The notes under the pieces: generated by a model
What the model was told of the DNA's origin: nothing
Databases searched by the model: none
Seen by the model: only the letters and a program-made list of their open reading frames with translations
DNA from: Halomarina litorea
GTDB taxonomy: Archaea; Halobacteriota; Halobacteria; Halobacteriales; Haloarculaceae
Assembly (NCBI RefSeq): GCF_024227715.1
Contig: NZ_CP100448.1
Location: 1-64,000, forward strand
Length of the DNA stretch: 64,000 bases
Direction: 5' to 3'
Shown here: positions 1 through 64,000 of the stretch, in pieces
Position numbering within the stretch: position 1 is the first letter of the stretch
How the letters are laid out: every line of letters starts with the position of its first letter
Made by a program: the position numbers and the translations under genes

Positions 1-199
1 TGATGAGTTCTCCTGCGGACTCAACTTCTACAGTCACCGCCTGTTGGCTCGTGCTTCGATTTTCGACGGTGACCGATTCAAGCCCCGCGTAGGACTCGTC
101 GTTGAGTACGTCGGAGATGGCTGAACAACCAGCGAGAGCAGTCAGGGCGACGGCTCCACTGCCAGTGAGGAGTGAACGTCGGGAGAGCGGAGGGCTCAT
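1..199 (-). CDS. Tat-exported lipoprotein, N-terminal fragment
   Basis: The gene runs off the left edge; only the first 66 codons are present. The product starts MSPPLSRRSLL, with the twin arginine at residues 7-8, a hydrophobic stretch rich in Ala and Leu, and a lipobox LAGC at about residues 22-25, so it should be folded in the cytoplasm, exported by Tat and anchored to the outside of the membrane by a lipid-modified Cys25. The mature part seen so far (AISDVLNDESYAGLESVTV) fits the small substrate-free lipoproteins common in haloarchaea; no function can be given. A TATA-like element (aaaggtatacc on the minus strand, near 222-232) sits at a suitable distance upstream. Confidence 0.75.
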   Translation of the reverse strand, partial: MSPPLSRRSLLTGSGAVALTALAGCSAISDVLNDESYAGLESVTVENRSTSQQAVTVEVESAGELI

Positions 200-256
200 A
201 CGAATATCAACTGAGTTCGCTGGTATACCTTTTCTGCAAATAGGTCTCAAACGAGC

Positions 257-291
257 CAGCTGTTAGACTCGCGGCACGCGTCTAACAGCTG
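257..291. repeat. GTTAGAC palindrome, copy 1 (perfect)
   Basis: Perfect 12-bp inverted repeat: cagctgttagac (257-268) and gtctaacagctg (280-291), with an 11-nt centre tcgcggcacgc. It lies between the divergent lipoprotein gene and the orc gene. The core GTTAGAC-N11-GTCTAAC recurs elsewhere in the window with the same spacing. Operator, terminator or mobile-element end are all possible; the sequence alone does not decide. Confidence 0.8.
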
Positions 292-436
292 CGTCACCAA
301 CTTTTTCCGCTAAATAAAGTCAACCACACGCGCTCCGGGTGGCGCAGTCGCTCGGTTCGATTCCTTCGACCGCACTATCGGAAATCTGGAACCGACCCCA
401 TCACACTCTTGACACGACACTCCGTACCACGCGCGC

Positions 437-1435
437 ATGATACGCGACGCGCGGGTGCTCCAGCCCGAGTTCGTCCCCCGGGACGTCGTCCACCGGAACC
501 ACGAAGTGACGACGCTCTCCGCCGCACTCGACCCCGTCACCGACGACCGCGAGGGCGAGACGACGTTCCTCTACGGGCCGTCGGGCGTCGGGAAGACCTG
601 TATCGCCAACGTCGTCACCGAGCGGTTGAAAGCGACCGTCCCCGACCTCACCGTTCAGTACGTGAATTGCTGGGAGGACTACACCCGGTTCAAGACGCTC
701 TACCGACTGCTCGAAGGGCTCGACCAGACGTTCGACATCCACCGCCAGTCCACCCCGCGGGACGAACTGGTCGAACGCCTGCGCGAGCATACCGACGCGT
801 ACGTCGTCATTCTCGACGAGGTCGACCAGCTCGAAGACAAGTGCGTCCTCTACGAACTCCACCGTACATCGGGCGTGACGATGGTGCTCATCGCCAACCG
901 CGTCGAGGAACTGTTCGACCCACTCGACGACCGTCTCGCCAGTCGGTTGCGTACGGCAGTTCAGATTCACTTCGCGCGCTACACGGTCGACGAACTCGTC
1001 TCTATCTTGGCTGACCGCGTTCTGTGGGGGCTGCGCGACGGGGTGGTCTCGGATGCGCAACTCGAACAGATAGCCGACGCTGCGGCAGGAGACGCGCGGG
1101 TGGGTCTCGAAGTCCTACGGATGGCCGTCGAGCGAAGCGCGCGAGAGGGTCACGAGACGGTATCCAATGCGGTTATCGACCGGGTCGCCCCCGAGGCGCA
1201 GTCGGTCGTCCGCCAGCGCAACGTCGAGACGCTCACGGATGACCAGCGGGTCGTCTACGATATCATCGCCGAGCGAGAGGCGGTCGCACCTGCCGAGCTG
1301 TACGACGCGTACCGCGGGCGCGTCGATGACCCTCGTACGGAGCGGATGGTCCGCAACTACCTGACGAAGATGGTCCAGTACAATCTCGTGTCGGCGACTG
1401 GGCGCGGTCAGCAGCGACGGTACCACTGCGAGTGA
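437..1435 (+). CDS. Orc1/Cdc6 family replication-initiation ATPase
   Basis: 332-residue AAA+ protein of the archaeal Orc1/Cdc6 family, which binds origin repeats and helps load MCM. The Walker A motif GPSGVGKT is at residues 47-54, Walker B VVILDEVD around 123-130, sensor-1 region LIANR near 151-155 and the arginine-rich RLASRLR at 166-172; the C-terminal 80 residues form a winged helix (VYDIIAEREAVAPAELYDAY onward). It is somewhat short for the main chromosomal Orc1, as are many extra haloarchaeal paralogues carried by plasmids and islands. No origin-recognition repeats or AT-rich unwinding element are obvious next to it, only the perfect palindrome 145 bp upstream. It converges on a small membrane-protein gene. 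Confidence 0.88.
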   Translation: MIRDARVLQPEFVPRDVVHRNHEVTTLSAALDPVTDDREGETTFLYGPSGVGKTCIANVVTERLKATVPDLTVQYVNCWEDYTRFKTLYRLLEGLDQTFDIHRQSTPRDELVERLREHTDAYVVILDEVDQLEDKCVLYELHRTSGVTMVLIANRVEELFDPLDDRLASRLRTAVQIHFARYTVDELVSILADRVLWGLRDGVVSDAQLEQIADAAAGDARVGLEVLRMAVERSAREGHETVSNAVIDRVAPEAQSVVRQRNVETLTDDQRVVYDIIAEREAVAPAELYDAYRGRVDDPRTERMVRNYLTKMVQYNLVSATGRGQQRRYHCE

Positions 1436-1445
1436 ACCGCGCCCG

Positions 1446-1646
1446 TCACGGAGTGGTCACTCGACCATGTCTCACGCCGAGCGCGTACGCGATGATGAAC
1501 AGCGCGACGAGCGCGAGACTCCAGACGACGACGGAGGGCGGCACGGGACCGGAGAGGCCTACAACGCCGTAGCAGATGAGCCAGAAGCCACTTGCGAACA
1601 CGGCGATTTGTCGCACGCCAAGCACCGCGACGAGGCGTCGGCCCAT
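1446..1646 (-). CDS. Small two-helix membrane protein
   Basis: 66 residues starting MGRRLVAVLGVRQ. Two hydrophobic helices (roughly 10-30 and 36-58: IAVFASGFWLICYGVVGL and SVVVWSLALVALFIIAYAL) end in a basic tail HGRVTTP. The ATG at 1646 was preferred over an upstream GTG at 1697 because the intervening residues contain an in-frame ATG and read poorly. It ends 10 bp from the orc stop, so the two are convergent. I do not recognise a family; haloarchaea have many such short integral membrane proteins. Confidence 0.55.
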   Translation of the reverse strand: MGRRLVAVLGVRQIAVFASGFWLICYGVVGLSGPVPPSVVVWSLALVALFIIAYALGVRHGRVTTP

Positions 1647-1746
1647 AGCGTCGTAACGTAGTGGTAGGAGGTAACAGTTAGCAATTTCTCCGCTCACTGA
1701 ACGCCGTTGAGCCGCTGCCGTTTATTCTACTGTTGATTGACTGATT

Positions 1747-1776
1747 CAGCTGTTAGAGTTGTGCCGCGTGTGTACC
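1747..1776. repeat. GTTAGAC palindrome, copy 2 (imperfect)
   Basis: cagctgttagag followed by an 11-nt centre ttgtgccgcgt and a degenerate second half gtgtacc. Bases 1750-1771 (22 nt) are identical to the reverse complement of 47709-47730, 46 kb away. It lies 70 bp upstream of the gene at 1847. Confidence 0.75.
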
Positions 1777-1846
1777 ACAGGCCGACGGACGCAATAGATG
1801 GTCTCTGCGAACAACTTTGCCGAACAATCCCATAGTCACATCGCGT

Positions 1847-2239
1847 ATGGTTTCCTGGACCCCATCGGCCATCCGAATTGCGGACGTAGACGTGTATCGC
1901 GGGGTCCCCCAGTCGGTCTCGTTTGTCGTGCGAAACACCCAGTGGGTATCGCTGTGGCTGGAGAGCCAGGACAACCAGCCGCCGCTCTCTGGTATCGGGT
2001 GGGAGGTGAACGAAACCACTCCGACCCCTCCGCAGGTCCTCCAGACCGCTCCGCCCCAGTACGTCTGGGAGGACGTGCAGGAGGAAGTCCGCATGACAGT
2101 GCGGGTTCAGTCGGTTTCTTCAGCCTCGCTCGGTCCGCGAACGCTCGTTGTCGAGAGTAAGTCGCGTCGGGATGGGCCGTCAGTTACTGAGACTGCTACG
2201 ATTACATTCGTTGAACCGCCGAACTGGTACGACTGGTAG
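1847..2239 (+). CDS. Hypothetical protein, probable beta-rich domain
   Basis: 130 residues from the first ATG (MVSWTPSAIRIADVDVY); a TTG at 1817 would add 10 residues. The sequence has alternating hydrophobic strands and phrases such as SVSFVVRNTQWVSLWLES and TETATITFVEPP, which resemble an extracellular Ig-like or CARDB-type beta-sandwich, but there is no signal peptide or membrane helix. Codon use is less GC-biased than in the core genome to the right. The gene is bracketed by GTTAGAC palindromes at 1747-1776 and 2285-2309. I do not recognise a family. Confidence 0.5.
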   Translation: MVSWTPSAIRIADVDVYRGVPQSVSFVVRNTQWVSLWLESQDNQPPLSGIGWEVNETTPTPPQVLQTAPPQYVWEDVQEEVRMTVRVQSVSSASLGPRTLVVESKSRRDGPSVTETATITFVEPPNWYDW

Positions 2240-2284
2240 TTGAGACGAGTCATCCAGCGATGGTGGCCCCGTGAAGGCCCCGTC

Positions 2285-2309
2285 GTTAGACCCACGCTCT
2301 AAGTCTAAC
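2285..2309. repeat. GTTAGAC palindrome, copy 3
   Basis: gttagac (2285-2291), 11-nt centre ccacgctctaa, gtctaac (2303-2309): both half-sites perfect and the same 11-nt spacing as copy 1. It lies 46 bp after the stop of the hypothetical gene and could also act as its transcription terminator (stem plus following aaaacc). The rest of 2310-2653 is gene-free and lower in GC; I see nothing else there apart from the short hairpin at 2537. Confidence 0.75.
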
Positions 2310-2536
2310 AAAACCGGTAATCCACGCAGGCTCTCTTCACCCGTCCTGCTCACTTCCCACAGTACTCCCTCGTGGCAACGAATTGCTGGCCTAGACGAAC
2401 TATTGTACTGAGATAGATTCATTGCTGCTGTTGTTCCGTGTGACTCTGACGTGAGGGCACAGTACGTCAATCCAAGCAATTATTCACCACATCGCCATCT
2501 TCAGGAACGCCGGCAGACGACACTTGCCCGCGTCGG

Positions 2537-2551
2537 CCGCCCTCCGGGCGG
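2537..2551. repeat. Short 6+3+6 hairpin (TCC loop)
   Basis: ccgccc-tcc-gggcgg, a perfect 15-nt hairpin of the same design (3-nt TCC loop) as those inside hemC and nikR. It sits in the 2.3-2.65 kb intergenic stretch. Confidence 0.5.
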
Positions 2552-2653
2552 AATCGGCGGGACGACCCACTCCTGGCGTCCGGGCCGACTGGAACGCGAG
2601 ACAGCCACGTTCGAGTCGTCGCCTTCTTGCGAATCCGGTCCCTCGGTCCGGAC

Positions 2654-2809
2654 ATGTCGAAGGCAACGCGGTTGGTGGCGGTGCTGGTCGGCCTGTTCGC
2701 CGTCGCGAGTCTCGTCCACTACGCGCTGTTCGGGTCGTTCCCGTTCGGGACGCCCCAGTTGCTGGCCGGGGAGGCCGACGGGACGGCCGCCATCGAAGTC
2801 GAGCGGTAG
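2654..2809 (+). CDS. Small single-pass membrane protein
   Basis: 51 residues starting MSKATRLVAVLVGLFAVASL. One hydrophobic helix (about 6-26) follows a short basic N-terminus; the rest (FGTPQLLAGEADGTAAIEVER) is polar and would lie outside. The ATG at 2654 was chosen because it opens directly on the helix. No family recognised. 2810-2969 downstream holds no gene that I can support. Confidence 0.5.
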   Translation: MSKATRLVAVLVGLFAVASLVHYALFGSFPFGTPQLLAGEADGTAAIEVER

Positions 2810-2969
2810 GCGGTCGGACCGGGCGACGGGATCCCGCCGGTGACCGCGTGGATCCGAGGCCCCGTAATCGTACACTCGTTCGACCCGCCGCAGAGCCGCC
2901 GCTGGTCGACTCGTCGCGGCGGTCCCGGCGACCGTGTGCCCAGTCGCCGGGGTCTCGCCCGGGCGAAAC

Positions 2970-3140
2970 TCAGTAGTTCAACAGTTCGGGGACCCGTTCC
3001 CGGTCGGTGCTGTAGGTGGCCATCAGGATGCCGATGACCTCGGGGTTGCTCGGTTCGTAGCCGAGTCGCCGGGTCAGCGACTCCTTGATGTCCTCGAACC
3101 GTTCGCCCTTCGAGCCGTAGAGTTTGATGTGGACCGTCAT
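2970..3140 (-). CDS. Conserved small haloarchaeal protein (56 aa)
   Basis: MTVHIKLYGSKGERFEDIKE... is a compact acidic-basic protein with one predicted strand followed by helices (FEDIKESLTRRLGY, NPEVIGILMATY). There is no membrane segment or metal site. The pattern of an MTVHIKLYG start and a helix that could sit in a DNA groove recalls ribbon-helix-helix proteins, but that is only an impression. A 26-codon reading frame ends 4 nt before its start and could be a coupled leader. Function unknown. Confidence 0.6.
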   Translation of the reverse strand: MTVHIKLYGSKGERFEDIKESLTRRLGYEPSNPEVIGILMATYSTDRERVPELLNY

Positions 3141-3144
3141 CGCA

Positions 3145-3225
3145 TCACCCCTCGTTGGCTGTCGTCGTCGGTTGGGACCGCCGGTCCGGAGAGTAGAGAT
3201 TCCACTGGTTTGACACCACACTCAT
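3145..3225 (-). CDS. Possible 26-residue leader ORF
   Basis: ATG at 3225 opens a 26-codon frame (MSVVSNQWNLYSPDRR...) whose TGA ends 4 nt before the next ATG. A promoter-like ccgttatgtac lies just upstream on the minus strand. Listed as tentative: nothing but position and an intact frame supports it. The remaining 3226-3542 gap holds no convincing gene. Confidence 0.25.
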   Translation of the reverse strand: MSVVSNQWNLYSPDRRSQPTTTANEG

Positions 3226-3370
3226 AGTCCACAGACACGTACATAACGGCTCGCTTCGTCACGCTTTCGGACTTATCACACCAGCCATAGTGTTCTCGAC
3301 GCCGTCGTCCGCCCCGAGAATGCAGATTCGAGACGCTACGGCGAAGAGAGGGGAGGGAAGCGAGTTCGCG

Positions 3371-3397
3371 ATTACATATAGTGGTATATAATTTATC
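3371..3397. promoter_or_regulatory. AT-rich promoter-like segment
   Basis: An almost pure A/T run (attacatatagtggtatata and following) in otherwise GC-rich DNA, between the 3' end of the RecJ-like gene and the small 2970-3140 gene. It carries TATA-like elements on both strands (tatataa; aattatatacc). It is about 240 bp from the nearest start codon, so it may drive an unrecognised RNA. Confidence 0.35.
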
Positions 3398-3542
3398 ACC
3401 TCCCTCGCGAGGAACGACCACGTGCGGACGGCGAACCGACTCGGCGGGGCGTACTCGGCTCGAAGCCGCCGAACGCGCCGCTCAGCAGGTTCTTCGGCAC
3501 CACGACTCCTACCGGGAGCGTACGGCGGAGCGACGGGCGGGC

Positions 3543-4952
3543 CTACCCGAGTTGTTCGCCGACGATGCGGTCCGCGTGGCCGAGGAACTCCCGTTCGCGG
3601 CTGGCGGGGATGGTCGCACCGGCGGCGACGTCGTGACCGCCGCCCTTCCCGCCCACTGCACGAGACGCCTCGCCCATCACCCGCGAGAGGTCGAGTCCCG
3701 CGCGGACGAGGCCGGGCGTGCCGCGCGCGGACACCTTCGTCTCCTCGTCGCTCTTGGAGGCGAAGGCGATGATCGGCACGCCGCGGTCCACGCCGTCGCT
3801 CCCGACGGCCATCCCCGCGACGATGCCGACGATGGTCTCGCGGATGTGCGTGCCCGCGTCGAACCACTGGAGGTGGTCCTCGCGGGTGATGCCCTCGTTC
3901 TGGACCCAGCGCAGGCCCTCCGAGAGGTTCCGGCGGTGGTTCGTCAGCAGGTGGCGCGCGCGCTCCAGTGCACTCTCCCGGTCGCCGAGACAGACCGCGA
4001 GGCCCACGTCGGCGCGTTCGTAGCGCGCGGTGGCGTTGAGGAGCGTCGAGAACTCGCTGGCGTCGCGCAGTTCCGTCCCCTCGGGTTCGCCCGAGAGGGT
4101 GTAGGTGGTGCCGACCAGTCCCTCTACCTTGTGGGCCGGAACGCCACGCGTGACCGCCCGCCTCACGAGGGCGCTGGCGACGGTCTGTCGCTCGTCGGCG
4201 GTGAGGTCCACCCACGTCCGCCACTCCCCGCCCGACTTGAGGTCCACGTCGAGGTCCGAGAGGAAGCCGACGCTCCCCGACTCGCTGTTGGAGATGCCGG
4301 GGATGTGGACGTCGCTGGAGTACTCGAGCAGTTTCGGGAGCGCGCGGGTCTGTCGCCCGTACAGCGCGAGGTCCGTCACCTCCCGGAGGACGCCCGCCTC
4401 GCACCCCTCCCGGACGATGCTCGCGTTCGCGCCGTGGAGTTCGCCGCCGGAGGCCTGCATGTCGCCCACCGCGCCGACGACGGCCAGCGCCGCCAGGTCG
4501 CGGTTCGCCTCGCCGCCGAGGGCCCGCGCGAGGACGTACGCCGCGCCCGCGCCCGACAGTTCGCTCGCCCCGTCGACGCCGAACAGGAGGGGGTTGAGGT
4601 GGTACTCGGTCTCCGCGTCGGCCGGCCGGTGGTGGTCCGCGACGACCGGCGTGAAGTCCCCCTGTTCCTCGTGGCGCGCGATGTCGTCTAACTGGCCGCT
4701 CCCGAAGTCCGTGAACAGCACCGTGTCGTAGTCGGTGGCGGCGATGGTGGCGATCTCGTGGGCGTCGAGTTGCTTCTTGAACACCGCCTCAAACTCGATG
4801 CCCGCGCGTTCGAGAGCCGTGGCGGCGACGGCGGCGCTCGTGAGGCCGTCGGCGTCGATGTGGGACGCGAGGAGGACCTCTCCGGCGTCTCGGAGGTGGT
4901 CTGCACACGCCGCGGCGCGGTCGGCGAGTTCGGGGACGGGAGCCGTGCTCAT
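3543..4952 (-). CDS. RecJ-like DHH/DHHA1 single-strand nuclease
   Basis: 469-residue DHH-family phosphoesterase. Motif I HIDADG at residues 31-36, motif II TDFGSG at 81-86, motif III DHHRP at 106-110, motif IV GAVGD further on, and the DHHA1 substrate-binding signature GKGGGHD about 30 residues from the C-terminus are all intact, so it should be an active Mn-dependent exonuclease. Archaeal members include GAN, the GINS-associated nuclease, and RNA-acting RecJ3 types; haloarchaea have several paralogues and I cannot say which this is. The start MSTAPVPELADRAAAC was chosen over an upstream ATG 7 codons earlier by fit to the family. Likely roles are replication or repair. Confidence 0.88.
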   Translation of the reverse strand: MSTAPVPELADRAAACADHLRDAGEVLLASHIDADGLTSAAVAATALERAGIEFEAVFKKQLDAHEIATIAATDYDTVLFTDFGSGQLDDIARHEEQGDFTPVVADHHRPADAETEYHLNPLLFGVDGASELSGAGAAYVLARALGGEANRDLAALAVVGAVGDMQASGGELHGANASIVREGCEAGVLREVTDLALYGRQTRALPKLLEYSSDVHIPGISNSESGSVGFLSDLDVDLKSGGEWRTWVDLTADERQTVASALVRRAVTRGVPAHKVEGLVGTTYTLSGEPEGTELRDASEFSTLLNATARYERADVGLAVCLGDRESALERARHLLTNHRRNLSEGLRWVQNEGITREDHLQWFDAGTHIRETIVGIVAGMAVGSDGVDRGVPIIAFASKSDEETKVSARGTPGLVRAGLDLSRVMGEASRAVGGKGGGHDVAAGATIPASREREFLGHADRIVGEQLG

Positions 4953-5009
4953 CTGTGCGAGTCTAGCGCGCAATGCGGGATAAACTGCCGGACCGTCGAG
5001 CGCACCGTC

Positions 5010-5423
5010 TCAGACGATGAGGGTGGGTCGGCCACCCATCCGGGCGACCCGTTCGACGACGCTACCCATCTTGTTGCGGTGCGTCTGCCCCTGATAACCG
5101 AGGACGACGAGGTCCGCGTTCACGGTGCCCCCGTAGGCGTCGATCTCCTCGTGGGGGATACCGTGACAGACCCGTTTCTCGACGGAGATACCCCGGTTGT
5201 CGGCCCGGTCGGCGAGTTCGTCGAGCAGTTCGTGGCCGCGGTCCTCCAGTTGCTCAATGACGAGGTCGACGCTGCTCAACGCGGGTTCGCCGTACTTGCG
5301 CGTGTCGACGACGTACAGCGCGTGGACCGTCGCGCCGTAGTGCTCCGCGAGGTCGAGGGCGTGTTCGACCGCCCGATTCGCTCCGTCGCTTCCGTCGGTG
5401 GGGACGAGGATGGAGTCGTACAT
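5010..5423 (-). CDS. Universal stress protein UspA family
   Basis: 137-residue single-domain USP: MYDSILVPTDGSDGANRAV at the N-terminus and the ATP-binding signature GYQGQTHRNKMGSV (G-x2-G-x9-GS) near residue 110, ending in the usual RPTLIV strand. The ATP motif is intact. The family forms dimers that bind ATP and are induced by stress or energy limitation. The gene stands alone between the nuclease gene and a broken copper-protein gene; an upstream tail in the same frame was rejected because MYDSILVPTDGS is the canonical start. Confidence 0.9.
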   Translation of the reverse strand: MYDSILVPTDGSDGANRAVEHALDLAEHYGATVHALYVVDTRKYGEPALSSVDLVIEQLEDRGHELLDELADRADNRGISVEKRVCHGIPHEEIDAYGGTVNADLVVLGYQGQTHRNKMGSVVERVARMGGRPTLIV

Positions 5424-5565
5424 CACGGTGAGTAGGTGACAACTGAATAAGGAGTTTCGCCAGCGTATCGGGAGAGTCCACAAACCGAACCGGTCGGGAG
5501 GCGTGAGACCGGGCGCACGGGGACGCCGCGGAACCGCCATCGCCTCCCGTCACCTAGTTGAGAGT

Positions 5566-6147
5566 ATGGTTCCGGATACGGACGGGAGCGCCCTCACCCG
5601 GCGGGCACTGCTACTGGGAACGGCGGGAGCGAGAGCGGCGCGAGCGCGCAGGCCACGACGGACCGCGAGCCGACGACGTACACCGTCGAGATGACCGACC
5701 AGCAGGTGTTCGACCCCGAGGAGGTGACCGTCTCACCGGGCGACACGGTGGTCTGGGTGAACGTCGGCGCGGTCGGCCACAGCGTCACGGCCGACGAGGA
5801 CCGCATCCCCGAGGACGCCGCGTACTTCGACAGCGCCGAAGCGGGCAGCGAGGCGGCGACACGGCGGTCCTACCCCCAGCAGGGCGACATCGCGGGGGGA
5901 GTCCTACAGCCACACCTTCGAGACCGAGGGGACCCACCCCTACTTCTGTATCCCCCACGAGACGGTCGGGATGCTCGGCAGCGTCCGCGTCGTTGAGGGT
6001 GGCCCGACCACACCGACCCCGTCGGAACCAGTCGTCCCCGCGAACGCTCCCTTGCTCGCACTCGCGACGGCCGCGTCGCTGGTCCTCGTCGTGGCCTTCG
6101 CCTACGTCTTCCTGAAGTACGGCGGGGACTACGAGGGCGAGGAGTAG
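5566..6147 (+). pseudogene. Halocyanin-like blue copper protein, two frameshifts
   Basis: Three frames together encode a membrane-anchored blue (type I) copper protein. Frame 1 from ATG 5566 gives a Tat-like start (ALTRRALLLGTA). Frame 2 gives the low-complexity mature N-terminus (GGSESGASAQATTDREP) and the cupredoxin core TVEMTDQQVFDPEEVTVSPG with the first copper ligand in VGHSVTAD. Frame 3 resumes after a G6 run near 5890 and has the Cys/His/Met ligands in YFCIPHETVGM, then a Thr/Pro linker and a C-terminal transmembrane helix. The second break is a single extra G in a homopolymer; the first falls where the usual lipobox should be and suggests lost bases. If intact it would carry electrons on the outer membrane face. 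Confidence 0.75.
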
Positions 6148-6153
6148 TCGCGC

Positions 6154-7320
6154 TCACGTCCGCCGGCGCACGTCGAGGACGAGCAGTGTCGCCGCCACGA
6201 CGCAGCCACCGAGGAGCGCCCACCCCGCCCGGTAGCCCACGCTGTCCGCGAGGAGGCCGAACAGCGGCGGGGCGAGCAGTCCCCCGCTGTTGACGGCCGT
6301 CTGCCCACCCGCGCTGGCCGCGCCGATGTCCTCGTCGGCCACGAGGTCCCCCATGATGGAGTAGTACAGCCCCGTCGTCCCGAGGACGGAGACGCCCAGC
6401 AGGGCGAACAGGGCAGTCGTCACGAGCGGGGAGTAGACGCCGACGGCGAGAGCGCCGAAGACGAGAACGGCGAGGGCGACCTGCCCGAGCATGACGGTCC
6501 CCGCCCCCTGTGCCCCGCCGCCGAGTCGGTCGGCGAGTGCGCCACCGCCCAGTCGCCCGACGCTCCCGGTGACCTGCGCGACGGTGAGGACGACGCCCGC
6601 GAAGGCGACGCCCGTCCCGACGGCCTCGTCGACGTAGAGGACGGTGTAGCCCGTCATCGTGAAGATGCCGGCGCCCACGAAGAAGCCCGCCCCGACGAGG
6701 CGGACGTACGCCGGGTCGCCGCCGAGGCCACGCAGGTCCGGCCACTGCGCCTCGCCGTCGCCGCCGTCGTCGGTGTAGAGGGGGACGAAGAGGAGCGTCA
6801 CGAGGAGGGCGACGGCCGCCACCACCCAGAACCCGGTCTGCCACGCGTACACCGCCGCGAGGCCGTTCACGAGGAGGGCGGCCCCGCCGCTCCCCGCCGT
6901 CACGCCCACCTGCTTGATGCCCATCGCGAGGTTCCGCCGGGCGAGGGGGACGCTGGTGAGGATGGCGCGGTTCGTCCCCGGAATGGCGGGGGCGTAGGCC
7001 GCTCCGAGGAGGGCGGCGGCGACCAGCAAGAGGAGGTACGAGGGGGCGAAGGAGACGGCGACGGCCATCGCGCCCAACCCGAGGAGGCTGACGAGGAGCG
7101 GGCGCTTCTCGCCGTAGCCGTCGATGGCCGCGCCGCTGGGAAAGAGCGTGAGGGTGTAGCCGGCCATCGCCGCCGTCAGGACGAGACCGACGAGCGTCCG
7201 CGAGATGCCGAACTCCTCGCGGAGCAGTGCGGTCCCCGCGAAGAGCGTGTAGTAACACAGGCTGGCGGCGGTCTGCCACGCGGTGACGCTCCCGACGACG
7301 CGCCAGTCCCGGCTACCCAT
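6154..7320 (-). CDS. MFS transporter
   Basis: 388 residues, about 12 hydrophobic helices, with the MFS loop signature GYGEKRPLL between helices 2 and 3 and a second-half copy ADRLGGG. The central loop (YTDDGGDGEAQWPDL) separates the two six-helix bundles. Its start overlaps the last codons of hemD by 8 bp, so it is co-transcribed with hemC-cobA-hemD. The substrate is not evident from sequence; the position suggests a tetrapyrrole-related compound, a precursor or an anion, but this is inference. Start ATG at 7320 is supported by the overlap. Confidence 0.85.
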   Translation of the reverse strand: MGSRDWRVVGSVTAWQTAASLCYYTLFAGTALLREEFGISRTLVGLVLTAAMAGYTLTLFPSGAAIDGYGEKRPLLVSLLGLGAMAVAVSFAPSYLLLLVAAALLGAAYAPAIPGTNRAILTSVPLARRNLAMGIKQVGVTAGSGGAALLVNGLAAVYAWQTGFWVVAAVALLVTLLFVPLYTDDGGDGEAQWPDLRGLGGDPAYVRLVGAGFFVGAGIFTMTGYTVLYVDEAVGTGVAFAGVVLTVAQVTGSVGRLGGGALADRLGGGAQGAGTVMLGQVALAVLVFGALAVGVYSPLVTTALFALLGVSVLGTTGLYYSIMGDLVADEDIGAASAGGQTAVNSGGLLAPPLFGLLADSVGYRAGWALLGGCVVAATLLVLDVRRRT

Positions 7321-8035
7321 CCAGTCGGTCGACGGTGGCCCGGGCGAGCGTCTCGAAGTCCGCCCGGTCGGGGACGACGTCCACCTCGATGCCGTGGGCG
7401 CGCGCCGTCTCCGCCGTCGGGGTCCCGATGACGCCGACGACGGCGTCGTTCAGGCCCGCGAGCGCCGCCTCCCGCATCCCCCGGTCGGCCGCCGCGTCGA
7501 GGAAGTGCTCGACGGTCAGCGAGGAGGTGAACAGCGCCGCCGCGAGGTCACCCGAGGCGGCGAGGGCTGCCGACTGACCCGACCCGGCGGGGCGAGTGAG
7601 CCGATAGAGGACCGTCTCGTGGACGTACGCGCCCGCCGCCTCCAGTCCGTCGGTGAGGACGGGGGAGCCGTGGTCGCTCCGGGCCACCTCGACGCGCCGC
7701 CCGGGTACTCGGTCGGCCAGCGTCTCGACCAGCCCCGCCGAGGAGAACTCCTCGGGAATCAGGTCCACCGCGTAGCCGTGCTCGCGGAGGGCGCTCGCCG
7801 TCCCCTCGCCGATGGCACACACCGTCGCCTCGCCGGAGGTCCACCCCGCCTCGGAGACGAGTTCGACGCCCGTCTTGCTCGTGAAAATCGCGTACTCCGC
7901 GTCCTCACGGGGGGTCTCGCCCGTGGGGGCGACTTCGAGCATCGGGTCCGGTATCGGAACGACGCCGAGCGATTCGAGGAGGTCGATCGCCTCCGCGATT
8001 CGCTCGTCGTCGGGACGGAAGACGGCGACGTTCAC
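7313..8035 (-). CDS. hemD: Uroporphyrinogen-III synthase
   Basis: 240 residues from a GTG start whose GTGA overlaps the cobA stop codon. HemD closes and inverts ring D of hydroxymethylbilane to give uroporphyrinogen III. The two Rossmann-like halves are recognisable: MNVAVFRPDD... and TSKTGVELV in the first, GVIGTPTAETARAHGIEVDVVPD in the second, with the family-typical VARSDHGSPVLTDGL segment between. HemD sequences are weakly conserved; the position directly behind hemC and cobA makes the assignment firm. It also overlaps the MFS gene at its end. Confidence 0.9.
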   Translation of the reverse strand: MNVAVFRPDDERIAEAIDLLESLGVVPIPDPMLEVAPTGETPREDAEYAIFTSKTGVELVSEAGWTSGEATVCAIGEGTASALREHGYAVDLIPEEFSSAGLVETLADRVPGRRVEVARSDHGSPVLTDGLEAAGAYVHETVLYRLTRPAGSGQSAALAASGDLAAALFTSSLTVEHFLDAAADRGMREAALAGLNDAVVGVIGTPTAETARAHGIEVDVVPDRADFETLARATVDRLDG

Positions 8036-8838
8036 TCGCCGTCCACCTCCTCGCCCCCCGTCGCCGCCGCGTCTGCTCCGTTCGCGAGGAACGCGAGCAG
8101 TCGTTCGCGGGTGCCCGCGACGGGTCCGATGACCGTGATGGCCGGCGGGGAGATGCCCGCCTCGTCGCGCACCGCGACGATGTCCGCGAGGGTGCCCGTC
8201 GCCACGCGCTGGTCGGGCCACGTCGCCCGTTCGACGAGGGCGACGGGGGTGTCCTCACGCATCCCCGCCTCGCGGAGTTCGCGGGTGTACTCGGGGAGTT
8301 TGCCGACGCCCATCAGGACGACGAGGGTGCCGCCCGTCGCGGCGAGGGCGTGCCAGTCGACGGCGGATTCGTCTTTGGTGGGGTCCTCGTGGCCCGTCAC
8401 GAACGTCACGCTAGAGGCGTGGTCGCGGTGGGTGACGGGGATGCCGGCGACGGCGGGACCGGCGACGGCGCTGGTCACGCCGGGCACCACCTCGAAGGGT
8501 ACCTCGTGTGCGGCGAGGTACTCCGCCTCCTCGCCGCCGCGCCCGAAGACGAACGGGTCACCGCCCTTCAATCGGACCACTGTCTTCCCCTCCCGGGCGA
8601 GTTCGACCAGTCGCTCGTTGGTGTACTCCTGACTCGTCCGGTCGCCGCCCGCCCGCTTGCCGACGTCCTCGCGCTTCCCCTCGGGAATCAGGCCGAGAAT
8701 GTCCGGGCCGGGGAGTTTGTCGTGGAGGACCACGTCGGCGTCCTCCAGCAGTCGGCGCGCCTTCACCGTCAGCAGGTCCGGGTCGCCGGGACCGCTCCCG
8801 ACGAGGTAGACCCGTCCCGTCTCGTCTGGGTCCGTCAT
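8032..8838 (-). CDS. cobA: Uroporphyrinogen-III C-methyltransferase
   Basis: 268 residues. SAM-dependent methylation of uroporphyrinogen III at C2 and C7 to precorrin-2, the branch toward sirohaem, cobalamin and, in haloarchaea, the alternative haem route. Motifs: VYLVGSGPGDPDLLTVKA at the N-terminus, DADVVLHDKL, VVRLKGGDPFVFGRGGEEAEYL and the SAM-binding PGVTSAVAGPAVAGIPVTHR, all typical for SumT/CobA. It overlaps hemC by ATGA (start) and hemD by GTGA (stop), so translation is coupled across the three genes. Confidence 0.93.
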   Translation of the reverse strand: MTDPDETGRVYLVGSGPGDPDLLTVKARRLLEDADVVLHDKLPGPDILGLIPEGKREDVGKRAGGDRTSQEYTNERLVELAREGKTVVRLKGGDPFVFGRGGEEAEYLAAHEVPFEVVPGVTSAVAGPAVAGIPVTHRDHASSVTFVTGHEDPTKDESAVDWHALAATGGTLVVLMGVGKLPEYTRELREAGMREDTPVALVERATWPDQRVATGTLADIVAVRDEAGISPPAITVIGPVAGTRERLLAFLANGADAAATGGEEVDGE

Positions 8839-9980
8839 TCCTCGCGCTTGGCCTCCCGGTCCTCGGCCTCCTCGACGCGCGCCTGTTCGATGAGGTCCGC
8901 GGCCCCGCGCTCGCGCAGGTCCGCCGCGAACTCGCGGGCCGCCGTCGCGTGACGCTCGACGGGCAGGTCGCGGGTCGCCGTCACCTCCTCGCTCCCGTCC
9001 CGCGAGAGGACGCGGACGCTCACGTTGACGTGCGCCCCCTGCAGGCGGGCGTGGACGCCGATGGGCGCGACACAGCCCCCGTTCAGTTCGGCGAGGACGG
9101 TCCGCTCGGCGGTCGTCCGAACCCGCGTCGGCGGGTGGTCGATAGCCTCGTGGATGCGCTCGGCGAGGTCGCCGTCGACGGCCGTCACCGCGAGCGCCCC
9201 CTGTCCCGGCGCGGGGACGAACGTGGTCGGCGGCAGGCGCTCGTACTCCAGGCTGTGTGCGAGCCCCGACCGCGTCAGGCCTGCCTCGGCGAGGACGATG
9301 GCGTCGTACTCGGTGTCCACGTCGCGTTCGAGCGCCCGGCGCTGGACCTCGCTCAGGTCGTTGAACCACTCGTCGGTGGAGCGCTCGAACGACTCCTCGC
9401 TCTCGCCGTCTCGCGGTTCATCGCCGCTCGACTGGTCCGCGGAACTCCGTTCCGCGCTCTCCTCGGCGTCGATTCGCCGCTCGTGTTCGTCCTGCACGCT
9501 CGGCGCGAGCAGTTTCTCGGCGCGCGTGTCCACGTTCCCTCGGAGCGGCTGGACGTCGAGGTCCGGGCGCTCGGCGAGCAGTTGGGCCTTCCGCCGGAGA
9601 CTGGAAGTGCCGACTGTCGCCCCGGAGGGGAGTTCGTCGAGGGAGCGACCGCCGGGCGTGACGAGGACGTCGCCTGCCCGCGCGCGTTCGGGGACGCCCG
9701 CGACGACGAGGTCCTCGGGGAACTCGGTCGGCATGTCCTTCATCGAGTGGACGGCGGCGTCCACGTCGCCCGAGAGGACCTGTTCGTCCAGCGCGCGGAC
9801 GAACGCGCCGGTCTTGCCCAGTCGGTGGATGAGTTCGTCGCGCAACTGGTCGCCGCGCGTCTCCACCTCGACGAGTTCGACCGCCCGCCGCCGCGTCTCC
9901 AGGGCGGACTGGACCTCGCTCGCCTGTCGGAGGGCGAGCGCCGACCCCCGAGTGGCGAGGCGTAGCGTGGATTGGCTCAT
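8835..9980 (-). CDS. hemC: Hydroxymethylbilane synthase
   Basis: 381 residues. Polymerises four porphobilinogens on a dipyrromethane cofactor bound to Cys in NGGCVAPIG (late in the protein). Other family marks: TRGSALALRQ, VHSMKDMPT, PRGNVDTR-like LRGNVDTR and GQGALAV. It is about 70 residues longer than the bacterial enzyme because of an acidic, Ser/Glu/Asp-rich insert around residues 170-215 (ERRIDAEESAERSSADQ onward). Part of that insert is encoded by a perfect 8+3+8 hairpin (9438-9456), suggesting a palindromic element within the gene. First gene of the hemC-cobA-hemD-MFS unit. Confidence 0.92.
   Translation of the reverse strand: MSQSTLRLATRGSALALRQASEVQSALETRRRAVELVEVETRGDQLRDELIHRLGKTGAFVRALDEQVLSGDVDAAVHSMKDMPTEFPEDLVVAGVPERARAGDVLVTPGGRSLDELPSGATVGTSSLRRKAQLLAERPDLDVQPLRGNVDTRAEKLLAPSVQDEHERRIDAEESAERSSADQSSGDEPRDGESEESFERSTDEWFNDLSEVQRRALERDVDTEYDAIVLAEAGLTRSGLAHSLEYERLPPTTFVPAPGQGALAVTAVDGDLAERIHEAIDHPPTRVRTTAERTVLAELNGGCVAPIGVHARLQGAHVNVSVRVLSRDGSEEVTATRDLPVERHATAAREFAADLRERGAADLIEQARVEEAEDREAKREE
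9438..9456. repeat. 8+3+8 hairpin inside hemC
   Basis: cgcggaac-tcc-gttccgcg, perfect, lying within the non-conserved acidic insert of HemC and in frame with it. Same architecture (3-nt TCC loop) as the hairpin in nikR at 55253-55273. Confidence 0.6.
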
Positions 9981-10015
9981 GGTCCCGACTCGGCCGCGCG
10001 GAGGGAAAAGGGGTT

Positions 10016-10471
10016 CTATGGCGTCCCGACGTGCTGGTGTCGACGATAGAGGTAGTACAGCGCGACGGCGGGCTGCACCGGCACACCCTGCGCGAACAGG
10101 CCGACGACGCCGACGATGGCGTACAGCACGGGGTCGGGGTCCCACCCCACGTTCGCTCGTCCCACCGCCTCGGCGTCGAGGTAGAGCGCGACGGGCAGGA
10201 GCAGACCCAGCGCGAGACCGAGGAGTGCCAGCGGAATCACCACGAGGAGGACGAACCCGAACCCGACGGGGAAGAATCCGGCGGGGCCGGGGCCGCCGAA
10301 GTGACCGAGCGGCCACCCGGCGACCCCTCCGAGGAAGCCGGCGAAGGCGGTCAGGAACAGGAGGGCGCCGACGACGTACGCGAGGACCCAGAAGACGGCT
10401 GCGGCGGCGATAGCCAGCCACCAGCGCGACTCGACGGGGGCGGTAGTCGAACGGTGAGTGGAGGGCACCAT
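10016..10471 (-). CDS. Integral membrane protein, unknown
   Basis: 151 residues, about four transmembrane helices (WWLAIAAAAVFWVLAYVVGAL; a Gly/Phe/Pro-rich hairpin around GHFGGPGPAGFFPVG; VLLVVIPLALLGLALGLLLPVALYL; LYAIVGVVGLFAQGVPV). Short His-containing polar tail RRHQHVGTP. It ends 35 bp before the hemC start, in the same direction as hemC and hemL, but no function follows from that. No family recognised. Confidence 0.6.
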   Translation of the reverse strand: MVPSTHRSTTAPVESRWWLAIAAAAVFWVLAYVVGALLFLTAFAGFLGGVAGWPLGHFGGPGPAGFFPVGFGFVLLVVIPLALLGLALGLLLPVALYLDAEAVGRANVGWDPDPVLYAIVGVVGLFAQGVPVQPAVALYYLYRRHQHVGTP

Positions 10472-10522
10472 ATCCGACGGGTTGTCTGCCGGCGGAATAA
10501 GCCTTCTCCGGGGCGACGTGGG

Positions 10523-11869
10523 CTACTCGAAGAACGCCTCGTAGGCCGAAAGCGTCTCCTCGACGTCCGCCTCGGTGTGGGCGTAGCTGACGAACTGGCT
10601 CTCGAACTGGTTGGCCGGGAGGAGGACGCCCTCACCCTCCATGAACGGGCGGAACAGGCGGTCCCAGCGCTGGTTCTCGGCGTTCGCCACGTCCGCGCCG
10701 GTCTTCGGGCATTCGCCGTAGCGGGCGCACTCGGGGTCCTGCCGGCACCCCGCCGAACAGGGTTCGCTCTGGGGGTCGGTGGTGGCCCGCGAGAACACCA
10801 CCTTGAACATGGAGTCCGTGCCGACGACGGTGTACTCGGGAGCGTAGTCGGCGACGATGTCGGTCAGGCCCTCGCGCAACTGCTCGCCGAGCGCGTTCAC
10901 GTGGTCGTAGACGTCGTTCTCGGCGCAGAACTCCAGCGTGGCGAGGCCGGCGGCCATCGTCACGGGGTGGCCCGAGAAGGTGCCCGACTGGAAGACGTCG
11001 CCCGACGGCGAGAAGTGCTCGACGATGTCCGCACGGCCGCCGATCGCACCCACCGGGAAGCCGCCGCCGACGATCTTCCCGAACGTCGTGAGGTCGGGCG
11101 TGACGCCGAACTTCCCCTGTGCGCACTGGAGACCGCCGACGCGGAAGCCGGTGATGACCTCGTCGAACACCAGCAGCGAACCGTAGTCGTCACACAGGCC
11201 CCGCAGCGTCTCGTGGTAGCCGTCCTCGGGCATCACGATGCCCGTGTTCCCGAGGACGGGTTCGACCAGCACGGCCGCGACGTCCTCGCCGTGGCGCTCG
11301 AACACCTCTCGAACGCGCTCTTCGTCGTTGAACGGGACGGGGAGGGTGTGTTCGGCGAACGACTGGGGGATACCGCTGGTCGAGGGGCGAGGGTGTTCGG
11401 CGTCCCCCTCGACGAGTGTGGACTCCTGTGCGCCGTGGTAGCCGCCCTGCATCACGACGATCTTGTTCCGGCCGGTGAACCCGCGGGCGAGGCGGACGGC
11501 GGAGACGGTGGCTTCGGTACCGGAGTTGACGAACCGCACCATCTCCACCGAGGGGACGTGGCGGGCGACGAACTCCGCGAGGTCGACCTCCACCTCGGTC
11601 GGCGCGCCGTACATCGGGCCCTCGCTGGCCGCTCGCTGGACGGCCGCCGAGATCGATTCGGGCATGTCGTGTCCGAGGAGCAGTGGGCCGTAGCCCATCA
11701 CGTAGTCGATGTAGCGGTTCCCGTCGTGGTCGATTACGTGCGCGCCGTCGCCCTTCCTGACGAACGTGGGATACGGCTGGGTCGCCCGTACCGAGGAGTT
11801 GACGCCGCCCGGCATGACCGAGAGCGCCCGGTCGTAGAGCGCACGGGAGGCCTCGCGGTTCCGAGTCAT
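10523..11869 (-). CDS. hemL: Glutamate-1-semialdehyde 2,1-aminomutase
   Basis: 448-residue PLP enzyme converting glutamate-1-semialdehyde to 5-aminolevulinate, the first dedicated tetrapyrrole precursor. [11 protein letters not shown] near the N-terminus, [29 protein letters not shown] and the PLP-lysine motif [17 protein letters not shown] are intact. A Cys-rich segment [18 protein letters not shown] (about residues 375-393) is extra relative to bacterial HemL and occurs in haloarchaeal enzymes as far as I recall. The ATG at 11869 was preferred over one 18 codons earlier. Neighbouring hemC, cobA, hemD and hemB complete most of the pathway to uroporphyrinogen III. Confidence 0.95.
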
Positions 11870-11959
11870 GGCCGGGCGTTCTCGGGGCGGGGGTAAGGGC
11901 GTTTCTGCCTCGATTTGAGCCATCAGAAGGTACTTGCCGGATACCGAGAAGGTCTGCGC

Positions 11960-12239
11960 ATGATCCCCGAACTGACACGACGGCGGCTCCTCGCCGGCGG
12001 CGGGACGGCACTCGCCGGGAGTTCCCTCCTCACCGGCGTCCTCGACCCGGTCGACTACCTCCCCGACCGGGTCGTCGAGTGGCGGACGACCGGCATCGAG
12101 ACGCCCGACGAACTCCCGCCGCCCGTGGACCCGACCGACGATCGACTACCCGCAGGCGGAGGCGTACGCGTGGTACCTGTTCACCCTCGGACAGTGTGTC
12201 CACTTCGAGGACGTGGTGACGACCGCGCTCCCGCGCTGA
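11960..12239 (+). pseudogene. Small Tat-signal protein with one frameshift
   Basis: From ATG 11960 the frame gives a Tat signal ([21 protein letters not shown]) and then [23 protein letters not shown]. One base later, near 12130, a second frame reads [26 protein letters not shown] and stops at 12239. The joined product would be about 93 residues with a uniform composition, so I read this as one small exported protein broken by an extra base, or a sequencing error. No family recognised. The hemL gene diverges from it. Confidence 0.5.
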
Positions 12240-12272
12240 GAAGAACCGAACGTTCGAGGGGCGCTCCGCCGC

Positions 12273-13970
12273 TCAGACCGCCTCGATGCCGACCGCGCCG
12301 GTGCGAATCTGGTAGGCGTTCTCGACGGGGAGGACGAACACCTTGCCGTCGCCCTTCTCGCCGGTGTGGGCCGCGTCGAGGATGGCCTCGGCGACCGTCT
12401 CGGCGGGAATCTCGGCGACGACGCACTCCACCTTCACCTTCTGGTGGAGGTCGACGACGTACTCCTCGCCGCGCCACTGGCCCTTGCGTGCGGGCTGTGA
12501 GCCGCGACCGGAGACGTTCGTGACGGTGAGCGAGGGTGCCTCGACCGACGCGAGGGCCTTCTTCACGTCGCCGAGTTTGTCCGGGCGGATGTAGGCGACG
12601 ACCATCTTGATGCCGCCGTCGTTGGGCTCGGGTGCCTCGACGGACCCACCGTCCGGGCGGACGATACCGCCGTCGGCCACGACGGGGTCGTCACCGAGGC
12701 TGAACTCGGGGTAGGTCTCGACGCCGTGTTCGCTGATGTCGAGGCCCTCCAGTTCGTGTTCGCGGCTGACGCGAATCTCGCCGACGGCCTTCAGCGCGCC
12801 GAACACCAGCGCCGTCGCGAGGACGGTCCAGCCGGCGATGACGGCGACGCCGACGACCTGCGAAGTCAGCGAGATGCCCGCATCGGGGACGGTGAACACG
12901 GGGATGCCGACGAGGATGGCACCGAGTATCCCGGCGCTCCCGTGGACGGGGAAGACCGCACAGACGTCGTCGATCTTCAGGCGTTTCTCGACGAACTCGA
13001 AGACGATGGGCAACTGGGCACCCGCGAGGCCGCCGATGACCAGCGCCGCCCACCACGTGATGACGTTCGTGTTCGAGGTGATACCGACGAGGCCGGCGAG
13101 CATCCCGTTGGCGACGTACAGCGTGTCGACCTTGTCGGTCTTGACGAGCGACATCAGGCCCGCGCCGATGGCTCCGGCGGCCATCCCGAGGGTCGTCGTG
13201 AGGGCGACGCGCCCGACCGTGCTGGCGAAGTCCGCGAGGACGAGTTCGCCCGCCTCGTTGACGCCGAGGACGGCGAAGGCCGTCCCGACGTTGAAGCCGT
13301 ACCAGCCGAACGCGAGGATGAGCGTTCCCAGCACCGCGAAGGTGACCGAGTGGCCGGGGATGACGTTGACGGTCCCGTCGGAGTCGTAGCGCCCGAGGCG
13401 CGGGCCGACGATGGCCGCGGCGGTCAGGCCGGCGACCCCGCCCATGCCGTGGACGATCATGCCGCCCGCGAAGTCCGCGAAGCCGAGCGAGGAACCCAGC
13501 CAGCCGCCAGCCCACGTCAGGCCGGTGACGACGGGGTAGATGACCGTGGCGAGGAGGACGGTGTAGGTGACGTACGCGCGGAGCTTCATCCGGCCCGCCA
13601 CCGCCCCAGAGACGATGGTCGCGGCCGTCATGGCGAACACCGCGCCGAACAGCCAGTCGACCCACGCGAGCGTGCTCTCGGGGCTGAAGATGGCGAAGAA
13701 CGGACTGCCCTCGCCGCCGCCCGTGACGGCGGCGATGACCGCCTCGACGCCCGCGCCGAAGACGAAGAAGGTCACGACGCCGACGCTCCACGTCAGCATG
13801 TTCTTCGTCAACTGGTTCGCGACGTTCTTCGAGCGCACCTGTCCGGCCTCCAGCATGGCGAAGCCGGCGTGCATGAAGAAGATGAGGAACGTCACCGTCA
13901 GGACCCAGACGTAGTTCAGGCCCGTCATGACGGTGGTGGGGTCGGACTGGAGCGGGAGGCTCACGCTCAT
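12273..13970 (-). CDS. amtB-glnK: Ammonium transporter fused to a GlnK/PII domain
   Basis: 565 residues. Residues 1-400 form an Amt/Rh channel with about 11 helices; the pore twin histidines are His174 (MIVHGMGG) and His343 (FPVHGSAG). A 50-residue acidic linker leads to a complete PII domain (about 454-565): [19 protein letters not shown], a T-loop at about 486-506 with the equivalent of Tyr51 in [15 protein letters not shown], and the nucleotide-binding [17 protein letters not shown] normally is a separate trimer that plugs the channel when nitrogen is plentiful; here transporter and regulator are one chain, with no stop or frameshift between. The upstream region 13971-14360 is AT-rich with promoter-like elements (tgcttatgtac on the minus strand near 14068-14078) and no gene. 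Confidence 0.93.
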
Positions 13971-14364
13971 CCGACCACCCCCGGAAGTACTACACTATTG
14001 TCCATCATTCCTGCGAAAATCGCGACGTTACGATTGCGGATCACGTCAGAACGGGACGGAACGATAGTACATAAGCATACGCTTGCGTTTTACAAAATTT
14101 CTCCCGGTATTATCACCGAGCGTCCAAAATCCCCTACAATACCGTCAATATAAGGTCGTTCTTCGTCGCGTTTTCTGACGTTCTACGGGTGTGGAACTGG
14201 ACAGATGACAACGGGACTCGTTCGACACACGGTCGCGTGCTGCCGTGGCGCGCGCGAGTACTGCCGTGAACGGTCGAGGCAGCGTGAGGAAAGCCCCGAA
14301 ATCCGCGTCGGACGTGGACGGTCGGTGACTTCGACGACGGGTTACAGAATATCAAGGAGAATGC

Positions 14365-14482
14365 CTGACCCTTTAGATTCAGAGAGCGGATGCTTCGCAC
14401 CGCGAGAACAGGCAACGTCGTAAACCACAATATCCCAACGGCGGTCGGGATTCCCGCGTCTTCAGGCGCGGGAGGATGTCAA
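14365..14482 (+). mobile_element. IS200/IS605 (TnpB-type) right-end remnant
   Basis: The stretch ends in the hairpin cccgcg-tcttcagg-cgcggg (14452-14470) followed by aggatgtcaa, which I recognise as the right end of haloarchaeal IS605/IS1341-type elements. Just before it, a frame reads DPLDSESGCFAPREQATS stop (to 14423), resembling the C-terminal tail of a TnpB protein. No other part of tnpB is present, so this is a scar. The end abuts and overlaps the hemB stop codon (14479-14481). In intact elements this region also forms the 3' end of the omega/reRNA; whether a transcript remains is unknown. Confidence 0.6.
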
Positions 14483-15516
14483 TCGGAGAGCGACTCGGCG
14501 ACACGCTCTGCAAAGTACGTCAGGATGAGGTCCGCGCCCGCCCGCTTGATGGAGAGCAGCGACTCGAAGGCGGCCGCGTCGAGGTCCAGCCACCCCTTCT
14601 CCGCGGCGGCGTGGACCATCGCGTACTCGCCGCTGACGTTGTAGGCGGCGACGGGGTGGTCGAACTCCCGCCTGATGTCCCGGACGATGTCGAGGTAGGG
14701 GAGCGCAGGTTTCACCATCAGCACGTCCGCGCCCTGTTCGACGTCGAGTCGGACCTCGCGCATCGCCTCGCGGGCGTTCGCGGGGTCCATCTGGTAGTGT
14801 CGCCGGTCGCCGAAGGCGGGCGCGCCGTCGGCGGCGTCTCGGAAGGGGCCGTAGAACGCCGACTCGTACTTCGCGGCGTAGCTCATGACGGGAACGTCCG
14901 AGAAGCCCGCCCCGTCCAGTCCGGAGCGAATCGCGCCGACCATCCCGTCGGTCATGCTGGAGGGCGCGACCATGTCCGCGCCTGCCTCGGCGTGCGAGAC
15001 GGCCGTTCGAGCGAGCAAGTCGAGCGTCTCGTCGTTCCGCACGGTGAGCGTGGGGTCGTCCGCGGCGTGTTCTTCGACGACTTGGTCGCGGCGAAGCCGC
15101 TCCCAGCTCTCACTCGCTTCGCTCGTGAGAATCCCGCAGTGCCCGTGGTCGGTGTACTCACAGAAACAGACGTCCGTGACGACGTAGGCGTCCGTCTCGC
15201 GGGTGATGTCCCGTACCGCCCGCTGGACGACGCCGTCCTCGGCCCACGCGCGCGACCCCTGGGGGTCCTTCGACTCGGGGATGCCGAACACCATCACCGC
15301 CTCGACGCCGGTGTCGAGGACCTCCTCGACGCGTTCGACGGCCTCCTCGACGGGCACCCGCGAGTGACCGGGCATCGACCCGATTGGCTGACGGGTGTCG
15401 GTCGTCGCGTCCACGAAGACGGGCGCGATGAAGTCCGACGGCGAGAGGTGCGTCTCGCTGACGAGGGGTCTCAGACCGTCGGTTCGGAGACGGCGCGGGC
15501 GGTGGGGCAGGTCCAT
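14479..15516 (-). CDS. hemB: Delta-aminolevulinic acid dehydratase
   Basis: 345 residues. Condenses two 5-aminolevulinates to porphobilinogen. The metal site CFCEYTDHGHC, the Schiff-base lysines in SYAAKYESAFYGPFRD and VMVKPALPYLDI, and IGSMPGHSR near the N-terminus are intact. Between GHCGILT and the conserved TLTVRNDETLDLL there is an extra stretch (SEASESWERLRRDQVVEEH) encoded by two adjacent hairpins (15088-15130), which I interpret as an in-frame palindromic insertion. The gene's stop codon lies inside the boundary of an IS605-type scar. Confidence 0.94.
   Translation of the reverse strand: MDLPHRPRRLRTDGLRPLVSETHLSPSDFIAPVFVDATTDTRQPIGSMPGHSRVPVEEAVERVEEVLDTGVEAVMVFGIPESKDPQGSRAWAEDGVVQRAVRDITRETDAYVVTDVCFCEYTDHGHCGILTSEASESWERLRRDQVVEEHAADDPTLTVRNDETLDLLARTAVSHAEAGADMVAPSSMTDGMVGAIRSGLDGAGFSDVPVMSYAAKYESAFYGPFRDAADGAPAFGDRRHYQMDPANAREAMREVRLDVEQGADVLMVKPALPYLDIVRDIRREFDHPVAAYNVSGEYAMVHAAAEKGWLDLDAAAFESLLSIKRAGADLILTYFAERVAESLSD
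15088..15130. repeat. Hairpin pair inside hemB
   Basis: gcggc-gaa-gccgc (15088-15100), a 7-nt spacer, then a 23-nt 10+3+10 hairpin with two central mismatches (15108-15130; tctcac..gc-ttc-gc..gtgaga). On the minus strand the core reads gagcgaagcgag, the same as in the 47.9-kb cluster. The pair corresponds to a non-conserved segment of HemB. Confidence 0.6.
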
Positions 15517-15604
15517 ACCCCGACTGCGGGCTACCGGCCAAAACGGTTGTCGTCTCCCGCGCGCGGCTTATCCCCCGCTGTGGACTAGGGACGGACGAGG
15601 AGCG

Positions 15605-16024
15605 ATGAGCGACAACGACGAACGTCGGAGGGAACGGGTCCGTGACAGGGCGAGGCGGTTCGTCGACCGCCTCGGGGAACGGCGGGGCCACGCGGTATCC
15701 GTCATCGAGCGACTGAGCGAGGCGGCGAGCGTCGAAGCGGTGTACGGCGACCCCCTCACCGTCGACGGCCGGACGGTGATTCCCGTCGCCCGCGTCGCCT
15801 ACGGGTTCGGCGGCGGCTACGACCCGATGGCGGACCGCGAGAAGGGAGCGAGCGGGGGCGGGGGCGGCGTCCGCGCCTCGCCCGTCGGCGTCCTCGAAGT
15901 CACAGAGGGCGAGACGCGGTTCGTCCGCTTCGGACGACGCCGACGGACGATTGGGGCGTTCGCCGTCGGAGTGCTCGTGGGCGCGCTGGCGGCCTACTCG
16001 CGGGCGAGGCGGGGCGAGCGGTAG
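15605..16024 (+). CDS. GerW/YtfJ-like protein
   Basis: 139 residues from ATG 15605. The core VYGDPLTVDGRTVIPVARVAYGFGGGYD followed by a Gly-rich linker and GVLEVTEGETRFVRFG matches the GerW (sporulation protein YtfJ) family, found widely outside spore formers and of unknown biochemical role. A C-terminal hydrophobic helix (IGAFAVGVLVGALAAY) ending in SRARRGER suggests a membrane anchor. The arginine-rich N-terminal 40 residues are probably helical. Divergent from hemB. Confidence 0.75.
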   Translation: MSDNDERRRERVRDRARRFVDRLGERRGHAVSVIERLSEAASVEAVYGDPLTVDGRTVIPVARVAYGFGGGYDPMADREKGASGGGGGVRASPVGVLEVTEGETRFVRFGRRRRTIGAFAVGVLVGALAAYSRARRGER

Positions 16025-16053
16025 AGAACCCGAGAAGCAGCAGACGGCGGGGA

Positions 16054-18234
16054 CTAGTCGTCGGCGGGCGTCGCGGCCTCGGTCGTGTCCGAGACCGTCG
16101 CGCCGCGCGCGGTGACCGCCTCGGCGAGCAACTCGGAGAGGCCGACGATTTCGATGTCGTCCTCGAAGCCGCCGGTCTTGCGGCCGTCCTCGTACATCGT
16201 CATGCACATCGGGCAGGCGACGACGAACTTCTCGACGCGACCGCCCGCGTCGGTGTCCTCTAGCGCCTCGCGGAGGCGTTCCTCGCTCGGTTTGACCTCC
16301 TCTTCGAGGTCCATCCAGAGGCCGCCGCCGCCGCCTCCACAGCAGAAGGAGTCGGCGCGGTTGCGCGGCATCTCGTGGAGGTCACAGCCGGTCGCCTTCA
16401 CGAGTTCGCGCGGGGCCTCGTAGACATCGTTGTACCGCCCGAGGTGACAGGGGTCGTGGTAGGTGACGGTGTAGTCGAGTTCCGTTCCGTCGAGGCGAAC
16501 CTGCCCGCGGTCGACCAGTTCCTGGACCACCTGCGTGTAGTGGTACACCTCGGTCTCCCCGTTCTCGTTCCAGAAGCCCTCGATGCCGAAGTCCATCATC
16601 GGGTCGTCGGCGAACTCGTCGAAGTCGATGTCCGTGTACTCGTTTTTGAACGTGTTGTACGAGTGCGGGTCCGTACAGACGAGTTTGTCGAACTCGCAGG
16701 CCTCGAAGGAGTCGATGAGCGTCCCGGCCTGTTCGAGGAAGAGGAACTCCTCGCCCACGCGCCGGACGTCGTTGCCGTCGTACACCTCGTCGTCGTAGAG
16801 GATGCCCACGGAGACGTCGGCGTGTTCGAAGAGGGTGGCGAGCGAGCGGGCCACCTTCTTGTTCCGGTCGTCGAAACTCGGGTAGTCGCCGACGTACCAG
16901 AGGTACTCCACCTCGTGTTCGCGGGCGTCGGCCACCTCGAAGTCGAGTTCGTCCGTCCAGTTGCCGCGCTTGCGGGGTGCCTCGCCGAACGTGTTGCCCT
17001 TCTGCATCACGTTCTGGAACACCTCCTGCAGGCTGGGCTTGATCATGCCCTCGTCGGTCATCTGGCGGTTCATCCGCGTAAAGGAAGAGAGGTGCTCGAT
17101 GTCGACAGGACAGGCGTCCATGCAGGCCATGCAGGCCATGCAGGACTCCATCGTCTCCGTGTCGATGACGCCGCCGCCGTCGGCGACGATGGGTTTCGGG
17201 TCCTCGCCGGCGTCGGTCGACTCGCGGTAGCTCTTCAGGTCGAGGATGACGTCGCGCGGGTCGAGCGGGCGGCCCGAGGCCTTCGCGGGACACACGGACG
17301 AACAGCGACCGCACTTCGTACAGGCGTCCTGATCGAGCAGTTCCTTCCAGGTGAAGTCGTCGATGTCCTCGGCGTTCGTGTGGTCGAGGTCGGCGGGGAT
17401 GCCGGGCAGGCGCTTGCCCGCCTTCTCGTCGTTCGTGACGACGTTGGCGAAACTCGAGATCATGTGGAAGGGTTTGGCCTTCGGCACTGCCGCGATGAAG
17501 ACGAACGCCAGCAGGGCGTGAGACCACCAGAGCGCGGGGTAGACGGCCTGCGCCATCCCGGCGTCCATGCCAGCGAGTTCGAAGACGTCCTTGACGAACC
17601 AGCCAACGAAGCTCACCACCTCGAAGGAGACGTCACGCGACTCGCTCGTCCCGAGGATGCGGACGCCCTCGACGAGGTAGCCGCCCACACCGAGGAGGAA
17701 GAGCGACCAGACGAGGAAGGCGTCCTCCCAGTTCGAGTGTTTCCCCCAGAGACGCTCCTTCCGGACGACGTAACGCCGGTAGAGGGCGACGCCGAGGCCG
17801 ACGACGAACAGGAGGCCCATCGCGTCCATCACGAGCGAGTACGAGAGGTAGAACATCCCGTCGAAAAAGGAGTCCTGTCCGAGGAGCTTCGTCCAGATGT
17901 CCATGTCGATGGCGAGGATGGTCGTCCCGATGAGCAGCGTGAGGAACCCCCAGAGGATGAACGAGTGCATCACGCCGCCGACGAAGTCGCGGTCGAACTG
18001 CTTCTCGTTCGAGAACACGACCTTGGCGGCGCGGGCGATACGGCCGGGCAGGTCGCTCAGGCGGTCCTGTGGGTCCGAGTCGCCCCGCGAGTAGCGCGAG
18101 AAACGCTCGTAGACCCCGTAACCGAAGACGAGGACGGTGAGCGCCGCGAGCCAGTAAAAGACCACCTCACCGACCGGGCCGATGAGCCAGAAGGTCTCGC
18201 GGGTCACCTCCGACGCCTGCAGCGGGTTTGTCAT
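16054..18234 (-). CDS. HdrD-like membrane Fe-S oxidoreductase
   Basis: 726 residues. The first 270 hold about six helices resembling the NarI/HdrE haem-b subunit. Then a ferredoxin domain with two 4Fe-4S motifs, CTKCGRCSSVCP and CMACMACMDACP, and a C-terminal part with CCG-type cysteine-rich motifs: HDPCHLGR and SFCCGGGGGGLW, plus a final CPMC. The first CCG repeat is degenerate (TDPHSYNTF). The arrangement is that of fused HdrE-HdrD proteins found beside acyl-CoA dehydrogenase or lactate oxidation genes, where electrons pass between a soluble donor and the menaquinone pool. No partner gene is adjacent, so the electron donor remains unknown. Seven internal His/Cys segments are intact. Confidence 0.85.
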   Translation of the reverse strand: MTNPLQASEVTRETFWLIGPVGEVVFYWLAALTVLVFGYGVYERFSRYSRGDSDPQDRLSDLPGRIARAAKVVFSNEKQFDRDFVGGVMHSFILWGFLTLLIGTTILAIDMDIWTKLLGQDSFFDGMFYLSYSLVMDAMGLLFVVGLGVALYRRYVVRKERLWGKHSNWEDAFLVWSLFLLGVGGYLVEGVRILGTSESRDVSFEVVSFVGWFVKDVFELAGMDAGMAQAVYPALWWSHALLAFVFIAAVPKAKPFHMISSFANVVTNDEKAGKRLPGIPADLDHTNAEDIDDFTWKELLDQDACTKCGRCSSVCPAKASGRPLDPRDVILDLKSYRESTDAGEDPKPIVADGGGVIDTETMESCMACMACMDACPVDIEHLSSFTRMNRQMTDEGMIKPSLQEVFQNVMQKGNTFGEAPRKRGNWTDELDFEVADAREHEVEYLWYVGDYPSFDDRNKKVARSLATLFEHADVSVGILYDDEVYDGNDVRRVGEEFLFLEQAGTLIDSFEACEFDKLVCTDPHSYNTFKNEYTDIDFDEFADDPMMDFGIEGFWNENGETEVYHYTQVVQELVDRGQVRLDGTELDYTVTYHDPCHLGRYNDVYEAPRELVKATGCDLHEMPRNRADSFCCGGGGGGLWMDLEEEVKPSEERLREALEDTDAGGRVEKFVVACPMCMTMYEDGRKTGGFEDDIEIVGLSELLAEAVTARGATVSDTTEAATPADD

Positions 18235-18312
18235 GGTCTACCAGCGTGGAGGGATACGATTAAGTCTTACCAAGGGCGGTTCCGTCGCGGGGAGTTGATT
18301 TCCAGCGGTTGG

Positions 18313-19020
18313 TCAGACCATCCCCCACGCTACCAGTGCAATCGCCAGCGCGAGTGCGGGGACGTCCTGCCGGCCGGCCGACAGTCGGGGGAGCGTGGGG
18401 TTCCAGGCGAAACAGCGCGCCCGGAGCGCGAGCGAGACGCCGTCGGCCCGGCGGAACACCCGCCGCAGGCCCGTCACGCCGACCAGCCGGATTCTGTCGA
18501 GGAGGGAGCGTTCGGCCGCGAGGCGGGCGTGCATCGACGAGCGAATCGTCGCGAGGTCGCGCCGGAGAACGGGGAGAAAGCGCATGAGGAAGCCGATTCC
18601 GGCCCCGCAGACGACGCCCACCCGACCGGGGAGGAGCCACTGGATGGCCGCCCGCGACTCCCGGATGGGCGTCGAGCGGACGTACGCGCCGCCGACGAGC
18701 AACAGGAGGAGCGCCCGCCACCCGGCCAGCGCGGGGGACAGGGCATCCGCTGGGACGAACCACGCGCCGCCCCACGTGAACCCCTCGACTAGCGGCGCGG
18801 CGACGAGGAACGGAACCGCCGCGCGGTAGGCCCACAGCGTTCGGGCGACCGACCCGCCGGCGGCACGGACGGCTCCCAGCGCCGGGAGCGTCAGGACCGC
18901 GAGGCCCCACGGCGTCGTGTGCGCGACGGCGGCGACGGCGAATGCCGCCTGCACGGCGAGTTTCGTCCGCGGGTCGAGGCGGTGGGCGTAAGCGTCCCCG
19001 GGGACGTAGGTGAGGCTCAT
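18313..19020 (-). CDS. bioN: Biotin ECF transporter, T component
   Basis: 235-residue integral membrane protein of the EcfT/CbiQ/BioN family: starts SLTYVPGDAYAHRLDPRTKLAV, the typical EcfT opening, with about five helices and the coupling-helix motifs ESRAAIQWLL and a later SLALRARCFAWNP (Ala-Arg-x coupling sequence). It transmits ATP-driven motion from the A component to the S component. Last gene of bioY-bioM-bioN; 9 bp after the ATPase gene. Confidence 0.85.
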   Translation of the reverse strand: MSLTYVPGDAYAHRLDPRTKLAVQAAFAVAAVAHTTPWGLAVLTLPALGAVRAAGGSVARTLWAYRAAVPFLVAAPLVEGFTWGGAWFVPADALSPALAGWRALLLLLVGGAYVRSTPIRESRAAIQWLLPGRVGVVCGAGIGFLMRFLPVLRRDLATIRSSMHARLAAERSLLDRIRLVGVTGLRRVFRRADGVSLALRARCFAWNPTLPRLSAGRQDVPALALAIALVAWGMV

Positions 19021-19029
19021 CGGGGCCCG

Positions 19030-19737
19030 TCAGACCCCGGGCGGGCGAACGCCGAGGTCGGTCAGTCGGTCCGCGTCGGGGAGCGACGCGCCGTCGTGGG
19101 CGACCCGACCGTCTGCGAGGAGGACGAACCGGTCGGCGAGTGCGTCGACGTCCCGCAGGTCGTGGGTGACGAGGACGACGCCCGTCCCCCCGGCGTGCAG
19201 GGCGGCGAGGTGGTCGAGCACCGACCGGCGGGCCGGCCAGTCGAGGCCGGTGAACGGTTCGTCGAGGACGAGGTGGTCGGGGTCCATCGCCAGCGCCCCC
19301 GCGATGGCGACCCGCTTCTGTTCGCCGCCCGAGAGGGCGTCGATGCGCTCGCCCTCCCGACCGGCCATGTTGACGGCGGCGAGTGCGTCCGCGACACGCC
19401 GGTCGATCTCCTCGTGGGGAAGGCCGAGGTTCTCGGGGCCGAAGGCCACGTCCGCGCCGACCGTCGCCGCCACGAACCCGTCGCGCGGGTCCTGAAAGAC
19501 CATTCCGACGCTCGTGCGGGCGGCGACGAGGTCCTCGCTCACCGGGCGGCCGTCGATGTTCACCGCGCCCTCGTCGGGGGTGAGCAGGCCGTTGCAGTGA
19601 CGGACGAGCGTGGTCTTCCCGGACCCGTTGGCCCCCGCGAGGACGAGGAACTCCCCGTCGGGGACGTCGAGCGAGACGCCGTCGACCGCGGGGGTGCCGT
19701 CGTCGTAACGGTGGACGAGATCCCGGACCCGAATCAT
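19030..19737 (-). CDS. bioM: Biotin ECF transporter, ATPase (A component)
   Basis: 235-residue ABC ATPase. Walker A GANGSGKT at residues 35-42, Q-loop FQDPRDGF near 81, signature LSGGEQ at 135-140, Walker B HLVLDEP at 155-161 and the switch His in LVTHDLRDVD. The ECF-type Q-loop (FQDP) and neighbourhood identify it as BioM/EcfA rather than a classical importer ATPase. It starts 4 bp after bioY ends. Confidence 0.88.
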   Translation of the reverse strand: MIRVRDLVHRYDDGTPAVDGVSLDVPDGEFLVLAGANGSGKTTLVRHCNGLLTPDEGAVNIDGRPVSEDLVAARTSVGMVFQDPRDGFVAATVGADVAFGPENLGLPHEEIDRRVADALAAVNMAGREGERIDALSGGEQKRVAIAGALAMDPDHLVLDEPFTGLDWPARRSVLDHLAALHAGGTGVVLVTHDLRDVDALADRFVLLADGRVAHDGASLPDADRLTDLGVRPPGV

Positions 19738-19741
19738 CGCG

Positions 19742-20323
19742 CTATCGGGGCACGACGGCGTCGCTCCGGGCGACGAGCACCGACGCGCCCACCTTGATGG
19801 CCGCGGTCGGCAGGAACGGGAGGACGCCCGTGGTGACGGCCGTGACGAGGCCGAGACCGAGTGCGAGCATCAGGCCGACGACGCCGAAGGCGTAGACGAC
19901 GACGGCACCCACGACGGGCGCGGCGACGAGGCGCGGCAGGGGAATCGCGCGCGGCGACTCGAGGGAGGTCCCGTGGGCGACGAGGCCCGTCGCTATCGCG
20001 CCGAAGACGAACCCGAAGAGGTAGCCGCCGGTCCCCCCGAAGAGGTGACCCACGCCGCCGGTCGCGCCCGCGAACACCGGGAGACCGACGACGCCCGCCA
20101 GCAGGTAGAGGACGAACGAGACGCCGGCCCATAGCGGACCGAGGAACAGGCCCGCGAGGAACACCCACAGCGTCTGGAGCGTGATGGGGATGTTCGGTGC
20201 GAGGGGGTGGGTGACGCTCACGGGTGCCGTGGCGCTCGTGGCGGCGGCGAACAGCGCTGCGCGCGCGAGGTTTCCGACGGTGGCCTCGCCGACGAGGTCG
20301 ACCGCCTGATCGGTCGTGGTCAT
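19742..20323 (-). CDS. bioY: Biotin transporter substrate-binding component BioY
   Basis: 193 residues, about six helices, with the BioY signatures NIPITLQTLWVFLAGLFLGP and GGTGGYLFGF; the Gly/Pro-rich loop VGLPVFAGATGGVGHLFG is also typical. BioY binds biotin in the membrane and works with BioM and BioN. The region directly upstream holds a strong inverted repeat matching the BirA operator architecture, so repression by biotin is likely. Start ATG at 20323 agrees with a short or absent leader. Confidence 0.92.
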   Translation of the reverse strand: MTTTDQAVDLVGEATVGNLARAALFAAATSATAPVSVTHPLAPNIPITLQTLWVFLAGLFLGPLWAGVSFVLYLLAGVVGLPVFAGATGGVGHLFGGTGGYLFGFVFGAIATGLVAHGTSLESPRAIPLPRLVAAPVVGAVVVYAFGVVGLMLALGLGLVTAVTTGVLPFLPTAAIKVGASVLVARSDAVVPR

Positions 20324-20334
20324 ACCCGTCGCTC

Positions 20335-20368
20335 GTCGTCAACCCCGTTGTAGCCTTCGGTTGACGAC
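20335..20368. promoter_or_regulatory. BirA-like biotin operator
   Basis: Perfect 10-bp inverted repeat gtcgtcaacc (20335-20344) and ggttgacgac (20359-20368) with a 14-nt centre, 12-45 bp upstream of the bioY start. The published BirA signal of bacteria and archaea is TTGTNAACC-N14/15-GGTTNACAA; the inner GTCAACC/GGTTGAC halves and the spacing agree. The site also lies in the shared intergenic region with the divergent gene at 20461. Confidence 0.7.
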
Positions 20369-20460
20369 GGGCTCGCGGCGGGCGGAAATCCCCGATACAG
20401 GGGCACGAACGTGCCTGCAGCAGATTCAAATAGATACCTCGCGTGCAGTTTTAGCCACTG

Positions 20461-21057
20461 ATGGACGAGAAAACCGCAGAACTCCGTGATATCTTCATCG
20501 ACGTGACGGACGGGGAGACGGTCACCGAGAAACAGGAGGAGGCGCGGGGGTCGCTCACCGAGAACGAGGAGCACGTCGGGACTCGTGTCGAGGACATCGT
20601 CGCACGCATGCGCGAGCAGTTCGACTTCGAGTCGGACCTCTCGAACGGTGACCTGCGCCGGGTCGCCGAGGGGTACCACGACGGCGAGACGGACGCCGCC
20701 ATCGCCGAGGCCCTCGACGCGGACCCCGAGACGGTCGTCACGGCCCGCCACGACCTCCACCTCCTCCACGACCGGGAACTGGAACCACCCTTCGAACTGG
20801 CCCGCCTGCGCGAACTCCTCAACGAGGACCGCACGGTGGCCGACGTCGCCGAGGAACTCGACGCGTCCGCCTCGACGGTCCGGAAGTACCGCGCCGTCGT
20901 CGAGACGCGCAGGGAGATGCGAAGCGTCAACAACCGCTTCGTCGACGAGTTCGCCGAACTCCTCACGGACGCCGACCTGCAGGACCACACCGACGAGGTC
21001 AAACAGGACGGTCTGGACGAGGCCACCGAAGGCATGGAGACGAACGTCTCGCTCTAA
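20461..21057 (+). CDS. Conserved haloarchaeal HTH protein (CmiP4-like)
   Basis: 198 soluble acidic residues. The N-terminus MDEKTAELRDIFIDVTDGE and the following ETVTEKQEEARGSL resemble what haloarchaeal annotations call conditioned medium-induced protein 4; I recall this from memory only. Two helix-turn-helix-like segments are visible: DAAIAEALDADPETVVTAR (about 77-95) and TVADVAEELDASASTVRKY (about 125-143), which suggests DNA binding. A TATA-like caaatagata at 20427-20436 sits about 27 bp before the ATG, so the mRNA is probably leaderless. Role unknown. Confidence 0.65.
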   Translation: MDEKTAELRDIFIDVTDGETVTEKQEEARGSLTENEEHVGTRVEDIVARMREQFDFESDLSNGDLRRVAEGYHDGETDAAIAEALDADPETVVTARHDLHLLHDRELEPPFELARLRELLNEDRTVADVAEELDASASTVRKYRAVVETRREMRSVNNRFVDEFAELLTDADLQDHTDEVKQDGLDEATEGMETNVSL

Positions 21058-21170
21058 CCCGTCTCCCCCTCCGCACGTCTCTCCTCCGGTTCTCTCGTTT
21101 GCGCTCGCGACGACCAGCCACGCTCCCACCGTGCGGGAGTTCAAGTACGGGGACGGGACCACCCCGTCCC

Positions 21171-21824
21171 GTGTACGCGTTCACCGACCTCTCGCTGGCG
21201 GCGTACTGCCCCCGGAAACTGTACTACCGCTGGCGCGACGCCGAGGAGTACGAGTACCCGGAGCGCGACGGCCGCCACGAACTCGCCTTCCGGTACGACG
21301 CGCTCCTCGACCCGGGGACAGAACTGGGTGAGGAACCCGTCGCTGTCGCCCCGGACGAGTACCGGCGGGCGCTCGGCCGGTCGAAGGCCCGCGTCGGGGC
21401 GTTCGACGCCCTCGTCAACCCGGACGACCGGGACGTGTTCCTGCAGGGGCGGCGGGCCCGCGGCGTCGCACACAAGGTGCTGGAGTCGCCGCTTGCGCCG
21501 TCGCTCGTCTCGGCGGGCGCGCCACCCCCGGAGGGCGTCTGGGAGCCACAGGCCGTCCGCGCGGTGGCGATGGCGAAGGCACTCTCGTGGGAGCGCGAGA
21601 CGCCTGTCGACCGCGCCTTCGTGGAGTACGCCGCCCACGGCGTCGTGCGCGAACTCGAACTCACCGCCCGGCGGACGGGCCAGTACCGGCGAGCGCTCCG
21701 GACCGCCGCGGGTATCGACGGCCCGCCCGCGCGGACCCGCCGACGCTCGAAGTGCGAGGCCTGCGAGTACCGCGGGACGTGCGGGGTGCGTACCCGGTCG
21801 CTCCGCTCGCTGCTGGGTCGGTAG
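21171..21824 (+). CDS. Cas4/Dna2-like Fe-S protein, active site doubtful
   Basis: 217 residues from GTG 21171. The opening VYAFTDLSLAAYCPRKLYYRW and the C-terminal KCEACEYRGTCG supply the one plus three cysteines that bind the 4Fe-4S cluster in Cas4-type PD-(D/E)XK exonucleases. GAFDALVNPDD could provide the catalytic Asp, but the expected (D/E)-x-Lys strand after it reads DVFLQGRRARG, so the nuclease centre looks incomplete. There are no other cas genes or repeats nearby. Stand-alone proteins of this type are common in haloarchaea; repair or replication roles are guesses. GTG was chosen because the family starts at this conserved block. Confidence 0.7.
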   Translation: MYAFTDLSLAAYCPRKLYYRWRDAEEYEYPERDGRHELAFRYDALLDPGTELGEEPVAVAPDEYRRALGRSKARVGAFDALVNPDDRDVFLQGRRARGVAHKVLESPLAPSLVSAGAPPPEGVWEPQAVRAVAMAKALSWERETPVDRAFVEYAAHGVVRELELTARRTGQYRRALRTAAGIDGPPARTRRRSKCEACEYRGTCGVRTRSLRSLLGR

Positions 21825-21846
21825 TCGAACGGGAGGGCGGAGGACG

Positions 21847-22443
21847 TCAGTGGACGTCCAGCCACGCCTCGACGTCGCCCGCGAGCGCCCCCGATCGGTG
21901 AATCTCACCGGACGACACGTCCACGACGGTGCTCTCGGCACCACCCGTCTCCCCGGCGTCGAGGACGACACAGGCCTCGCGGATGGCGGGGTCGACGTCC
22001 CCGACGACGCGGGCGCTCCCCTGCCCCGAGCGGTTCGCACTCGTGGCGGTCAGCGGTACCTCCGCCCGTTCGAGGAGTTCGAGGGCGACGTCGTGGTCGG
22101 GCACCCGCACGCCCACCCGGTCGCGCCCGGCGGTCAGTACGTCCGGGACCGACTCGCGGCGTTCCACGACGACCGTCACCGGCCCGGGGAGGAACTCGCG
22201 CATGAACGCGACCTCACGCTCCGTCGGTCGGGTGTACTCGCGGGCGGCGTCGACACTCGGGACGCCGAGCGAGACGGGCTTGTCGCGCGACCGGCCCTTC
22301 AGGTCGAAGACCCGTCCGACCGCGTCGGGAGAGCGGGCGTCCGCGCCGAGGCCGTACACCGTCTCGGTCGGGTAGACGACGCACTCGCCGTCGGCGATGG
22401 CGTCGACGGCGGCGTCGAGGTCCAGGTCGAAGTCGGGGTCCAT
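21847..22443 (-). CDS. Threonylcarbamoyl-AMP synthase
   Basis: 198 residues of the Sua5/YrdC/YwlC family: makes threonylcarbamoyl-AMP for the t6A37 modification of ANN-decoding tRNAs. Motifs: VVYPTETVYGLGADA, KGRSRDKPVSLGV, LPGPVTVVVERR, VGVRVPDHDVA and TATSANRSGQ. It lacks the extra C-terminal Sua5 domain of longer archaeal forms. It follows the redoxin gene in the same direction, 6 bp apart. Confidence 0.92.
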   Translation of the reverse strand: MDPDFDLDLDAAVDAIADGECVVYPTETVYGLGADARSPDAVGRVFDLKGRSRDKPVSLGVPSVDAAREYTRPTEREVAFMREFLPGPVTVVVERRESVPDVLTAGRDRVGVRVPDHDVALELLERAEVPLTATSANRSGQGSARVVGDVDPAIREACVVLDAGETGGAESTVVDVSSGEIHRSGALAGDVEAWLDVH

Positions 22444-22449
22444 CCTCGG

Positions 22450-23019
22450 CTACAGGTCGTCGATGGCCGCGCCGACCTCGTCGTAGTCGGGGAAGTCGGG
22501 CCACTCGCTCGCGACCCACGCGTACTGGACGACGCCCTCCTCGTCGACGAGGAAGACCGCGGGGAGCGGTTCGCGGATGCCCTCCATGTCGTCGAGGTCC
22601 CACGCGATGCCGAACGCCTCGGCGACGCCCGCGTTGGGGTCCGAGAACAGGCGCGAGGAGATGCCGCGCTCCTCGATGAGCGTCTTGTGCTCGTACGGCG
22701 AGGAGATGGAGACGCCCACCACCTGCACTGCTCGCGGGTCGCTCTGCTCCCCGCTCGCCGCTCCGGGGGTGCTTCGCACCTCTCTCCCTTCCCACCCCCG
22801 GTCGCGAATCTCGTTCCAGACGTACGTCGCGGGGAACGCGCCGTCCATCGGGTGGAAGACGAGGAGCGTCGGCCCCTCGCTGTACACGTTCGAGAACGCC
22901 GTGTCCTCCCAGTACTCGGCGTTGACGAGCGGTCGAGTGAAGTCGGGGACGGTGTCGCCCACCGTGGGGGCGTCGACGGTCGTGTCGTCGAGGTCGACCA
23001 CGTCGAAGTCGAGGTCCAT
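22450..23019 (-). CDS. Peroxiredoxin-fold protein without cysteine
   Basis: 189 residues with the AhpC/TSA redoxin fold: GDTVPDFTRPLVN, PTLLVFHPMDGAFPATYVWNE, VQVVGVSISSPYEHKTLIEE, RLFSDPNAGVAEAFGIAWD and AVFLVDEEGVVQYAWVA. Where peroxiredoxins have the peroxidatic Cys of the P-x3-T-x2-C motif, residue 67 is Val, and the protein contains no cysteine at all, so it cannot reduce peroxide by the usual route. Residues 76-95 (WEGREVRSTPGAASGEQSDP) are an insert encoded by a hairpin-rich stretch. ATGA overlap with the upstream glutaredoxin-like gene implies that the two act together. Confidence 0.75.
   Translation of the reverse strand: MDLDFDVVDLDDTTVDAPTVGDTVPDFTRPLVNAEYWEDTAFSNVYSEGPTLLVFHPMDGAFPATYVWNEIRDRGWEGREVRSTPGAASGEQSDPRAVQVVGVSISSPYEHKTLIEERGISSRLFSDPNAGVAEAFGIAWDLDDMEGIREPLPAVFLVDEEGVVQYAWVASEWPDFPDYDEVGAAIDDL
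22768..22780. repeat. Short hairpin inside the redoxin gene
   Basis: ggtgc-ttc-gcacc (5+3+5) in a segment (22738-22800) that also can pair gggggt (22765-22770) with accccc (22794-22799). It codes for the non-conserved insert of the protein. Confidence 0.4.
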
Positions 23020-23300
23020 CAGGCGGACACCTCCTCGCGCCCGGCGTCGCCGTACTCCGCCTGCAGGTAGTCCACGATGTTGGCGCTCTCGGACATCGTG
23101 ACGCCGGTGTTCCCGTCGACGATGGCCGGGACGGTGCGCTTGCCGGAGATGCGCTTGACGACGTTCCGGTCGGCGTGCATCGGTTCGACGAACCGCGAGC
23201 GGTAGGGGATGTCGAGGTCGTCGAGGACGCGGACGACGCGCTCACAGTACGGACACGCCTGGAGTCGGTACAGGGTAATCGCCGGGTCGCCTTCGCTCAT
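23019..23300 (-). CDS. Glutaredoxin/GST N-terminal-like thiol protein
   Basis: 93 residues from ATG 23300. Thioredoxin fold of the glutaredoxin or GST-N type: AITLYRLQACPYCERVVRVLDDL with an intact CPYC active site at about residues 16-19, the cis-Pro in KRTVPAIVD and SESANIVDYLQAEY. Haloarchaea lack glutathione and use gamma-glutamylcysteine, so the reductant may be that thiol. Translationally coupled (ATGA) to the cysteine-less redoxin gene. Confidence 0.85.
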   Translation of the reverse strand: MSEGDPAITLYRLQACPYCERVVRVLDDLDIPYRSRFVEPMHADRNVVKRISGKRTVPAIVDGNTGVTMSESANIVDYLQAEYGDAGREEVSA

Positions 23301-23385
23301 ACGGTCCCGTTGGGCCGAACGCGTCCTAAGCGTATCGCCATCCATGACAACGCTTAATCTGCCCGCCGCTGAAGGGTCGGCGTTA

Positions 23386-24783
23386 ATGGGCCATAGTCTG
23401 TCGCTAGCGCTCTCCACGTTCCCCGCACGAGTGGCGATGCTCCTCCAGTCCGACGCCATCGATGTCCTCGGGGTCGAACTCGGGGCGGACGTGTTCACGA
23501 CCATCGGCTGGCTGGTCATCGTCGTCCTCATCGCCCTCTCGGCGTTCTTCTCCTCGTCGGAGATCGCGATGTTCTCGCTCGCCTCCCACCGCGTGGAGGC
23601 GCTGAACGAGGAGGGGTCGAAGGCCGCGGCGACCCTCAAGAGCCTCAAGGAGGACCCCCACAGACTGCTGGTGACCATCCTCGTCGGCAACAACATCGTC
23701 AACATCGCGATGTCCTCCATCGCGACCGGGCTGCTGGCGTTCTACGGCCTCTCGGGCGGGCAGGCCGTCGCCGTCGCCACGTTCGGCGTCACGGCACTCG
23801 TCCTCCTGTTCGGCGAGAGCGCCCCCAAGTCCTACGCCATCGAGAACACCGAGTCGTGGGCGCTCCGCATCTCGCGGCCCCTCCAGCTCGCGGAGTACGT
23901 CCTCCTGCCCCTCGTGGTCACCTTCGACTTCCTCACCCGGCAGGTCAACCGCATCACGGGCGGGCGGGCGGCCATCGAGACGTCCTACGTCACCCGTCAG
24001 GAGATACAGGACATCATCGAGACGGGCGAACGCGAGGGCGTCCTCGACGAGGACGAACGCGCCATGCTCCAGCGCACCCTCCGGTTCAACGATACCATCG
24101 CGAAGGAGGTGATGACCCCCCGACTGGACATGACCGCCATCCCGAAGGACGCCGACATCGAGGAGGCCATCGAGTCGTGTATCCAGTCGGGCCACGCCCG
24201 GATGCCCGTCTACGAGGGAAGCCTCGACAACGTCGTCGGCGTCGTCCACATCCGCGACCTCGTGCGCGACCTGAACTACGGCGAGCGCGAGGACCTCGAA
24301 CTGGAGGACCTCGTCCAGCCCACGCTCCACGTCCCCGAGTCGAAGAACGTCGACGCCCTCCTCCGGGAGATGCGCACCAACCGGATGCACATGGTCATCG
24401 TCATCGACGAGTTCGGCACCACGGAGGGGCTGGTGACGATGGAGGACCTCACCGAGGAGATCGTCGGCGAGATTCTCGAAGGGGAAGAGGAGGAACCCAT
24501 CGAGTTCGTCGACGACGACACGGCCGTCGTCCGCGGCGAGGTCAACATCGACGAGGTCAACGAGGCACTCGACATCGACCTCCCCGAGGGCGAGGAGTTC
24601 GAGACCATCGCCGGGTTCATCTTCAACCGCGCGGGTCGCCTCGTCGAGGAGGGCGAGGAGATCGACTACGACGACGTGGTCATCCGCGTCGAGCAGGTCG
24701 ACAACACCCGCATCATGAAAGCCCGCGTCACCCGGACCCTGCCCGACGAGGGGCAGGAGACGGAAGAAGTCTCCACGGGGTGA
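23386..24783 (+). CDS. CNNM/CorC family transporter-associated CBS protein
   Basis: 465 residues. DUF21/CNNM membrane domain with about four helices (ADVFTTIGWLVIVVLIALSAFFSSSEIAMFSLAS; RLLVTILVGNNIVNIAMSSIATGLLAFYG; ALVLLFGESAPKSYAIEN), then two CBS domains (EVMTPRLDMTAIPKD...; DLVQPTLHVPESKNVDALL with MHMVIVIDEFGTTEGLVTMEDLTEEIVG) and a C-terminal CorC/HlyC domain (FETIAGFIFNRAGRLVEEGE). The family is linked to Mg2+ or other cation homeostasis. An ATG at 23437 is a second possible start. Its TGA overlaps a GTG that probably began the next gene. Confidence 0.88.
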   Translation: MGHSLSLALSTFPARVAMLLQSDAIDVLGVELGADVFTTIGWLVIVVLIALSAFFSSSEIAMFSLASHRVEALNEEGSKAAATLKSLKEDPHRLLVTILVGNNIVNIAMSSIATGLLAFYGLSGGQAVAVATFGVTALVLLFGESAPKSYAIENTESWALRISRPLQLAEYVLLPLVVTFDFLTRQVNRITGGRAAIETSYVTRQEIQDIIETGEREGVLDEDERAMLQRTLRFNDTIAKEVMTPRLDMTAIPKDADIEEAIESCIQSGHARMPVYEGSLDNVVGVVHIRDLVRDLNYGEREDLELEDLVQPTLHVPESKNVDALLREMRTNRMHMVIVIDEFGTTEGLVTMEDLTEEIVGEILEGEEEEPIEFVDDDTAVVRGEVNIDEVNEALDIDLPEGEEFETIAGFIFNRAGRLVEEGEEIDYDDVVIRVEQVDNTRIMKARVTRTLPDEGQETEEVSTG

Positions 24784-25573
24784 GCGTGCACTCGACCACG
24801 TCGTCTTCGCCGTCCCCGACCTCGATTCGCTCACCACCGCCACCGACCGCGTCGGCCTCGCCGTCGAGTACGGCGGTTCCCACCCGGACGCGAACACGGA
24901 GATGGCGCTCCTCACGCTCGGTGACGGTACCTACGTCGAGTTCCTCGCCGGGACCGGCGGCGAACCGGGCTGGTGGCCCGCCCACGTCGAGGCGGGCGCC
25001 GGTCCCGCCGACTGGTGTCTCCGGGTCGAGAGCGTAGAGGAGACGCTCGTCCGTTCGATTCGGGCCGGACTCGCCGTCCGCGGCCCTCTCCCGGGCACGC
25101 GCGACCGACCCGACGGCCGCCGACTGGAGTGGGACCTCGGCAGGCACCTCGACTCCGGACTCCCATTCTGCATCGCGGACCGGACGCCCCGCGAGTGGCG
25201 CGTCGGCGAGGCTGACCCGACGAACCCCGCGAGCGTCGCGGAGGTGGTCCTCGCGGTTCCCGGAGAGCGAGCCGACACGCTCCTCGGAGCGCTCCGGCGG
25301 CGCTGGCGACTCCCGACGCCCCAGCCAGTCGAGACACCCCTCGACGCCGAGATGCGGACGGTCCCCGGCGCGCCGCTCTCGATTGCGGTACCCGAGGCGG
25401 GGTCGGAACTCGCGGCGCGAACCGAGCGCTTCGGGCCGGGACCGTGTGCGTACCTCCTCGACGGCGATTCGGGAACGTTCTCGACCGCCGACCCGGAACC
25501 GTGGGGCGACGGGACGGTAGAGTGGCTGAACGACCCGCTGTTCGACGGGCGAGTGGGTATCCTGTCCGCGTAG
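24780..25573 (+). pseudogene. VOC/glyoxalase-like protein with broken start frame
   Basis: The frame from about 24788 reads ALDHVVFAVPDLDSLTTATDRVGLAVEYGG, the conserved N-terminus of haloarchaeal glyoxalase-like (VOC, PF13468-type) proteins, and continues to a stop at 25573. That frame has no ATG, GTG or TTG before ATG 24902, inside the domain. A GTG at 24780, overlapping the CNNM stop as GTGA, is in another frame; removing one base near 24787 is enough to explain the mismatch. So the gene is either frameshifted in its first codons, mis-sequenced, or translated from 24902 as a truncated protein. The rest (TYVEFLAGTGG, WCLRVESVEETL, AYLLDGDSGTFS) is intact. Function unknown. Confidence 0.65.
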
Positions 25574-25578
25574 TCGAA

Positions 25579-26781
25579 TCAGGCGACGCCGAGGACCAAC
25601 GAGACGGCGGTGTACGCGCCGTAGCCGAGGCCGACGGCGAGGGCGAGCGAGGCCACCCACGCGGCCACCGTCTTCAGCATCTTCTCGCGGCTGACACCCG
25701 CCCCGCCCGCGGCGTAGCCCGACCCGATGATGGCCGAGACGATTATCTCGTTGAACGAGACGGGGACGCCGAGGAAGACGGCGGTCTGGGCGATGGCGAA
25801 CGAGGGGATGAGCGCCGCGATGGAACGACGCGGCCCGAGTGAGGAGTAGTCTTGCGAGAGCGTCTTGATCATCCGGGGTGCGCCGGTCCACGACCCGACG
25901 AGGAGGCCGAACCCGCCGCCGAAGAGGACGGCGACCAGCGGGACGGTGAACGACACGTCGTCGAGCAGGGGCAGGAGGGGGCCGATGGCGAGGCCGACCT
26001 GACTCCCCCCCGCCGAGAACGCCACGAGGCCGCCGAGGACCAGCAGGAAGTGGCGCTGGCCGGCCAGTTCGTCGCGGGCGATGTCGCGGTAGAGCAGGCC
26101 CGCCCCGACGAGGGCGAACAGGAGCGAGATGCCCACCTGCCACGGGAGCACCGTCGGGAACACGTCGGTGTTGATGAACGCCGCCTCGACGACGCTCGCC
26201 GCCTGTCCCGCGGGACCGAGCAGGGCGAACTGGACGTTCGCGAGGATGACGCCGACGACGCCCGCCAGCGCCGGGATGGCGTAGCGTTCGGGTACCGACT
26301 CGCTTCTGAGGACGCGCGCCGTGAGGTAGGCCGCGCCGCCGCCGACGAACGGGACGAGCACCCACAGCGTCGAAATCTCCCGGTACTTGGCCCACGCCGG
26401 GTCGCCGCCGAGGGCGAGGCCGACGCCGACGACGGCCCCGGTGACGGTGAACGCGGTGGCGATGGGGTAGCCCGCGAAGACGCCCACGGCGACGAGGACG
26501 GCCGCGAGGGTGAGCGCCACCGTCGCGGCCACGGGCGAGAGCGTCGCGCCCTCAATGAGCTGGCGGCCCACTGCCTCGGTGACGTTCTCGCCCTGCAACA
26601 CCGCCCCGAGGAGACCGAGGATGCCGACGACGAACCCCGCTCGCATCACGGAGATGGCGTTGGCCCCGACGGCGGGCGCGAACGGCGTCGACCCAGACGA
26701 CCCTGCGCCGATGGCCCACGCCATGAACAGGGACGCGACGCTCGCGACGAAGAGGGTGGCGACGAGTTCGACGGCGACCAT
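25579..26781 (-). CDS. Inorganic phosphate transporter, PiT family
   Basis: 400 residues, about ten helices with the PiT inverted-repeat signatures: SSGSTPFAPAVGANAISVMRAG in the N-terminal half and FSAGGSQVGLAIGPLLPLL in the C-terminal half. These usually read GANDVANA/GANNVANA; here both repeats are divergent (N-terminal GSSGSTPFAP), which also occurs in haloarchaeal PiT paralogues. Low-affinity H+/Na+-coupled phosphate uptake is the family role. A second PiT gene is at 44652, so the organism has at least two forms. Convergent with the VOC gene. Confidence 0.83.
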   Translation of the reverse strand: MVAVELVATLFVASVASLFMAWAIGAGSSGSTPFAPAVGANAISVMRAGFVVGILGLLGAVLQGENVTEAVGRQLIEGATLSPVAATVALTLAAVLVAVGVFAGYPIATAFTVTGAVVGVGLALGGDPAWAKYREISTLWVLVPFVGGGAAYLTARVLRSESVPERYAIPALAGVVGVILANVQFALLGPAGQAASVVEAAFINTDVFPTVLPWQVGISLLFALVGAGLLYRDIARDELAGQRHFLLVLGGLVAFSAGGSQVGLAIGPLLPLLDDVSFTVPLVAVLFGGGFGLLVGSWTGAPRMIKTLSQDYSSLGPRRSIAALIPSFAIAQTAVFLGVPVSFNEIIVSAIIGSGYAAGGAGVSREKMLKTVAAWVASLALAVGLGYGAYTAVSLVLGVA

Positions 26782-26894
26782 TCGGGGAGACGTACCGCTG
26801 GCCCACTCAAGAAGCCTCGTATTGCGCACCGTGGCCGCCTCGGGGTGGCACACCGTGCCAAGAGTTATGCGACTCGTGAGGGAACGCAGACTCG

Positions 26895-27677
26895 ATGCGC
26901 GCCCTCCCGCTTCTGTGCGCCTGTCTCGTCGTCCTCGCGGGCTGTAACGGCCTCGGGGGCGGCGACAGCGACGGCGACGTGACGCCCGCCGACGTGCCCC
27001 GTGACCTCCACGGCGGGACGATCGCCCCCGGCCTGACCGAATCCGAACTCGTCAACGCGAGTGCGCTAGCGACCGCCCACGAGCGAGTGCTCGCGAACCG
27101 GTCGTTCGCCGCGACCTACCGGCTCCAGTTGCTCGCCGCGAACGGGTCGGTCATTCGAGAGAGCGTCACGCGGGGACAGTACGCCGCCGACCGCCTCCAG
27201 TACAACACGTCGGCACGCTACACCGGCGGGTTCGCGGAGGCGCGCGGTACGGAGCGCCGCGAGTCGTGGGCCGACGGTGACCACCGGTACGTTCGCTGGT
27301 CGCGGGGCGGCGAGTGGGAGTACCAGCGCCAGCAACTCCGACCGCCCGCGCGACTCAGTCCCGGGGACACCCTGGAACCGCTGCTGTCGGGAGCGACGGG
27401 AGTCGCGGTCGAACGGCTGGACACCGAGGGCGAGTGGGAGCGCTACCGCGTCGAGGCGACCGAGTTCGAGAACCTCAGTGGGAACGTCGAGAACGCCACG
27501 CTGACGGCCGTCGTGGACGAACGCGGACTCGTCTCGGAGGTGCGCGTCGTGGTCGTCCTCGACACCGGGCACCAGCAGGTGGTACGGGTCACCTACTCGG
27601 CCGTCGGCGAGACGACGGTTGAACGGCCCGCGTGGGCGGACGAGGCGCTCGAACGGGTGAACGCGACGGGAGGATAG
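26895..27677 (+). CDS. Secreted lipoprotein, DUF7537-like
   Basis: 260 residues with a Sec-type lipoprotein signal: MRALPLLCACLVVLAGC, lipobox LAGC at residues 14-17, then a Gly/Asp linker GLGGGDSDGD. The mature domain (ELVNASALATAHERVLANRSFAATYRLQ... ATYRGWSRGG-like WSRGGEWEYQ) matches in style the haloarchaeal DUF7537 lipoproteins, which resemble LolA/LppX-type beta folds. No ligand can be inferred. N-glycosylation sequons NAS, NRS, NTS, NLS and NAT are frequent, as in other surface proteins. Confidence 0.7.
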   Translation: MRALPLLCACLVVLAGCNGLGGGDSDGDVTPADVPRDLHGGTIAPGLTESELVNASALATAHERVLANRSFAATYRLQLLAANGSVIRESVTRGQYAADRLQYNTSARYTGGFAEARGTERRESWADGDHRYVRWSRGGEWEYQRQQLRPPARLSPGDTLEPLLSGATGVAVERLDTEGEWERYRVEATEFENLSGNVENATLTAVVDERGLVSEVRVVVVLDTGHQQVVRVTYSAVGETTVERPAWADEALERVNATGG

Positions 27678-27692
27678 CTCGACAGAACCGCG

Positions 27693-28397
27693 CTAGCTGA
27701 TTCTGGGGTTCGCGTCGTCCCCGCTGTCGGGGATGTCGACGCCCTCGCCGCCCTCGACCGTCTCGAGCAGTTCGGTGTCCTTCTCGGTGTCGACGTGCCA
27801 GCGGTCGACGCTCTGTTCGTAGTCGGCCAGTTTGTTCGAGACGCGAATCTTCAGGTCGTCGTCGTTGACGTTCACCTCGAAGCGGTAGGTGGGCGGGTCC
27901 CGACGGCCCTGTCGCTGGAGGTTGGCGCTGACGAGGTCGTTGTCGAAGTAGTACGGAGACATCTGGGTCATCACCTTGCGGTAGACGACGCCCTCGACCT
28001 TGCGGAGGGCCTTCCGGCTGGCGGAGTCGGCGGCGCGCGCGACGTAGTCGATGGACTCGCCCCACTTGTCGACGGCCTCGTCGGTGTCCTCGTCCAGTTT
28101 CTCGTAGGACTCCGAGAGTTTCTCGCCGGCGGTGCGCAGGTCCTCGTCGGGGTCCTTGCCCGCGCGTTCGCCGCGCCCCTCTTTCACGCTTGCCTGTTCT
28201 GCTGTCTTGTGGTTGACGTCCTCGTCGAGCCGTTCGTGGTTCTTGGGGCGCCACTCGTCCCACTCCTCGAACGGTCCATCGGGGACCGAGACGCCCTCGC
28301 TCTCGATGTCGTGAAGTGCGCGTGTCAGTCGCTCGCCGTGTTCGACGACGTCGCCCCACGATCCGGTGACGCTGAACCCCGAGACGCTCTCTTCCAT
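27693..28397 (-). CDS. Conserved haloarchaeal protein, DUF5828-like
   Basis: 234 acidic residues without membrane segments or signal. Long helical stretches (about 50-150) alternate with a beta-rich part, PPTYRFEVNVNDDDLKIRVSN. MEESVSGFSVTGSWGDVVEHGE is a recurrent haloarchaeal N-terminus that I associate with DUF5828; no activity is known to me. Convergent with the lipoprotein gene (16 bp apart). Confidence 0.6.
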   Translation of the reverse strand: MEESVSGFSVTGSWGDVVEHGERLTRALHDIESEGVSVPDGPFEEWDEWRPKNHERLDEDVNHKTAEQASVKEGRGERAGKDPDEDLRTAGEKLSESYEKLDEDTDEAVDKWGESIDYVARAADSASRKALRKVEGVVYRKVMTQMSPYYFDNDLVSANLQRQGRRDPPTYRFEVNVNDDDLKIRVSNKLADYEQSVDRWHVDTEKDTELLETVEGGEGVDIPDSGDDANPRIS

Positions 28398-28475
28398 ATG
28401 AACGATGACACCTCTACGGAGTGCAGGTCTAAAAAGCTCTCCCGGTGCGGGTGCCGGGCGTCGGACGGGGCGGGG

Positions 28476-28679
28476 TCAGCGTCCGTAGACGAACCGGGAG
28501 GCGGCGGCGTCCAGTCGGTCCTTGACCCCGGAGAGCCACGCGCCGGGCGAGACGAGGCGCGCCTCGTCCTCGGACACCTCGATGCGGTCGCCCGCGAACG
28601 GGTCGGGCGCGTCCTCCATCGTGCCCGAGACGGAACTCATCGCACACCGCCCGCAGGTCTCGGTCTCTTTCCCTCCCAT
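28476..28679 (-). CDS. Small Cys-containing protein (67 aa)
   Basis: MGGKETETCGRCAMSSVSGTM... has one CGRC knuckle near the N-terminus, which could pair with another chain to bind zinc, followed by EDAPDPFAGDRIEVSEDEARLVSPGAW and a basic C-terminus SRFVYGR. ATG at 28679 was chosen as the closest start to the conserved-looking Cys motif. Function unknown. Confidence 0.55.
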   Translation of the reverse strand: MGGKETETCGRCAMSSVSGTMEDAPDPFAGDRIEVSEDEARLVSPGAWLSGVKDRLDAAASRFVYGR

Positions 28680-28757
28680 GTCGCGCACAGTCGGGCGACG
28701 CCCAGTTAAGCGTTCGCGTACGACACGGTTTTGAGCGGCGCGCGCTCGTAGCCCGAT

Positions 28758-29165
28758 ATGGGATACCGCGTCGTCGACCCCGAGACGCTCGAAACCGAAC
28801 CCGACCGCCCCTGTACGATGCACCGGTTCTCGGAACCGGCCGGCCTGTCGTCGATGGCCGTCAACCGCTTCGGCGCCGACCCCGGCGAGCAGTTGCCCCT
28901 CGCGTACCACTACCACGACGAACAGGAGGAGGCGCTCTACGTCGTCTCGGGGACGCTGGCCGTCGAGACGCCCGAGGGGACCTACGAGGTGCCGACTGGC
29001 GGCCTGTTCGCCGTCGACCCCGGCAGCCCCCAGCGGGCGTACAACCCGGCGGACGCGGAGGAACGGGTGACCGTCCTCGCCATCGGCGCGCCGCCCGTCG
29101 AGGGCGACGTCCACGCGTACGACCCCGAGGAGGACGGAGGGGGCGACCCGGGCGACGGGCGATGA
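28758..29165 (+). CDS. Cupin-domain protein
   Basis: 135 residues with one cupin_2 barrel: PLAYHYHDEQEEALYVVSGTLAVETPEG gives the metal-binding motif H-x-H-x3-E-like (HYHDEQEE), and GGLFAVDPGSPQRAYN the second, where the final His is replaced by Arg. Substrate unknown; the gene overlaps the next one by ATGA, so they are translated together. Confidence 0.8.
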   Translation: MGYRVVDPETLETEPDRPCTMHRFSEPAGLSSMAVNRFGADPGEQLPLAYHYHDEQEEALYVVSGTLAVETPEGTYEVPTGGLFAVDPGSPQRAYNPADAEERVTVLAIGAPPVEGDVHAYDPEEDGGGDPGDGR

Positions 29166-29773
29166 GCGAGGGCGACCCGGGCGCGGACGTGGACGCCGAC
29201 CACGCGGGCGAGGCGGAGGAAGAGGCCCGCCCCGAGTGGGACGACGACTACGTAGACCGGGTGGCCGACCGCCTGCAGTTCAACTACGACCTCGAACGCG
29301 ACTATCGGGCGGGCGGCGAGTCGTTCGACCTCTACGGTCGGATGGACATGGACACCCACAAGCAGTTCATCCACCCCGCCATCACCTACGGCCACCAGCA
29401 CTCCGCCGAACACCTGTTCGCCCGGCGGGTCGACCGAGTTCGCGTGTCCGACCTCGAACGCCTCGTCTCGCTGGCTCACGATCTCGCCGAGACGTGGGTC
29501 GAACCGAGCGAGGAGCACTTCTCGACGGACTTCGTGTTCGTCCTCGTCGCCGAGGAACTCCCCGACGACGTGCGCTCGTTCGTCTCGGGGTTCGAAGACC
29601 GGACGATGCTCAAGTACGGTTACCACGGCCACTACGAGGTCGAACTGGCGGTGGTCGTCCCCGACCGCGAGGAGAGCGTCGACTCCGGCGTGGGCGTCGT
29701 CGACGCGTTCCGCCTGTGGGGTGGGGAGGAGGCAGAGGACGGGTTTCTCGGTCGGCTTCGGGGCCTGTTCTGA
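29162..29773 (+). CDS. Conserved hypothetical with amphipathic C-terminus
   Basis: 203 acidic residues. After a disordered N-terminus (to about 25) there is a compact domain with many conserved-looking His residues (HKQFIHPAITYGHQHSAEHLF) and a strand-rich end (LKYGYHGHYEVELAVVVPD). The last ten residues GFLGRLRGLF form a short amphipathic helix, similar to the tail of the MinD protein at 49360, suggesting peripheral membrane attachment. Coupled to the cupin gene. 29774-30090 downstream holds no gene I can support. Confidence 0.6.
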   Translation: MSEGDPGADVDADHAGEAEEEARPEWDDDYVDRVADRLQFNYDLERDYRAGGESFDLYGRMDMDTHKQFIHPAITYGHQHSAEHLFARRVDRVRVSDLERLVSLAHDLAETWVEPSEEHFSTDFVFVLVAEELPDDVRSFVSGFEDRTMLKYGYHGHYEVELAVVVPDREESVDSGVGVVDAFRLWGGEEAEDGFLGRLRGLF

Positions 29774-30090
29774 GGCGTGCGCCGAGGACCGTCAGGACGC
29801 ACCGCCGACGAGTTCCCGCGGACTCGCCCGAACCACCGGGGCGCGACCGATACCGGGTCGTACCTCGAACGGGCGACGGAAATACGACCGACGCTGCATT
29901 CGCAAGGTTGCCGTGCTTAATAGGGGCCGTATTCTCCGAGCGTGCAAGCAGTGGGAAGCTCAGCGTTTACCTCAGTTCGTTCTGTGGTAGTGATTGCCGT
30001 TCGGGCACGGGCGACAAGGCGCTCCCCGGAGCGTTTCTCGCCGTCCGTCACGGCGATGGTGGCGTGTCCGCTTCCCGCTCGCAGTGGTCG

Positions 30091-30112
30091 CAACGCGGAG
30101 GTACCCGCGTTG
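30091..30112 (-). terminator. Hairpin, likely terminator
   Basis: caacgcgg-aggtac-ccgcgttg: 8-bp perfect stem, 6-nt loop, 23 bp downstream of the minus-strand gene that ends at 30135. Position fits a transcription terminator for that gene. Confidence 0.45.
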
Positions 30113-30134
30113 GTACCCCCTTTCGTTCCGCGCC

Positions 30135-30473
30135 TCAGCCTTTGAGCCGGTCGATCTCCTCGTCGCTCAGTTCGCTCCGCACGACCTCTTCGACGGCCGT
30201 GATTTCGCTCCGATGGCCGTGATCCTCGCCGAGGACGGTGTCGATCGCCGCGAGTACAGCGTCCCTGATTTCGTGTTCGTACTGGCTGCTGTGCCCGTTC
30301 GTGTCGAGGTCGACGACGGGTTGACAGCCGTTGGCGGGCGTATCGGTGACGCGAAGTCCCGCCTGACCAGTCTCGTAGAGCGCGACGAACTCCTTCAGGG
30401 GGGCATCCGGGGCGCTCGTCTCTTCGGGAGTCGGCCGCGATTCGGCGTCCTGCTCCTCGTCGTGACCGCTCAT
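30135..30473 (-). CDS. Hypothetical acidic protein (112 aa)
   Basis: MSGHDEEQDAESRPTPEETSA is a disordered acidic start; the remainder (LKEFVALYETGQAGLRVTD, HEIRDAVLAAIDTVLG, VVRSELSDEEIDRLKG) is mainly helical. No signal, membrane helix or metal motif. Not recognised. 30474-30628 between it and cstA contains only a short gcccc-gtc-ggggc hairpin (30583-30595) that may serve cstA. Confidence 0.5.
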   Translation of the reverse strand: MSGHDEEQDAESRPTPEETSAPDAPLKEFVALYETGQAGLRVTDTPANGCQPVVDLDTNGHSSQYEHEIRDAVLAAIDTVLGEDHGHRSEITAVEEVVRSELSDEEIDRLKG

Positions 30474-30628
30474 GTACGGTGCTGATGACTACTGTCGTAA
30501 ATGTGTACCGCGGCGTGTAACCCCCAGTGAACGTGTTCGCGCCCGTCGAGAGCAACCGAGGAGAATGCCGGGGACACGCACAGCCCCGTCGGGGCCGAGG
30601 AGCCCCGAACCGTGGGGAGAAGGGGGTG

Positions 30629-32473
30629 CTAGTCGTCCGCCGCCGTGAAGCTCGTCGTCTGGCGCGCCTCGCGGATGTTCTTGTAGCCCATCCACGCGAT
30701 GGAGACGGCGAGGGCGGCGAGCACCAGCGCGATGAGGCTCTGGACGCCGAAGGAGGCGACGAGGAACAGGTCGCCCTCGGCGAGTGCGCCCAGCAGTTGG
30801 CCGGGCGCCCGCAGCAGGCCGATCCAGAGCAGCGCCGTGACGGTGATGACGAGCATCAGCGCCATCGGCAGCCCAGTCGAGAGGAGCTGTTTCGTGTCGT
30901 CCCAGTTGGCCAGCCAGAGCGTCGCCGCGAGTAGGGCGAGCGCGGCGAGCGTCTGGTTCGCGCCGCCGAACAGCGGCCAGAGGCTCGACCACGTCCCGCT
31001 GCCGACGAGGACGTAGGCGGGAACACACTGGAGCAAGCCGGCGTTGACGTAGCGGTTGGTCGCCGCGCGGCCGACGGTGGACTCGGGGACGCCGACGATC
31101 TCGTCCATCATGTACCGGCCCAGGCGGACCGCGGTGTCGGTACTCGTCAGCAGGAAACTGACGAACACGAGGCCGATGAACGCCGCGCCGACGGCGGGCG
31201 GGATGCCGAAGCCGGCCCCGAGCATCACCGCGCCGCCGGTCGGGAAGTTGGCGAGCGCACCGACGACGCCGGAGTTTCCGAGGAACTCCGTGGAGGCGAC
31301 GATGGCGAAGGCGGCGACGGCGGTGGTCGCCAGCAGGCCCTCGCCGAGCATCGCGCCGTAGCCGATGTCGCGGGCGTCGGTCTCCTTGTTCAGCTGTTTG
31401 GCCGTCGTGCCCGAGGAGACCAGCGAGTGGAACCCGCTGATGGTCCCGCAGGCGATGGTGACGAACAGGAACGGGAAGATGGGACCGATGACGCTGTTGA
31501 ACCCGAGGAACGCGTCGTAGTTGGTCGTGAGTTGCGTGTACGTCTGCTCGCCGACAGTGACCGAGAACCCGTTCCCGGTCAGACCCATGACAGTGGCGAC
31601 GAGGACGGCGAGGAGCATCCCGCCGACGCCGGTGTACAGCAGGCTGGAGGTGAGGAAGTCACGCGGCTGGAGCAACACCCAGACGGGCAGGACGCTCGCG
31701 ACGAACCCGTAGATGACGACGACGGGCACCCACGCGGCGACGTTCGCGCCGAGGGACTCCGACAGGGGGAGCCAGTTCCACGCCGCGGCGTCACCGAGGA
31801 GGACGATGACGTCCGCCGCCGTCTCCTCGGTGCCGACCATCGCGATGGGGTACTGGATGCCGACCCAGACGCCGGCGAACACCATCGCGACGAACGCGAC
31901 GGCGCCCGGCAGGAAGGGCAGGTCGAGTTGGTAGAGGTAGACCCCGAAGAGGAGCGCCAGCATGATGTAGACGAACGACGCCGTCGCCGAGGAGGGGAAG
32001 GCGTTGAACACCACCGCCACCACCAGCGCGAACACGGCGATGACGAGAATGATGGTCAGGAACGCGAACCACAGCAACATGTTCTTGCCCCGTTCCCCGA
32101 CGTACTGGCCGATGATGTACCCGATGGACTTCCCCTCGTGGCGCACGGACGCCGAGAGGGACATGAAGTCGTGGACCGCGCCGAACAGGGGGTTCCCGAT
32201 GGCGATCCAGAGGATGGCCGGCAGCCACCCGAAGGCGGCCGCGGCCGTGATGGGGCCGACGATGGGCGCGCCCCCCGCGATGCTCGAATAGTGATGCCCC
32301 AGGAGGACGCTCTTCTTGGCAGGGACGTACTCCTGCCCGTCCTCGTACTTGTGTGCTGGCGTGTCGTTCTCGTCGTCGAGTTCGACGAACTGGGCGAGAT
32401 ACCGGGAGTACCCCAGATAGCCCACCGTGAACGTGACGAGTGAGAGGATCACCAGTACGGCAACCTGTACCAT
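30629..32473 (-). CDS. cstA: Carbon starvation protein A family transporter
   Basis: 614 residues, about 16-18 helices. CstA motifs: HHYSSIAGGAPIVGPITAAAAFGWLPAILWI, GNPLFGAVHDFMSLSASVRH, GTTAKQLNKETDARDIGYGAMLGEG and FGGANQTLAALALL. Bacterial CstA imports peptides or pyruvate and is induced on starvation; the substrate in haloarchaea is not known to me. Slightly shorter than E. coli CstA (about 700). Monocistronic; the promoter region 32474-32576 separates it from arsA, which runs the same way. Confidence 0.92.
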   Translation of the reverse strand: MVQVAVLVILSLVTFTVGYLGYSRYLAQFVELDDENDTPAHKYEDGQEYVPAKKSVLLGHHYSSIAGGAPIVGPITAAAAFGWLPAILWIAIGNPLFGAVHDFMSLSASVRHEGKSIGYIIGQYVGERGKNMLLWFAFLTIILVIAVFALVVAVVFNAFPSSATASFVYIMLALLFGVYLYQLDLPFLPGAVAFVAMVFAGVWVGIQYPIAMVGTEETAADVIVLLGDAAAWNWLPLSESLGANVAAWVPVVVIYGFVASVLPVWVLLQPRDFLTSSLLYTGVGGMLLAVLVATVMGLTGNGFSVTVGEQTYTQLTTNYDAFLGFNSVIGPIFPFLFVTIACGTISGFHSLVSSGTTAKQLNKETDARDIGYGAMLGEGLLATTAVAAFAIVASTEFLGNSGVVGALANFPTGGAVMLGAGFGIPPAVGAAFIGLVFVSFLLTSTDTAVRLGRYMMDEIVGVPESTVGRAATNRYVNAGLLQCVPAYVLVGSGTWSSLWPLFGGANQTLAALALLAATLWLANWDDTKQLLSTGLPMALMLVITVTALLWIGLLRAPGQLLGALAEGDLFLVASFGVQSLIALVLAALAVSIAWMGYKNIREARQTTSFTAADD

Positions 32474-32576
32474 AGTGTACTCCGATTCATGGTCATCGTA
32501 AAGTTAAGACTTCTCATCGCTCACGCTCAAAGGTCCGAAATCAGGAACGTGGAGGCCACAAACAAGTGAATCGGTC

Positions 32577-33536
32577 TCAGACCGACACGTCGAGTTCGTC
32601 CGCCACGTCCGCCAGCAGGTCGCCCTTGACCTCCGCGATGCGCGTCTCGATGGCCGCGACCAGCGGCGGGTCGAACTCCTCGCGGACCGTTCGGACCCGG
32701 GTCGACTCCGTCTCGACCCGGTCCCGAAGGTAGCGCGCGCCCCGCCCGTCCTCCTCCGGGTCGGGTTCCGGCGTCAGGCGGTTCATCACGAGGCCGTTCA
32801 CGGGGAGGTTCTTCTCGGCGTAGCTCTCGATGGCCCGCTTCGTCTCCCGGAGCGACAACTCGTCGGGGTTGAGCACGAGGAAGAAGGCGGCCTCGTTTCG
32901 CAGGGTCCGGCCCGCGAACTCGAAGTTCTCCTTTCGTTGCTGGAGGCGGGCGATGATGGGGTCGCCGACCTGCGAACGCCGGGGTTCCCGGCCCCCGATG
33001 GCGGCCTTCTCGTAGAGGTCCACGCTCGACTCACGTTTCTGGAGAAGCCGGTCGATCCACCCCTCCAGATACTCGGGGAGCGAGAGCAGTCGGAGGGTCC
33101 CCCCGGTGGGCGAGGTGTCGAAGACGACGCGGTCGTAGTCGTCCGCAGAGCGCATCACCTCGATGAACCGGTCGAACAGGGCCGCCTCGTGTGCGCCCGG
33201 CGTCTGGTGGGCCAACTCTATCTGCCGGTCGATCTCGTTGACGATGCTCGGACTCACCTGATCGCCCAGCGCCCGCTTGATCTCCATCAGGTGCTCGTCC
33301 ACCGCGACGTCGGGATCGATCTCCATCACGGACAGTGAATCGTACCCCTCGACGGGCGTCGGGTCGTCCGCGAAGTGCTGGTCGAAGACGTCGGCCGTCG
33401 AGTGGGCGGGGTCCGTCGAAACGAGGAGGGTCTCAAGCCCCGCCGTCGCGCACTTGTGGGCGTACGCCGACGAGACGGTGGTCTTGCCGACGCCGCCCTT
33501 CCCGCCGAAGAAGACGAACCGCTCGATGTCGGCCAT
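32577..33536 (-). CDS. ArsA/Get3-type ATPase
   Basis: 319 residues, one deviant Walker A domain GGKGGVGKTT at residues 11-20 with the signature Lys, DPAHS-containing STDPAHSTADVF and VVFDTSPTGGTLRLLSLPEYL. Archaeal Get3 proteins target tail-anchored membrane proteins; ArsA drives arsenite export. No arsenic genes lie nearby, and the single-domain form favours a Get3-like or chaperone role. It overlaps by ATGA a 98-residue protein gene that may encode its partner. Confidence 0.88.
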   Translation of the reverse strand: MADIERFVFFGGKGGVGKTTVSSAYAHKCATAGLETLLVSTDPAHSTADVFDQHFADDPTPVEGYDSLSVMEIDPDVAVDEHLMEIKRALGDQVSPSIVNEIDRQIELAHQTPGAHEAALFDRFIEVMRSADDYDRVVFDTSPTGGTLRLLSLPEYLEGWIDRLLQKRESSVDLYEKAAIGGREPRRSQVGDPIIARLQQRKENFEFAGRTLRNEAAFFLVLNPDELSLRETKRAIESYAEKNLPVNGLVMNRLTPEPDPEEDGRGARYLRDRVETESTRVRTVREEFDPPLVAAIETRIAEVKGDLLADVADELDVSV

Positions 33537-33832
33537 CAGAAGTGGTACTGCTGGCCCTTCCGTTCGAGCATCGACTCGCGGTCCCACATCCGCCGTTCCC
33601 ACTGGTCGAACTCCTCGGCGAGGTACGGGAGGAGTTCCGCCGTGTAGTAGGAGACGGGCGAGGGGATGCCGAACGCGTCGGGGAAACACGCGAGGAGGAA
33701 GGCGTCCTCCTGGTCCTCGGCCTCCTTCTCGACGAGTTCGTAGGCCGGGTGCGATATCATCCCGTGGTAGAGGCCGCGCGCCCACTCCTCGACCCACTCG
33801 CGGAAGGCGGCGATGCGCGCTTCGAGGTCCAT
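33536..33832 (-). CDS. Small protein coupled to the ArsA/Get3 gene
   Basis: 98 residues, helix-rich and acidic (MDLEARIAAFREWVEEWARGLYHGM; YTAELLPYLAEEFDQWERRMWDRESMLERKGQQYHF). No known motif. Stop and start codons of the pair overlap, which suggests a stable complex or joint regulation. I do not recognise a family. Confidence 0.6.
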   Translation of the reverse strand: MDLEARIAAFREWVEEWARGLYHGMISHPAYELVEKEAEDQEDAFLLACFPDAFGIPSPVSYYTAELLPYLAEEFDQWERRMWDRESMLERKGQQYHF

Positions 33833-33946
33833 GTCACTCAGTGGCGCGTGGCGCGTGGAAAAGGGTGTCGGGGTGAGGCAAAAGACATCGGCGATCCGTG
33901 TCTTCCTTGGAGAAAGAGATAATTAATAGCATTTCTCACAGATACT

Positions 33947-35290
33947 ATGACGGTTTTAGACGAGCTTTCGGGCCACGAATTCGAGGACGTAATGGAAGAC
34001 GTATTCAGAAAACTCGGCTACCAGAACGTCCGCCAGTCGAAGAAAACGGGGGACGAGGGACGGGACATCCTCATGGAGGAAACCGTAGACGGACAGCAGC
34101 GCGGAATCGTCGTCGAGTGTAAGCACCAGCACTCGGTCGGTAGACCAGTCGTCCAGAAACTCCACTCAGCGGTGGCGACCTACGAGTTCCACGGTCCGAA
34201 ACGGGGAATCGTTGTGACGACGGGACAGGTGACAGAGCCGGCCCGGGAGTACGCCGAGCGATTGCGCGAGAACGGCCACGACGCGACAATCGGCTTCATC
34301 GACGGGACCGACCTCAGGGACATCGCGGACGATATCGGACTCAACCTATACAACGGTCGAATCGAGATACTCTGCGACCAGACACTTCGTCCCGTTGACC
34401 CAGCAGGCGGGGTCGAAGCCCCTGTCCGGGAGGCATTTCGTTCCGTCAAGAACCTCACTCCGGAATCGCTTCCGAAGGCGAACTCGACGGTCGTGTACGA
34501 ACCGCTGGTGTCGATACGCGCTCGAACGGACGCGACGTTCGAGACGTCGGTCGGCGTCGTGCACGAAGTCGACGAACGGGACGAAGTGGTCGTTCGTGCG
34601 GAGGCCGACGAGCCAGTGATTGTGGATTCGAACGTTGCCGAGTTGGTTGCGGATGGCGGCGCACACACCGTGAGTATAGAGAGTTCGTCCGTCGAAGACA
34701 CGTTCGGCGAGTCATCTCTCGGTAGGTTCGCGCTGACAGAGACGGGCTACAAAGACTGGGCGGTCGACCACCTCCGAACCAAGTACACCGAGACGGTGGA
34801 ATACACGGGTGACAACAACGTTGACTACGAGAAGGAGTGCGAGCCGAAGCTCTCGGACGTGTCTGTCGGGTCAATTTCGTCACTCTACCTCCCACGCGTC
34901 CGGTCGACCACGGAGCTCCAGAACTACTCGTACTCGCTCGAATACTACGCGGCGGGACCATCACGTCACACGATAGAGAACGGAATCGGTCAGTGTGTTC
35001 ACTGTGGGTGGCGTCGGTTTACCGACCACACGTACTGCGACAACTGTGGAAGCATCAACTGTCGCCGCCATATCAAGACCGAACACACCGAAGGAACTCC
35101 GGTCTGCTCCGGCTGTGCGACCTCGGAACGGTTTGCTCTCAAAAAGAAGTACTTCTACAACGATGAGAACCTCGATGCCTTCCGAGAGGAGTACGAGTCG
35201 ATGTCACTCCCGGAGAAAGCGCTGGAGAACAAGCCCATGGTTGCGAGCTCCGTGGTTTTCGTCCTGATTACGCTGTTCATGCTCGTGTGA
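33947..35290 (+). CDS. Mrr-type nuclease fused to zinc ribbon and TM helix
   Basis: 447 residues. Residues 1-125 are an Mrr_cat/PD-(D/E)XK domain: LSGHEFEDVMEDVFRKLGY, Asp40 in GDEGRDI and Glu57-x-Lys59 in VVECKH complete the catalytic site. A beta-rich middle part is unassigned. Near the C-terminus CVHCGW, CDNCGSINC and CSGC give a zinc-ribbon pair, and the final 17 residues (MVASSVVFVLITLFML) form a membrane helix. The gene has lower GC than its neighbours, its own AT-rich promoter (about 33905-33945) and stands alone, which suggests transfer and a DNA-defence role, without an obvious methylase. Confidence 0.8.
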   Translation: MTVLDELSGHEFEDVMEDVFRKLGYQNVRQSKKTGDEGRDILMEETVDGQQRGIVVECKHQHSVGRPVVQKLHSAVATYEFHGPKRGIVVTTGQVTEPAREYAERLRENGHDATIGFIDGTDLRDIADDIGLNLYNGRIEILCDQTLRPVDPAGGVEAPVREAFRSVKNLTPESLPKANSTVVYEPLVSIRARTDATFETSVGVVHEVDERDEVVVRAEADEPVIVDSNVAELVADGGAHTVSIESSSVEDTFGESSLGRFALTETGYKDWAVDHLRTKYTETVEYTGDNNVDYEKECEPKLSDVSVGSISSLYLPRVRSTTELQNYSYSLEYYAAGPSRHTIENGIGQCVHCGWRRFTDHTYCDNCGSINCRRHIKTEHTEGTPVCSGCATSERFALKKKYFYNDENLDAFREEYESMSLPEKALENKPMVASSVVFVLITLFMLV

Positions 35291-35359
35291 CTGGAGAGAC
35301 GTACACGCGCCTCACCCACCCGCGACGAAGCTAAGGGCCGCGCGTTCGACGCTCACGGT

Positions 35360-36574
35360 ATGAACGACGGCACGCCGGTCACGGTCCTCAGCGGCGCGCT
35401 GGGGGCGGGGAAGACGACGACGCTGAACTACCTCCTCACCAACGCCGACCGCAAACTGGCCGTCCTCGTCAACGACATGGGCGAGGTGAACGTCGACGCG
35501 GCCCTCATCGAGAACCGCGAGGGCGGCGTCGCGGAGCTCTCGAACGGGTGTATCTGCTGTGACCTGCGCGACGATTTGGAGGTGGAGGTGTCCCGCCTCG
35601 CCCGCGAACGCGAGTTCGACCACCTCGTCGTGGAGTCCTCGGGCATCAGCGAACCCGCGCCCGTCGCCCGCCTGTTCACCACCGGTCCCGCGAGCGCACC
35701 CTACGACCTCGACACCCTCGTCACCGTCGTGAACGCCGCCGAGTTCCTCGACACCGTCGGCGGGGACGAGACGGTGACCACGGAACGCGTCGAACGCCGG
35801 CGTCCCGACCGGGTCGAGAGCGAGGGGGAGGTCCGCCCGCTCTCGGAACTGCTCGTCGCGCAGGTGGAGACGGCGAACGTCCTCCTCGTGAACAAGTGCG
35901 ACCTCGTGAGCGACGAGGAACTCGCGGAGGTAGAAGAACTCCTGACCTCGCTCAACCCCGGCGCGCGCATCGTCCGGGCGACTCACGGCGAGGTGGCTCC
36001 CCCCGACCTGCTGGATACGGCCTCGTTCGACCTCGACACCGTCAGCGAGACGGAGGCGTGGCAGCGCGCCGTCGAACACGCCGACCACGCCGACTCGGAC
36101 GGCCACGAAGGCGACCACGCCGGCCACTCCCCGCAGGCCACCTACGGCATCGACTCGTTCGTCGTCCGGGCCCGGCGACCGCTCCACCCCGGCCGGTTCG
36201 CGGACTTCCTCCGCGAGTTCCCCGAGGGCGTCGTCCGGTCGAAGGGACTCGTCTGGGGCGCGGGGCGCGAAGACGTCTCGCTGCACTTCAGTCAGGCCGG
36301 CCCGTCCCGTCGGGTGGCGGTGCAGGGTCGCTGGATAGCGAGCCTCCCCGAGTCGCGCCAGTCCGTCCAGCGCAAGATGCATCCCGAGGTGGAGTGGGAC
36401 GACGGGTGGGGCGACCGGCGGGTCGAGGTGGTGTTCATCGGGAAGGCGATGGACGAGGACGCGATTCGGGAGACGATGGACGAGTGCCTGCTCACCGAGG
36501 CGGAGTTCGAAGGCGAGTGGGACGAGTTCGAGAACCCGTTCCCGGACGAGAACGGCGACCCGTTCGTCGCGTAG
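35360..36574 (+). CDS. CobW/COG0523 metallochaperone GTPase
   Basis: 404 residues. Walker A GALGAGKT at residues 12-19, the metal-binding CxCC motif as CICC at 64-67, VVESSGISEP, and VNKCD as the G4 base motif. A His-rich loop HADHADSDGHEGDHAGHS (about 240-257) separates the GTPase from the C-terminal CobW_C domain (PLHPGRFADFLREFPEGVVRSKGLVW). Residues about 140-160 (TTERVERRRPDRVESEG) are an insertion. COG0523 proteins deliver Zn, Co or other metals; which one cannot be told here. Confidence 0.9.
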   Translation: MNDGTPVTVLSGALGAGKTTTLNYLLTNADRKLAVLVNDMGEVNVDAALIENREGGVAELSNGCICCDLRDDLEVEVSRLAREREFDHLVVESSGISEPAPVARLFTTGPASAPYDLDTLVTVVNAAEFLDTVGGDETVTTERVERRRPDRVESEGEVRPLSELLVAQVETANVLLVNKCDLVSDEELAEVEELLTSLNPGARIVRATHGEVAPPDLLDTASFDLDTVSETEAWQRAVEHADHADSDGHEGDHAGHSPQATYGIDSFVVRARRPLHPGRFADFLREFPEGVVRSKGLVWGAGREDVSLHFSQAGPSRRVAVQGRWIASLPESRQSVQRKMHPEVEWDDGWGDRRVEVVFIGKAMDEDAIRETMDECLLTEAEFEGEWDEFENPFPDENGDPFVA

Positions 36575-36596
36575 GGGCGTCGGTTACGACGCCAGT

Positions 36597-36989
36597 TCAG
36601 CACTGCTCTTCGATGGCCGCGAGCGCGCGCTTCAGTTCGCCGCGGCGCTTCCACCCCGCGAGGCGGTCGAAGACGGCGGGCCCGCCCGTGACGACCACCG
36701 ACCGGGCGGTGATCCGCGACCCCTCGTCCTCGGGCGCGACGGTCACGGTGGTCTCCAGTCGGTCGAGGGGTCCCTCGCGCATGGTGTAGGCGATGCCGTC
36801 CTCGCGTTCCTCGAAGGCGAGGAGGAGTTCCACGCCGTAGCCGCCCGCGTGGACGAGCGTCTCGCCTGCCCCGTCCTCGACGCCGCGGACGTCGAAGCTT
36901 CCCTCTGCCTCCACGAGAGCGACGGGCGAGAGGATACGCTGGACGACGGCGGGCGGCGCGCGGACGAACCGGGACGTCTCGACTTTCAC
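36597..36989 (-). CDS. SRPBCC (START-like) domain protein
   Basis: 130 residues from a GTG start. [25 protein letters not shown] is the usual opening of a polyketide-cyclase/SRPBCC fold, followed by [30 protein letters not shown] and a C-terminal helix [24 protein letters not shown]. The fold binds hydrophobic ligands. It is followed on the upstream side, 14 bp away, by a small membrane-protein gene in the same direction. Confidence 0.7.
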
Positions 36990-37003
36990 GTCTCGAGTAC
37001 CCG

Positions 37004-37330
37004 TCAGGGCACCAAAAACGGGAGGGTCAACAGGAGGAGCACCCCGGTGGCGACGAGGGCGACGTAGAACAGTTGGCGGATGCGGAGGGCGGGCGGCACC
37101 TCTCCCCGGAGGGCGGGGCGGTCCTGGCGGACCAGTCGGTGGTGGGCCGCCAGCGTCAGGCCGACGAACACCAGCGTGCAGGCGAGCAGGCCGACTTCGA
37201 GGGGGAGGCCGAGCGAGAGGCAGTACACCGGCCCGAACGAGAACGTCACGAGGAACGCTGTGCTCGTCGCGACGAGGAACGGGATGGGGTCGACCCGTTC
37301 GCCCTCGCTGTTTCGCAGTCCGGGGCGCAC
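37004..37330 (-). CDS. Small membrane protein (108 aa)
   Basis: Three hydrophobic helices ([62 protein letters not shown]). GTG start at 37330; the residues before DPIPFLVAT are polar. Probably co-transcribed with the SRPBCC gene. No family recognised. Confidence 0.55.
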
Positions 37331-37396
37331 GGGTGGGTGTTGGTGGCCGTCCCCGTATAGCTAGGTACAAAGGCACGCACCACGCAGTCGGGGGCG

Positions 37397-37579
37397 ATGG
37401 CCGAAGACGGCGACATCAGGGTTCTGCTCGTGCTCGACGTCATCCTCTCGGCGGCGTTCGCCGGCGTCGTCCTCTGGGGGATGGACTTCGCGGGCATCGC
37501 CCCGTGGACGACGACGAACTTCGTGGGCGCGACGCTGGCGGTGGCGCTCCTGACGTACGTGGTCGTCCTGCGACAGTAG
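37397..37579 (+). CDS. Small two-helix membrane protein (60 aa)
   Basis: [28 protein letters not shown] then a loop [14 protein letters not shown] and a second helix [18 protein letters not shown]. Lies 50 bp upstream of upp in the same direction. Function unknown; the same short architecture is frequent in haloarchaeal genomes. Confidence 0.6.
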
Positions 37580-37629
37580 TCCGGGCGTTTCCACAGCGTT
37601 ATACTGTCGGCCCCATTTCGACGCGAGTA

Positions 37630-38319
37630 ATGACCATCGAGGAGCGCACGAACGCGTCGCTCGTGACGCACGCACTGGCACGGGACACCCTCTCGCGCAT
37701 CCGCGACGTGCGCACGTCGCAGGTGTCGTTTCGAAAGGGGCTGGTCAAACTGGGGCGCATCTGCGGCTACGAGATAATCGACGGCGCGATGGAGACGGAG
37801 TACATCCCCGTCGAGACCCCCCTCACGGAGATGACGGGCGAGCGCATCACCGGGATGGACGACGTGGTCATCATCAACGTCCTCCGTGCGGCCACGCCGT
37901 TCGTCGAGGGCCTGCTGAAGGCGTTTCCGCGCGCCCGACAGGGCGTCATCAGCGCGGGCCGCGACGAGGACGCGGGGATGGACGAGGGCGGCGAGTTCCC
38001 CATCAGCATCGACTACGTCAAACTCCCGAAGATCGAACCGGAAGACACCGTCATCGTCGCCGACCCGATGCTCGCCACCGGGTCGACGATGTGCGTCGTC
38101 CTCGACCACGTCCTGCAGGACCAACCCGACCCCGCCGACCTGTTCGTCCTCTCGGCCGTCTCCGCCCCCGACGGCCTCGTCCGGGTCGCCGAGCAGTTCC
38201 CCGAGGCCGACCTGTTGACCGTCGCCATCGACGACCACCTGGACGAGAACGGCTACATCGTCCCCGGCCTGGGCGATGCGGGCGACCGCGCGTTCGGGAC
38301 GGGCGGCCGCGAGGACTGA
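37630..38319 (+). CDS. upp: Uracil phosphoribosyltransferase
   Basis: 229 residues. Converts uracil and PRPP to UMP (pyrimidine salvage). The PRPP loop [21 protein letters not shown], the uracil-binding end [17 protein letters not shown] and the N-terminal [16 protein letters not shown] block are intact. ATG at 37630 follows a TATA-like gttatactg near 37597. Downstream 38320-38674 has no coding gene but several hairpins and a possible RNA. Confidence 0.95.
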
Positions 38320-38348
38320 CGGCGCGCGCGGGTCCGATTCGCTCGCTT

Positions 38349-38463
38349 CCGGTGGCGACCGCCGGGCCACCGGACCGCCGGACCGGCGGCCGACTCGACC
38401 CGCTCCCGTCGGACCTCCCCTCCGCCTTTCACAGACCGCCCGAGTGCTCTCCCGTCGGGCGGT
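38349..38463. repeat. Three hairpins downstream of upp
   Basis: ccggtggc/gccaccgg (38349-38356 with 38366-38373, 9-nt loop), ccgccg-gac-cggcgg (38375-38389) and accgcccga/tcgggcggt (38435-38443 with 38455-38463, 11-nt loop). The first two are adjacent. They may terminate upp transcription or belong to the hairpin family described elsewhere in the window. Confidence 0.5.
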
Positions 38464-38481
38464 GTCACGAACCGCGCGAGC

Positions 38482-38660
38482 AACCCTTATGCTCCGGCGG
38501 GTGGTACGTGTGAACGTTCCTGTCGGTCGGAGCCTCTGACAGACGGGTGGCCACACGCACGACGCGTGAGCGGAGCAACGAATACCAACGTACGGCCCCC
38601 CCGACCGGCGGGAATCGCCTTCTGCGGATGGGGTGACCAACCCCGTCCCGTGCGCGACGT
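38482..38660 (+). ncRNA. Candidate non-coding RNA
   Basis: A promoter-like caacccttatgc (38481-38492) is followed by about 150 nt with no sensible reading frame and an 8-bp hairpin with one G-U pair, gatggggt-gacca-accccgtc (38627-38647), just before the convergent yigZ gene ends at 38675. I cannot match it to a known RNA family; it may be only the terminator of the neighbouring genes. Confidence 0.25.
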
Positions 38661-38674
38661 CCGACCCGCGAGCG

Positions 38675-39304
38675 CTACGAGACGTCGGCGCGCCCGCTCG
38701 TCGCACTGCGGAGTCGGTCGCGCAGGCCGTCGCTCTCGGCGACGGGTGCGCGCACCTCGAAGCGGACCACGTCCTCGTAGGTCGCCTCGAACTCGTAGCC
38801 CGTGCTCTCGATGATTCCGCGGACGGTCCCCGAGTCGTCGTAGGCGGCGACGACCGACAGCGACTCGTGGGGTTCCTCCTCGACGCTTCCCGCGTCGGCG
38901 ACGGCTTCCTTCGCCGCCCGCGAGTACGCCCGGACGAGGCCGCCGACGCCGAGGTTCGTCCCGCCGTAGTAGCGCGTGACGACCACGACGACGTTCTCCA
39001 GTTCCTGTCCCTGCAGGACGTTCAGCGTGGGTTTGCCGGCGCTCCCCGAGGGTTCGCCGTCGTCGCTGGAGTACTCGCGGAGCATCCCGCTTCCGAGGGT
39101 GGAGTCACCCTCCCGCACGCGGTAGGCGGGCACGTTGTGCGTCGCGTCGTCGTACTCCGCCTCCACGCTCGCGACGAACGCCTCCGCCCCCTCCACGTCG
39201 GAAGCGGGCGCGGCGTGGCCGATGAACTCGGAGCCGTGGACCTCGAAGGCGGCCTCGCCGCGGCCCGCGAGGGTACGGTACGTCTCGGGTGCGGGGTCTG
39301 ACAC
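38675..39304 (-). CDS. YigZ/IMPACT family protein
   Basis: 209 residues from a GTG start. The IMPACT domain is clear: EFIGHAAPASDVEGAEAFVASVEAEYDDATHNVPAYRV, DDGEPSGSAGKPTLNVLQGQELENVVVVVTRYYGGTNLGVGGLVRAYSRAA, and a DUF1949 C-terminal domain. The family is widespread (UPF0029) and affects translation control in eukaryotes; the archaeal function is unclear. Stands alone. Confidence 0.9.
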   Translation of the reverse strand: MSDPAPETYRTLAGRGEAAFEVHGSEFIGHAAPASDVEGAEAFVASVEAEYDDATHNVPAYRVREGDSTLGSGMLREYSSDDGEPSGSAGKPTLNVLQGQELENVVVVVTRYYGGTNLGVGGLVRAYSRAAKEAVADAGSVEEEPHESLSVVAAYDDSGTVRGIIESTGYEFEATYEDVVRFEVRAPVAESDGLRDRLRSATSGRADVS

Positions 39305-39349
39305 GCCACGGCTTCGGACCCCCGATACAAACGGGTTTCGTGCCGTCGA

Positions 39350-39853
39350 CTACTCCAGTTCTATCTTGCGGACGAACTCCAGTCCCCGAATCTCGTTGAT
39401 GAGGTCGCCCGGGAGAGGTTCGTCGGTGATGATAGAGAGGCGGGGCTGGTCGGTGAACTCCGGGTCCTCGCTGACGGTCTGTCGGATGGAGATGCCGTGG
39501 TCGGCGATGAGACCCGTCACCGTCGCCACGATGCCCGACGCCTCGGCGTCGGAGACGTAGACGGTGAGCACGGTCAGGTCGAGGACCGGCGCGAGGTCGC
39601 GCAGGCTGGGGATGGCGGAGATGTTCTGGAAGATCCGCCGTAGTTCCTCGTCGGCGAGGATGGCGTCCGTCGTGGCGTCCACCACCCGTCGGTCGACGTC
39701 TATCTCGCGGGCGATGCCCGTGTTCGGAATCTCGATACCGCCCGAGACGACGCGCCCCTCGTCGTTGACCGAGAAGCCCCGTTCCAGAAGCAGGCGGATG
39801 ACCGCCTGCTGGGAGGGGCTGTTCTCGAACTTCTCCATTATCTCGTCGAACAT
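39350..39853 (-). CDS. ACT-domain regulator of amino-acid metabolism
   Basis: 167 residues. N-terminal winged-helix-like part (FENSPSQQAVIRLLLERGFSVND) and a C-terminal ACT domain (LTVLTVYVSDAEASGIVATVTGLIADHGISIRQTVSEDP). This layout equals COG2061, archaeal amino-acid-binding regulators. The effector is unknown; hisB and hisA lie within 5 kb, but so do many other genes. Confidence 0.8.
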   Translation of the reverse strand: MFDEIMEKFENSPSQQAVIRLLLERGFSVNDEGRVVSGGIEIPNTGIAREIDVDRRVVDATTDAILADEELRRIFQNISAIPSLRDLAPVLDLTVLTVYVSDAEASGIVATVTGLIADHGISIRQTVSEDPEFTDQPRLSIITDEPLPGDLINEIRGLEFVRKIELE

Positions 39854-39922
39854 CGCTCTTGGTGGAGTGTTCGGGGACCGGGGCTTAGTGGTTGTGTCCG
39901 CGCGGGGCGGGGACCAGCGCCG

Positions 39923-40894
39923 TCACCGGAGGGCGGTGGTGAGGCGGGCGAGGAACGACCGGTCCTCGCCGGGGGCCTCGGTCACGTCGTAGTCCCGGTC
40001 GATCTCCCCTTTCTCGTCGACGGTCAGGACGGTCACGTCGTCTCGCGTCGCCCGGTCGGCGACGGCCTCGCTCACCGTCCCTAGCGTCGAGACGAGCAGT
40101 GGGCGGGCGTCGAGGTCGGTCGACGCCTCCCGCAGGTGGGTAACGTCGCCGACCGTCGGCAGCTCGTGGACGTCCGCGACGAGTCGCTCGCCGAGGAGGT
40201 CGTCGGACGCGTGGACGTGGAGGTGGTGGTCGGACCCCGACGCGCCGGTGACCGTCGTGTCCACCTCGACGTCGTACCCGCGGTCTGCGAACGTCTCGGC
40301 GACGGCCCGTCTGGCCCCCACCTGCGCGTCGAGCCACTGCTCGCCGCTCGCCCCCAGCGTGTACCGGTACAGGACGTGCTCGACCGCGTCGTCCGGGTGA
40401 CAGAGGAACCCGTCGTCCCGACACCGGAGCGCGTGGACGGCCGACTCGGCCCGCTCACCACACTCCTGACAGACGTACTGCTCGGTCGGGTCCGCGTCGT
40501 CGGCAGTCGTCGTCGCGTCACAGGCAGGACAGGAGGCCGTCTCACCGCCACGCTCGAACGCCGTCGCCGGCGCGGCGTGGTCGCAGTCGGGACACCGGAC
40601 GACCGGGCGCCGGACGACGTGTGCCGAGGCGCACTCCGGACACGCCGTCGTGTAGCGCATCCCCTCCAGACCGCACTCCGGACAGCGGTACGCCTTGCCC
40701 TCGAACGTCCGGTGCAGTATCTCCCGCTCGGCCAGTGACTCGAGGACGTCGCGCGGTACCCCGTCGGCCGGGTCGAGGACCTGTTCGGCGGCGGGGTACG
40801 AGACGGCCTCCTCGTCGTCGACGACCGGTTCGTACGCCTCCGTGGTGCCGTCGCCGAGCGCAGCCACCAGACGGAGGCTTCCGGGAGAGACCAC
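39923..40894 (-). CDS. TackOD1-domain zinc-ribbon protein
   Basis: 323 residues from a GTG start. The middle third has five CxxC-type knuckles (CPECG, CPECA, CPDCD, CPACD, CQECG) plus CRDDGFLCHPDD, the cysteine-rich pattern of the TackOD1 (thaumarchaeal output domain 1) family. The C-terminal 150 residues look like a separate alpha/beta domain. TackOD1 occurs as an output module in signal proteins; no receiver or kinase is attached here. The upstream gap 40895-41112 has the dyad caggtg-N7-cacctg and no gene. Confidence 0.75.
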   Translation of the reverse strand: MVSPGSLRLVAALGDGTTEAYEPVVDDEEAVSYPAAEQVLDPADGVPRDVLESLAEREILHRTFEGKAYRCPECGLEGMRYTTACPECASAHVVRRPVVRCPDCDHAAPATAFERGGETASCPACDATTTADDADPTEQYVCQECGERAESAVHALRCRDDGFLCHPDDAVEHVLYRYTLGASGEQWLDAQVGARRAVAETFADRGYDVEVDTTVTGASGSDHHLHVHASDDLLGERLVADVHELPTVGDVTHLREASTDLDARPLLVSTLGTVSEAVADRATRDDVTVLTVDEKGEIDRDYDVTEAPGEDRSFLARLTTALR

Positions 40895-41112
40895 GGTCAG
40901 GACCGCGGGAGTCGGCGCGTGGTACGGTGCGGTGCGGCGTCGTGGACCGATGGCGCTGGTGTCATCTGGAAGCAGGTGTCATCGTCACCTGATAACGGTT
41001 TTCGCCCTCGGCGAGAGAGTCACGCCCGGGAGAAGCCGGTTCGGTGGCGAGTGCTACGGCCCTGTCGACGCCGGGTGAGTCGGTGTCTGCGGTCTGAGAC
41101 GGCCCGCGGACC

Positions 41113-41703
41113 TCAGAGCGCGCCCTTCGTACTCGGCGTCTCGCCGCCCCGTCGCTCGTCGATGCGGGTCGCGTCGTCGAGCGTCCGCGCGAGGCACTTG
41201 AACAGCGCCTCCACCTCGTGGTGGGCGTTCTCGCCCGTGACCTCTACGTGGAGTGTCAAGCCGGCGTGCGTCGAGAGCGACCGGGCGAAGTGCTTCGCCA
41301 TGTGGCTCGTGAAGTCGCCGACCGACTCCTGTGAGAACCCGCCCTCGAAGCGAAAGAGAGGGCGCCCCGAGATGTCGACGACACAGCCGGCGACGGCCTC
41401 GTCCAGCGGGACGCGCCGGTCGGCGAAGCGGACGATGCCGCGCTTCTCGCCGAGTGCCTCCTCGAACGCCGTGCCGAGGGCGATGGCGACGTCCTCGACG
41501 GTGTGGTGGTCGTCGATGTGCAGGTCGCCGTCACAGCGCACCGTGAGGTCGAACAGGCCGTGTTTGGCGAACGATTCGAGCATATGGTCGAAGAAGCCCA
41601 CGCCCGTCTCGACGGTGGCCTCGCCGTCGCCGTCCACGTCGAGGGTCACCTCGATGTCCGTCTCGGCGGTCTCGCGGGTCACCGCCGCCGTCCGGTCGGT
41701 CAT
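41113..41703 (-). CDS. hisB: Imidazoleglycerol-phosphate dehydratase
   Basis: 196 residues. Sixth step of histidine synthesis. Metal-binding motifs [31 protein letters not shown] and [16 protein letters not shown] with HMAKHFARS and [12 protein letters not shown] are all present. ATG at 41703 opens [20 protein letters not shown] small gene diverges from it; hisA lies 2 kb away. Confidence 0.94.
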
Positions 41704-41809
41704 ACCCGTGGAAGTGGGGCAGGACCCTTTGCCGTTCCGTTCGCGGCGAGCGTGCTGTCGGCGGGTCGAGAGCACAGGGCTTTTCCGGGGCGAGTCCCGC
41801 CGTCTCCCC

Positions 41810-41953
41810 GTGACGGGACTCACCCGAGAGCGGGTCCTCTCCCGCGTGACGGAGGAGACGCTCGCGCTCGCCGGGACGAGCCCCACCGGGGCGGCGGTCG
41901 GCGCTGGGCTCGCCTACCTCGGCGCGCGCCTCAGTAACGGCACCGCGGCCTGA
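41810..41953 (+). CDS. Small hypothetical protein (47 aa)
   Basis: GTG start after a TATA-like gcttttcc. [22 protein letters not shown] then a Gly/Ala-rich hydrophobic segment [17 protein letters not shown]. It might be a short membrane-associated peptide. Support is limited to the frame, the promoter-like element and the divergent layout with hisB. Confidence 0.4.
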
Positions 41954-42008
41954 CGCACCGCCGTTACTGACAAATCGTTATCTTCTCTCGCGACCAGTAG
42001 GAGGTGGT

Positions 42009-42302
42009 ATGTCCACGTATCTCATGTTCGCCGACTGGACCGAGCAGGGCTTCGCGGCCCTCGACGAGAGCCCGAACCGACTCGACGACGCGAGCGACCT
42101 CGCGGAGTCGCTCGGCGGGACGCTCAGGGAGTTCTTCATGACGATGGGGCCACACGACATGGCCGCCGTCGTCGAGATGCCCGACGACGCGGCGATGGCT
42201 CGCTTCGCGCTGACGCTCTCGAAGGGCGGGAGCGTCACCACCGAGACGGTGCAGGCCTACACCGAGGCCGAGTACCGCGAGATTCTCGGCGGGATGGACT
42301 GA
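42009..42302 (+). CDS. GYD-domain protein
   Basis: 97 residues: MSTYLMFADWTEQGFAALDESPNRL, FFMTMGPHDMAAVVEMPDDAAMARFALTLSKGGSVTTETVQAYTEAEYREIL. Matches the GYD domain family (named for a Gly-Tyr-Asp motif, here GPHD), a ferredoxin-like dimeric alpha/beta fold of unknown activity. Convergent with the tryptophanase gene. Confidence 0.8.
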   Translation: MSTYLMFADWTEQGFAALDESPNRLDDASDLAESLGGTLREFFMTMGPHDMAAVVEMPDDAAMARFALTLSKGGSVTTETVQAYTEAEYREILGGMD

Positions 42303-42320
42303 CGCGCTCGTCCGGGGGCC

Positions 42321-43700
42321 TCAGACCGGCCGTAGTTCGGCCGTGAAGTGTCGCAGCTCCTTCATCGGCGGCTCCGCCACGATTTCGAGGCCGGTGTACG
42401 ACTCGCGCTTCTCGCGCACCGCGGCGGCGGTGTCGGCGACGTGTTCGAGGTGTTCGCGCCAGTAGGTCCGGCGGGGGAGCGCGAGGCGGACGTACTCGGG
42501 GCGATCCGCGCCGGGGAAGGCGAAGGACCCGAGTTCGACCCCTCTGACCGCGCCCTCCCGGTACAGTTCGCAGACGAGACGCTGGCCGGGGAACTGGTCT
42601 GCGGGGATGTCGGGGAGGAGGGCGCCCGCGTCGAGGTAGACGGCGTGGCCGCCCGGCGGGGTGACGACGGGGACGTCGCGTTCGAGGAGGAGGTCCGCGA
42701 GCGTCGCCACCTGCCCGACGCGTTCCTCGACGTACGGCGGTTCGACGGCCTCCCGGAGGCCGACGGCCATCGCGGCCACGTCGCGGCCCGCGAGTCCACC
42801 GTAGGTGGGAAAGCCCTCGTAGAGGATGGTGCGCTGTTTGACGTGTTCGAAGAGGTCGGGGTCGCGGACGGCGGCGAACCCCCCGATGTTGACGAGGCCG
42901 TCCTTCTTCCCGCTCATGGTGATGGCGTCGGCGTACGACAGTTGCTCGCGGGCGATTTCTGCGAGCGGGGTGTCGCGGAACTCCGCCTCGCGGGCCTTCA
43001 CGAAGTGGGCGTTCTCGGCGAACCGGCAGGCGTCGACGACGAAGGTGGCGCCTATCTCCTCGGCGAACGCGGCCGTCTCGCGGAGGTTCGAGACGCTCAC
43101 GGGCTGGCCGGCGGCGGAGTTGTTCGTGATGGTCGAGACGACGACGGGGATTCGGTCGGCACCGACCTCCGCGACCACCTCGCGGGCGCGCTCGACCGAG
43201 AAGTTCCCGAGGAAGTCGCCCACCGCCTCGCGGTCCCACGCCCCCTCGACGGGGCAGTCGACGGCCTCCGCGCCCTGGTTGGCGACGTGCGCCCGCGTCG
43301 TGTCGAAGTGCGTATTGTTCAGCACGACGGGTCGCTCGCCCTCCGGGCTGGCTCCACCGGCCCCCACGCCGCCCTCTCCGAGGAGGACACCGTAGAGGAC
43401 GTTCTCCGCCCCCCGTCCCTGGTGGGTCGGCGCGACGTACGGGAAGCCCATCACGTCCTCGACCGCCCGCTGGAGTTCGTCGAAGCTCCGACTCCCCGCG
43501 TAGGCCTCGTCGCCGCGCAGCAGCGCGGCCCACTGCGCATCGCTCATCGTCCCGGTGCCGGAGTCGGTGAGCAGGTCGACGTAGACCGCACTGGAGGGGA
43601 GGTTGAATGCGTTGTAGCCGGCCGCTTCCAAGTTCCGGGACCGGGCCTCGCGGTCGGGGAGCCGAATCGGCTCGACCATCTTCGCCTTGTACGAGCGCAT
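42321..43700 (-). CDS. tnaA: Tryptophanase / beta-eliminating lyase
   Basis: 459-residue PLP enzyme of the tryptophanase/tyrosine phenol-lyase family. YVDLLTDSGTGTMSDAQWAALLRGDEAYAGS, THQGRGAENVLY, NNTHFDTTRAHV, STITNNSAAGQPVS, VVDACRFAENAHFV and the PLP lysine in TMSGKKDGLVNIGG are intact. It probably cleaves tryptophan to indole, pyruvate and ammonia; tyrosine cannot be excluded. No transporter or tnaC-like leader is adjacent. Uncommon, but known in haloarchaea. Confidence 0.9.
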   Translation of the reverse strand: MRSYKAKMVEPIRLPDREARSRNLEAAGYNAFNLPSSAVYVDLLTDSGTGTMSDAQWAALLRGDEAYAGSRSFDELQRAVEDVMGFPYVAPTHQGRGAENVLYGVLLGEGGVGAGGASPEGERPVVLNNTHFDTTRAHVANQGAEAVDCPVEGAWDREAVGDFLGNFSVERAREVVAEVGADRIPVVVSTITNNSAAGQPVSVSNLRETAAFAEEIGATFVVDACRFAENAHFVKAREAEFRDTPLAEIAREQLSYADAITMSGKKDGLVNIGGFAAVRDPDLFEHVKQRTILYEGFPTYGGLAGRDVAAMAVGLREAVEPPYVEERVGQVATLADLLLERDVPVVTPPGGHAVYLDAGALLPDIPADQFPGQRLVCELYREGAVRGVELGSFAFPGADRPEYVRLALPRRTYWREHLEHVADTAAAVREKRESYTGLEIVAEPPMKELRHFTAELRPV

Positions 43701-43805
43701 GCCGGAGGTTGCACGTCCCCCCTGATAACCTCGGGTCGACAGCCCCGGCGCACGACGGGTCGCCCGGTACGTCGATGTACGGACCTGTCGTCTACGTCCC
43801 GTCCG

Positions 43806-44531
43806 CTACTCCTCGCCGGCGGCGAGTGCCTCCTCCAGCGTGAACCGCCCCTCGTAGAGGGCGGTGCCGACGACGACGGCGGCCGCCCCCGCCTCCTTCA
43901 GCGCCCGCACGTCATCCAGCGTGGCGACCCCGCCGCTGGCGACGACGGGGATGTCCACCGCTTCCACGACGCGCCGGACGGGGTCGGTGCGGACGCCTTC
44001 CAGTTGCCCCTCGACGTCCACGTCCGTGAACAGGATGGCACCGGCTCCCAGTTCCTCGTAGCGGGCGGCGGCCTCGGCGGGGTCCAGCCCGGTCCCCTCG
44101 GTCCACCCGGAGACGACCACCTCGCCGCCTCTCGCGTCGAGGCTCACCATCACCGTGCCGGGGTGGTCGGCGCTCACCTCATCGACGATTCCGGGCGTCT
44201 CGACGGCGGCCGTCCCGAGGATGACGCGGTCGACGCCGAGATCGAGGAGGGCGACGGCGTCGGCGGCGGTGCGGATACCCCCGCCCAGTTGCACGTCGAC
44301 GTCCACCGCGTCGACGACGCGTTCGACGGCGGCCGCGTTCTTCCGGTCGCCCTCGAAGGCCCCGTCGAGGTCCACGAGGTGGAGGGTGCGCGCCCCCTCG
44401 ACGACCCACCGCCGGGCCGCCTCGACCGGGTCGCCGTACGTCGTCTCCGTGCCGCGCTCGCCGCCGACCAACTGGACCACCTGTCCGTCCTGCATGTCGA
44501 CCGCGGGAACGACCTCGAACTCCGGGAACAT
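43806..44531 (-). CDS. hisA: ProFAR isomerase
   Basis: 241-residue TIM barrel: FEVVPAVDMQDGQVVQLVGGERG, LHLVDLDGAFEGDRKN, DVQLGGGIRTAADAVALLDLGVDRVILGTAAV, SLDARGGEVVVSGWTEG and PVVASGGVATLDDVRALKEAGAAAVVVGTALYEG. Catalytic Asp pair in VPAVDMQDG and LFTDVDVEG. Fourth step of histidine synthesis. Divergent from the PiT gene. Confidence 0.95.
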   Translation of the reverse strand: MFPEFEVVPAVDMQDGQVVQLVGGERGTETTYGDPVEAARRWVVEGARTLHLVDLDGAFEGDRKNAAAVERVVDAVDVDVQLGGGIRTAADAVALLDLGVDRVILGTAAVETPGIVDEVSADHPGTVMVSLDARGGEVVVSGWTEGTGLDPAEAAARYEELGAGAILFTDVDVEGQLEGVRTDPVRRVVEAVDIPVVASGGVATLDDVRALKEAGAAAVVVGTALYEGRFTLEEALAAGEE

Positions 44532-44651
44532 GGCCGGAGAAGGGACGACCGCGGGGGTAAAGCCACCGACAACGGCAGGCCGGGATCGGGAGGAGGGGGG
44601 GCGCGACCGGCGATACGATGATTTATCCGAGAGAGGGACGGACCAGAGAGT

Positions 44652-45878
44652 GTGGTCGAAGCGCTCCTCATCGTCGGGTTAGCCGTCGCGGTGTTCGTCG
44701 GGTTCAACATCGGCGGGTCGTCCACCGGTGTCGCCTTCGGCCCCGCCGTAGGGAGCAACACGCTCTCGAAACTCGCCGCCGCCGCTCTCATGTCGGGGTT
44801 CGCCCTGCTCGGCGGGTGGACCGTCGGTCGCAACGTCATCGCCACGATGGGTGGCGAGATCGTCCCGCAGAGCCAGTTCACGCTGGCCGCCAGCGTCACC
44901 GTCCTCTTCTTCGTCGGGGTGGCGCTGCTCATCTCGAACCTCTTCGGCGTCCCCGCGTCCACCTCGATGACCGCGGTGGGTGCCATCGCGGGTCTCGGGG
45001 TCGCGACGGACACCATCATGTGGGAGACGATGGGCCGCATCGTCTCGTGGTGGCTCGTCTCCCCCATCCTCGCGTTCTGGATCTGTGCGGTCGTCGGACG
45101 CTACCTCTACCCCTACCTCGACGCCTGGTTCGCCCTCGACCGGTCGGACGACCCCGCGTGGTACCTCGACCGGTCGGGGCCGATACCGATCCCCCGCCCG
45201 ACCCCCGGCGTCCGCCGTCGCGAGGTCGTCGGGACGGTGCTCGTCATCGCCATCGCGTGTTACATGGCGTTCTCTGCGGGCGCGTCGAACGTCGCCAACG
45301 CCGTCGCACCGCTCGTGGGCGCGGGCGCCGTCCCCGGCGTCGCCATGTTCGGGTCGACGGACGTCGCCATCCTCATCGGCGGCGGGGCCATCGGCCTCGG
45401 CGCGTTCACCATCGCCCGTCGCACCCTCGACACGGTCGGCAACGACCTGACGGACCTCCCACTGCTCGCGGCACTGGTCGTCGAAACCATCTCGGCCAGC
45501 CTCATCACCTTTCTCTCGGTCATCGGCATCCCCGCCAGCCTCGCCGTCAGCGCCACGATGTGTATCGTCGGCCTCGGGTGGGGGCGGGCGACGCGGACGA
45601 CGAAGCTCTCGCAACTGCCCGACGCCGCGAAGGGCGCGATGGCCGGCGAGAAGGCGGGACCGGGCGTCACCATCGACGCGCTCGCCGCCGACGGCAAGGG
45701 CGGCGCGACGGACGTCCGCGACGTGCCGAGCATCGGCGAGGAGGACCCCGCCGCCCTGACCGCGGGGGACCTGTTCGACCCCGCAGCGACGGCCCGCGTC
45801 GTCGTCCTCTGGGTGGTGACGCCCACGGTGGCCGCCGTCGCGGCCTACCTCGTCTTCCGATTCGTCCCGTTTGTCTGA
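44652..45878 (+). CDS. pitA: Inorganic phosphate transporter, PiT family
   Basis: 408 residues from GTG 44652, about ten helices. PiT repeats FNIGGSSTGVAFGPAVGSNTLSKL and FSAGASNVANAVAPLVGAG carry the usual ASN/VAN motif in the second half. A hydrophilic loop between the halves includes DDPAWYLDRSGPIPIPRPTPG, and a second near the C-terminus DALAADGKGGATDVRDVPSIGEE. It differs in the motif from the PiT at 25579, so the two may have different affinity. Followed by the ferredoxin gene after 93 bp. Confidence 0.88.
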   Translation: MVEALLIVGLAVAVFVGFNIGGSSTGVAFGPAVGSNTLSKLAAAALMSGFALLGGWTVGRNVIATMGGEIVPQSQFTLAASVTVLFFVGVALLISNLFGVPASTSMTAVGAIAGLGVATDTIMWETMGRIVSWWLVSPILAFWICAVVGRYLYPYLDAWFALDRSDDPAWYLDRSGPIPIPRPTPGVRRREVVGTVLVIAIACYMAFSAGASNVANAVAPLVGAGAVPGVAMFGSTDVAILIGGGAIGLGAFTIARRTLDTVGNDLTDLPLLAALVVETISASLITFLSVIGIPASLAVSATMCIVGLGWGRATRTTKLSQLPDAAKGAMAGEKAGPGVTIDALAADGKGGATDVRDVPSIGEEDPAALTAGDLFDPAATARVVVLWVVTPTVAAVAAYLVFRFVPFV

Positions 45879-45909
45879 CACGCTCGACGCGAACGGCCGC
45901 GAGGAGGTC

Positions 45910-45923
45910 TTAGGCCGGCCTAA
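45910..45923. promoter_or_regulatory. 14-bp palindrome before the ferredoxin gene
   Basis: ttaggcc-ggcctaa, a perfect palindrome directly followed by aaagc, 49 bp upstream of the ferredoxin ATG. The second half taaaag may be the TATA box itself, which would make the palindrome an operator overlapping the promoter. Alternatively it terminates the PiT transcript. A half-site gtctaac lies at 45940. Confidence 0.4.
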
Positions 45924-45971
45924 AAGCATCAACAGCAAAGTCTAACAAGCCGGCGGGTGAATCGGGTGGTG

Positions 45972-46361
45972 ATGCCCACCGTTGAATACCTGAACTACGA
46001 AGTACTGGACGACCACGGCTGGTCGCTCGACGACGACGACCTCTTCGACGAGGCGGAGGGCGCTGGCCTCGACGAGGAGGACTACGGCACGCTCGACGTC
46101 AACGAGGGCGAGTACATCCTCGAGGCCGCCGAGGCACAGGGCTACGACTGGCCCTTCTCCTGCCGTGCCGGCGCGTGTGCGAACTGCGCCGCCATCGTCA
46201 CGGAGGGCGACATCGAGATGGACATGCAGCAGATCCTCTCCGACGAGGAGGTGGAGGACAAGAACGTCCGCCTGACCTGCATCGGCAGCCCGGCGGCCGA
46301 CACGGTCCAGATCGTCTACAACGCGAAGCACCTGGACTACCTCCAGAACCGCGTCATCTAG
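45972..46361 (+). CDS. fer: Haloarchaeal 2Fe-2S ferredoxin
   Basis: 129 residues. Cluster ligands Cys64, Cys69, Cys72 (CRAGACANC) and Cys103 (LTCIGSP). The acidic N-terminal extension ([33 protein letters not shown]) is the halophilic domain seen in Halobacterium and Haloarcula ferredoxins. It serves as electron acceptor of pyruvate and 2-oxoglutarate:ferredoxin oxidoreductases. ATG 45972 starts at [10 protein letters not shown], as in the known proteins. Its 3' flank contains the tandem hairpin array, the first hairpin 19 bp after the stop. Confidence 0.95.
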
Positions 46362-46380
46362 CGCGTCCTATTATCCACGA

Positions 46381-46601
46381 CCGGGGTCGCGAAGCGACCC
46401 CGGCAGTGTAAAAGCTCGAGCATCGCCGGACTGCACCGCAGTCCGGCTAGCAGTCAGAGCGCGCGGCGCTCTGACAGCATCACCAGAACGGCGAAGCCGT
46501 TCTGGTTAGTAGCCAGAAATCGGGAGATTTCTGGCGACAAAAGGATTCCTCGCTCGCTTCGCGCTCTCTCGTGGCGAACCGCGCTCACGTCGTTCGCGCG
46601 G
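46381..46601. repeat. Tandem array of five perfect and one imperfect hairpin
   Basis: Hairpins: 46381-46403 (ccggggtcgc-gaa-arm), 46425-46447 (gccggactgc-acc-arm), 46453-46475 (gtcagagcgc-gcg-arm), 46483-46505 (ccagaacggc-gaa-arm), each 10+3+10; 46513-46534 (ccagaaatc-ggga-arm, 9+4+9); 46579-46601 (ccgcgctcac-gtc-gttcgcgcgg, two mismatches). Spacers after the first are 5-7 nt. The arm sequences differ while the architecture is constant. Located after the ferredoxin gene; the first could terminate that transcript, but one terminator would not need six stems. Confidence 0.9.
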
Positions 46602-46645
46602 ATGCTGGCAACCGTTCTTTCAAGCGGTTCAGTGCTGAATCAGCT

Positions 46646-46668
46646 GTTAGACAGAGAGCGTGTCTATC
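46646..46668. repeat. GTTAGAC palindrome, copy 4
   Basis: gttagac (46646-46652), 9-nt centre, gtctatc (46662-46668); preceded by cagct as in copies 1 and 2. It lies 72 bp beyond the stop of the minus-strand regulator gene, which carries copy 5 at the other end. Confidence 0.6.
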
Positions 46669-46739
46669 GCACTGGCGATTGGTGTGCGAAATCTCTTGGA
46701 CGTTGCTTCTCGAAACGTGTATTCCGGCCCCGAAATGTC

Positions 46740-47612
46740 TCACTCGATAGCTATCGACTCCACTGTCGCTTCCGAATCGACGACCGCCACGAGTGTCTCG
46801 TCGTCGAGCGTGAATCGGACCATGGCCCGTACTGGGTCGTTGTCGGCGAGTTCGATGCTGATACTGTCCTCGTTTGTGAGGTGTGTCCATGTGAGGTCCT
46901 GTAGCACGTTGACACCGTGGTCGGCAAAAAACTCGATCGCCTCGGTACAGTAGAGGACTGGGAGCGTCGGATAGGACTGAACGGTCTCTCCGCACCGGTT
47001 GCAGTCGTAACGGGCCTGTACGGGAATCGGGTTATCAATCTCTTCTGTCGGAACGAGTGTACCAGTGACGCGCCCCCCGCAGTTCGAACAAAAGCCGTGT
47101 ACGACCTTCGAGACCGTCGCACGCATCCAACGGTCGAACGCGTATGGGAGTTCCTCGTGGTCGAACTGGTCGAGGCTCGCAGGTGGGAATGAAAACTCGT
47201 TCTGCCACATCTCGCAGTCGTCACAATACAGTTTCGCCCGCTCGTCGGCGTACTCGGCGATGAGGTGCGTCGCGTGACACATCGGGCAGACGCCTGCGAA
47301 CGAGAAAGGCTCGATTGTGGCTTCGGTCGTGTATGCGCCAGAGATAATCGCGCCGTACATCTTGCGACCCGCGAGAGAGAGCCGGTAGCCGTCGTCGTCG
47401 TGGACGACGAGATGCCCGACGAGCTTTCGTAAGTGATAGTTGAACTTCCCAGAATCACGCTCTTCGACAGCTTCACGAATCTGAGAGAACGCCATTGGAT
47501 CTCCTGCTTCTCCGAGCGTCCGAAGGATATGTACGCGAAGGTCATTCGACAGTAACCCGAATGCCGCGTCTGGAGACTGCCGCTCTGCCGCTATCGTCTC
47601 GTCGTTAGACAT
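46740..47612 (-). CDS. ArsR-like winged-helix regulator with zinc knuckles (DUF7351-type)
   Basis: 290 residues from ATG 47612. N-terminal ArsR-type HTH: DAAFGLLSNDLRVHILRTLGEAGDPMAFSQIREAVEERDSGKFNYHLRKLVGHLVV. The C-terminal part has CPMCH...CDDC and CSNCGG...CNRCGE knuckles (about 115-215) and ends in a small beta domain with VRFTLDDETLVAVVDS. This is a large haloarchaeal regulator family; DUF7351 is my recollection. Lower GC than surrounding genes and flanked on both sides by GTTAGAC palindromes and hairpin arrays, so it looks like a cassette. The palindromes may be its own operators. Confidence 0.75.
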   Translation of the reverse strand: MSNDETIAAERQSPDAAFGLLSNDLRVHILRTLGEAGDPMAFSQIREAVEERDSGKFNYHLRKLVGHLVVHDDDGYRLSLAGRKMYGAIISGAYTTEATIEPFSFAGVCPMCHATHLIAEYADERAKLYCDDCEMWQNEFSFPPASLDQFDHEELPYAFDRWMRATVSKVVHGFCSNCGGRVTGTLVPTEEIDNPIPVQARYDCNRCGETVQSYPTLPVLYCTEAIEFFADHGVNVLQDLTWTHLTNEDSISIELADNDPVRAMVRFTLDDETLVAVVDSEATVESIAIE

Positions 47613-47703
47613 GCTGCCCCTCGGGCAGTACAGAGACAAAGCTGTGTCGTCGAATCGTCAATCGAAACGTCTCCTCTCCGCGTACTCGACCGGGTCGCGC
47701 ACT

Positions 47704-47728
47704 GTTCGACACGCGGCACAACTCTAAC
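47704..47728. repeat. GTTAGAC palindrome, copy 5
   Basis: gttcgac (one mismatch), 11-nt centre acgcggcacaa, ctctaac. Centre and one half match copy 2 in reverse over 22 nt. It sits 92 bp upstream of the regulator start codon. Confidence 0.75.
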
Positions 47729-47834
47729 AGAGCCAGCACACTGTGCAGTGCGGTGCGGTATGCTCGTGTGTCGTACCGCGAACGAGCGCAGCGAGTGAGC
47801 GGGGTGACGAGTGAACGGAGTTCCCGTGAGCTGG

Positions 47835-47939
47835 GCGGGACCGAAGGTCCCGCTGGAAGCCGGCGCGAGCGCCGGCGACGAAGCGAACGGGAGCACGGGA
47901 GACGAGCGAAGCGAGGCTCCCGGAGCGCTCGAAGAGCGC
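47835..47939. repeat. Second hairpin cluster
   Basis: gcgggacc-gaa-ggtcccgc (47835-47853), 5-nt spacer, gccggcgc-ga-gcgccggc (47859-47876), an imperfect 12+3+12 stem at 47896-47922 with core gagcgaagcgag, and gcgctc-gaa-gagcgc (47925-47939). Between the regulator gene and the 3' end of the aRF1 gene; 47731-48020 contains no gene. Confidence 0.75.
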
Positions 47940-47968
47940 GGAGTGAACGAAGAAACCTTTTGGTCCAG

Positions 47969-48016
47969 CTTTTACCCTGTGTGGGGCGGCGAAGCCGCCA
48001 CACTCGTAGATAAAAG
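47969..48016 (-). terminator. Long stem after the aRF1 gene
   Basis: Outer pairing ctttta (47969-47974) with taaaag (48011-48016) and inner gtgtgg..cggc-gaa-gccgccacac (47979-48003, 2-nt bulge). It begins 5 bp after the aRF1 stop on the minus strand, so it is well placed as its terminator. Confidence 0.5.
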
Positions 48017-48020
48017 GTGG

Positions 48021-49265
48021 TTAGATACCCGTCCCGTAGCGCAGAATCCCGGCGACGCCACCGAAGGCGGTCATGAGCTGTTCGCCCTCCTCGAAGTCCG
48101 TCGAGATGAACTTCGTGTCCGTGCCGCGCTGGTCGGCGATGTTCATCAGGTGCTCGATGACGTCCTCGCGTTCGCCCTCGTCTGCGGGCACCTCCGCGCC
48201 GCACTCCGTGCAGTCGTGGGGGGGCGTGTTCTTGCGCTGGTCGATGACCTCTCGCTCCTCGTGGCCGTTCTCGCAGGTGTAGCTGACCACGTCCTGTCTG
48301 AGGTCCTCGGAGATGAGCAGGCGGTCGACGGATCCCATGACGAGGTTGCGGCGGGTGGCCTCGAACCCGTAGGTGGCGAGGTCACCGTCGTGGAGCTGTT
48401 TGAAGAACTCGTCCATCTGCTGTTTGTCCTTCATCACCTCCGTCTCGGCGAGCAGGTCGCTGGAGGCGTCGACGAGGTCCTTCAACCCAGACTCGTCAGT
48501 GTAGGAGACGTCGAGTTTGCCGAGGACGATATCCTGTAGCTCGTGGTGGAGGTAGTCGCCGTCTAAGAACTCGTCTTTCGTCGGCGAGGGGCCGCCGACG
48601 AGGATGCCGTCCATCTCGTGGCGCTGGGGGACGAACAGGTCGTTTGCCATCCCCGCGACCTTCTGGTAGAAGTTGTCGATGGCCTCCAGTCGCAGGCGGG
48701 CGAACCGCTGTGCGGACTGCCCCCCCTTGCGCTGCTTGCCGGGGACGAGCGAGGAGGCGGACTTGACGGCCTCGATGCGCTTGCCCTTCAGCCACCCGAC
48801 GGTGGCCTCCCGCCGGTCGAGGACGACGAGGCCGAACAGCCCCTTGTCGCCGAGCATCTCCTCCAGCGGTTCGGTGAGGAACTCGGAGTCGCAGTGGTAG
48901 CGGAACGACTGGACGGGTTCCGGTGGGTTCTCCAGTACCTTCGTGACCATGTCCGTCTGGCCGCCGCCCGAATCGATGGCCCCCGAGAACAGCACCATCC
49001 CGTTCTCGGGTGGTTCCTTGTAGTAGCGCAGGCGGTCCTTGAGGGACGTCAGGGCGTCCTGCACCGCGGTGCGGGTGTCCTTCGACTTGATGTTGGCGGC
49101 CTCGCTGTGTTCCTGGGTGACGTGGGCGACGACGTCCGAGATCTGCCGGTCCGGCGGGACGTAGATGGTGACTAGCTGTGTTCCTGATCCCCGGTACTCC
49201 CGGAGGTCCTCGATGACCTTCTGGAACTCGTATTTTTGTCGCTCCGACTGGTCGTCCTCACTCAT
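48021..49265 (-). CDS. prf1: Peptide chain release factor aRF1
   Basis: 414 residues. Reads all three stop codons: NIKS motif at residues 58-61, stop-recognition IYVPPDRQISDV region, and the peptidyl-tRNA hydrolysis GGQ at 181-183 (RKGGQSAQRFARLR). C-terminal domain contains a zinc pair ENGHEEREV...HDCTECGAEV, as in most archaeal aRF1. Expression region 49266-49359 is shared with the divergent MinD gene; TATA-like elements for both genes face each other there. Confidence 0.96.
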   Translation of the reverse strand: MSEDDQSERQKYEFQKVIEDLREYRGSGTQLVTIYVPPDRQISDVVAHVTQEHSEAANIKSKDTRTAVQDALTSLKDRLRYYKEPPENGMVLFSGAIDSGGGQTDMVTKVLENPPEPVQSFRYHCDSEFLTEPLEEMLGDKGLFGLVVLDRREATVGWLKGKRIEAVKSASSLVPGKQRKGGQSAQRFARLRLEAIDNFYQKVAGMANDLFVPQRHEMDGILVGGPSPTKDEFLDGDYLHHELQDIVLGKLDVSYTDESGLKDLVDASSDLLAETEVMKDKQQMDEFFKQLHDGDLATYGFEATRRNLVMGSVDRLLISEDLRQDVVSYTCENGHEEREVIDQRKNTPPHDCTECGAEVPADEGEREDVIEHLMNIADQRGTDTKFISTDFEEGEQLMTAFGGVAGILRYGTGI

Positions 49266-49359
49266 TGCCCGTATCTACTGGAATGGCAGGTAAGTACCCT
49301 TTGCAAGCGCCGTCGAACCGTAGCAAGGGTTTTGTACTCGCATTCCTGATTCCGTACAA

Positions 49360-50496
49360 ATGGGGCAGGTACACGCGATAGCGGGCGGCAAAGGTGGCGT
49401 GGGGAAGACGACGACGACGGCCAACCTCGCGGCGGCGTTCGCCGCTGCGGGCTACGACACCGTGGCCGTCGACGCGGACCTCGCGATGGCGAACCTCGGG
49501 CCGTCGCTCGGCGTCGACCCCGACGCCGGCCCGACGGTCCACGACGTACTGGCGGGCGAGGCGGAGGCGACGGCGACGGTCCGCGAGACCCCGTTCGGCT
49601 TCGACGTCGCCCCCGGCACGCAGTCCCTGGAGGGGTTCGCGGCGGCCGACCCGGCCAACTTCCGGTCGCTCGTCGACCCCCTCCGCGAGCGTTACGACGT
49701 GGTGCTTCTCGATACGAGCGCCGGCCTCTCCCACGAGGTGACGGTGCCCGTCGGCATCGCCGACAGCGTCGTCCTCGTGACGACACCGGACCTCGTCGCC
49801 ATCAAGGACGCCGCCAAGACCGGCGAACTGACCAAGCGCGTCGACGGCGACGTCGCGGGGGTCTGCATCACCCGCGCGCGCACCGACGCCGCCACCGAGC
49901 GCATCGTCTCGGAACTCGGCGATGACGTCCTCGCCGCCGTCCCCGAGACGCCCGGGACGGGCGTGGACGGGGCCATCGTCCCGACCGGCAGTCCCGCCGC
50001 CGTCGCCTACAACGGTCTCGCGGCGAACCTGCTGGGCACCGACGAACTCCCCGAGACGGCCGGCCGATACGCGCACGCCCCACCGGACGCCCCCGAACCG
50101 CCGGCCGTGGACCGCGACTCGCTCACCCCGGCGGTCGTCCTCGCGGACGCCGAGTCGGACGACGGGAACGACACCGGGGAGTCCCCGGGCGAAGCGACGG
50201 TTCCGGACGGAACGTCTGTCACGCCCGAGGACGACAGGGAGGCCGCCGCTCCCGACGCGGGAGACGACATGGCAGACGACACGGACGCCGATCCTGCCGA
50301 TGCCACGGTCGACGACGTGACTCCCGACGAGATGGACACGACCGCCATCATCGAGGCGGAGATGGCCGCCGCCGACGCGATGCGCGAGGACGACGGGTCT
50401 GACGAAGCGGCCGAGGCGGACGAGGAGGAGGAACCGGACGACGCGGACTCGGAGCGCTCGGGCGCGTTCAGTCGCCTCCGCGGTATCTTCGAGTAG
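49360..50496 (+). CDS. MinD/ParA-type ATPase with acidic linker and amphipathic tail
   Basis: 378 residues. Deviant Walker A GGKGGVGKTT at residues 9-18, DADLAMANLG switch I, VVLLDTSAGLSHE switch II and VGVCITRAR-like VAGVCITRARTD. After about residue 250 there is a very acidic low-complexity region, ending in GAFSRLRGIFE, which looks like a MinD-type membrane-targeting helix. Haloarchaea have several MinD homologues; those characterised affect placement of archaella, pili or chemoreceptors rather than division. No MinC or MinE is present. Confidence 0.88.
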   Translation: MGQVHAIAGGKGGVGKTTTTANLAAAFAAAGYDTVAVDADLAMANLGPSLGVDPDAGPTVHDVLAGEAEATATVRETPFGFDVAPGTQSLEGFAAADPANFRSLVDPLRERYDVVLLDTSAGLSHEVTVPVGIADSVVLVTTPDLVAIKDAAKTGELTKRVDGDVAGVCITRARTDAATERIVSELGDDVLAAVPETPGTGVDGAIVPTGSPAAVAYNGLAANLLGTDELPETAGRYAHAPPDAPEPPAVDRDSLTPAVVLADAESDDGNDTGESPGEATVPDGTSVTPEDDREAAAPDAGDDMADDTDADPADATVDDVTPDEMDTTAIIEAEMAAADAMREDDGSDEAAEADEEEEPDDADSERSGAFSRLRGIFE

Positions 50497-50682
50497 TCCG
50501 GCGGTCGCACCCGGCGACACCACAGCGTGTCCGTCTGAGACGTTTCGGAACAACCGGTATCGAAGTCCTCCTGCTGGATTCTCCCCGCCCCCCTACCTCC
50601 GCACCCGCGCGTCGGAGCCGTCGCCCTCCGTCACGGGGGGGCGTCCCGCCCGGAACCGTCGCCCGGTCGGGGCGGCCGACCG

Positions 50683-52440
50683 TTACATCGACTCGGGGGC
50701 GGCGACCCCGAGGACATCGAGTGCGTTGGCGATGGTGTGGCGCGCGGCGGCGACCAGCGCTAGACGGCCCTGTTGGACGTCACCCTCGGCGTTGAGCACC
50801 GAGCACTCGCGGTAGAAGGCGTTGAAGGCCTCGGCGAACTCGCGGGTGTACGTCGCAATCTGGTGAGGTTCGAGGTCCTCGGCGGCCGCCTCGACGACGG
50901 CCGGGAAGCGCGCGACGACCCGGAGCAGGTCGCGTTCCTCTGGCGTGTCGAGGACGCCGATGTCGACGCTCGCGTCGGCCTCGATGCCCGCCGCGCGCGC
51001 CTCGTCGAGGATGCCACAGCACCGCGCGTGGACGTACTGGACGTACGGCGCGGACTGCGCCTCGAAGTCGAGCGCGCGGTCCCACTCGAAGGTGATGGCC
51101 TTCGTCGGCTGTTTCGAGACGATGTCGTAGCGCACCGCGCCGATGCCCACCTGGTGGGCGATGCGTTCGACGTCCGCCTCGTCCAGGTCGTCGTCGCGGA
51201 TGCGGGTGTCCAGCCGGGAGGTCACCTCGTCGCGGGCGCGGTCGATGGCCTCGTCGAGCAGGTCGTCGAGGTCCACGCCCGTCCCGCGCCGGGTGCTCAT
51301 CTTCCCCTCCGGGAGGTTGACGTAGGAGTAGATGACGTTCTCCAGTTTCGACGTGTCGTTCCCGAGGATATCGAGGGTCGTCCTGAGCTGTTCGGCCTGC
51401 AGTTTGTGGTCCTCGCCGAGGACGGTCACTGCGCGGTCGTAGTTGGCGAACTTCCACTCGTGGTGGGCGAGGTCGCGCGTCGTGTACAGCGAGGTGTCGT
51501 CCGAGCGCAGGAAGACGAGGTTTTTCTCGATGCCGTACTCGGAGAGGTCGAGTTGCCACGCGTCCTCCTCGTAGACGGCGCAGTCGAGGGCCTTCAGGCG
51601 CTCGACGAGGTCGTCGGTCGAGCCGTCGCGCATGAACCGCGTCTCGCGAACGAACTCGTCGAACTCCGCGGGGAGGCGTTCGAGACAGGCGCGCATCCCC
51701 GAGAGCACCTGTTCGACCACCTCGCTGACACGGGCGTACGCCTCCTCGTCGCCTGCCTCCAGCCCCTGCATGATGGCCTCTATCTCGGCTTCGGCCTCGG
51801 CCACGTCGGCGGCGTCCGCGCTCTCCAAGTAGTCGTTGCCCTTCCGGTAGTAGCGCACGAGGTCGTACTCGATGCGGTCGCGTTCGGGTTCGGGGAGGTC
51901 CGATTCGTCGAACGTCTCGTAGGCCCACGTGAACACGGCCATCTGTCGGCCCGCGTCGTTGACGTAGTAGTGGCGCTCGACGTCGTTGCCGGCGTACTCC
52001 AGCAGATTCGCGACGGCGTCTCCGATGATGGGGTTGCGCGCCCGCCCGACGTGGACGGGGCCGGTGGGGTTCGCCGAGGTGTGCTCGACGACCACCCGGT
52101 CGCCGGTTGGCGCGAGCGACCCGAAGGAGTCCTGCTGGCCGGCGCGGAGCGTCCCGCCGAAGTACGCCTCGCTCGGCAGGAAGTTGACGTACGGCCCCTG
52201 CGTCTCGACGCGACCGACGTACTCGGCGTCGGCGAGATCGACCGCCTCGCAGAGTTTGGCGGCCACCTTCGGGGGCGGCGCGCCGGCCTCGCTCGCCAGC
52301 CGGAAGGCGACGCTGGAGGCGAGCACCGCGTCGACGCCCTCGGGCGGCTCCTCGATGCCGAGGTCGGTCGTCTCGTACCCCAGTTCGTCCAGTGCGGCCG
52401 TCAGCGCCGCACGGACCTCCTCGCGGAAGGGTAGGAACAT
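50683..52440 (-). CDS. argS: Arginyl-tRNA synthetase
   Basis: 585-residue class I synthetase. HIGH-like motif in [22 protein letters not shown]-like MSTRRGT in [17 protein letters not shown]-terminal Add-1 tRNA-binding domain and the C-terminal DALR anticodon domain ([41 protein letters not shown]). All conserved blocks are intact. 50497-50682 downstream is gene-free; I see only GC-rich sequence. Confidence 0.96.
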
Positions 52441-52596
52441 ACCCCGGCTTGCCGGTGCGCTGGTAAAGGGATTTCTAAGCCCCTGCGGGCGCGTGGCCGT
52501 CGAACCGACGGGGGCGCGGTGAACTGGCCGCTACCCGATGGTTTTACCTCGTCGAGCCGATAGTGGAGCCACGGCCGGCGCGACCGTCTCACTTCT

Positions 52597-52619
52597 GTGA
52601 CGCATACCGTATTCGTTAC
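52597..52619. promoter_or_regulatory. Candidate RbkR operator before ribK
   Basis: Imperfect palindrome gtgacgcata-ccg-tattcgttac: 8 of 10 pairs match. It ends 32 bp before the ribK ATG and overlaps the likely BRE/TATA region (cgcttatc at 52619-52626). RbkR regulators are known to control ribK and ribB; the haloarchaeal motif is not known to me, so this is a prediction. Confidence 0.45.
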
Positions 52620-52651
52620 GCTTATCAGGGACGGGACCCCGACTCTACTGC

Positions 52652-53350
52652 ATGGCCGAACCCACGCTCGCAGTCGGCGCCGACGCCCGCGAGACCCTGA
52701 AGGTCCTCGCGCTCGAGGGCGCGCTCGCCGACCGGGCGCACGTCTCCTGTGGGGGACTCGCCGACCGTCTCGGCGTCTCCACCCAGACCGCCTCCCGCCG
52801 CCTCCAGGAACTCGACGAGGCGGGCCTCGTCGACCGCGAGATGGTCAGCGACGGGCAGTACGTCACCACCACCGACGCGGGCCGCGCCGAACTCGAACGG
52901 GAGTACGCCGACTACCGCCGTCTGTTCGAGGAACTCACCGGCGTCGACCTCCACGGGACCGTCACCGCCGGGATGGGCGAGGGTCGCCACTACATCTCGT
53001 TGCCGGGCTACATGGAGCAGTTCCGCGAGCGACTGGGCTACGAACCGTTTCCCGGCACGCTGAACGTCGAACTCGACGAGTCGAGCGTCCGCGCTCGCGC
53101 CGGACTGGACGCCGTCGACCCCGTCCGCATCGAGGGCTGGGAGGACGACGAGCGCACCTACGGTCCCGCCTTCTGCTGGCCCGCCACCCTCGAAACCGAC
53201 GCCGGGACCTACGACCCCGTCCACGTCATCGCGCCCGAGCGAACCCACCACGGGCAGGACAAGGTCGAACTCATCGCCCCCGACCGCCTGCGCGACGAAC
53301 TGGACCTCGCGGACGGCGAACAGGTGACCGTCCACGTCGAGGAGGACTGA
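52652..53350 (+). CDS. ribK: RbkR: HTH regulator / CTP-dependent riboflavin kinase
   Basis: 232 residues. Residues 1-85 form a winged helix ([31 protein letters not shown]); 95-232 are the archaeal CTP-dependent riboflavin kinase: [40 protein letters not shown] and [30 protein letters not shown]. It converts riboflavin to FMN and, as the RbkR type, represses riboflavin genes. Followed by ribB 1 bp after its stop, so a regulated two-gene operon. Confidence 0.93.
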
Positions 53351-53351
53351 G

Positions 53352-54008
53352 ATGCAACGCGCAGAGAGCGACCTCGACCGGGCCGTGGCGGCGTTCCGCC
53401 GCGGCGAACCCGTCCTCGTCCACGACGCCGCCGACCGCGAGGGCGAGACCGACCTGATATACCCCGCCGGGAGCGTCACGCCCGACGCCGTCGCCCGGAT
53501 GCGAAACGACGCGGGCGGACTGGTCTGCGTCGCCCTCTCCGATTCGGTGTGCGAGGCGTTCGGTCTCCCCTTCATGCAGGAGGTCATCGACCACCCCGCC
53601 GGGACGGACCACGAACTCGGCTACGACGAGCGCTCGTCGTTCTCGCTGACGGTGAACCACCGCGACACGTACACCGGCATCACCGACGAGGACCGCTCGC
53701 TGACCATCACGGAACTCGCGCGGGCGGCGACGGACCCCGACGGCGCGGACTTCGCCGAGGCGTTCCGCGCACCGGGCCACGTCCACCTCCTCCGGGCCGC
53801 ACCCGGACTCCTCGACGACCGGAAGGGGCACACGGAACTCGGTCTCGTCCTCGCGAACGCCGCCGACCGCGCCCCCGCCGTCGTCGTCTGCGAGATGCTG
53901 GACGACGAGACGGGCAAGGCCCTCCCGCCCGCCGACGCGCGGGCGTACGCCGAGCGCCACGGACTGGTCTACCTCGAAGGCCGGGACATCGTCGAGCGCC
54001 TCGCCTGA
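53352..54008 (+). CDS. ribB: 3,4-Dihydroxy-2-butanone-4-phosphate synthase
   Basis: 218 residues. Makes the four-carbon precursor of riboflavin from ribulose-5-phosphate. VLVHDAADREGETDLIYPA provides the acidic metal-binding residues, followed by MRNDAGGLVCVALS, TITELARAATD, APGHVHLLRAAPGLLDDRKGHTELGL and the C-terminal CEMLDDETGKAL. It lacks the fused GTP cyclohydrolase II of bacterial RibBA, as usual for archaea. Confidence 0.94.
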   Translation: MQRAESDLDRAVAAFRRGEPVLVHDAADREGETDLIYPAGSVTPDAVARMRNDAGGLVCVALSDSVCEAFGLPFMQEVIDHPAGTDHELGYDERSSFSLTVNHRDTYTGITDEDRSLTITELARAATDPDGADFAEAFRAPGHVHLLRAAPGLLDDRKGHTELGLVLANAADRAPAVVVCEMLDDETGKALPPADARAYAERHGLVYLEGRDIVERLA

Positions 54009-54023
54009 GTCGTCCGTCCCCCC

Positions 54024-54869
54024 TCACAGCACCCCGAAGATGAAGCCGAGACCCATCAGAATCAGCACCGCCGCCGAGAGCGTCGGGAAGTGTTCGGCCC
54101 ATCGATCGACCCGGTCCTCGTAGCGGTCGAACCCGGCGATGAGCAACAGGGTGAGGGAGACGAGGGCGAGAATCACCGCGAACGCGTAGACGAGCATCAG
54201 GTCGAGGCAGTTCTGCGTGCGCCCGACGCAGAAGCCGAGTATCTCGAACTCCTCCTCGTGGACGAACCCGAGGACGAACGCCGTGGACGCGAGGCCGGTC
54301 AGTCCGCGGGGGTCGTCCGCGGAGAGCGCGGGGCCGTGGTCGTGTCCGTGTGAGTGGTCGTGGTCCCTGCCGACGAACGGGAGGCGGGCGGCGAGTCGCG
54401 CGCCGAGGGAGTCTTCGTGGTCGCCGTGATCGTGATCCCCCTCCGTGTGGCCCTCTCCGGGCGGCGCGGCAGTCACGCTCGTGAGGTAGTCGCCCGACTC
54501 GGCGTGTTCGTGGTCCCCTTCCCCGTCGTGGTCGTATGAGTGTCCGCCGTGTCCGTGTGAGTGCGAGTGGCCGTGGCGGTACTCCCGGATTCCGAGCAGG
54601 ATGAGCATCGCCCCGGCGACGTAGTTCACCCACCCGAGCTGAGTGATGTCGAAGTACGACGCCGCGAGGAAGAAGACGGCGACGACGGCGATGGAGCTGA
54701 TGAGGTGGCCGATTCCGATGACGAGGCCGGCGACGAGACCGGCGCTCCACGTCCGCGAGCGGTTCAGCGCGTACGTCGCGGCGACGGGCCACCCGTGGCC
54801 AGGTTCGGCCCCGTGGACGAGACCGATGAGCGCCACCGCCCCGTACAGCGACAGCGGGGCGTCGAACAT
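54024..54869 (-). CDS. NicO/RcnA-type nickel-cobalt transporter with His-rich loop
   Basis: 281 residues, about six helices. N-terminal LVHGAEPGHGWP is the HAxxPGH motif of NicO/UreH/RcnA transporters; a second-half LGFVHEEEFEILGFC replaces a canonical repeat. Between helices 3 and 4 lies a His/Asp-rich loop (GHSHSHGHGGHSYDHDG and HTEGDHDHGDHED, DHDHSHGHDHG), which should bind metal. Divergent from a broken nikR gene, consistent with Ni2+ transport; direction (uptake or export) cannot be told. Confidence 0.8.
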   Translation of the reverse strand: MFDAPLSLYGAVALIGLVHGAEPGHGWPVAATYALNRSRTWSAGLVAGLVIGIGHLISSIAVVAVFFLAASYFDITQLGWVNYVAGAMLILLGIREYRHGHSHSHGHGGHSYDHDGEGDHEHAESGDYLTSVTAAPPGEGHTEGDHDHGDHEDSLGARLAARLPFVGRDHDHSHGHDHGPALSADDPRGLTGLASTAFVLGFVHEEEFEILGFCVGRTQNCLDLMLVYAFAVILALVSLTLLLIAGFDRYEDRVDRWAEHFPTLSAAVLILMGLGFIFGVL

Positions 54870-54987
54870 ACCCCGGGTAGCGCACCGTCTCTTAAGCAGG
54901 TTGTTATGGCTCGCACCGCGACTCGCGCATGACGGGGACCGGACGATCGTCCGAAGGGGACTTCCGGGCCGGGCAGGAGGGACGGGT

Positions 54988-55430
54988 ATGCGAACCACGG
55001 TCAACCTCTCCGAGGCGGACCTCGCCGCCTTCGACGCGGTCTGGCAGGCCGAAGGAGTCGAGTCCCGGTCGCGGCCGTCCGCGAGGCCGTCCGGGAGTAC
55101 ACGGAGGCACACACCCGACCGGAGGAACGCGAGGGCGAGGTGGCGGCGGTGCTCGCCTTCGACTACGAACACCACGCGGTCATCCGCGACCTCCACGACG
55201 TCCAACACGACTTCCAGGACGTTCGAAAATCGCAAAGCGATTTTCGAGCCAGCCGGATTTCTCCGAAATCCGGTGACGTCATCCAGTCGGCGAGCCACAC
55301 CCACCAGGGCGAGTGGTGTCTGGAGACGGTGTTCTGTCGCGGGTCGGTCGCCCACGTGCGGGAACTCGTCTACGCCCTGCGCGACTTCGACGCGGTGGGC
55401 CGGGTGAAGTGCTCGTTCTCGCGGGAGAGT
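54988..55430 (+). pseudogene. nikR: nikR-like nickel regulator, frameshifted, with hairpin insertion
   Basis: The start MRTTVNLSEADLAAFDAVWQ is a NikR/CopG ribbon-helix-helix domain. At about 55073 the frame shifts: the next frame reads AVREAVREYTEAHTRPEEREGEV, then LAFDYEHHAVIRDLHDVQHDFQDV and SHTHQGEWCLETVFCRG, which contains the His/Cys nickel ligands. Between FQDV and SHTHQ stand 18 extra residues encoded by two hairpins (55223-55273). The second frame has no stop where NikR should end (about 55430) and runs on into ilvE out of frame until 56039. So regulation of the divergent NicO gene is probably lost. Confidence 0.7.
55223..55273. repeat. Hairpin pair inserted in nikR
   Basis: tcgaaaatcgc-aaa-arm (55223-55247, 11+3+11), spacer gccag, ccggatttc-tcc-gaaatccgg (55253-55273, 9+3+9). 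Stem/loop sizes and the 5-nt spacer equal those of the intergenic arrays. The A/T-containing arms contrast with the surrounding GC-rich coding sequence. Confidence 0.8.
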
Positions 55431-55518
55431 GACAGCACGCCGCACGGCGGCCCTGTCGCCCGGTTCGGTCGCCGCAAGAATCGCCAACACTCATTAGCCC
55501 CGCCGCGCACGGTCGGAT

Positions 55519-56457
55519 ATGGCATTCGCCGACATGGACGTCGACACCATCTGGATGGATGGCGACTTCGTCGACTGGGAGGACGCACAGGTCCACGTCC
55601 TCACCCACGCGCTACACTACGGGACGGGCGTCTTCGAGGGCGTCCGGTGTTACGACACCGAGAAGGGGCCGGCCATCTTCCGCTGGGAGGAGCACCTCGA
55701 CCGCCTGTACGACTCCGGGAAGCCGTACAACCTCGAAATCGACCACACGCGCGAGGAACTCACGGAGGCGACCCTCGAACTCATCCGGCGACAGGACCTC
55801 GAGTCGTGTTACATCCGCCCGCTGGTCTACTTCGGGTACAACTCGCTGGGCGTCTCGCCGAAGGAGTGCCCGACGAAGACCATGATCGCCTGCTGGCCGT
55901 GGGGCGCGTACCTCGGCGACGACGCTCTGGAGAACGGCGTCGACGTGATGGTCTCCTCGTGGCGCAAGCACGCCTCCAGTCAGATTCCCACGAACGCGAA
56001 GGCCACCGGGCCGTACATCAACTCCCTGCTCGCGGGTGAGGAGGCCCGCTCGAACGGCTACATGGAGGCAATCGTCCTCAACAAGGAGGGCAACGTCGCG
56101 GAGGGCCCCGGCGAGAACATCTTCCTCGTCAAGGACGGCACACTCCACACGCCCGGTCTCGCCCAGTCCATCCTCGACGGCATCACGCGCAAGACGGTCA
56201 TCGAACTGGCCGAGGAGCGCGGCTACGAGGTCAACGACGAGGCGGTCATCTCCCGCAGCGAACTGTACACCGCCGACGAACTGTTCTTCACGGGCACCGC
56301 CGCCGAGGTCACGCCCATCAAGACGGTGGACGACAACGAGATCGGCGAGGGGACGCGCGGCCCCATTACCGAGGAACTCCAGTCGGCGTTCTTCGACCTC
56401 GTCGAACGGCGCACCGACGACCACGACGAGTGGTTCACGTACGTTGACGAGCAGTAG
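55519..56457 (+). CDS. ilvE: Branched-chain amino acid aminotransferase
   Basis: 312-residue PLP class IV transaminase: MDVDTIWMDGDFVDWEDAQVHVLTHALHYGTGVFEG, YIRPLVYFGYNSLGV, the PLP lysine in PTNAKATGPYINSLLA, EAIVLNKEGNVAEGPGENIFLV and ELFFTGTAAEVTPI. Last step of leucine, isoleucine and valine synthesis. ATG at 55519 follows a normal spacing from the NikR remnant. The last 21 nt around its stop codon are duplicated 94 bp downstream. Confidence 0.94.
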   Translation: MAFADMDVDTIWMDGDFVDWEDAQVHVLTHALHYGTGVFEGVRCYDTEKGPAIFRWEEHLDRLYDSGKPYNLEIDHTREELTEATLELIRRQDLESCYIRPLVYFGYNSLGVSPKECPTKTMIACWPWGAYLGDDALENGVDVMVSSWRKHASSQIPTNAKATGPYINSLLAGEEARSNGYMEAIVLNKEGNVAEGPGENIFLVKDGTLHTPGLAQSILDGITRKTVIELAEERGYEVNDEAVISRSELYTADELFFTGTAAEVTPIKTVDDNEIGEGTRGPITEELQSAFFDLVERRTDDHDEWFTYVDEQ

Positions 56458-56630
56458 GCTCGTCAGCCAGCCGAGCTTCGCTCGGTGACGTCGACGAGGC
56501 TACGCCTCGTCGGCTCGATGGACGCAGTTCGTCGTAGTTGACGAGCAGTAAGCTCGTTCGCTCGGCGGGCGTGGTCCGTCGAGGAGCGTCGAAGTACCCG
56601 TTGTCGAGTGCTGTCGGAGCGCGGCGCTCC
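56443..56630. repeat. Hairpins between 21-bp direct repeats after ilvE
   Basis: gttgacgagcagtaggctcgt (56443-56463, containing the ilvE stop) recurs at 56537-56557 with one change (taa for tag). Between them are ccgagc-ttc-gctcgg (56471-56485), a 6-nt spacer and cgacgaggc-tac-gcctcgtcg (56492-56512). A further ggagcg-cgg-cgctcc lies at 56616-56630. 56458-56780 contains no gene. Confidence 0.75.
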
Positions 56631-56780
56631 TGAATCCGCTCCCGTAGAGCGACGAGTGGACGACTTCCCCGAAGCGTACGGGTATCCAGTGGCAGGCAGA
56701 CAGCAGAGAGGCCGATGCGCGTCGGCGTCGACCCACCGCACGCACCCACCTATTTGCCCCCCGACCGGGTAGCGACGACA

Positions 56781-56819
56781 ATGACCCACCGGCCACCGGA
56801 CGGGAGGGGGCGGCCGTGA
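56781..56819 (+). CDS. 12-codon leader ORF before hyuA
   Basis: ATG ACC CAC... reads MTHRPPDGRGRP and stops at TGA 56817-56819, which overlaps the GTG start of hyuA (GTGA). It may couple translation of hyuA; the short size makes it tentative. Confidence 0.35.
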   Translation: MTHRPPDGRGRP

Positions 56820-58852
56820 GCGCACCGCGCGTCGGCGTCGACGTGGGCGGGACGTTCACCGACGTGGCCCTCCTCGCCGACGGGCGACTCGTCACGGCGA
56901 AGGTCCCCACCACGGACGACCAGAGCGTCGGCGTCGTCCGCGGCATCGAGCAGGCGTGTGACCGGGCGGGCGTCGACCCCGCCGACGTCGAGTCGTTCAC
57001 CCACGCGATGACCGTCTCCACGAACGCCCTGCTGGAGGGGACGGGCGCGGAGACGGCGCTCGTCACCACCGAGGGGTTCCGCGACGTCCTCGAGATTCGC
57101 CGGCAGGACCGCCCCTCGCTGTACGACCTAGAGGCCACCCTCCCCGACCCGCTGGTTCCCCGCCGGAGACGGTACGAACTCCCCGAACGGGCGACCCCCG
57201 ACGGCGTCGAACGCGCGGTCGAAGCGGTGGACGTCGAAGCGCTCCTCCCGGCCCTCCGGGGCGTCGAGAGCGTCGCCGTCTGCCTGCTCCACGCCTACGC
57301 GCACCCGGAGAACGAACGACGGGTCGCCGAGGTTCTGGAGGCGGAACTGGACGCGCACGTCTCCGTCTCCCACGAGGTGCTCGCGGAGTTCCGCGAGTAC
57401 GAGCGTACCGCCACCACCGTCGTGGACGCCTACGTCACGCCGACCATCGCGTCCTACGTCGGGCGACTGGCAGACCGGGCGGGCGAACTGGGTGTGCCGG
57501 TCCCGCGAGTCATGCAGTCCAACGGCGGCGTCGCGGACGCCGAGACGGTCCGGAAGCGGGCCGTGACGACGGCGCTCTCCGGGCCGGCGGCGGGCGTGGT
57601 GGGAGCGGCGGCCACCGGGGACGCGACTGACGAGGAGGACGAGGGCGGCGAGGACGGGGACGACGGACTGGTCACCTTCGACATGGGGGGCACGTCGAGC
57701 GACGTCGGCCTCGTCCGCGACGGCGAGGTGGAGTACACGACCGAGGGCCGGGTCGGCGACCACCCCGTCCGCGTGCCGATGGTCGACGTCACGACCGTCG
57801 GCGCCGGCGGCGGATCCGTCGCGTGGGTGGACGCGGGAGGCGCACTGCGCGTCGGGCCGCGGTCGGCGGGGGCGACGCCCGGGCCCGCCTGCTACGGGCA
57901 GGGCGGGACGGACCCGACGGTGACCGACGCGAACGTCGTCCTCGGCTACGTCGGCGAGGGGACAGCCCTCGGCGGCGAACTGGACCTCGACGCCGACGCC
58001 GCCGAGGCCGTCCTCTCGAACCTCGCGGGGGAGGCTGACCTCGACGGTCCGCTCGCGGCCGCACGGGGCGTCTACCGCGTCGTCAACGCGAATATGACCC
58101 GCGCGGTCCGGTCGGTGACGGTCGAGCGGGGCCACGACCCGCGCGGGTTCTCGCTCGTCGGGTTCGGCGGCGCGGGGCCGATGCACGCCGCCGCCCTCGC
58201 GGCCCGCCTCGGCGTCGAACGGGTAGTCGTCCCGCGACCCTGCGGGGTCCTCTCGGCGTACGGCCTCCTCGTGGCCGACGAGCGACACGACGCTGTCCGG
58301 ACCGCGAAACGACCCCTCGCGGACGCCGAAGGGGTCGACGGCACCCTCGCTTCCCTCGCCGAGTCCGTCCGCGAGGACGTCTCGGACCCCGAGGCCGCGC
58401 GCGTCTCGTTCGCGGCGGACCTGCGCTACGCCGGCCAGAGCTTCGAACTGTCGGTGTCGGTCGAGCGGCCGTTCGACCCGGAGGGGGCGGGCGAACGGTT
58501 CCACGCCGCCCACGAGACGGCCTACGGCTACCGGATGGACGACCCGGTCGAACTGGTCAACCTGCGGGCGCGGGCGACCGTCGAGCGACGGCCGGTCGCC
58601 GTCGCCTACGAGGGCGGGGAGCGCGTGGCCGACGCCCGCCGGGGGACCCGCGAGGCGTACTTCGGGAGCGGGGAGGGTTCGAGGTTCCGCGAGACGCCCG
58701 TCTACGACCGCGAACGGCTCCCCGTCGGCGGGCGCGTCGACGGCCCGGCCGTCTGCGAGCAGGCGGAGAGCACCGTCGTCGTCCCGCCGGGGTGGACCGC
58801 CGAGGTCGGTGACGACGGCGCACTCGTCCTGACGGGGAGTGAGACCCGATGA
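56816..58852 (+). CDS. hyuA: Hydantoinase/oxoprolinase subunit A
   Basis: 678 residues. ASKHA-type ATPase: RVGVDVGGTFTDVALLADGRL (phosphate 1), THAMTVSTNALLEGTGAETALVTT, VMQSNGGVADAE, TFDMGGTSSDVGLV and GFGGAGPMHAAALA. An acidic insert DATDEEDEGGEDGDDG lies just before the second phosphate loop. With HyuB it forms an ATP-dependent enzyme hydrolysing N-methylhydantoin, 5-oxoproline or a related lactam, or carboxylating acetone or acetophenone; the substrate is open. GTG start; ATGA overlap with hyuB. Confidence 0.92.
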   Translation: MSAPRVGVDVGGTFTDVALLADGRLVTAKVPTTDDQSVGVVRGIEQACDRAGVDPADVESFTHAMTVSTNALLEGTGAETALVTTEGFRDVLEIRRQDRPSLYDLEATLPDPLVPRRRRYELPERATPDGVERAVEAVDVEALLPALRGVESVAVCLLHAYAHPENERRVAEVLEAELDAHVSVSHEVLAEFREYERTATTVVDAYVTPTIASYVGRLADRAGELGVPVPRVMQSNGGVADAETVRKRAVTTALSGPAAGVVGAAATGDATDEEDEGGEDGDDGLVTFDMGGTSSDVGLVRDGEVEYTTEGRVGDHPVRVPMVDVTTVGAGGGSVAWVDAGGALRVGPRSAGATPGPACYGQGGTDPTVTDANVVLGYVGEGTALGGELDLDADAAEAVLSNLAGEADLDGPLAAARGVYRVVNANMTRAVRSVTVERGHDPRGFSLVGFGGAGPMHAAALAARLGVERVVVPRPCGVLSAYGLLVADERHDAVRTAKRPLADAEGVDGTLASLAESVREDVSDPEAARVSFAADLRYAGQSFELSVSVERPFDPEGAGERFHAAHETAYGYRMDDPVELVNLRARATVERRPVAVAYEGGERVADARRGTREAYFGSGEGSRFRETPVYDRERLPVGGRVDGPAVCEQAESTVVVPPGWTAEVGDDGALVLTGSETR

Positions 58853-60483
58853 CCGGGATGGACGCCGTCACGCTCGAGATATTCCGGAACCAGCTGGAGG
58901 GCATCGCCGACGAGATGGGGCAGGTCCTCGTGGCGAGCGCCTACTCCCCGAACATCAAGGAGCGCCGGGACTGCTCGACGGCGCTGTTCGACGCCGACGG
59001 GCGACTGGTCGCGCAGGCCGAACACATCCCGGTCCACCTCGGCGCGATGCCGGCGGCGGTCGACGCCGTCCTCGCCCGCGACCCGGAACCGGGCGAGGTG
59101 TGGGTCCTCAACGACCCGTTCGCCGGCGGCACCCACCTCCCCGACGTGACGATGGTGTCGCCCCTCGTCGTGGAGAGCGAGGGAAGGGAGGTGCTCGGCT
59201 ACGCCGTCTCGCGGGCACACCACGCCGACGTGGGCGGGGGGACGCCGGGGAGCATGCCGGCCGGGGCGCGCTCGGTGTACGAGGAGGGCCTGCGCCTCCC
59301 GCCCGTCCGCCTGAAGCGCGACGGGGACCTGAACCGCGACGTGTTCGACCTCCTGCTCGCCAACGTCCGCGACCCGGACGAGCGACGGGCCGACGTGCGG
59401 GCGCAACTGGCGGCCAACGACCGCGGGGGGACACGCCTCCGGGAACTCGTCGCAGAGCGGGGCCGCGAGGCGGTCGAAGACGGGTTCGACGCCGTCCTCG
59501 ACTACTCGCGCGACCGGACGCGGGCCGAACTCGGCGCGTTCCCGGACGGTGAGTACCGCGCCCGGGACGTCCTGGAGGGCGACGGCATCACGGACGACGA
59601 GGTGCCAATCGAGGCGACGGTCTCCGTCGCGGGCGAGCGCTGTACCGTTGACTTCGCGGGGACGGCAGCACAGGTCGACGGGAACGTCAACGCGCCGCGA
59701 GCGGTGGCGAACAGCGCCGTCTACTTCGCGCTCCGGTGTGTCACCGACCCGGACATCCCCCCGAACCAGGGCTGTTACGACCCCATCGAGGTCCGCGTCC
59801 CCCAGGGGTCGCTCCTCGACCCGAAACCGCCCGCGGCCGTCGTCGGCGGGAACGTCGAGACCAGCCAGCGAGTCACCGACGTGGTGTTCGAGGCACTCGC
59901 GGAGGCGGTTCCCGACCGCGTCCCCGCGCAGGGACAGGGGACGATGAACAACCTCACCGTCGGCGCGGGCGACGGCTCGTTCTCCTACTACGAGACCATC
60001 GGCGGGGGGTTCGGCGGGCGCGCCTCTGCCGACGGGATGGACGGCGTGCAGGTCGGGATGACGAACACGCTGAACACGCCCGTCGAGTCGCTGGAACTGG
60101 CCTACCCGCTCCGCGTCGACCGATACGCCTTCCGCCCCGACAGCGGCGGAGAGGGCGAGTTCCGGGGCGGTCTCGGCCTCGAACGCGCCGTCACCCTCGC
60201 GGTGCCGGCGACCGTCTCCCTCCTCACCGAACGCCGCCGAATCGCCCCGCGCGGGCGGGCGGGGGGCGGGGACGGCGCGACGGGCGAGAACCTCGTGGAC
60301 GAGGAGGTGGTACCGGCGAAGACGACCGTGGAGGTCGATGCGGGGACGACGGTGGTCGTGCGAACGCCCGGCGGCGGCGGGTACGGCGACCCCGCCGACC
60401 GCGACCCCGCGGCCGTCGAACGGGACCGGGCCGACGGGAACGTCGAGGTCGGGACCGAGGAGAGGGACGAGGACGGGGACTGA
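58849..60483 (+). CDS. hyuB: Hydantoinase/oxoprolinase subunit B
   Basis: 544 residues: [89 protein letters not shown], and in the second half [37 protein letters not shown] and [17 protein letters not shown]. Catalytic subunit of the HyuAB complex, complete. No transporter or regulator accompanies the pair. The next gene converges from the right. Confidence 0.93.
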
Positions 60484-60489
60484 CCTCGC

Positions 60490-60816
60490 TCAGTCCCCGG
60501 CGTGCGCGAAGTAGGTGACGTAGTCCGTCCCGTCCGGTATCGACGGGTCGTCGACGCGCGTCGTCGGAACGTTCCGTGCCTCGACGACCCCCGACCGGAC
60601 GAGTTCGTCTAGCTGGTCGTGGAGGTACATCGTGTCGGCGTAGTCGCGGTCCGTGGCGTTCCCGTCGGCCCACCCCGTCCCCATCAGGGCATCGGCGAGT
60701 TCCCGGTCGTGGAAGGCGCCGTCCGGGTGTTCGCGCAGGTAGCGTTCGACCTCGTCGCGGTAGGTGGACGCCTCGGCGGCGGTTCGCCACGCCTCCGTGT
60801 CGCGGGCGAGGGGCAT
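60490..60816 (-). CDS. Small winged-helix-like haloarchaeal protein
   Basis: 108 residues: TEAWRTAAEASTYRDEVERYLREHPDGAFHDRELADALMGTGW, LHDQLDELVRSGVVEARNVPT, and a C-terminal strand TDYVTYFAHAG. The helices followed by a short beta wing suggest a winged-helix fold. The ATG at 60816 was chosen by composition: upstream codons in the same frame read as a shadow of other sequence. Function unknown. 60817-60998 contains no gene that I can support. Confidence 0.55.
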   Translation of the reverse strand: MPLARDTEAWRTAAEASTYRDEVERYLREHPDGAFHDRELADALMGTGWADGNATDRDYADTMYLHDQLDELVRSGVVEARNVPTTRVDDPSIPDGTDYVTYFAHAGD

Positions 60817-60998
60817 CGTCAGACGGCCCCTCCGCGGGGCACGTGGCTGTGTCGTGCCGTGGTGTCTGGTCGCGTGGGCCACCCCACTCGGCGCGGTCGC
60901 ATAGTCCTTGGCACCCGGAGTGAAAGTGGTCCGATTCGACGTTGACGCCGCCACAGTCGTGCGGTCTCCACCCGGCACGAGGGGGTTCGGCTCGCGCC

Positions 60999-62087
60999 TC
61001 AGGCGGTGGGTTCGGGCTTGCGGGGGAAGCGGTCCTCGGCGATGGCGAACGCGAGGGTGCTCACCACCCCGAGGAGCGTCCCGGCGGTGAGCGTCGCCGC
61101 GAGGTACGACGACCCCTCGATGCTGAGGAAGTACGCGCTCACCCCCTGCAACACGGAGGCGATGGCGAGGACGTAGAACGGAGCGTTGCAGTAGCGCCAC
61201 TCGAAACTGTCGTGGAGGTACTCGTCGGTGATGCGCCCGAGGCTGGCGACGACGCCCGCCACCGCGAACCACTGGACCGCGCCGTAGACGAGTGCGACGC
61301 CCGCCGTCAGCAGACCGACGGGGTCTGCGGTCTCCGCCCGGAGCGCCGCGAGTTGCTCGACGCCGCTGGCCCCGCCGATGACCATCAGCGCCATCGCGAC
61401 GACGTAGGTGACGAGCGTCACCCGGCCGGTGTAGAGGCCCCGGCGGACCCGGTCGACGGTGTCGTCGATGGTTCGTTCGAGGCCGAGGCCACGAAAGAGC
61501 AGGTAGAGCCCCATCAGCCCCGAGACGACGCCGAACGTCGCGCCGGGGAGTTCGAGGTAGTTGGCGACGACGAGCAGTGGGTAGATGAGCAGGAGGATGC
61601 CCATCGGGATGAGGATGGTCCCGCGCGTCTCCGGGTCGTCGAGCACCTGCTTGATGGTGTAGTACATCGACTCGAGGTCCTGTGCCTGCCGGACGACGAC
61701 CCGACGGACGCCGTCGATGGGGACCCGCGAGCGGATGACGGGGATAACCGACTCGTCCTGTGCCCCGTCGGTGACGACGAGGGCGCGGACGTCCTCGCCG
61801 GTCGTGAGACGCGCGAGGACGGTGTCGACCTCCTCGCCCACCTCGCGGTTGGCGGCCACGTCGCTCCCGTTGGTGCCCGTGACGGCCGCCACCTCGCACT
61901 CCACGTCGTCCAGCGAGTCGTAGAGGTGGACGCCCTCGAAGAGGACGTTCACGTCGCTGTCCTCGGGGTCCGCGGTGGCGAGGTCGACGGCGGCCTTCTG
62001 GACGGCGTCGCGTCCGACGACGGGCGTCTTCGTGTCGGTCTTCCGACCGAGGTCGTCGTCCAGGTCGACGCACAACACCAGCAGCAT
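60999..62087 (-). CDS. DUF373 family membrane protein
   Basis: 362 residues. The N-terminal 150 are cytosolic alpha/beta (MLLVLCVDLDDDLGRKTDTKTPVVGRDA, AAVTGTNGSDVAANREVGEEVDTVLA, RALVVTDGAQDESVIPVIRSRVPIDGVRRVVVRQAQDLES), the rest about seven helices. This is the archaeal DUF373 family, universally of unknown function. Stop and start sites fit a single-gene unit. Confidence 0.88.
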   Translation of the reverse strand: MLLVLCVDLDDDLGRKTDTKTPVVGRDAVQKAAVDLATADPEDSDVNVLFEGVHLYDSLDDVECEVAAVTGTNGSDVAANREVGEEVDTVLARLTTGEDVRALVVTDGAQDESVIPVIRSRVPIDGVRRVVVRQAQDLESMYYTIKQVLDDPETRGTILIPMGILLLIYPLLVVANYLELPGATFGVVSGLMGLYLLFRGLGLERTIDDTVDRVRRGLYTGRVTLVTYVVAMALMVIGGASGVEQLAALRAETADPVGLLTAGVALVYGAVQWFAVAGVVASLGRITDEYLHDSFEWRYCNAPFYVLAIASVLQGVSAYFLSIEGSSYLAATLTAGTLLGVVSTLAFAIAEDRFPRKPEPTA

Positions 62088-62150
62088 CGTGGCTTCCTAT
62101 GCTAGCACCCGTTAACTCTCTTCGGGCTTGCGCCGGTGTGACACGACCGC

Positions 62151-62888
62151 TCAGTCGGCGTGTTCGACGCCGCGCATGAGCGTCGTAATGGACGCCCGTT
62201 CGTCGAAGAGGCGGGGGTACGCACCCACGCAGACGACGAAGTCCGCGCCCGCGGCGACCGGTTCGCTCACCAGCATCGTCACGTCCACCTGCGCGTTCCC
62301 ATCGACGAGCGTCGCCGCCCCGACGTACTCGGCGACCTCCGTGTCCGTCCCGAGGACGGCGACCGTCGAGGACCCCCGTCGGCGCAGATCGCGGACGTTC
62401 TCGTAGCGCTCCTGGACCATCCGTGCGATGTCGTCTGTGGACATGTCGGCGACCGGGTTGAACGACTTCCCGAGCACCTCCACCTTCGGGGTGCTGAGCG
62501 CCGCGAACACCGCCGCCTGGAACCGCCCCACCGTGGGGATCTCGACGGTGCGGTCGTACTCCGCCGAGACGTTCGTCACCTCCACGGTGCGCGACTGGCC
62601 CGCCGTCTCGAAGGTCCGTTCGACCGGTATCTCCTCGGTTCGGTGGTGGCTGTAGCCCGTCTCCGAGAGCGACGCCTCGGCCACCGTCGCAGCGGACGCC
62701 GAGAACTGCAGGGAGTCGCTCCCCGTGATGACGTCGAGACACCCGGCGAGCGAGGCGACGACGCCCGCACCCGCGCCCCCCAGCACGCGTCTGCGCGTCG
62801 TGCCCGTCGACCCGCCGCGTTCGTCGCACGCGCCGCGCCCGTCCTCTCGATTCACCCGTCGCTCGTCACTTCCCGCCCGGCCTGTCAT
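62151..62888 (-). CDS. Tat lipoprotein, DUF6517-like
   Basis: 245 residues. A long polar N-terminus leads to a Tat motif TTRRRVLGGAGAGVVASLAGC with the lipobox LAGC at about residue 46-49. The mature part SLQFSASAATVAEASLSETGYSHHRTEEIPVERTFETAGQSR is what I associate with haloarchaeal DUF6517; it is beta-rich. Function unknown. An internal start closer to the twin arginine is possible. Confidence 0.7.
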   Translation of the reverse strand: MTGRAGSDERRVNREDGRGACDERGGSTGTTRRRVLGGAGAGVVASLAGCLDVITGSDSLQFSASAATVAEASLSETGYSHHRTEEIPVERTFETAGQSRTVEVTNVSAEYDRTVEIPTVGRFQAAVFAALSTPKVEVLGKSFNPVADMSTDDIARMVQERYENVRDLRRRGSSTVAVLGTDTEVAEYVGAATLVDGNAQVDVTMLVSEPVAAGADFVVCVGAYPRLFDERASITTLMRGVEHAD

Positions 62889-62994
62889 ACGCCCTCGGTC
62901 GGGGACGCGCCGGCAAATACCTCGTGGCTATCGTGGGAGAGAGACACACGCTCGCACCGTCGGGGTTGAAGAGCGGGCCGGGCGTACGCCGCCC

Positions 62995-63603
62995 ATGGAA
63001 CGACGGGCCTTCCTCGCCGCCGCCGGGGCGGCGACCGCCTCGCTGGCCGGGTGTGTGGACGGCGAGGAGACGGGGAACAACACCACGACGACGCGCACGA
63101 ACCCGACGAGTACGGTGACCGTCTCCTTCGAGGTGCCGCCGCTCGGGTCGAACCGCCCCGTCCCGGAGCAGTACGCCTGCACGGGCGAGAACGTCTCCCC
63201 GGAGGTGGCACTCGTCGAAATCGGCAACGAGGCCGAGTCGGTGGCGGTCTCGCTCCACGACGCGGACGCGGACGACGCCCTCCACTGGTCGGTGTGGGGC
63301 ATCGGCACCGACCTGCCGCGCCTGCCCGAGTCGCTCCCCCGTGACCCGGAGGTGCGCCTCTCGGAGGTGACCCCCAACGAGAACTTCGACGCGACAGTGT
63401 TCCAGGGCCGGAACTACCGCGACGAGGTGGGCTACTACGGCCCCTGCCCCCCAGAGGGCGAACGGCACACCTATCTGTTCACCGTCTCCGCCCTCGACAC
63501 GACACTGGACCTCGAACCCGGGGCCTCGCCCGACGCCTTCCGGGAGGCACTGGAGGGGAGCGTCGTCGGGCGGGCGTCCGTCGGAACGTTCTTCGAGCGC
63601 TGA
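62995..63603 (+). CDS. YbhB/YbcL (PEBP/RKIP) lipoprotein
   Basis: 202 residues. Signal MERRAFLAAAGAATASLAGC (twin-arginine-like ERR plus lipobox), Thr/Asn linker NTTTTRTNPTST, then the PEBP fold: VPEQYACTGENVSPEVALVEIGNEAESVAVSLHDADADDALHWSVWGIG, and GYYGPCPPEGERHTYLFTVSALD. Bacterial YbhB/YbcL are periplasmic; here the protein would be anchored outside. Ligand unknown. Confidence 0.88.
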   Translation: MERRAFLAAAGAATASLAGCVDGEETGNNTTTTRTNPTSTVTVSFEVPPLGSNRPVPEQYACTGENVSPEVALVEIGNEAESVAVSLHDADADDALHWSVWGIGTDLPRLPESLPRDPEVRLSEVTPNENFDATVFQGRNYRDEVGYYGPCPPEGERHTYLFTVSALDTTLDLEPGASPDAFREALEGSVVGRASVGTFFER

Positions 63604-63702
63604 GGCGGTGTGCGCGGGGGCCGGAGACCCCACTGTGACGCCCTCGCACCGCCCCGCGTGGTTCGCACGCTTTTTCCCGCTGGACGGGTAAGGTGGGACA
63701 GA

Positions 63703-64000
63703 ATGCTATCGAAGGGCTGTGAACAGTGCGCCGAGGGGGGGAAGATGGTCCTGTTCGTCTACGGCTACTGCGACCAGCGCGACTGTTTCTACTGCCCGCT
63801 CGGTGAGAACCGCAAGAACGTCACCGACGTGTACGCCAACGAGCGACTGGTCGAGTCCGACGAGGACGTCATCGAGGAGGCCAAACGGATGGACGCTCTC
63901 GGCACCTCCATCACGGGCGGCGAACCGCAGGAGGCCATGGAGAAGACCTGTCGGTACCTCCGCCTCCTCAAAGACGAGTTCGGCGAGGACCACCACACCC
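63703..64000 (+). CDS. Radical SAM protein, N-terminal part
   Basis: The gene continues past the right edge; 99 codons are visible. MLSKGCEQCAEGGKMVLFVYGYCDQRDCFYCPLGENRKN holds the iron-sulphur motif, which as read is C-x4-C-x2-C (Cys, DQRD, Cys, FY, Cys) rather than C-x3-C-x2-C. TSITGGEPQEAME follows as the SAM-binding GGE motif. The pattern fits COG2108, uncharacterised archaeal radical SAM enzymes. An extra CEQC pair precedes the cluster. Confidence 0.82.
   Translation, partial: MLSKGCEQCAEGGKMVLFVYGYCDQRDCFYCPLGENRKNVTDVYANERLVESDEDVIEEAKRMDALGTSITGGEPQEAMEKTCRYLRLLKDEFGEDHHT

Follow-up and report, generated by a model that had tools for sequence, protein, structure and literature searches.

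The row of hairpins that follows a ferredoxin gene in this haloarchaeal DNA is a composite, in which an older repeat with a single hairpin (repeat A) has received two tandem insertions of a double-hairpin element (DHE), here called B and C. DHEs are copied, insert precisely, carry a target-like tetranucleotide and keep their hairpins paired while the letters change. The account that we consider probable is that repeat A was joined by two tandem mobile elements, moved by an activity that reads structure, whose arms have since been rewritten by template switching.

The preliminary description had placed six hairpins in a row after the ferredoxin gene, and this was confirmed, with five perfect hairpins and one that contains two mismatches (Table 1). 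Most stems have the size given there, although two are slightly longer (11+3+11 in hairpin 4 and 10+4+10 in hairpin 5). The spacing, described as a constant 5-7 nt, holds for hairpins 2 to 5 only, where hairpins 2-3, 3-4 and 4-5 are separated by 5-6 nt; a gap of 21 nt separates hairpin 1 from hairpin 2, and one of 43 nt separates hairpin 5 from the sixth.

Table 1. Features of the hairpin array and of the in-gene element in the window, with positions counted from the first nucleotide of the window.
Feature	Position	Strand	Structure	Remarks
2Fe-2S ferredoxin-like gene	45972..46361	+	ORF 45957..46361	upstream of array
Repeat A, left part	46367..46419	+	CTTTTAT-type outer arm, hairpin 1, GTAAAAG outer arm, GCTCGA	recipient of insertions
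Hairpin 1	46381-46403		10+3+10, perfect	part of repeat A
DHE B, 57 nt	46421..46477	+	CATC, hairpin 2, TAGCA, hairpin 3, AG	model E 1.2e-16
Hairpin 2	46425-46447		10+3+10, perfect	in element B
Hairpin 3	46453-46475		10+3+10, perfect	in element B
DHE C, 60 nt	46478..46537	+	CATC, hairpin 4, TAGTA, hairpin 5, GA	model E 6.2e-11
Hairpin 4	46482-46506		11+3+11, perfect	in element C
Hairpin 5	46512-46535		10+4+10, perfect	in element C
Repeat A, right part	46538..46662	+	CAAAAGGATTCC, GC-rich tail with imperfect sixth hairpin, ...CTGTTAGACAGAGAGCGTG	
Sixth hairpin	near 46579-46601		two mismatches (by eye)	in GC-rich tail of repeat A
DHE in NikR-like gene, 57 nt, in-frame	55222..55278	-	hairpins 55223-55247 and 55253-55273	

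The window, the whole 64-kb stretch that was analysed, contains 11 perfect stems with 9 or more bp and a loop of 3-5 nt, against a mean of 2.0 and a maximum of 4 in 20 Markov-shuffled windows, and five of them are packed into 155 nt. Pairs and single hairpins were counted in 400 kb sampled from the same chromosome, while genome-wide figures come from model searches. In this sample, the number of single hairpins with 8 or more bp is near random (89, with a shuffled mean of ~67 and a range of 45-80), whereas close pairs are in excess, with three found against a total of two over ten shuffled sets. The non-random unit is therefore the pair, and the comparison of paired-hairpin density with shuffled sequence that had been proposed at the outset came out above random in this sample.

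Repeat A follows the scheme CTTTTATCCACG-hairpin 1-GTAAAAGCTCGA...CAAAAGGATTC, with 20-nt arms that are 80% complementary, and has many solitary copies in congeners; its right part is common to loci L029, L065 and L230. The ferredoxin gene has orthologues in all seven congeners (88-91% identical). At this locus, the stop codon is followed by repeat A without B or C in G001 and G007, by an A-like hairpin in G003 and G004, and by neither in G002, G005 and G006, so that orthologous loci with and without the array, a comparison that the preliminary description had called for, do exist. In copies of repeat A found by their flanks, the distance from GCTCGA to CAAAAGG is 1 nt, 58-60 nt or 114-118 nt, which corresponds to zero, one (C) or two (B+C) pair units. 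Where C is present alone it sits between GCTSGA and CAAAAGG, and B is missing from these A+C copies as well as from empty copies of A. Among congeners, C is found inside repeat A or elsewhere, and the complete A+B+C block occurs in G001, G006 and G007. A DNA search also showed that the genome contains the five-hairpin block once more, at a place downstream of a nucleotidyltransferase-like gene; this other copy is 93% identical and has several loops changed. The idea of one array of equal hairpins made de novo thus gives way to that of two 57-60-nt elements inserted into an older repeat, as the orthologous empty sites show.

Repeat A often lies a few bases after stop codons (46367-46662 in the window; copies L046, L047, L054-L056, L063, L065 and L067-L069), and the arms of its hairpin differ among species at one and the same locus.

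The DHE consists of a CRTC tag and two stems of ~10 bp with 3-nt loops, joined by a TGGC or TAGC linker, over ~57 nt. Copies of the CATC sub-type, to which the array copies belong, read CATC-(hairpin)-TAGCA-(hairpin)-GA/AG, and those of the CGTC sub-type read CGTC-(RCCAGAACGC-loop-GCGTTCTGGY)-TGGC-(TCACGAGAGC-loop-GCTCTCGTGA)-A-CGTC. Arms that had at first appeared unrelated in fact share a vocabulary, such as RCC(A/G)GAANNC. Among 54 copies of the CGTC type, 45 carry CGTC and five carry CATC as the left tag (together 50 of 54); on the right, the tetranucleotide is CGTC in 27 copies and varies in the others. The empty orthologue L210 of locus 507403 also has the CGTT that stands to the right of the element. 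Together with the near-constant left and variable right tetranucleotide, this speaks for a tag borne by the element and a target that resembles CGTC. A plain 4-bp target-site duplication is disfavoured, although duplication and tag are not separable for every copy.

DHEs also interrupt genes. At least 12 lie within genes, including those for Nth, a Hef-like helicase, TrpA, NikR, Usp and others, and they are usually 57 nt long. Six in-gene sites were compared with empty orthologues. Relative to congeners, NikR, endonuclease III, a TrpD-type transferase and a DUF460 protein (Pfam names) show a net gain of 57 nt, and the Hef-like helicase one of 51 nt; an SDR gene likewise differs by 51 nt from that of G003. 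The NikR element is flanked by GACG at both ends (55218-55221 and 55275-55278), and aligned NikR homologues from relatives are without the insert, with CAGGACGTCATC as the joined site in close relatives. All in-gene copies that were read share one orientation and one frame, and encode a hydrophilic peptide with the typical end N-x-N-x-x-R-S-G-D, in which the second position is typically Q (N-Q-N-x-x-R-S-G-D). Two in-gene copies, at 507403 and 2929336, show apparent frame shifts.

Several features of the interrupted genes can be added. In the NikR-like gene, one base is apparently missing near 55065-55090, upstream of the insertion, and the resulting frame shift would reflect a pseudogene or a sequencing error. 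The interrupted genes include DNA-repair genes, namely those for endonuclease III and the Hef-like helicase (G000:C1:1005845, L134; G000:C1:251159, L145), as has been reported for bacterial intragenic REPs. Two pairs ~170 bp apart apparently lie in one thioesterase-like gene (G000:C1:2929164 and 2929336; L144 and L139), and the second seems to be frame-shifting.

A covariance model of the pair was built from 13 sequences, of which B is one and C is not, and contains 20 base pairs. It matches ~30 places in the genome of origin (G000), and 49 of the 59 genomes drawn from relatives have matches. In a phylum-wide draw, matches were found in 20 of the 24 genomes of the order, compared with two of 124 outside it. 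These two, G083:C71:4313 and one in G100, are single matches in two genomes of one genus, and may possibly be due to transfer or chance. Exact-pattern searches add DHEs in Halorubrum, Haladaptatus, Halogranum, Halopenitus, Haloferax, Halobium and Halorientalis. For a viral or plasmid source, neither a pattern search of IMG/VR nor blastn against phage and plasmid collections gave a match.

Two more families of repeated hairpin pairs, each with its own conserved flanks, were seen in the same genome (G000:C1:168014, 1722600 and 2521541; and 611659, 659654 and 3067448). In G004 (L294, L317, L318, L320 and L321) and G003 (L325), a CGTC-type element lies inside a larger multi-copy repeat, where its hairpin 2 has unrepaired one-sided mismatches.

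IS200/IS605-type HUH enzymes read hairpins and insert beside a tetranucleotide, and they make no target-site duplication. In the proposed mechanism, a donor DHE would be exposed as single-stranded hairpins, and a tetranucleotide-specific, structure-reading activity, HUH/IS200-IS605-like by analogy and acting in trans, would insert it beside a CGTC/GACG target. Its arms would subsequently be required only to pair, allowing the sequence to drift, and template switching between them in replication would homogenise the arms and flip the loop, so that pairing would be kept despite changing letters. The HUH step is an analogy only, because searches for the Y1 transposase (PF01797) gave no match in G000, G001, G003 or G007, all of which are rich in DHEs. 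By eye, DHE number and the presence of a Y1 transposase showed no correlation. Moreover, the matching tetranucleotides at both DHE ends could equal a true 4-bp target-site duplication, which would count against an IS200/IS605-like mover.

A related explanation, which seems rather unlikely, is that the pairs are terminal-only relics of IS200/IS605 elements, like the PATEs of Haloquadratum, with TnpA acting in trans. PATEs have near-terminal palindromes, 52-bp forms and strain-specific insertions (PMC3119063). Three pairs of the genome adjoin tnpB genes (2712122, 2711539 and 2708189), of which the genome has about a dozen, and pairs are found upstream of tnpA in G026 and G045. However, ~27 of the 30 pairs lie away from tnpB, and Y1 TnpA is missing from four DHE-rich genomes of the genus. 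The IS605 copies examined in relatives have pairs near tnpA or tnpB alongside other terminal hairpins, which are separate and of other sequence. Furthermore, a DHE is made of two hairpins with a 4-5-nt linker over ~57 nt, whereas a 52-bp PATE relic has one palindrome copy.

CATC-type pairs lie between similar flanks (..AAGCCC / CACCCTC..) in G000, G006 and G030 (G000:C1:2712122, L106; L032, L051 and L297). The G000 copy lies just after tnpB, suggesting old carriage by an IS1341-type element.

In the model alignment, 98.8% of cells are paired and 17 of the 20 pairs show two-sided changes, with none of 500 shuffles as high; this alignment was chosen partly by structure, and structure searches favour intact hairpins. 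Sets of copies defined by their flanks avoid that bias. Their stems were scored copy by copy, and pair counts on MAFFT alignments of repeat A and C were set aside because the gaps are not structure-aware. Of the hairpins in flank-defined sets, all 12 of B are perfect, with differing arms, as are 12 of 18 of C, and most of 22 copies of A pair, including one with a symmetric one-base shortening. The TrpA element, which occupies the same site in G000, G001 and G007, has two two-sided stem changes and no one-sided change. At the DUF460 site, elements lie at one position in three species, and the entirely different hairpin-2 arms of G003 represent either a repeat insertion or a rewritten hairpin. 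The original suggestion that arms are constrained by pairing and not by sequence is thus upheld, both by the model alignment and by copies located from their flanks.

Strong covariation, along with the position of repeat A right after stop codons and its pairing in most copies, could also indicate a conserved structured RNA or a regulatory 3'-end element (terminator or stabiliser) under selection for RNA pairing. We regard this as improbable for the array as a whole. An Rfam search of the array gave no match up to E = 1, and DHEs lie in unrelated reading frames and are absent at orthologous sites, which makes a common gene-regulatory role unlikely. A single conserved RNA gene is ruled out, as orthologous loci lack B and C and the pair is also found within coding sequence. 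For repeat A, a function as a 3'-end or terminator element could be envisaged, and a structured 3'-end RNA role may apply to this repeat alone.

The loops provide a second record of change within the hairpins. All-purine or all-pyrimidine loops make up 49 of 72 in hairpin 1 and 53 of 68 in hairpin 2, against means of 19 and 17 and maxima of 33 and 31 in 5000 shuffles. The dominant loops form reverse-complement pairs, GGA/TCC and GAA/TTC, and records from Halorubrum and Halopenitus have AAA and TTT loops in near-identical flanks with hairpin-1 stems unchanged. Template switching between inverted repeats in replication has arm homogenisation and spacer inversion as known outcomes (PMC8604942, PMC8794818). 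As far as sequence can tell, the loop classes point to such homogenisation and loop inversion; selection for stable GNA mini-hairpins on either strand is a possible source of the homopurine and homopyrimidine loops. Arm homogenisation appears to be neither fast nor complete, given that only 12 of 18 hairpins of C are perfect and that G004 copies with a common flank have unrepaired mismatches.

Perfect arms, hypervariable loops and loop classes that fit template switching (PMC8794818) would also agree with hairpins arising de novo at each place by templated fold-back, with no mobile unit. As an origin, this is very unlikely. The copies have their tag and linker in common, also in unrelated flanks, as well as their arm vocabulary and a constant length of insertion, and the recurrence of the A+B+C block at 93% identity requires copying, which leaves fold-back as a means of upkeep. 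The fold-back process first suggested accordingly remains a good account of how arms are maintained, but not of where they came from, in view of the mobile unit and its empty sites. Finally, chance inverted repeats in GC-rich DNA, with which the near-random number of single hairpins agrees, have a negligible probability given the local cluster and the pair excess, and are refuted by the covariation and the precise empty sites.

In a wider sense, DHEs may tentatively be viewed as a class of archaeal selfish elements defined by architecture and not by sequence, which preserve their tag, two paired stems and linker, whereas template switching after insertion rewrites the arms and inverts the loops. 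Such a class would also seed in-frame peptide loops across haloarchaea, including in Nth and the Hef-like helicase. Tagged palindromes are hereby extended to archaea, with mobility evident from precise empty sites. The order-wide spread with in-frame insertions and the loop-inversion signature are the strongest surprises. DHEs offer a natural series for the open question of how small palindromes keep perfect pairing despite changing sequence, and same-site copies (TrpA, the DUF460 gene and repeat A), together with the GGA/TCC and GAA/TTC loops, make the template-switch account directly testable. Conserved proteins can acquire new loops through in-frame insertions in one orientation, and comparing haloarchaea with and without Y1 transposases provides a genetic way to search for the mover of CGTC REP-like elements.

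Among known systems, REP/BIME/REPIN sequences with RAYT are GTAG-tagged hairpins in paired units, with presumed HUH transposition and an associated RAYT gene. The REP-like nature proposed at the outset fits the DHE, but its tag is CRTC, and neither its own genome nor several related ones gave a match to PF01797. Double-hairpin elements of fungal mitochondria, with two hairpins, variable stems and apparent mobility, are alike by description, but organellar.

Searches of an open-access library gave no paper that describes double-hairpin elements inserted in frame in archaea. The closest archaeal description is that of the Haloquadratum PATEs, which are also haloarchaeal, palindrome-bearing and transposase-free, with strain-specific insertions. 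Their palindromes lie near the termini and are related to IS605 ends, and the accessible part of PMC3119063 describes neither a fixed two-hairpin unit nor in-frame gene insertion. Rickettsia palindromic elements (PMC10969869) resemble DHEs, by description, as in-frame palindromic insertions in unrelated proteins with a recurrent peptide. However, they are ~150 bp long in that account, whereas the DHE has ~57 nt and two separate hairpins, and keeps pairing rather than sequence.

A stronger likeness is to CGTC-tagged REPs, which include Rickettsia RPE-4/RPE-6 and Neisseria dRS3 (Di Nocera et al. 2013, PMC3733652). In both these and DHEs, a short hairpin adjoins an unpaired tag of CGTC or a variant of it, and both show frequent pairs, in-gene copies and heterogeneous stems (PMC3733652). 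The tag of the REPs is CGTC (or TGTC/CCTC), which the DHE shares, with CATC in the array copies. No dedicated transposase was found for the REPs (PMC3733652); the DHE has no Y1 match in its own genome, and some copies lie beside tnpB or tnpA. Other traits differ. CGTC REPs have stems of 8-9 bp and loops of 4-5 nt, compared with mostly 10-11 bp and mostly 3 nt in DHEs. Their stems open with two AT pairs and a CCA tail is present, whereas hairpin 1 of the DHE starts with RCC and is followed by TGGC/TAGC. They mostly form head-head dimers with tags at the outer ends, while the DHE has one tag per two-hairpin unit and a tetranucleotide in direct orientation at its far end. Regarding hosts, only bacteria are named in PMC3733652, in contrast to the haloarchaeal DHE; the earlier view that no such archaeal family had been described agrees with this, though a related kind was already known in bacteria. 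On stem, loop, AT pairs, CCA tail and head-head arrangement, the DHE therefore falls outside the four published CGTC REP families, although it works alike. The closest known kind is the bacterial CGTC-tagged REP, and the DHE is its archaeal variant.
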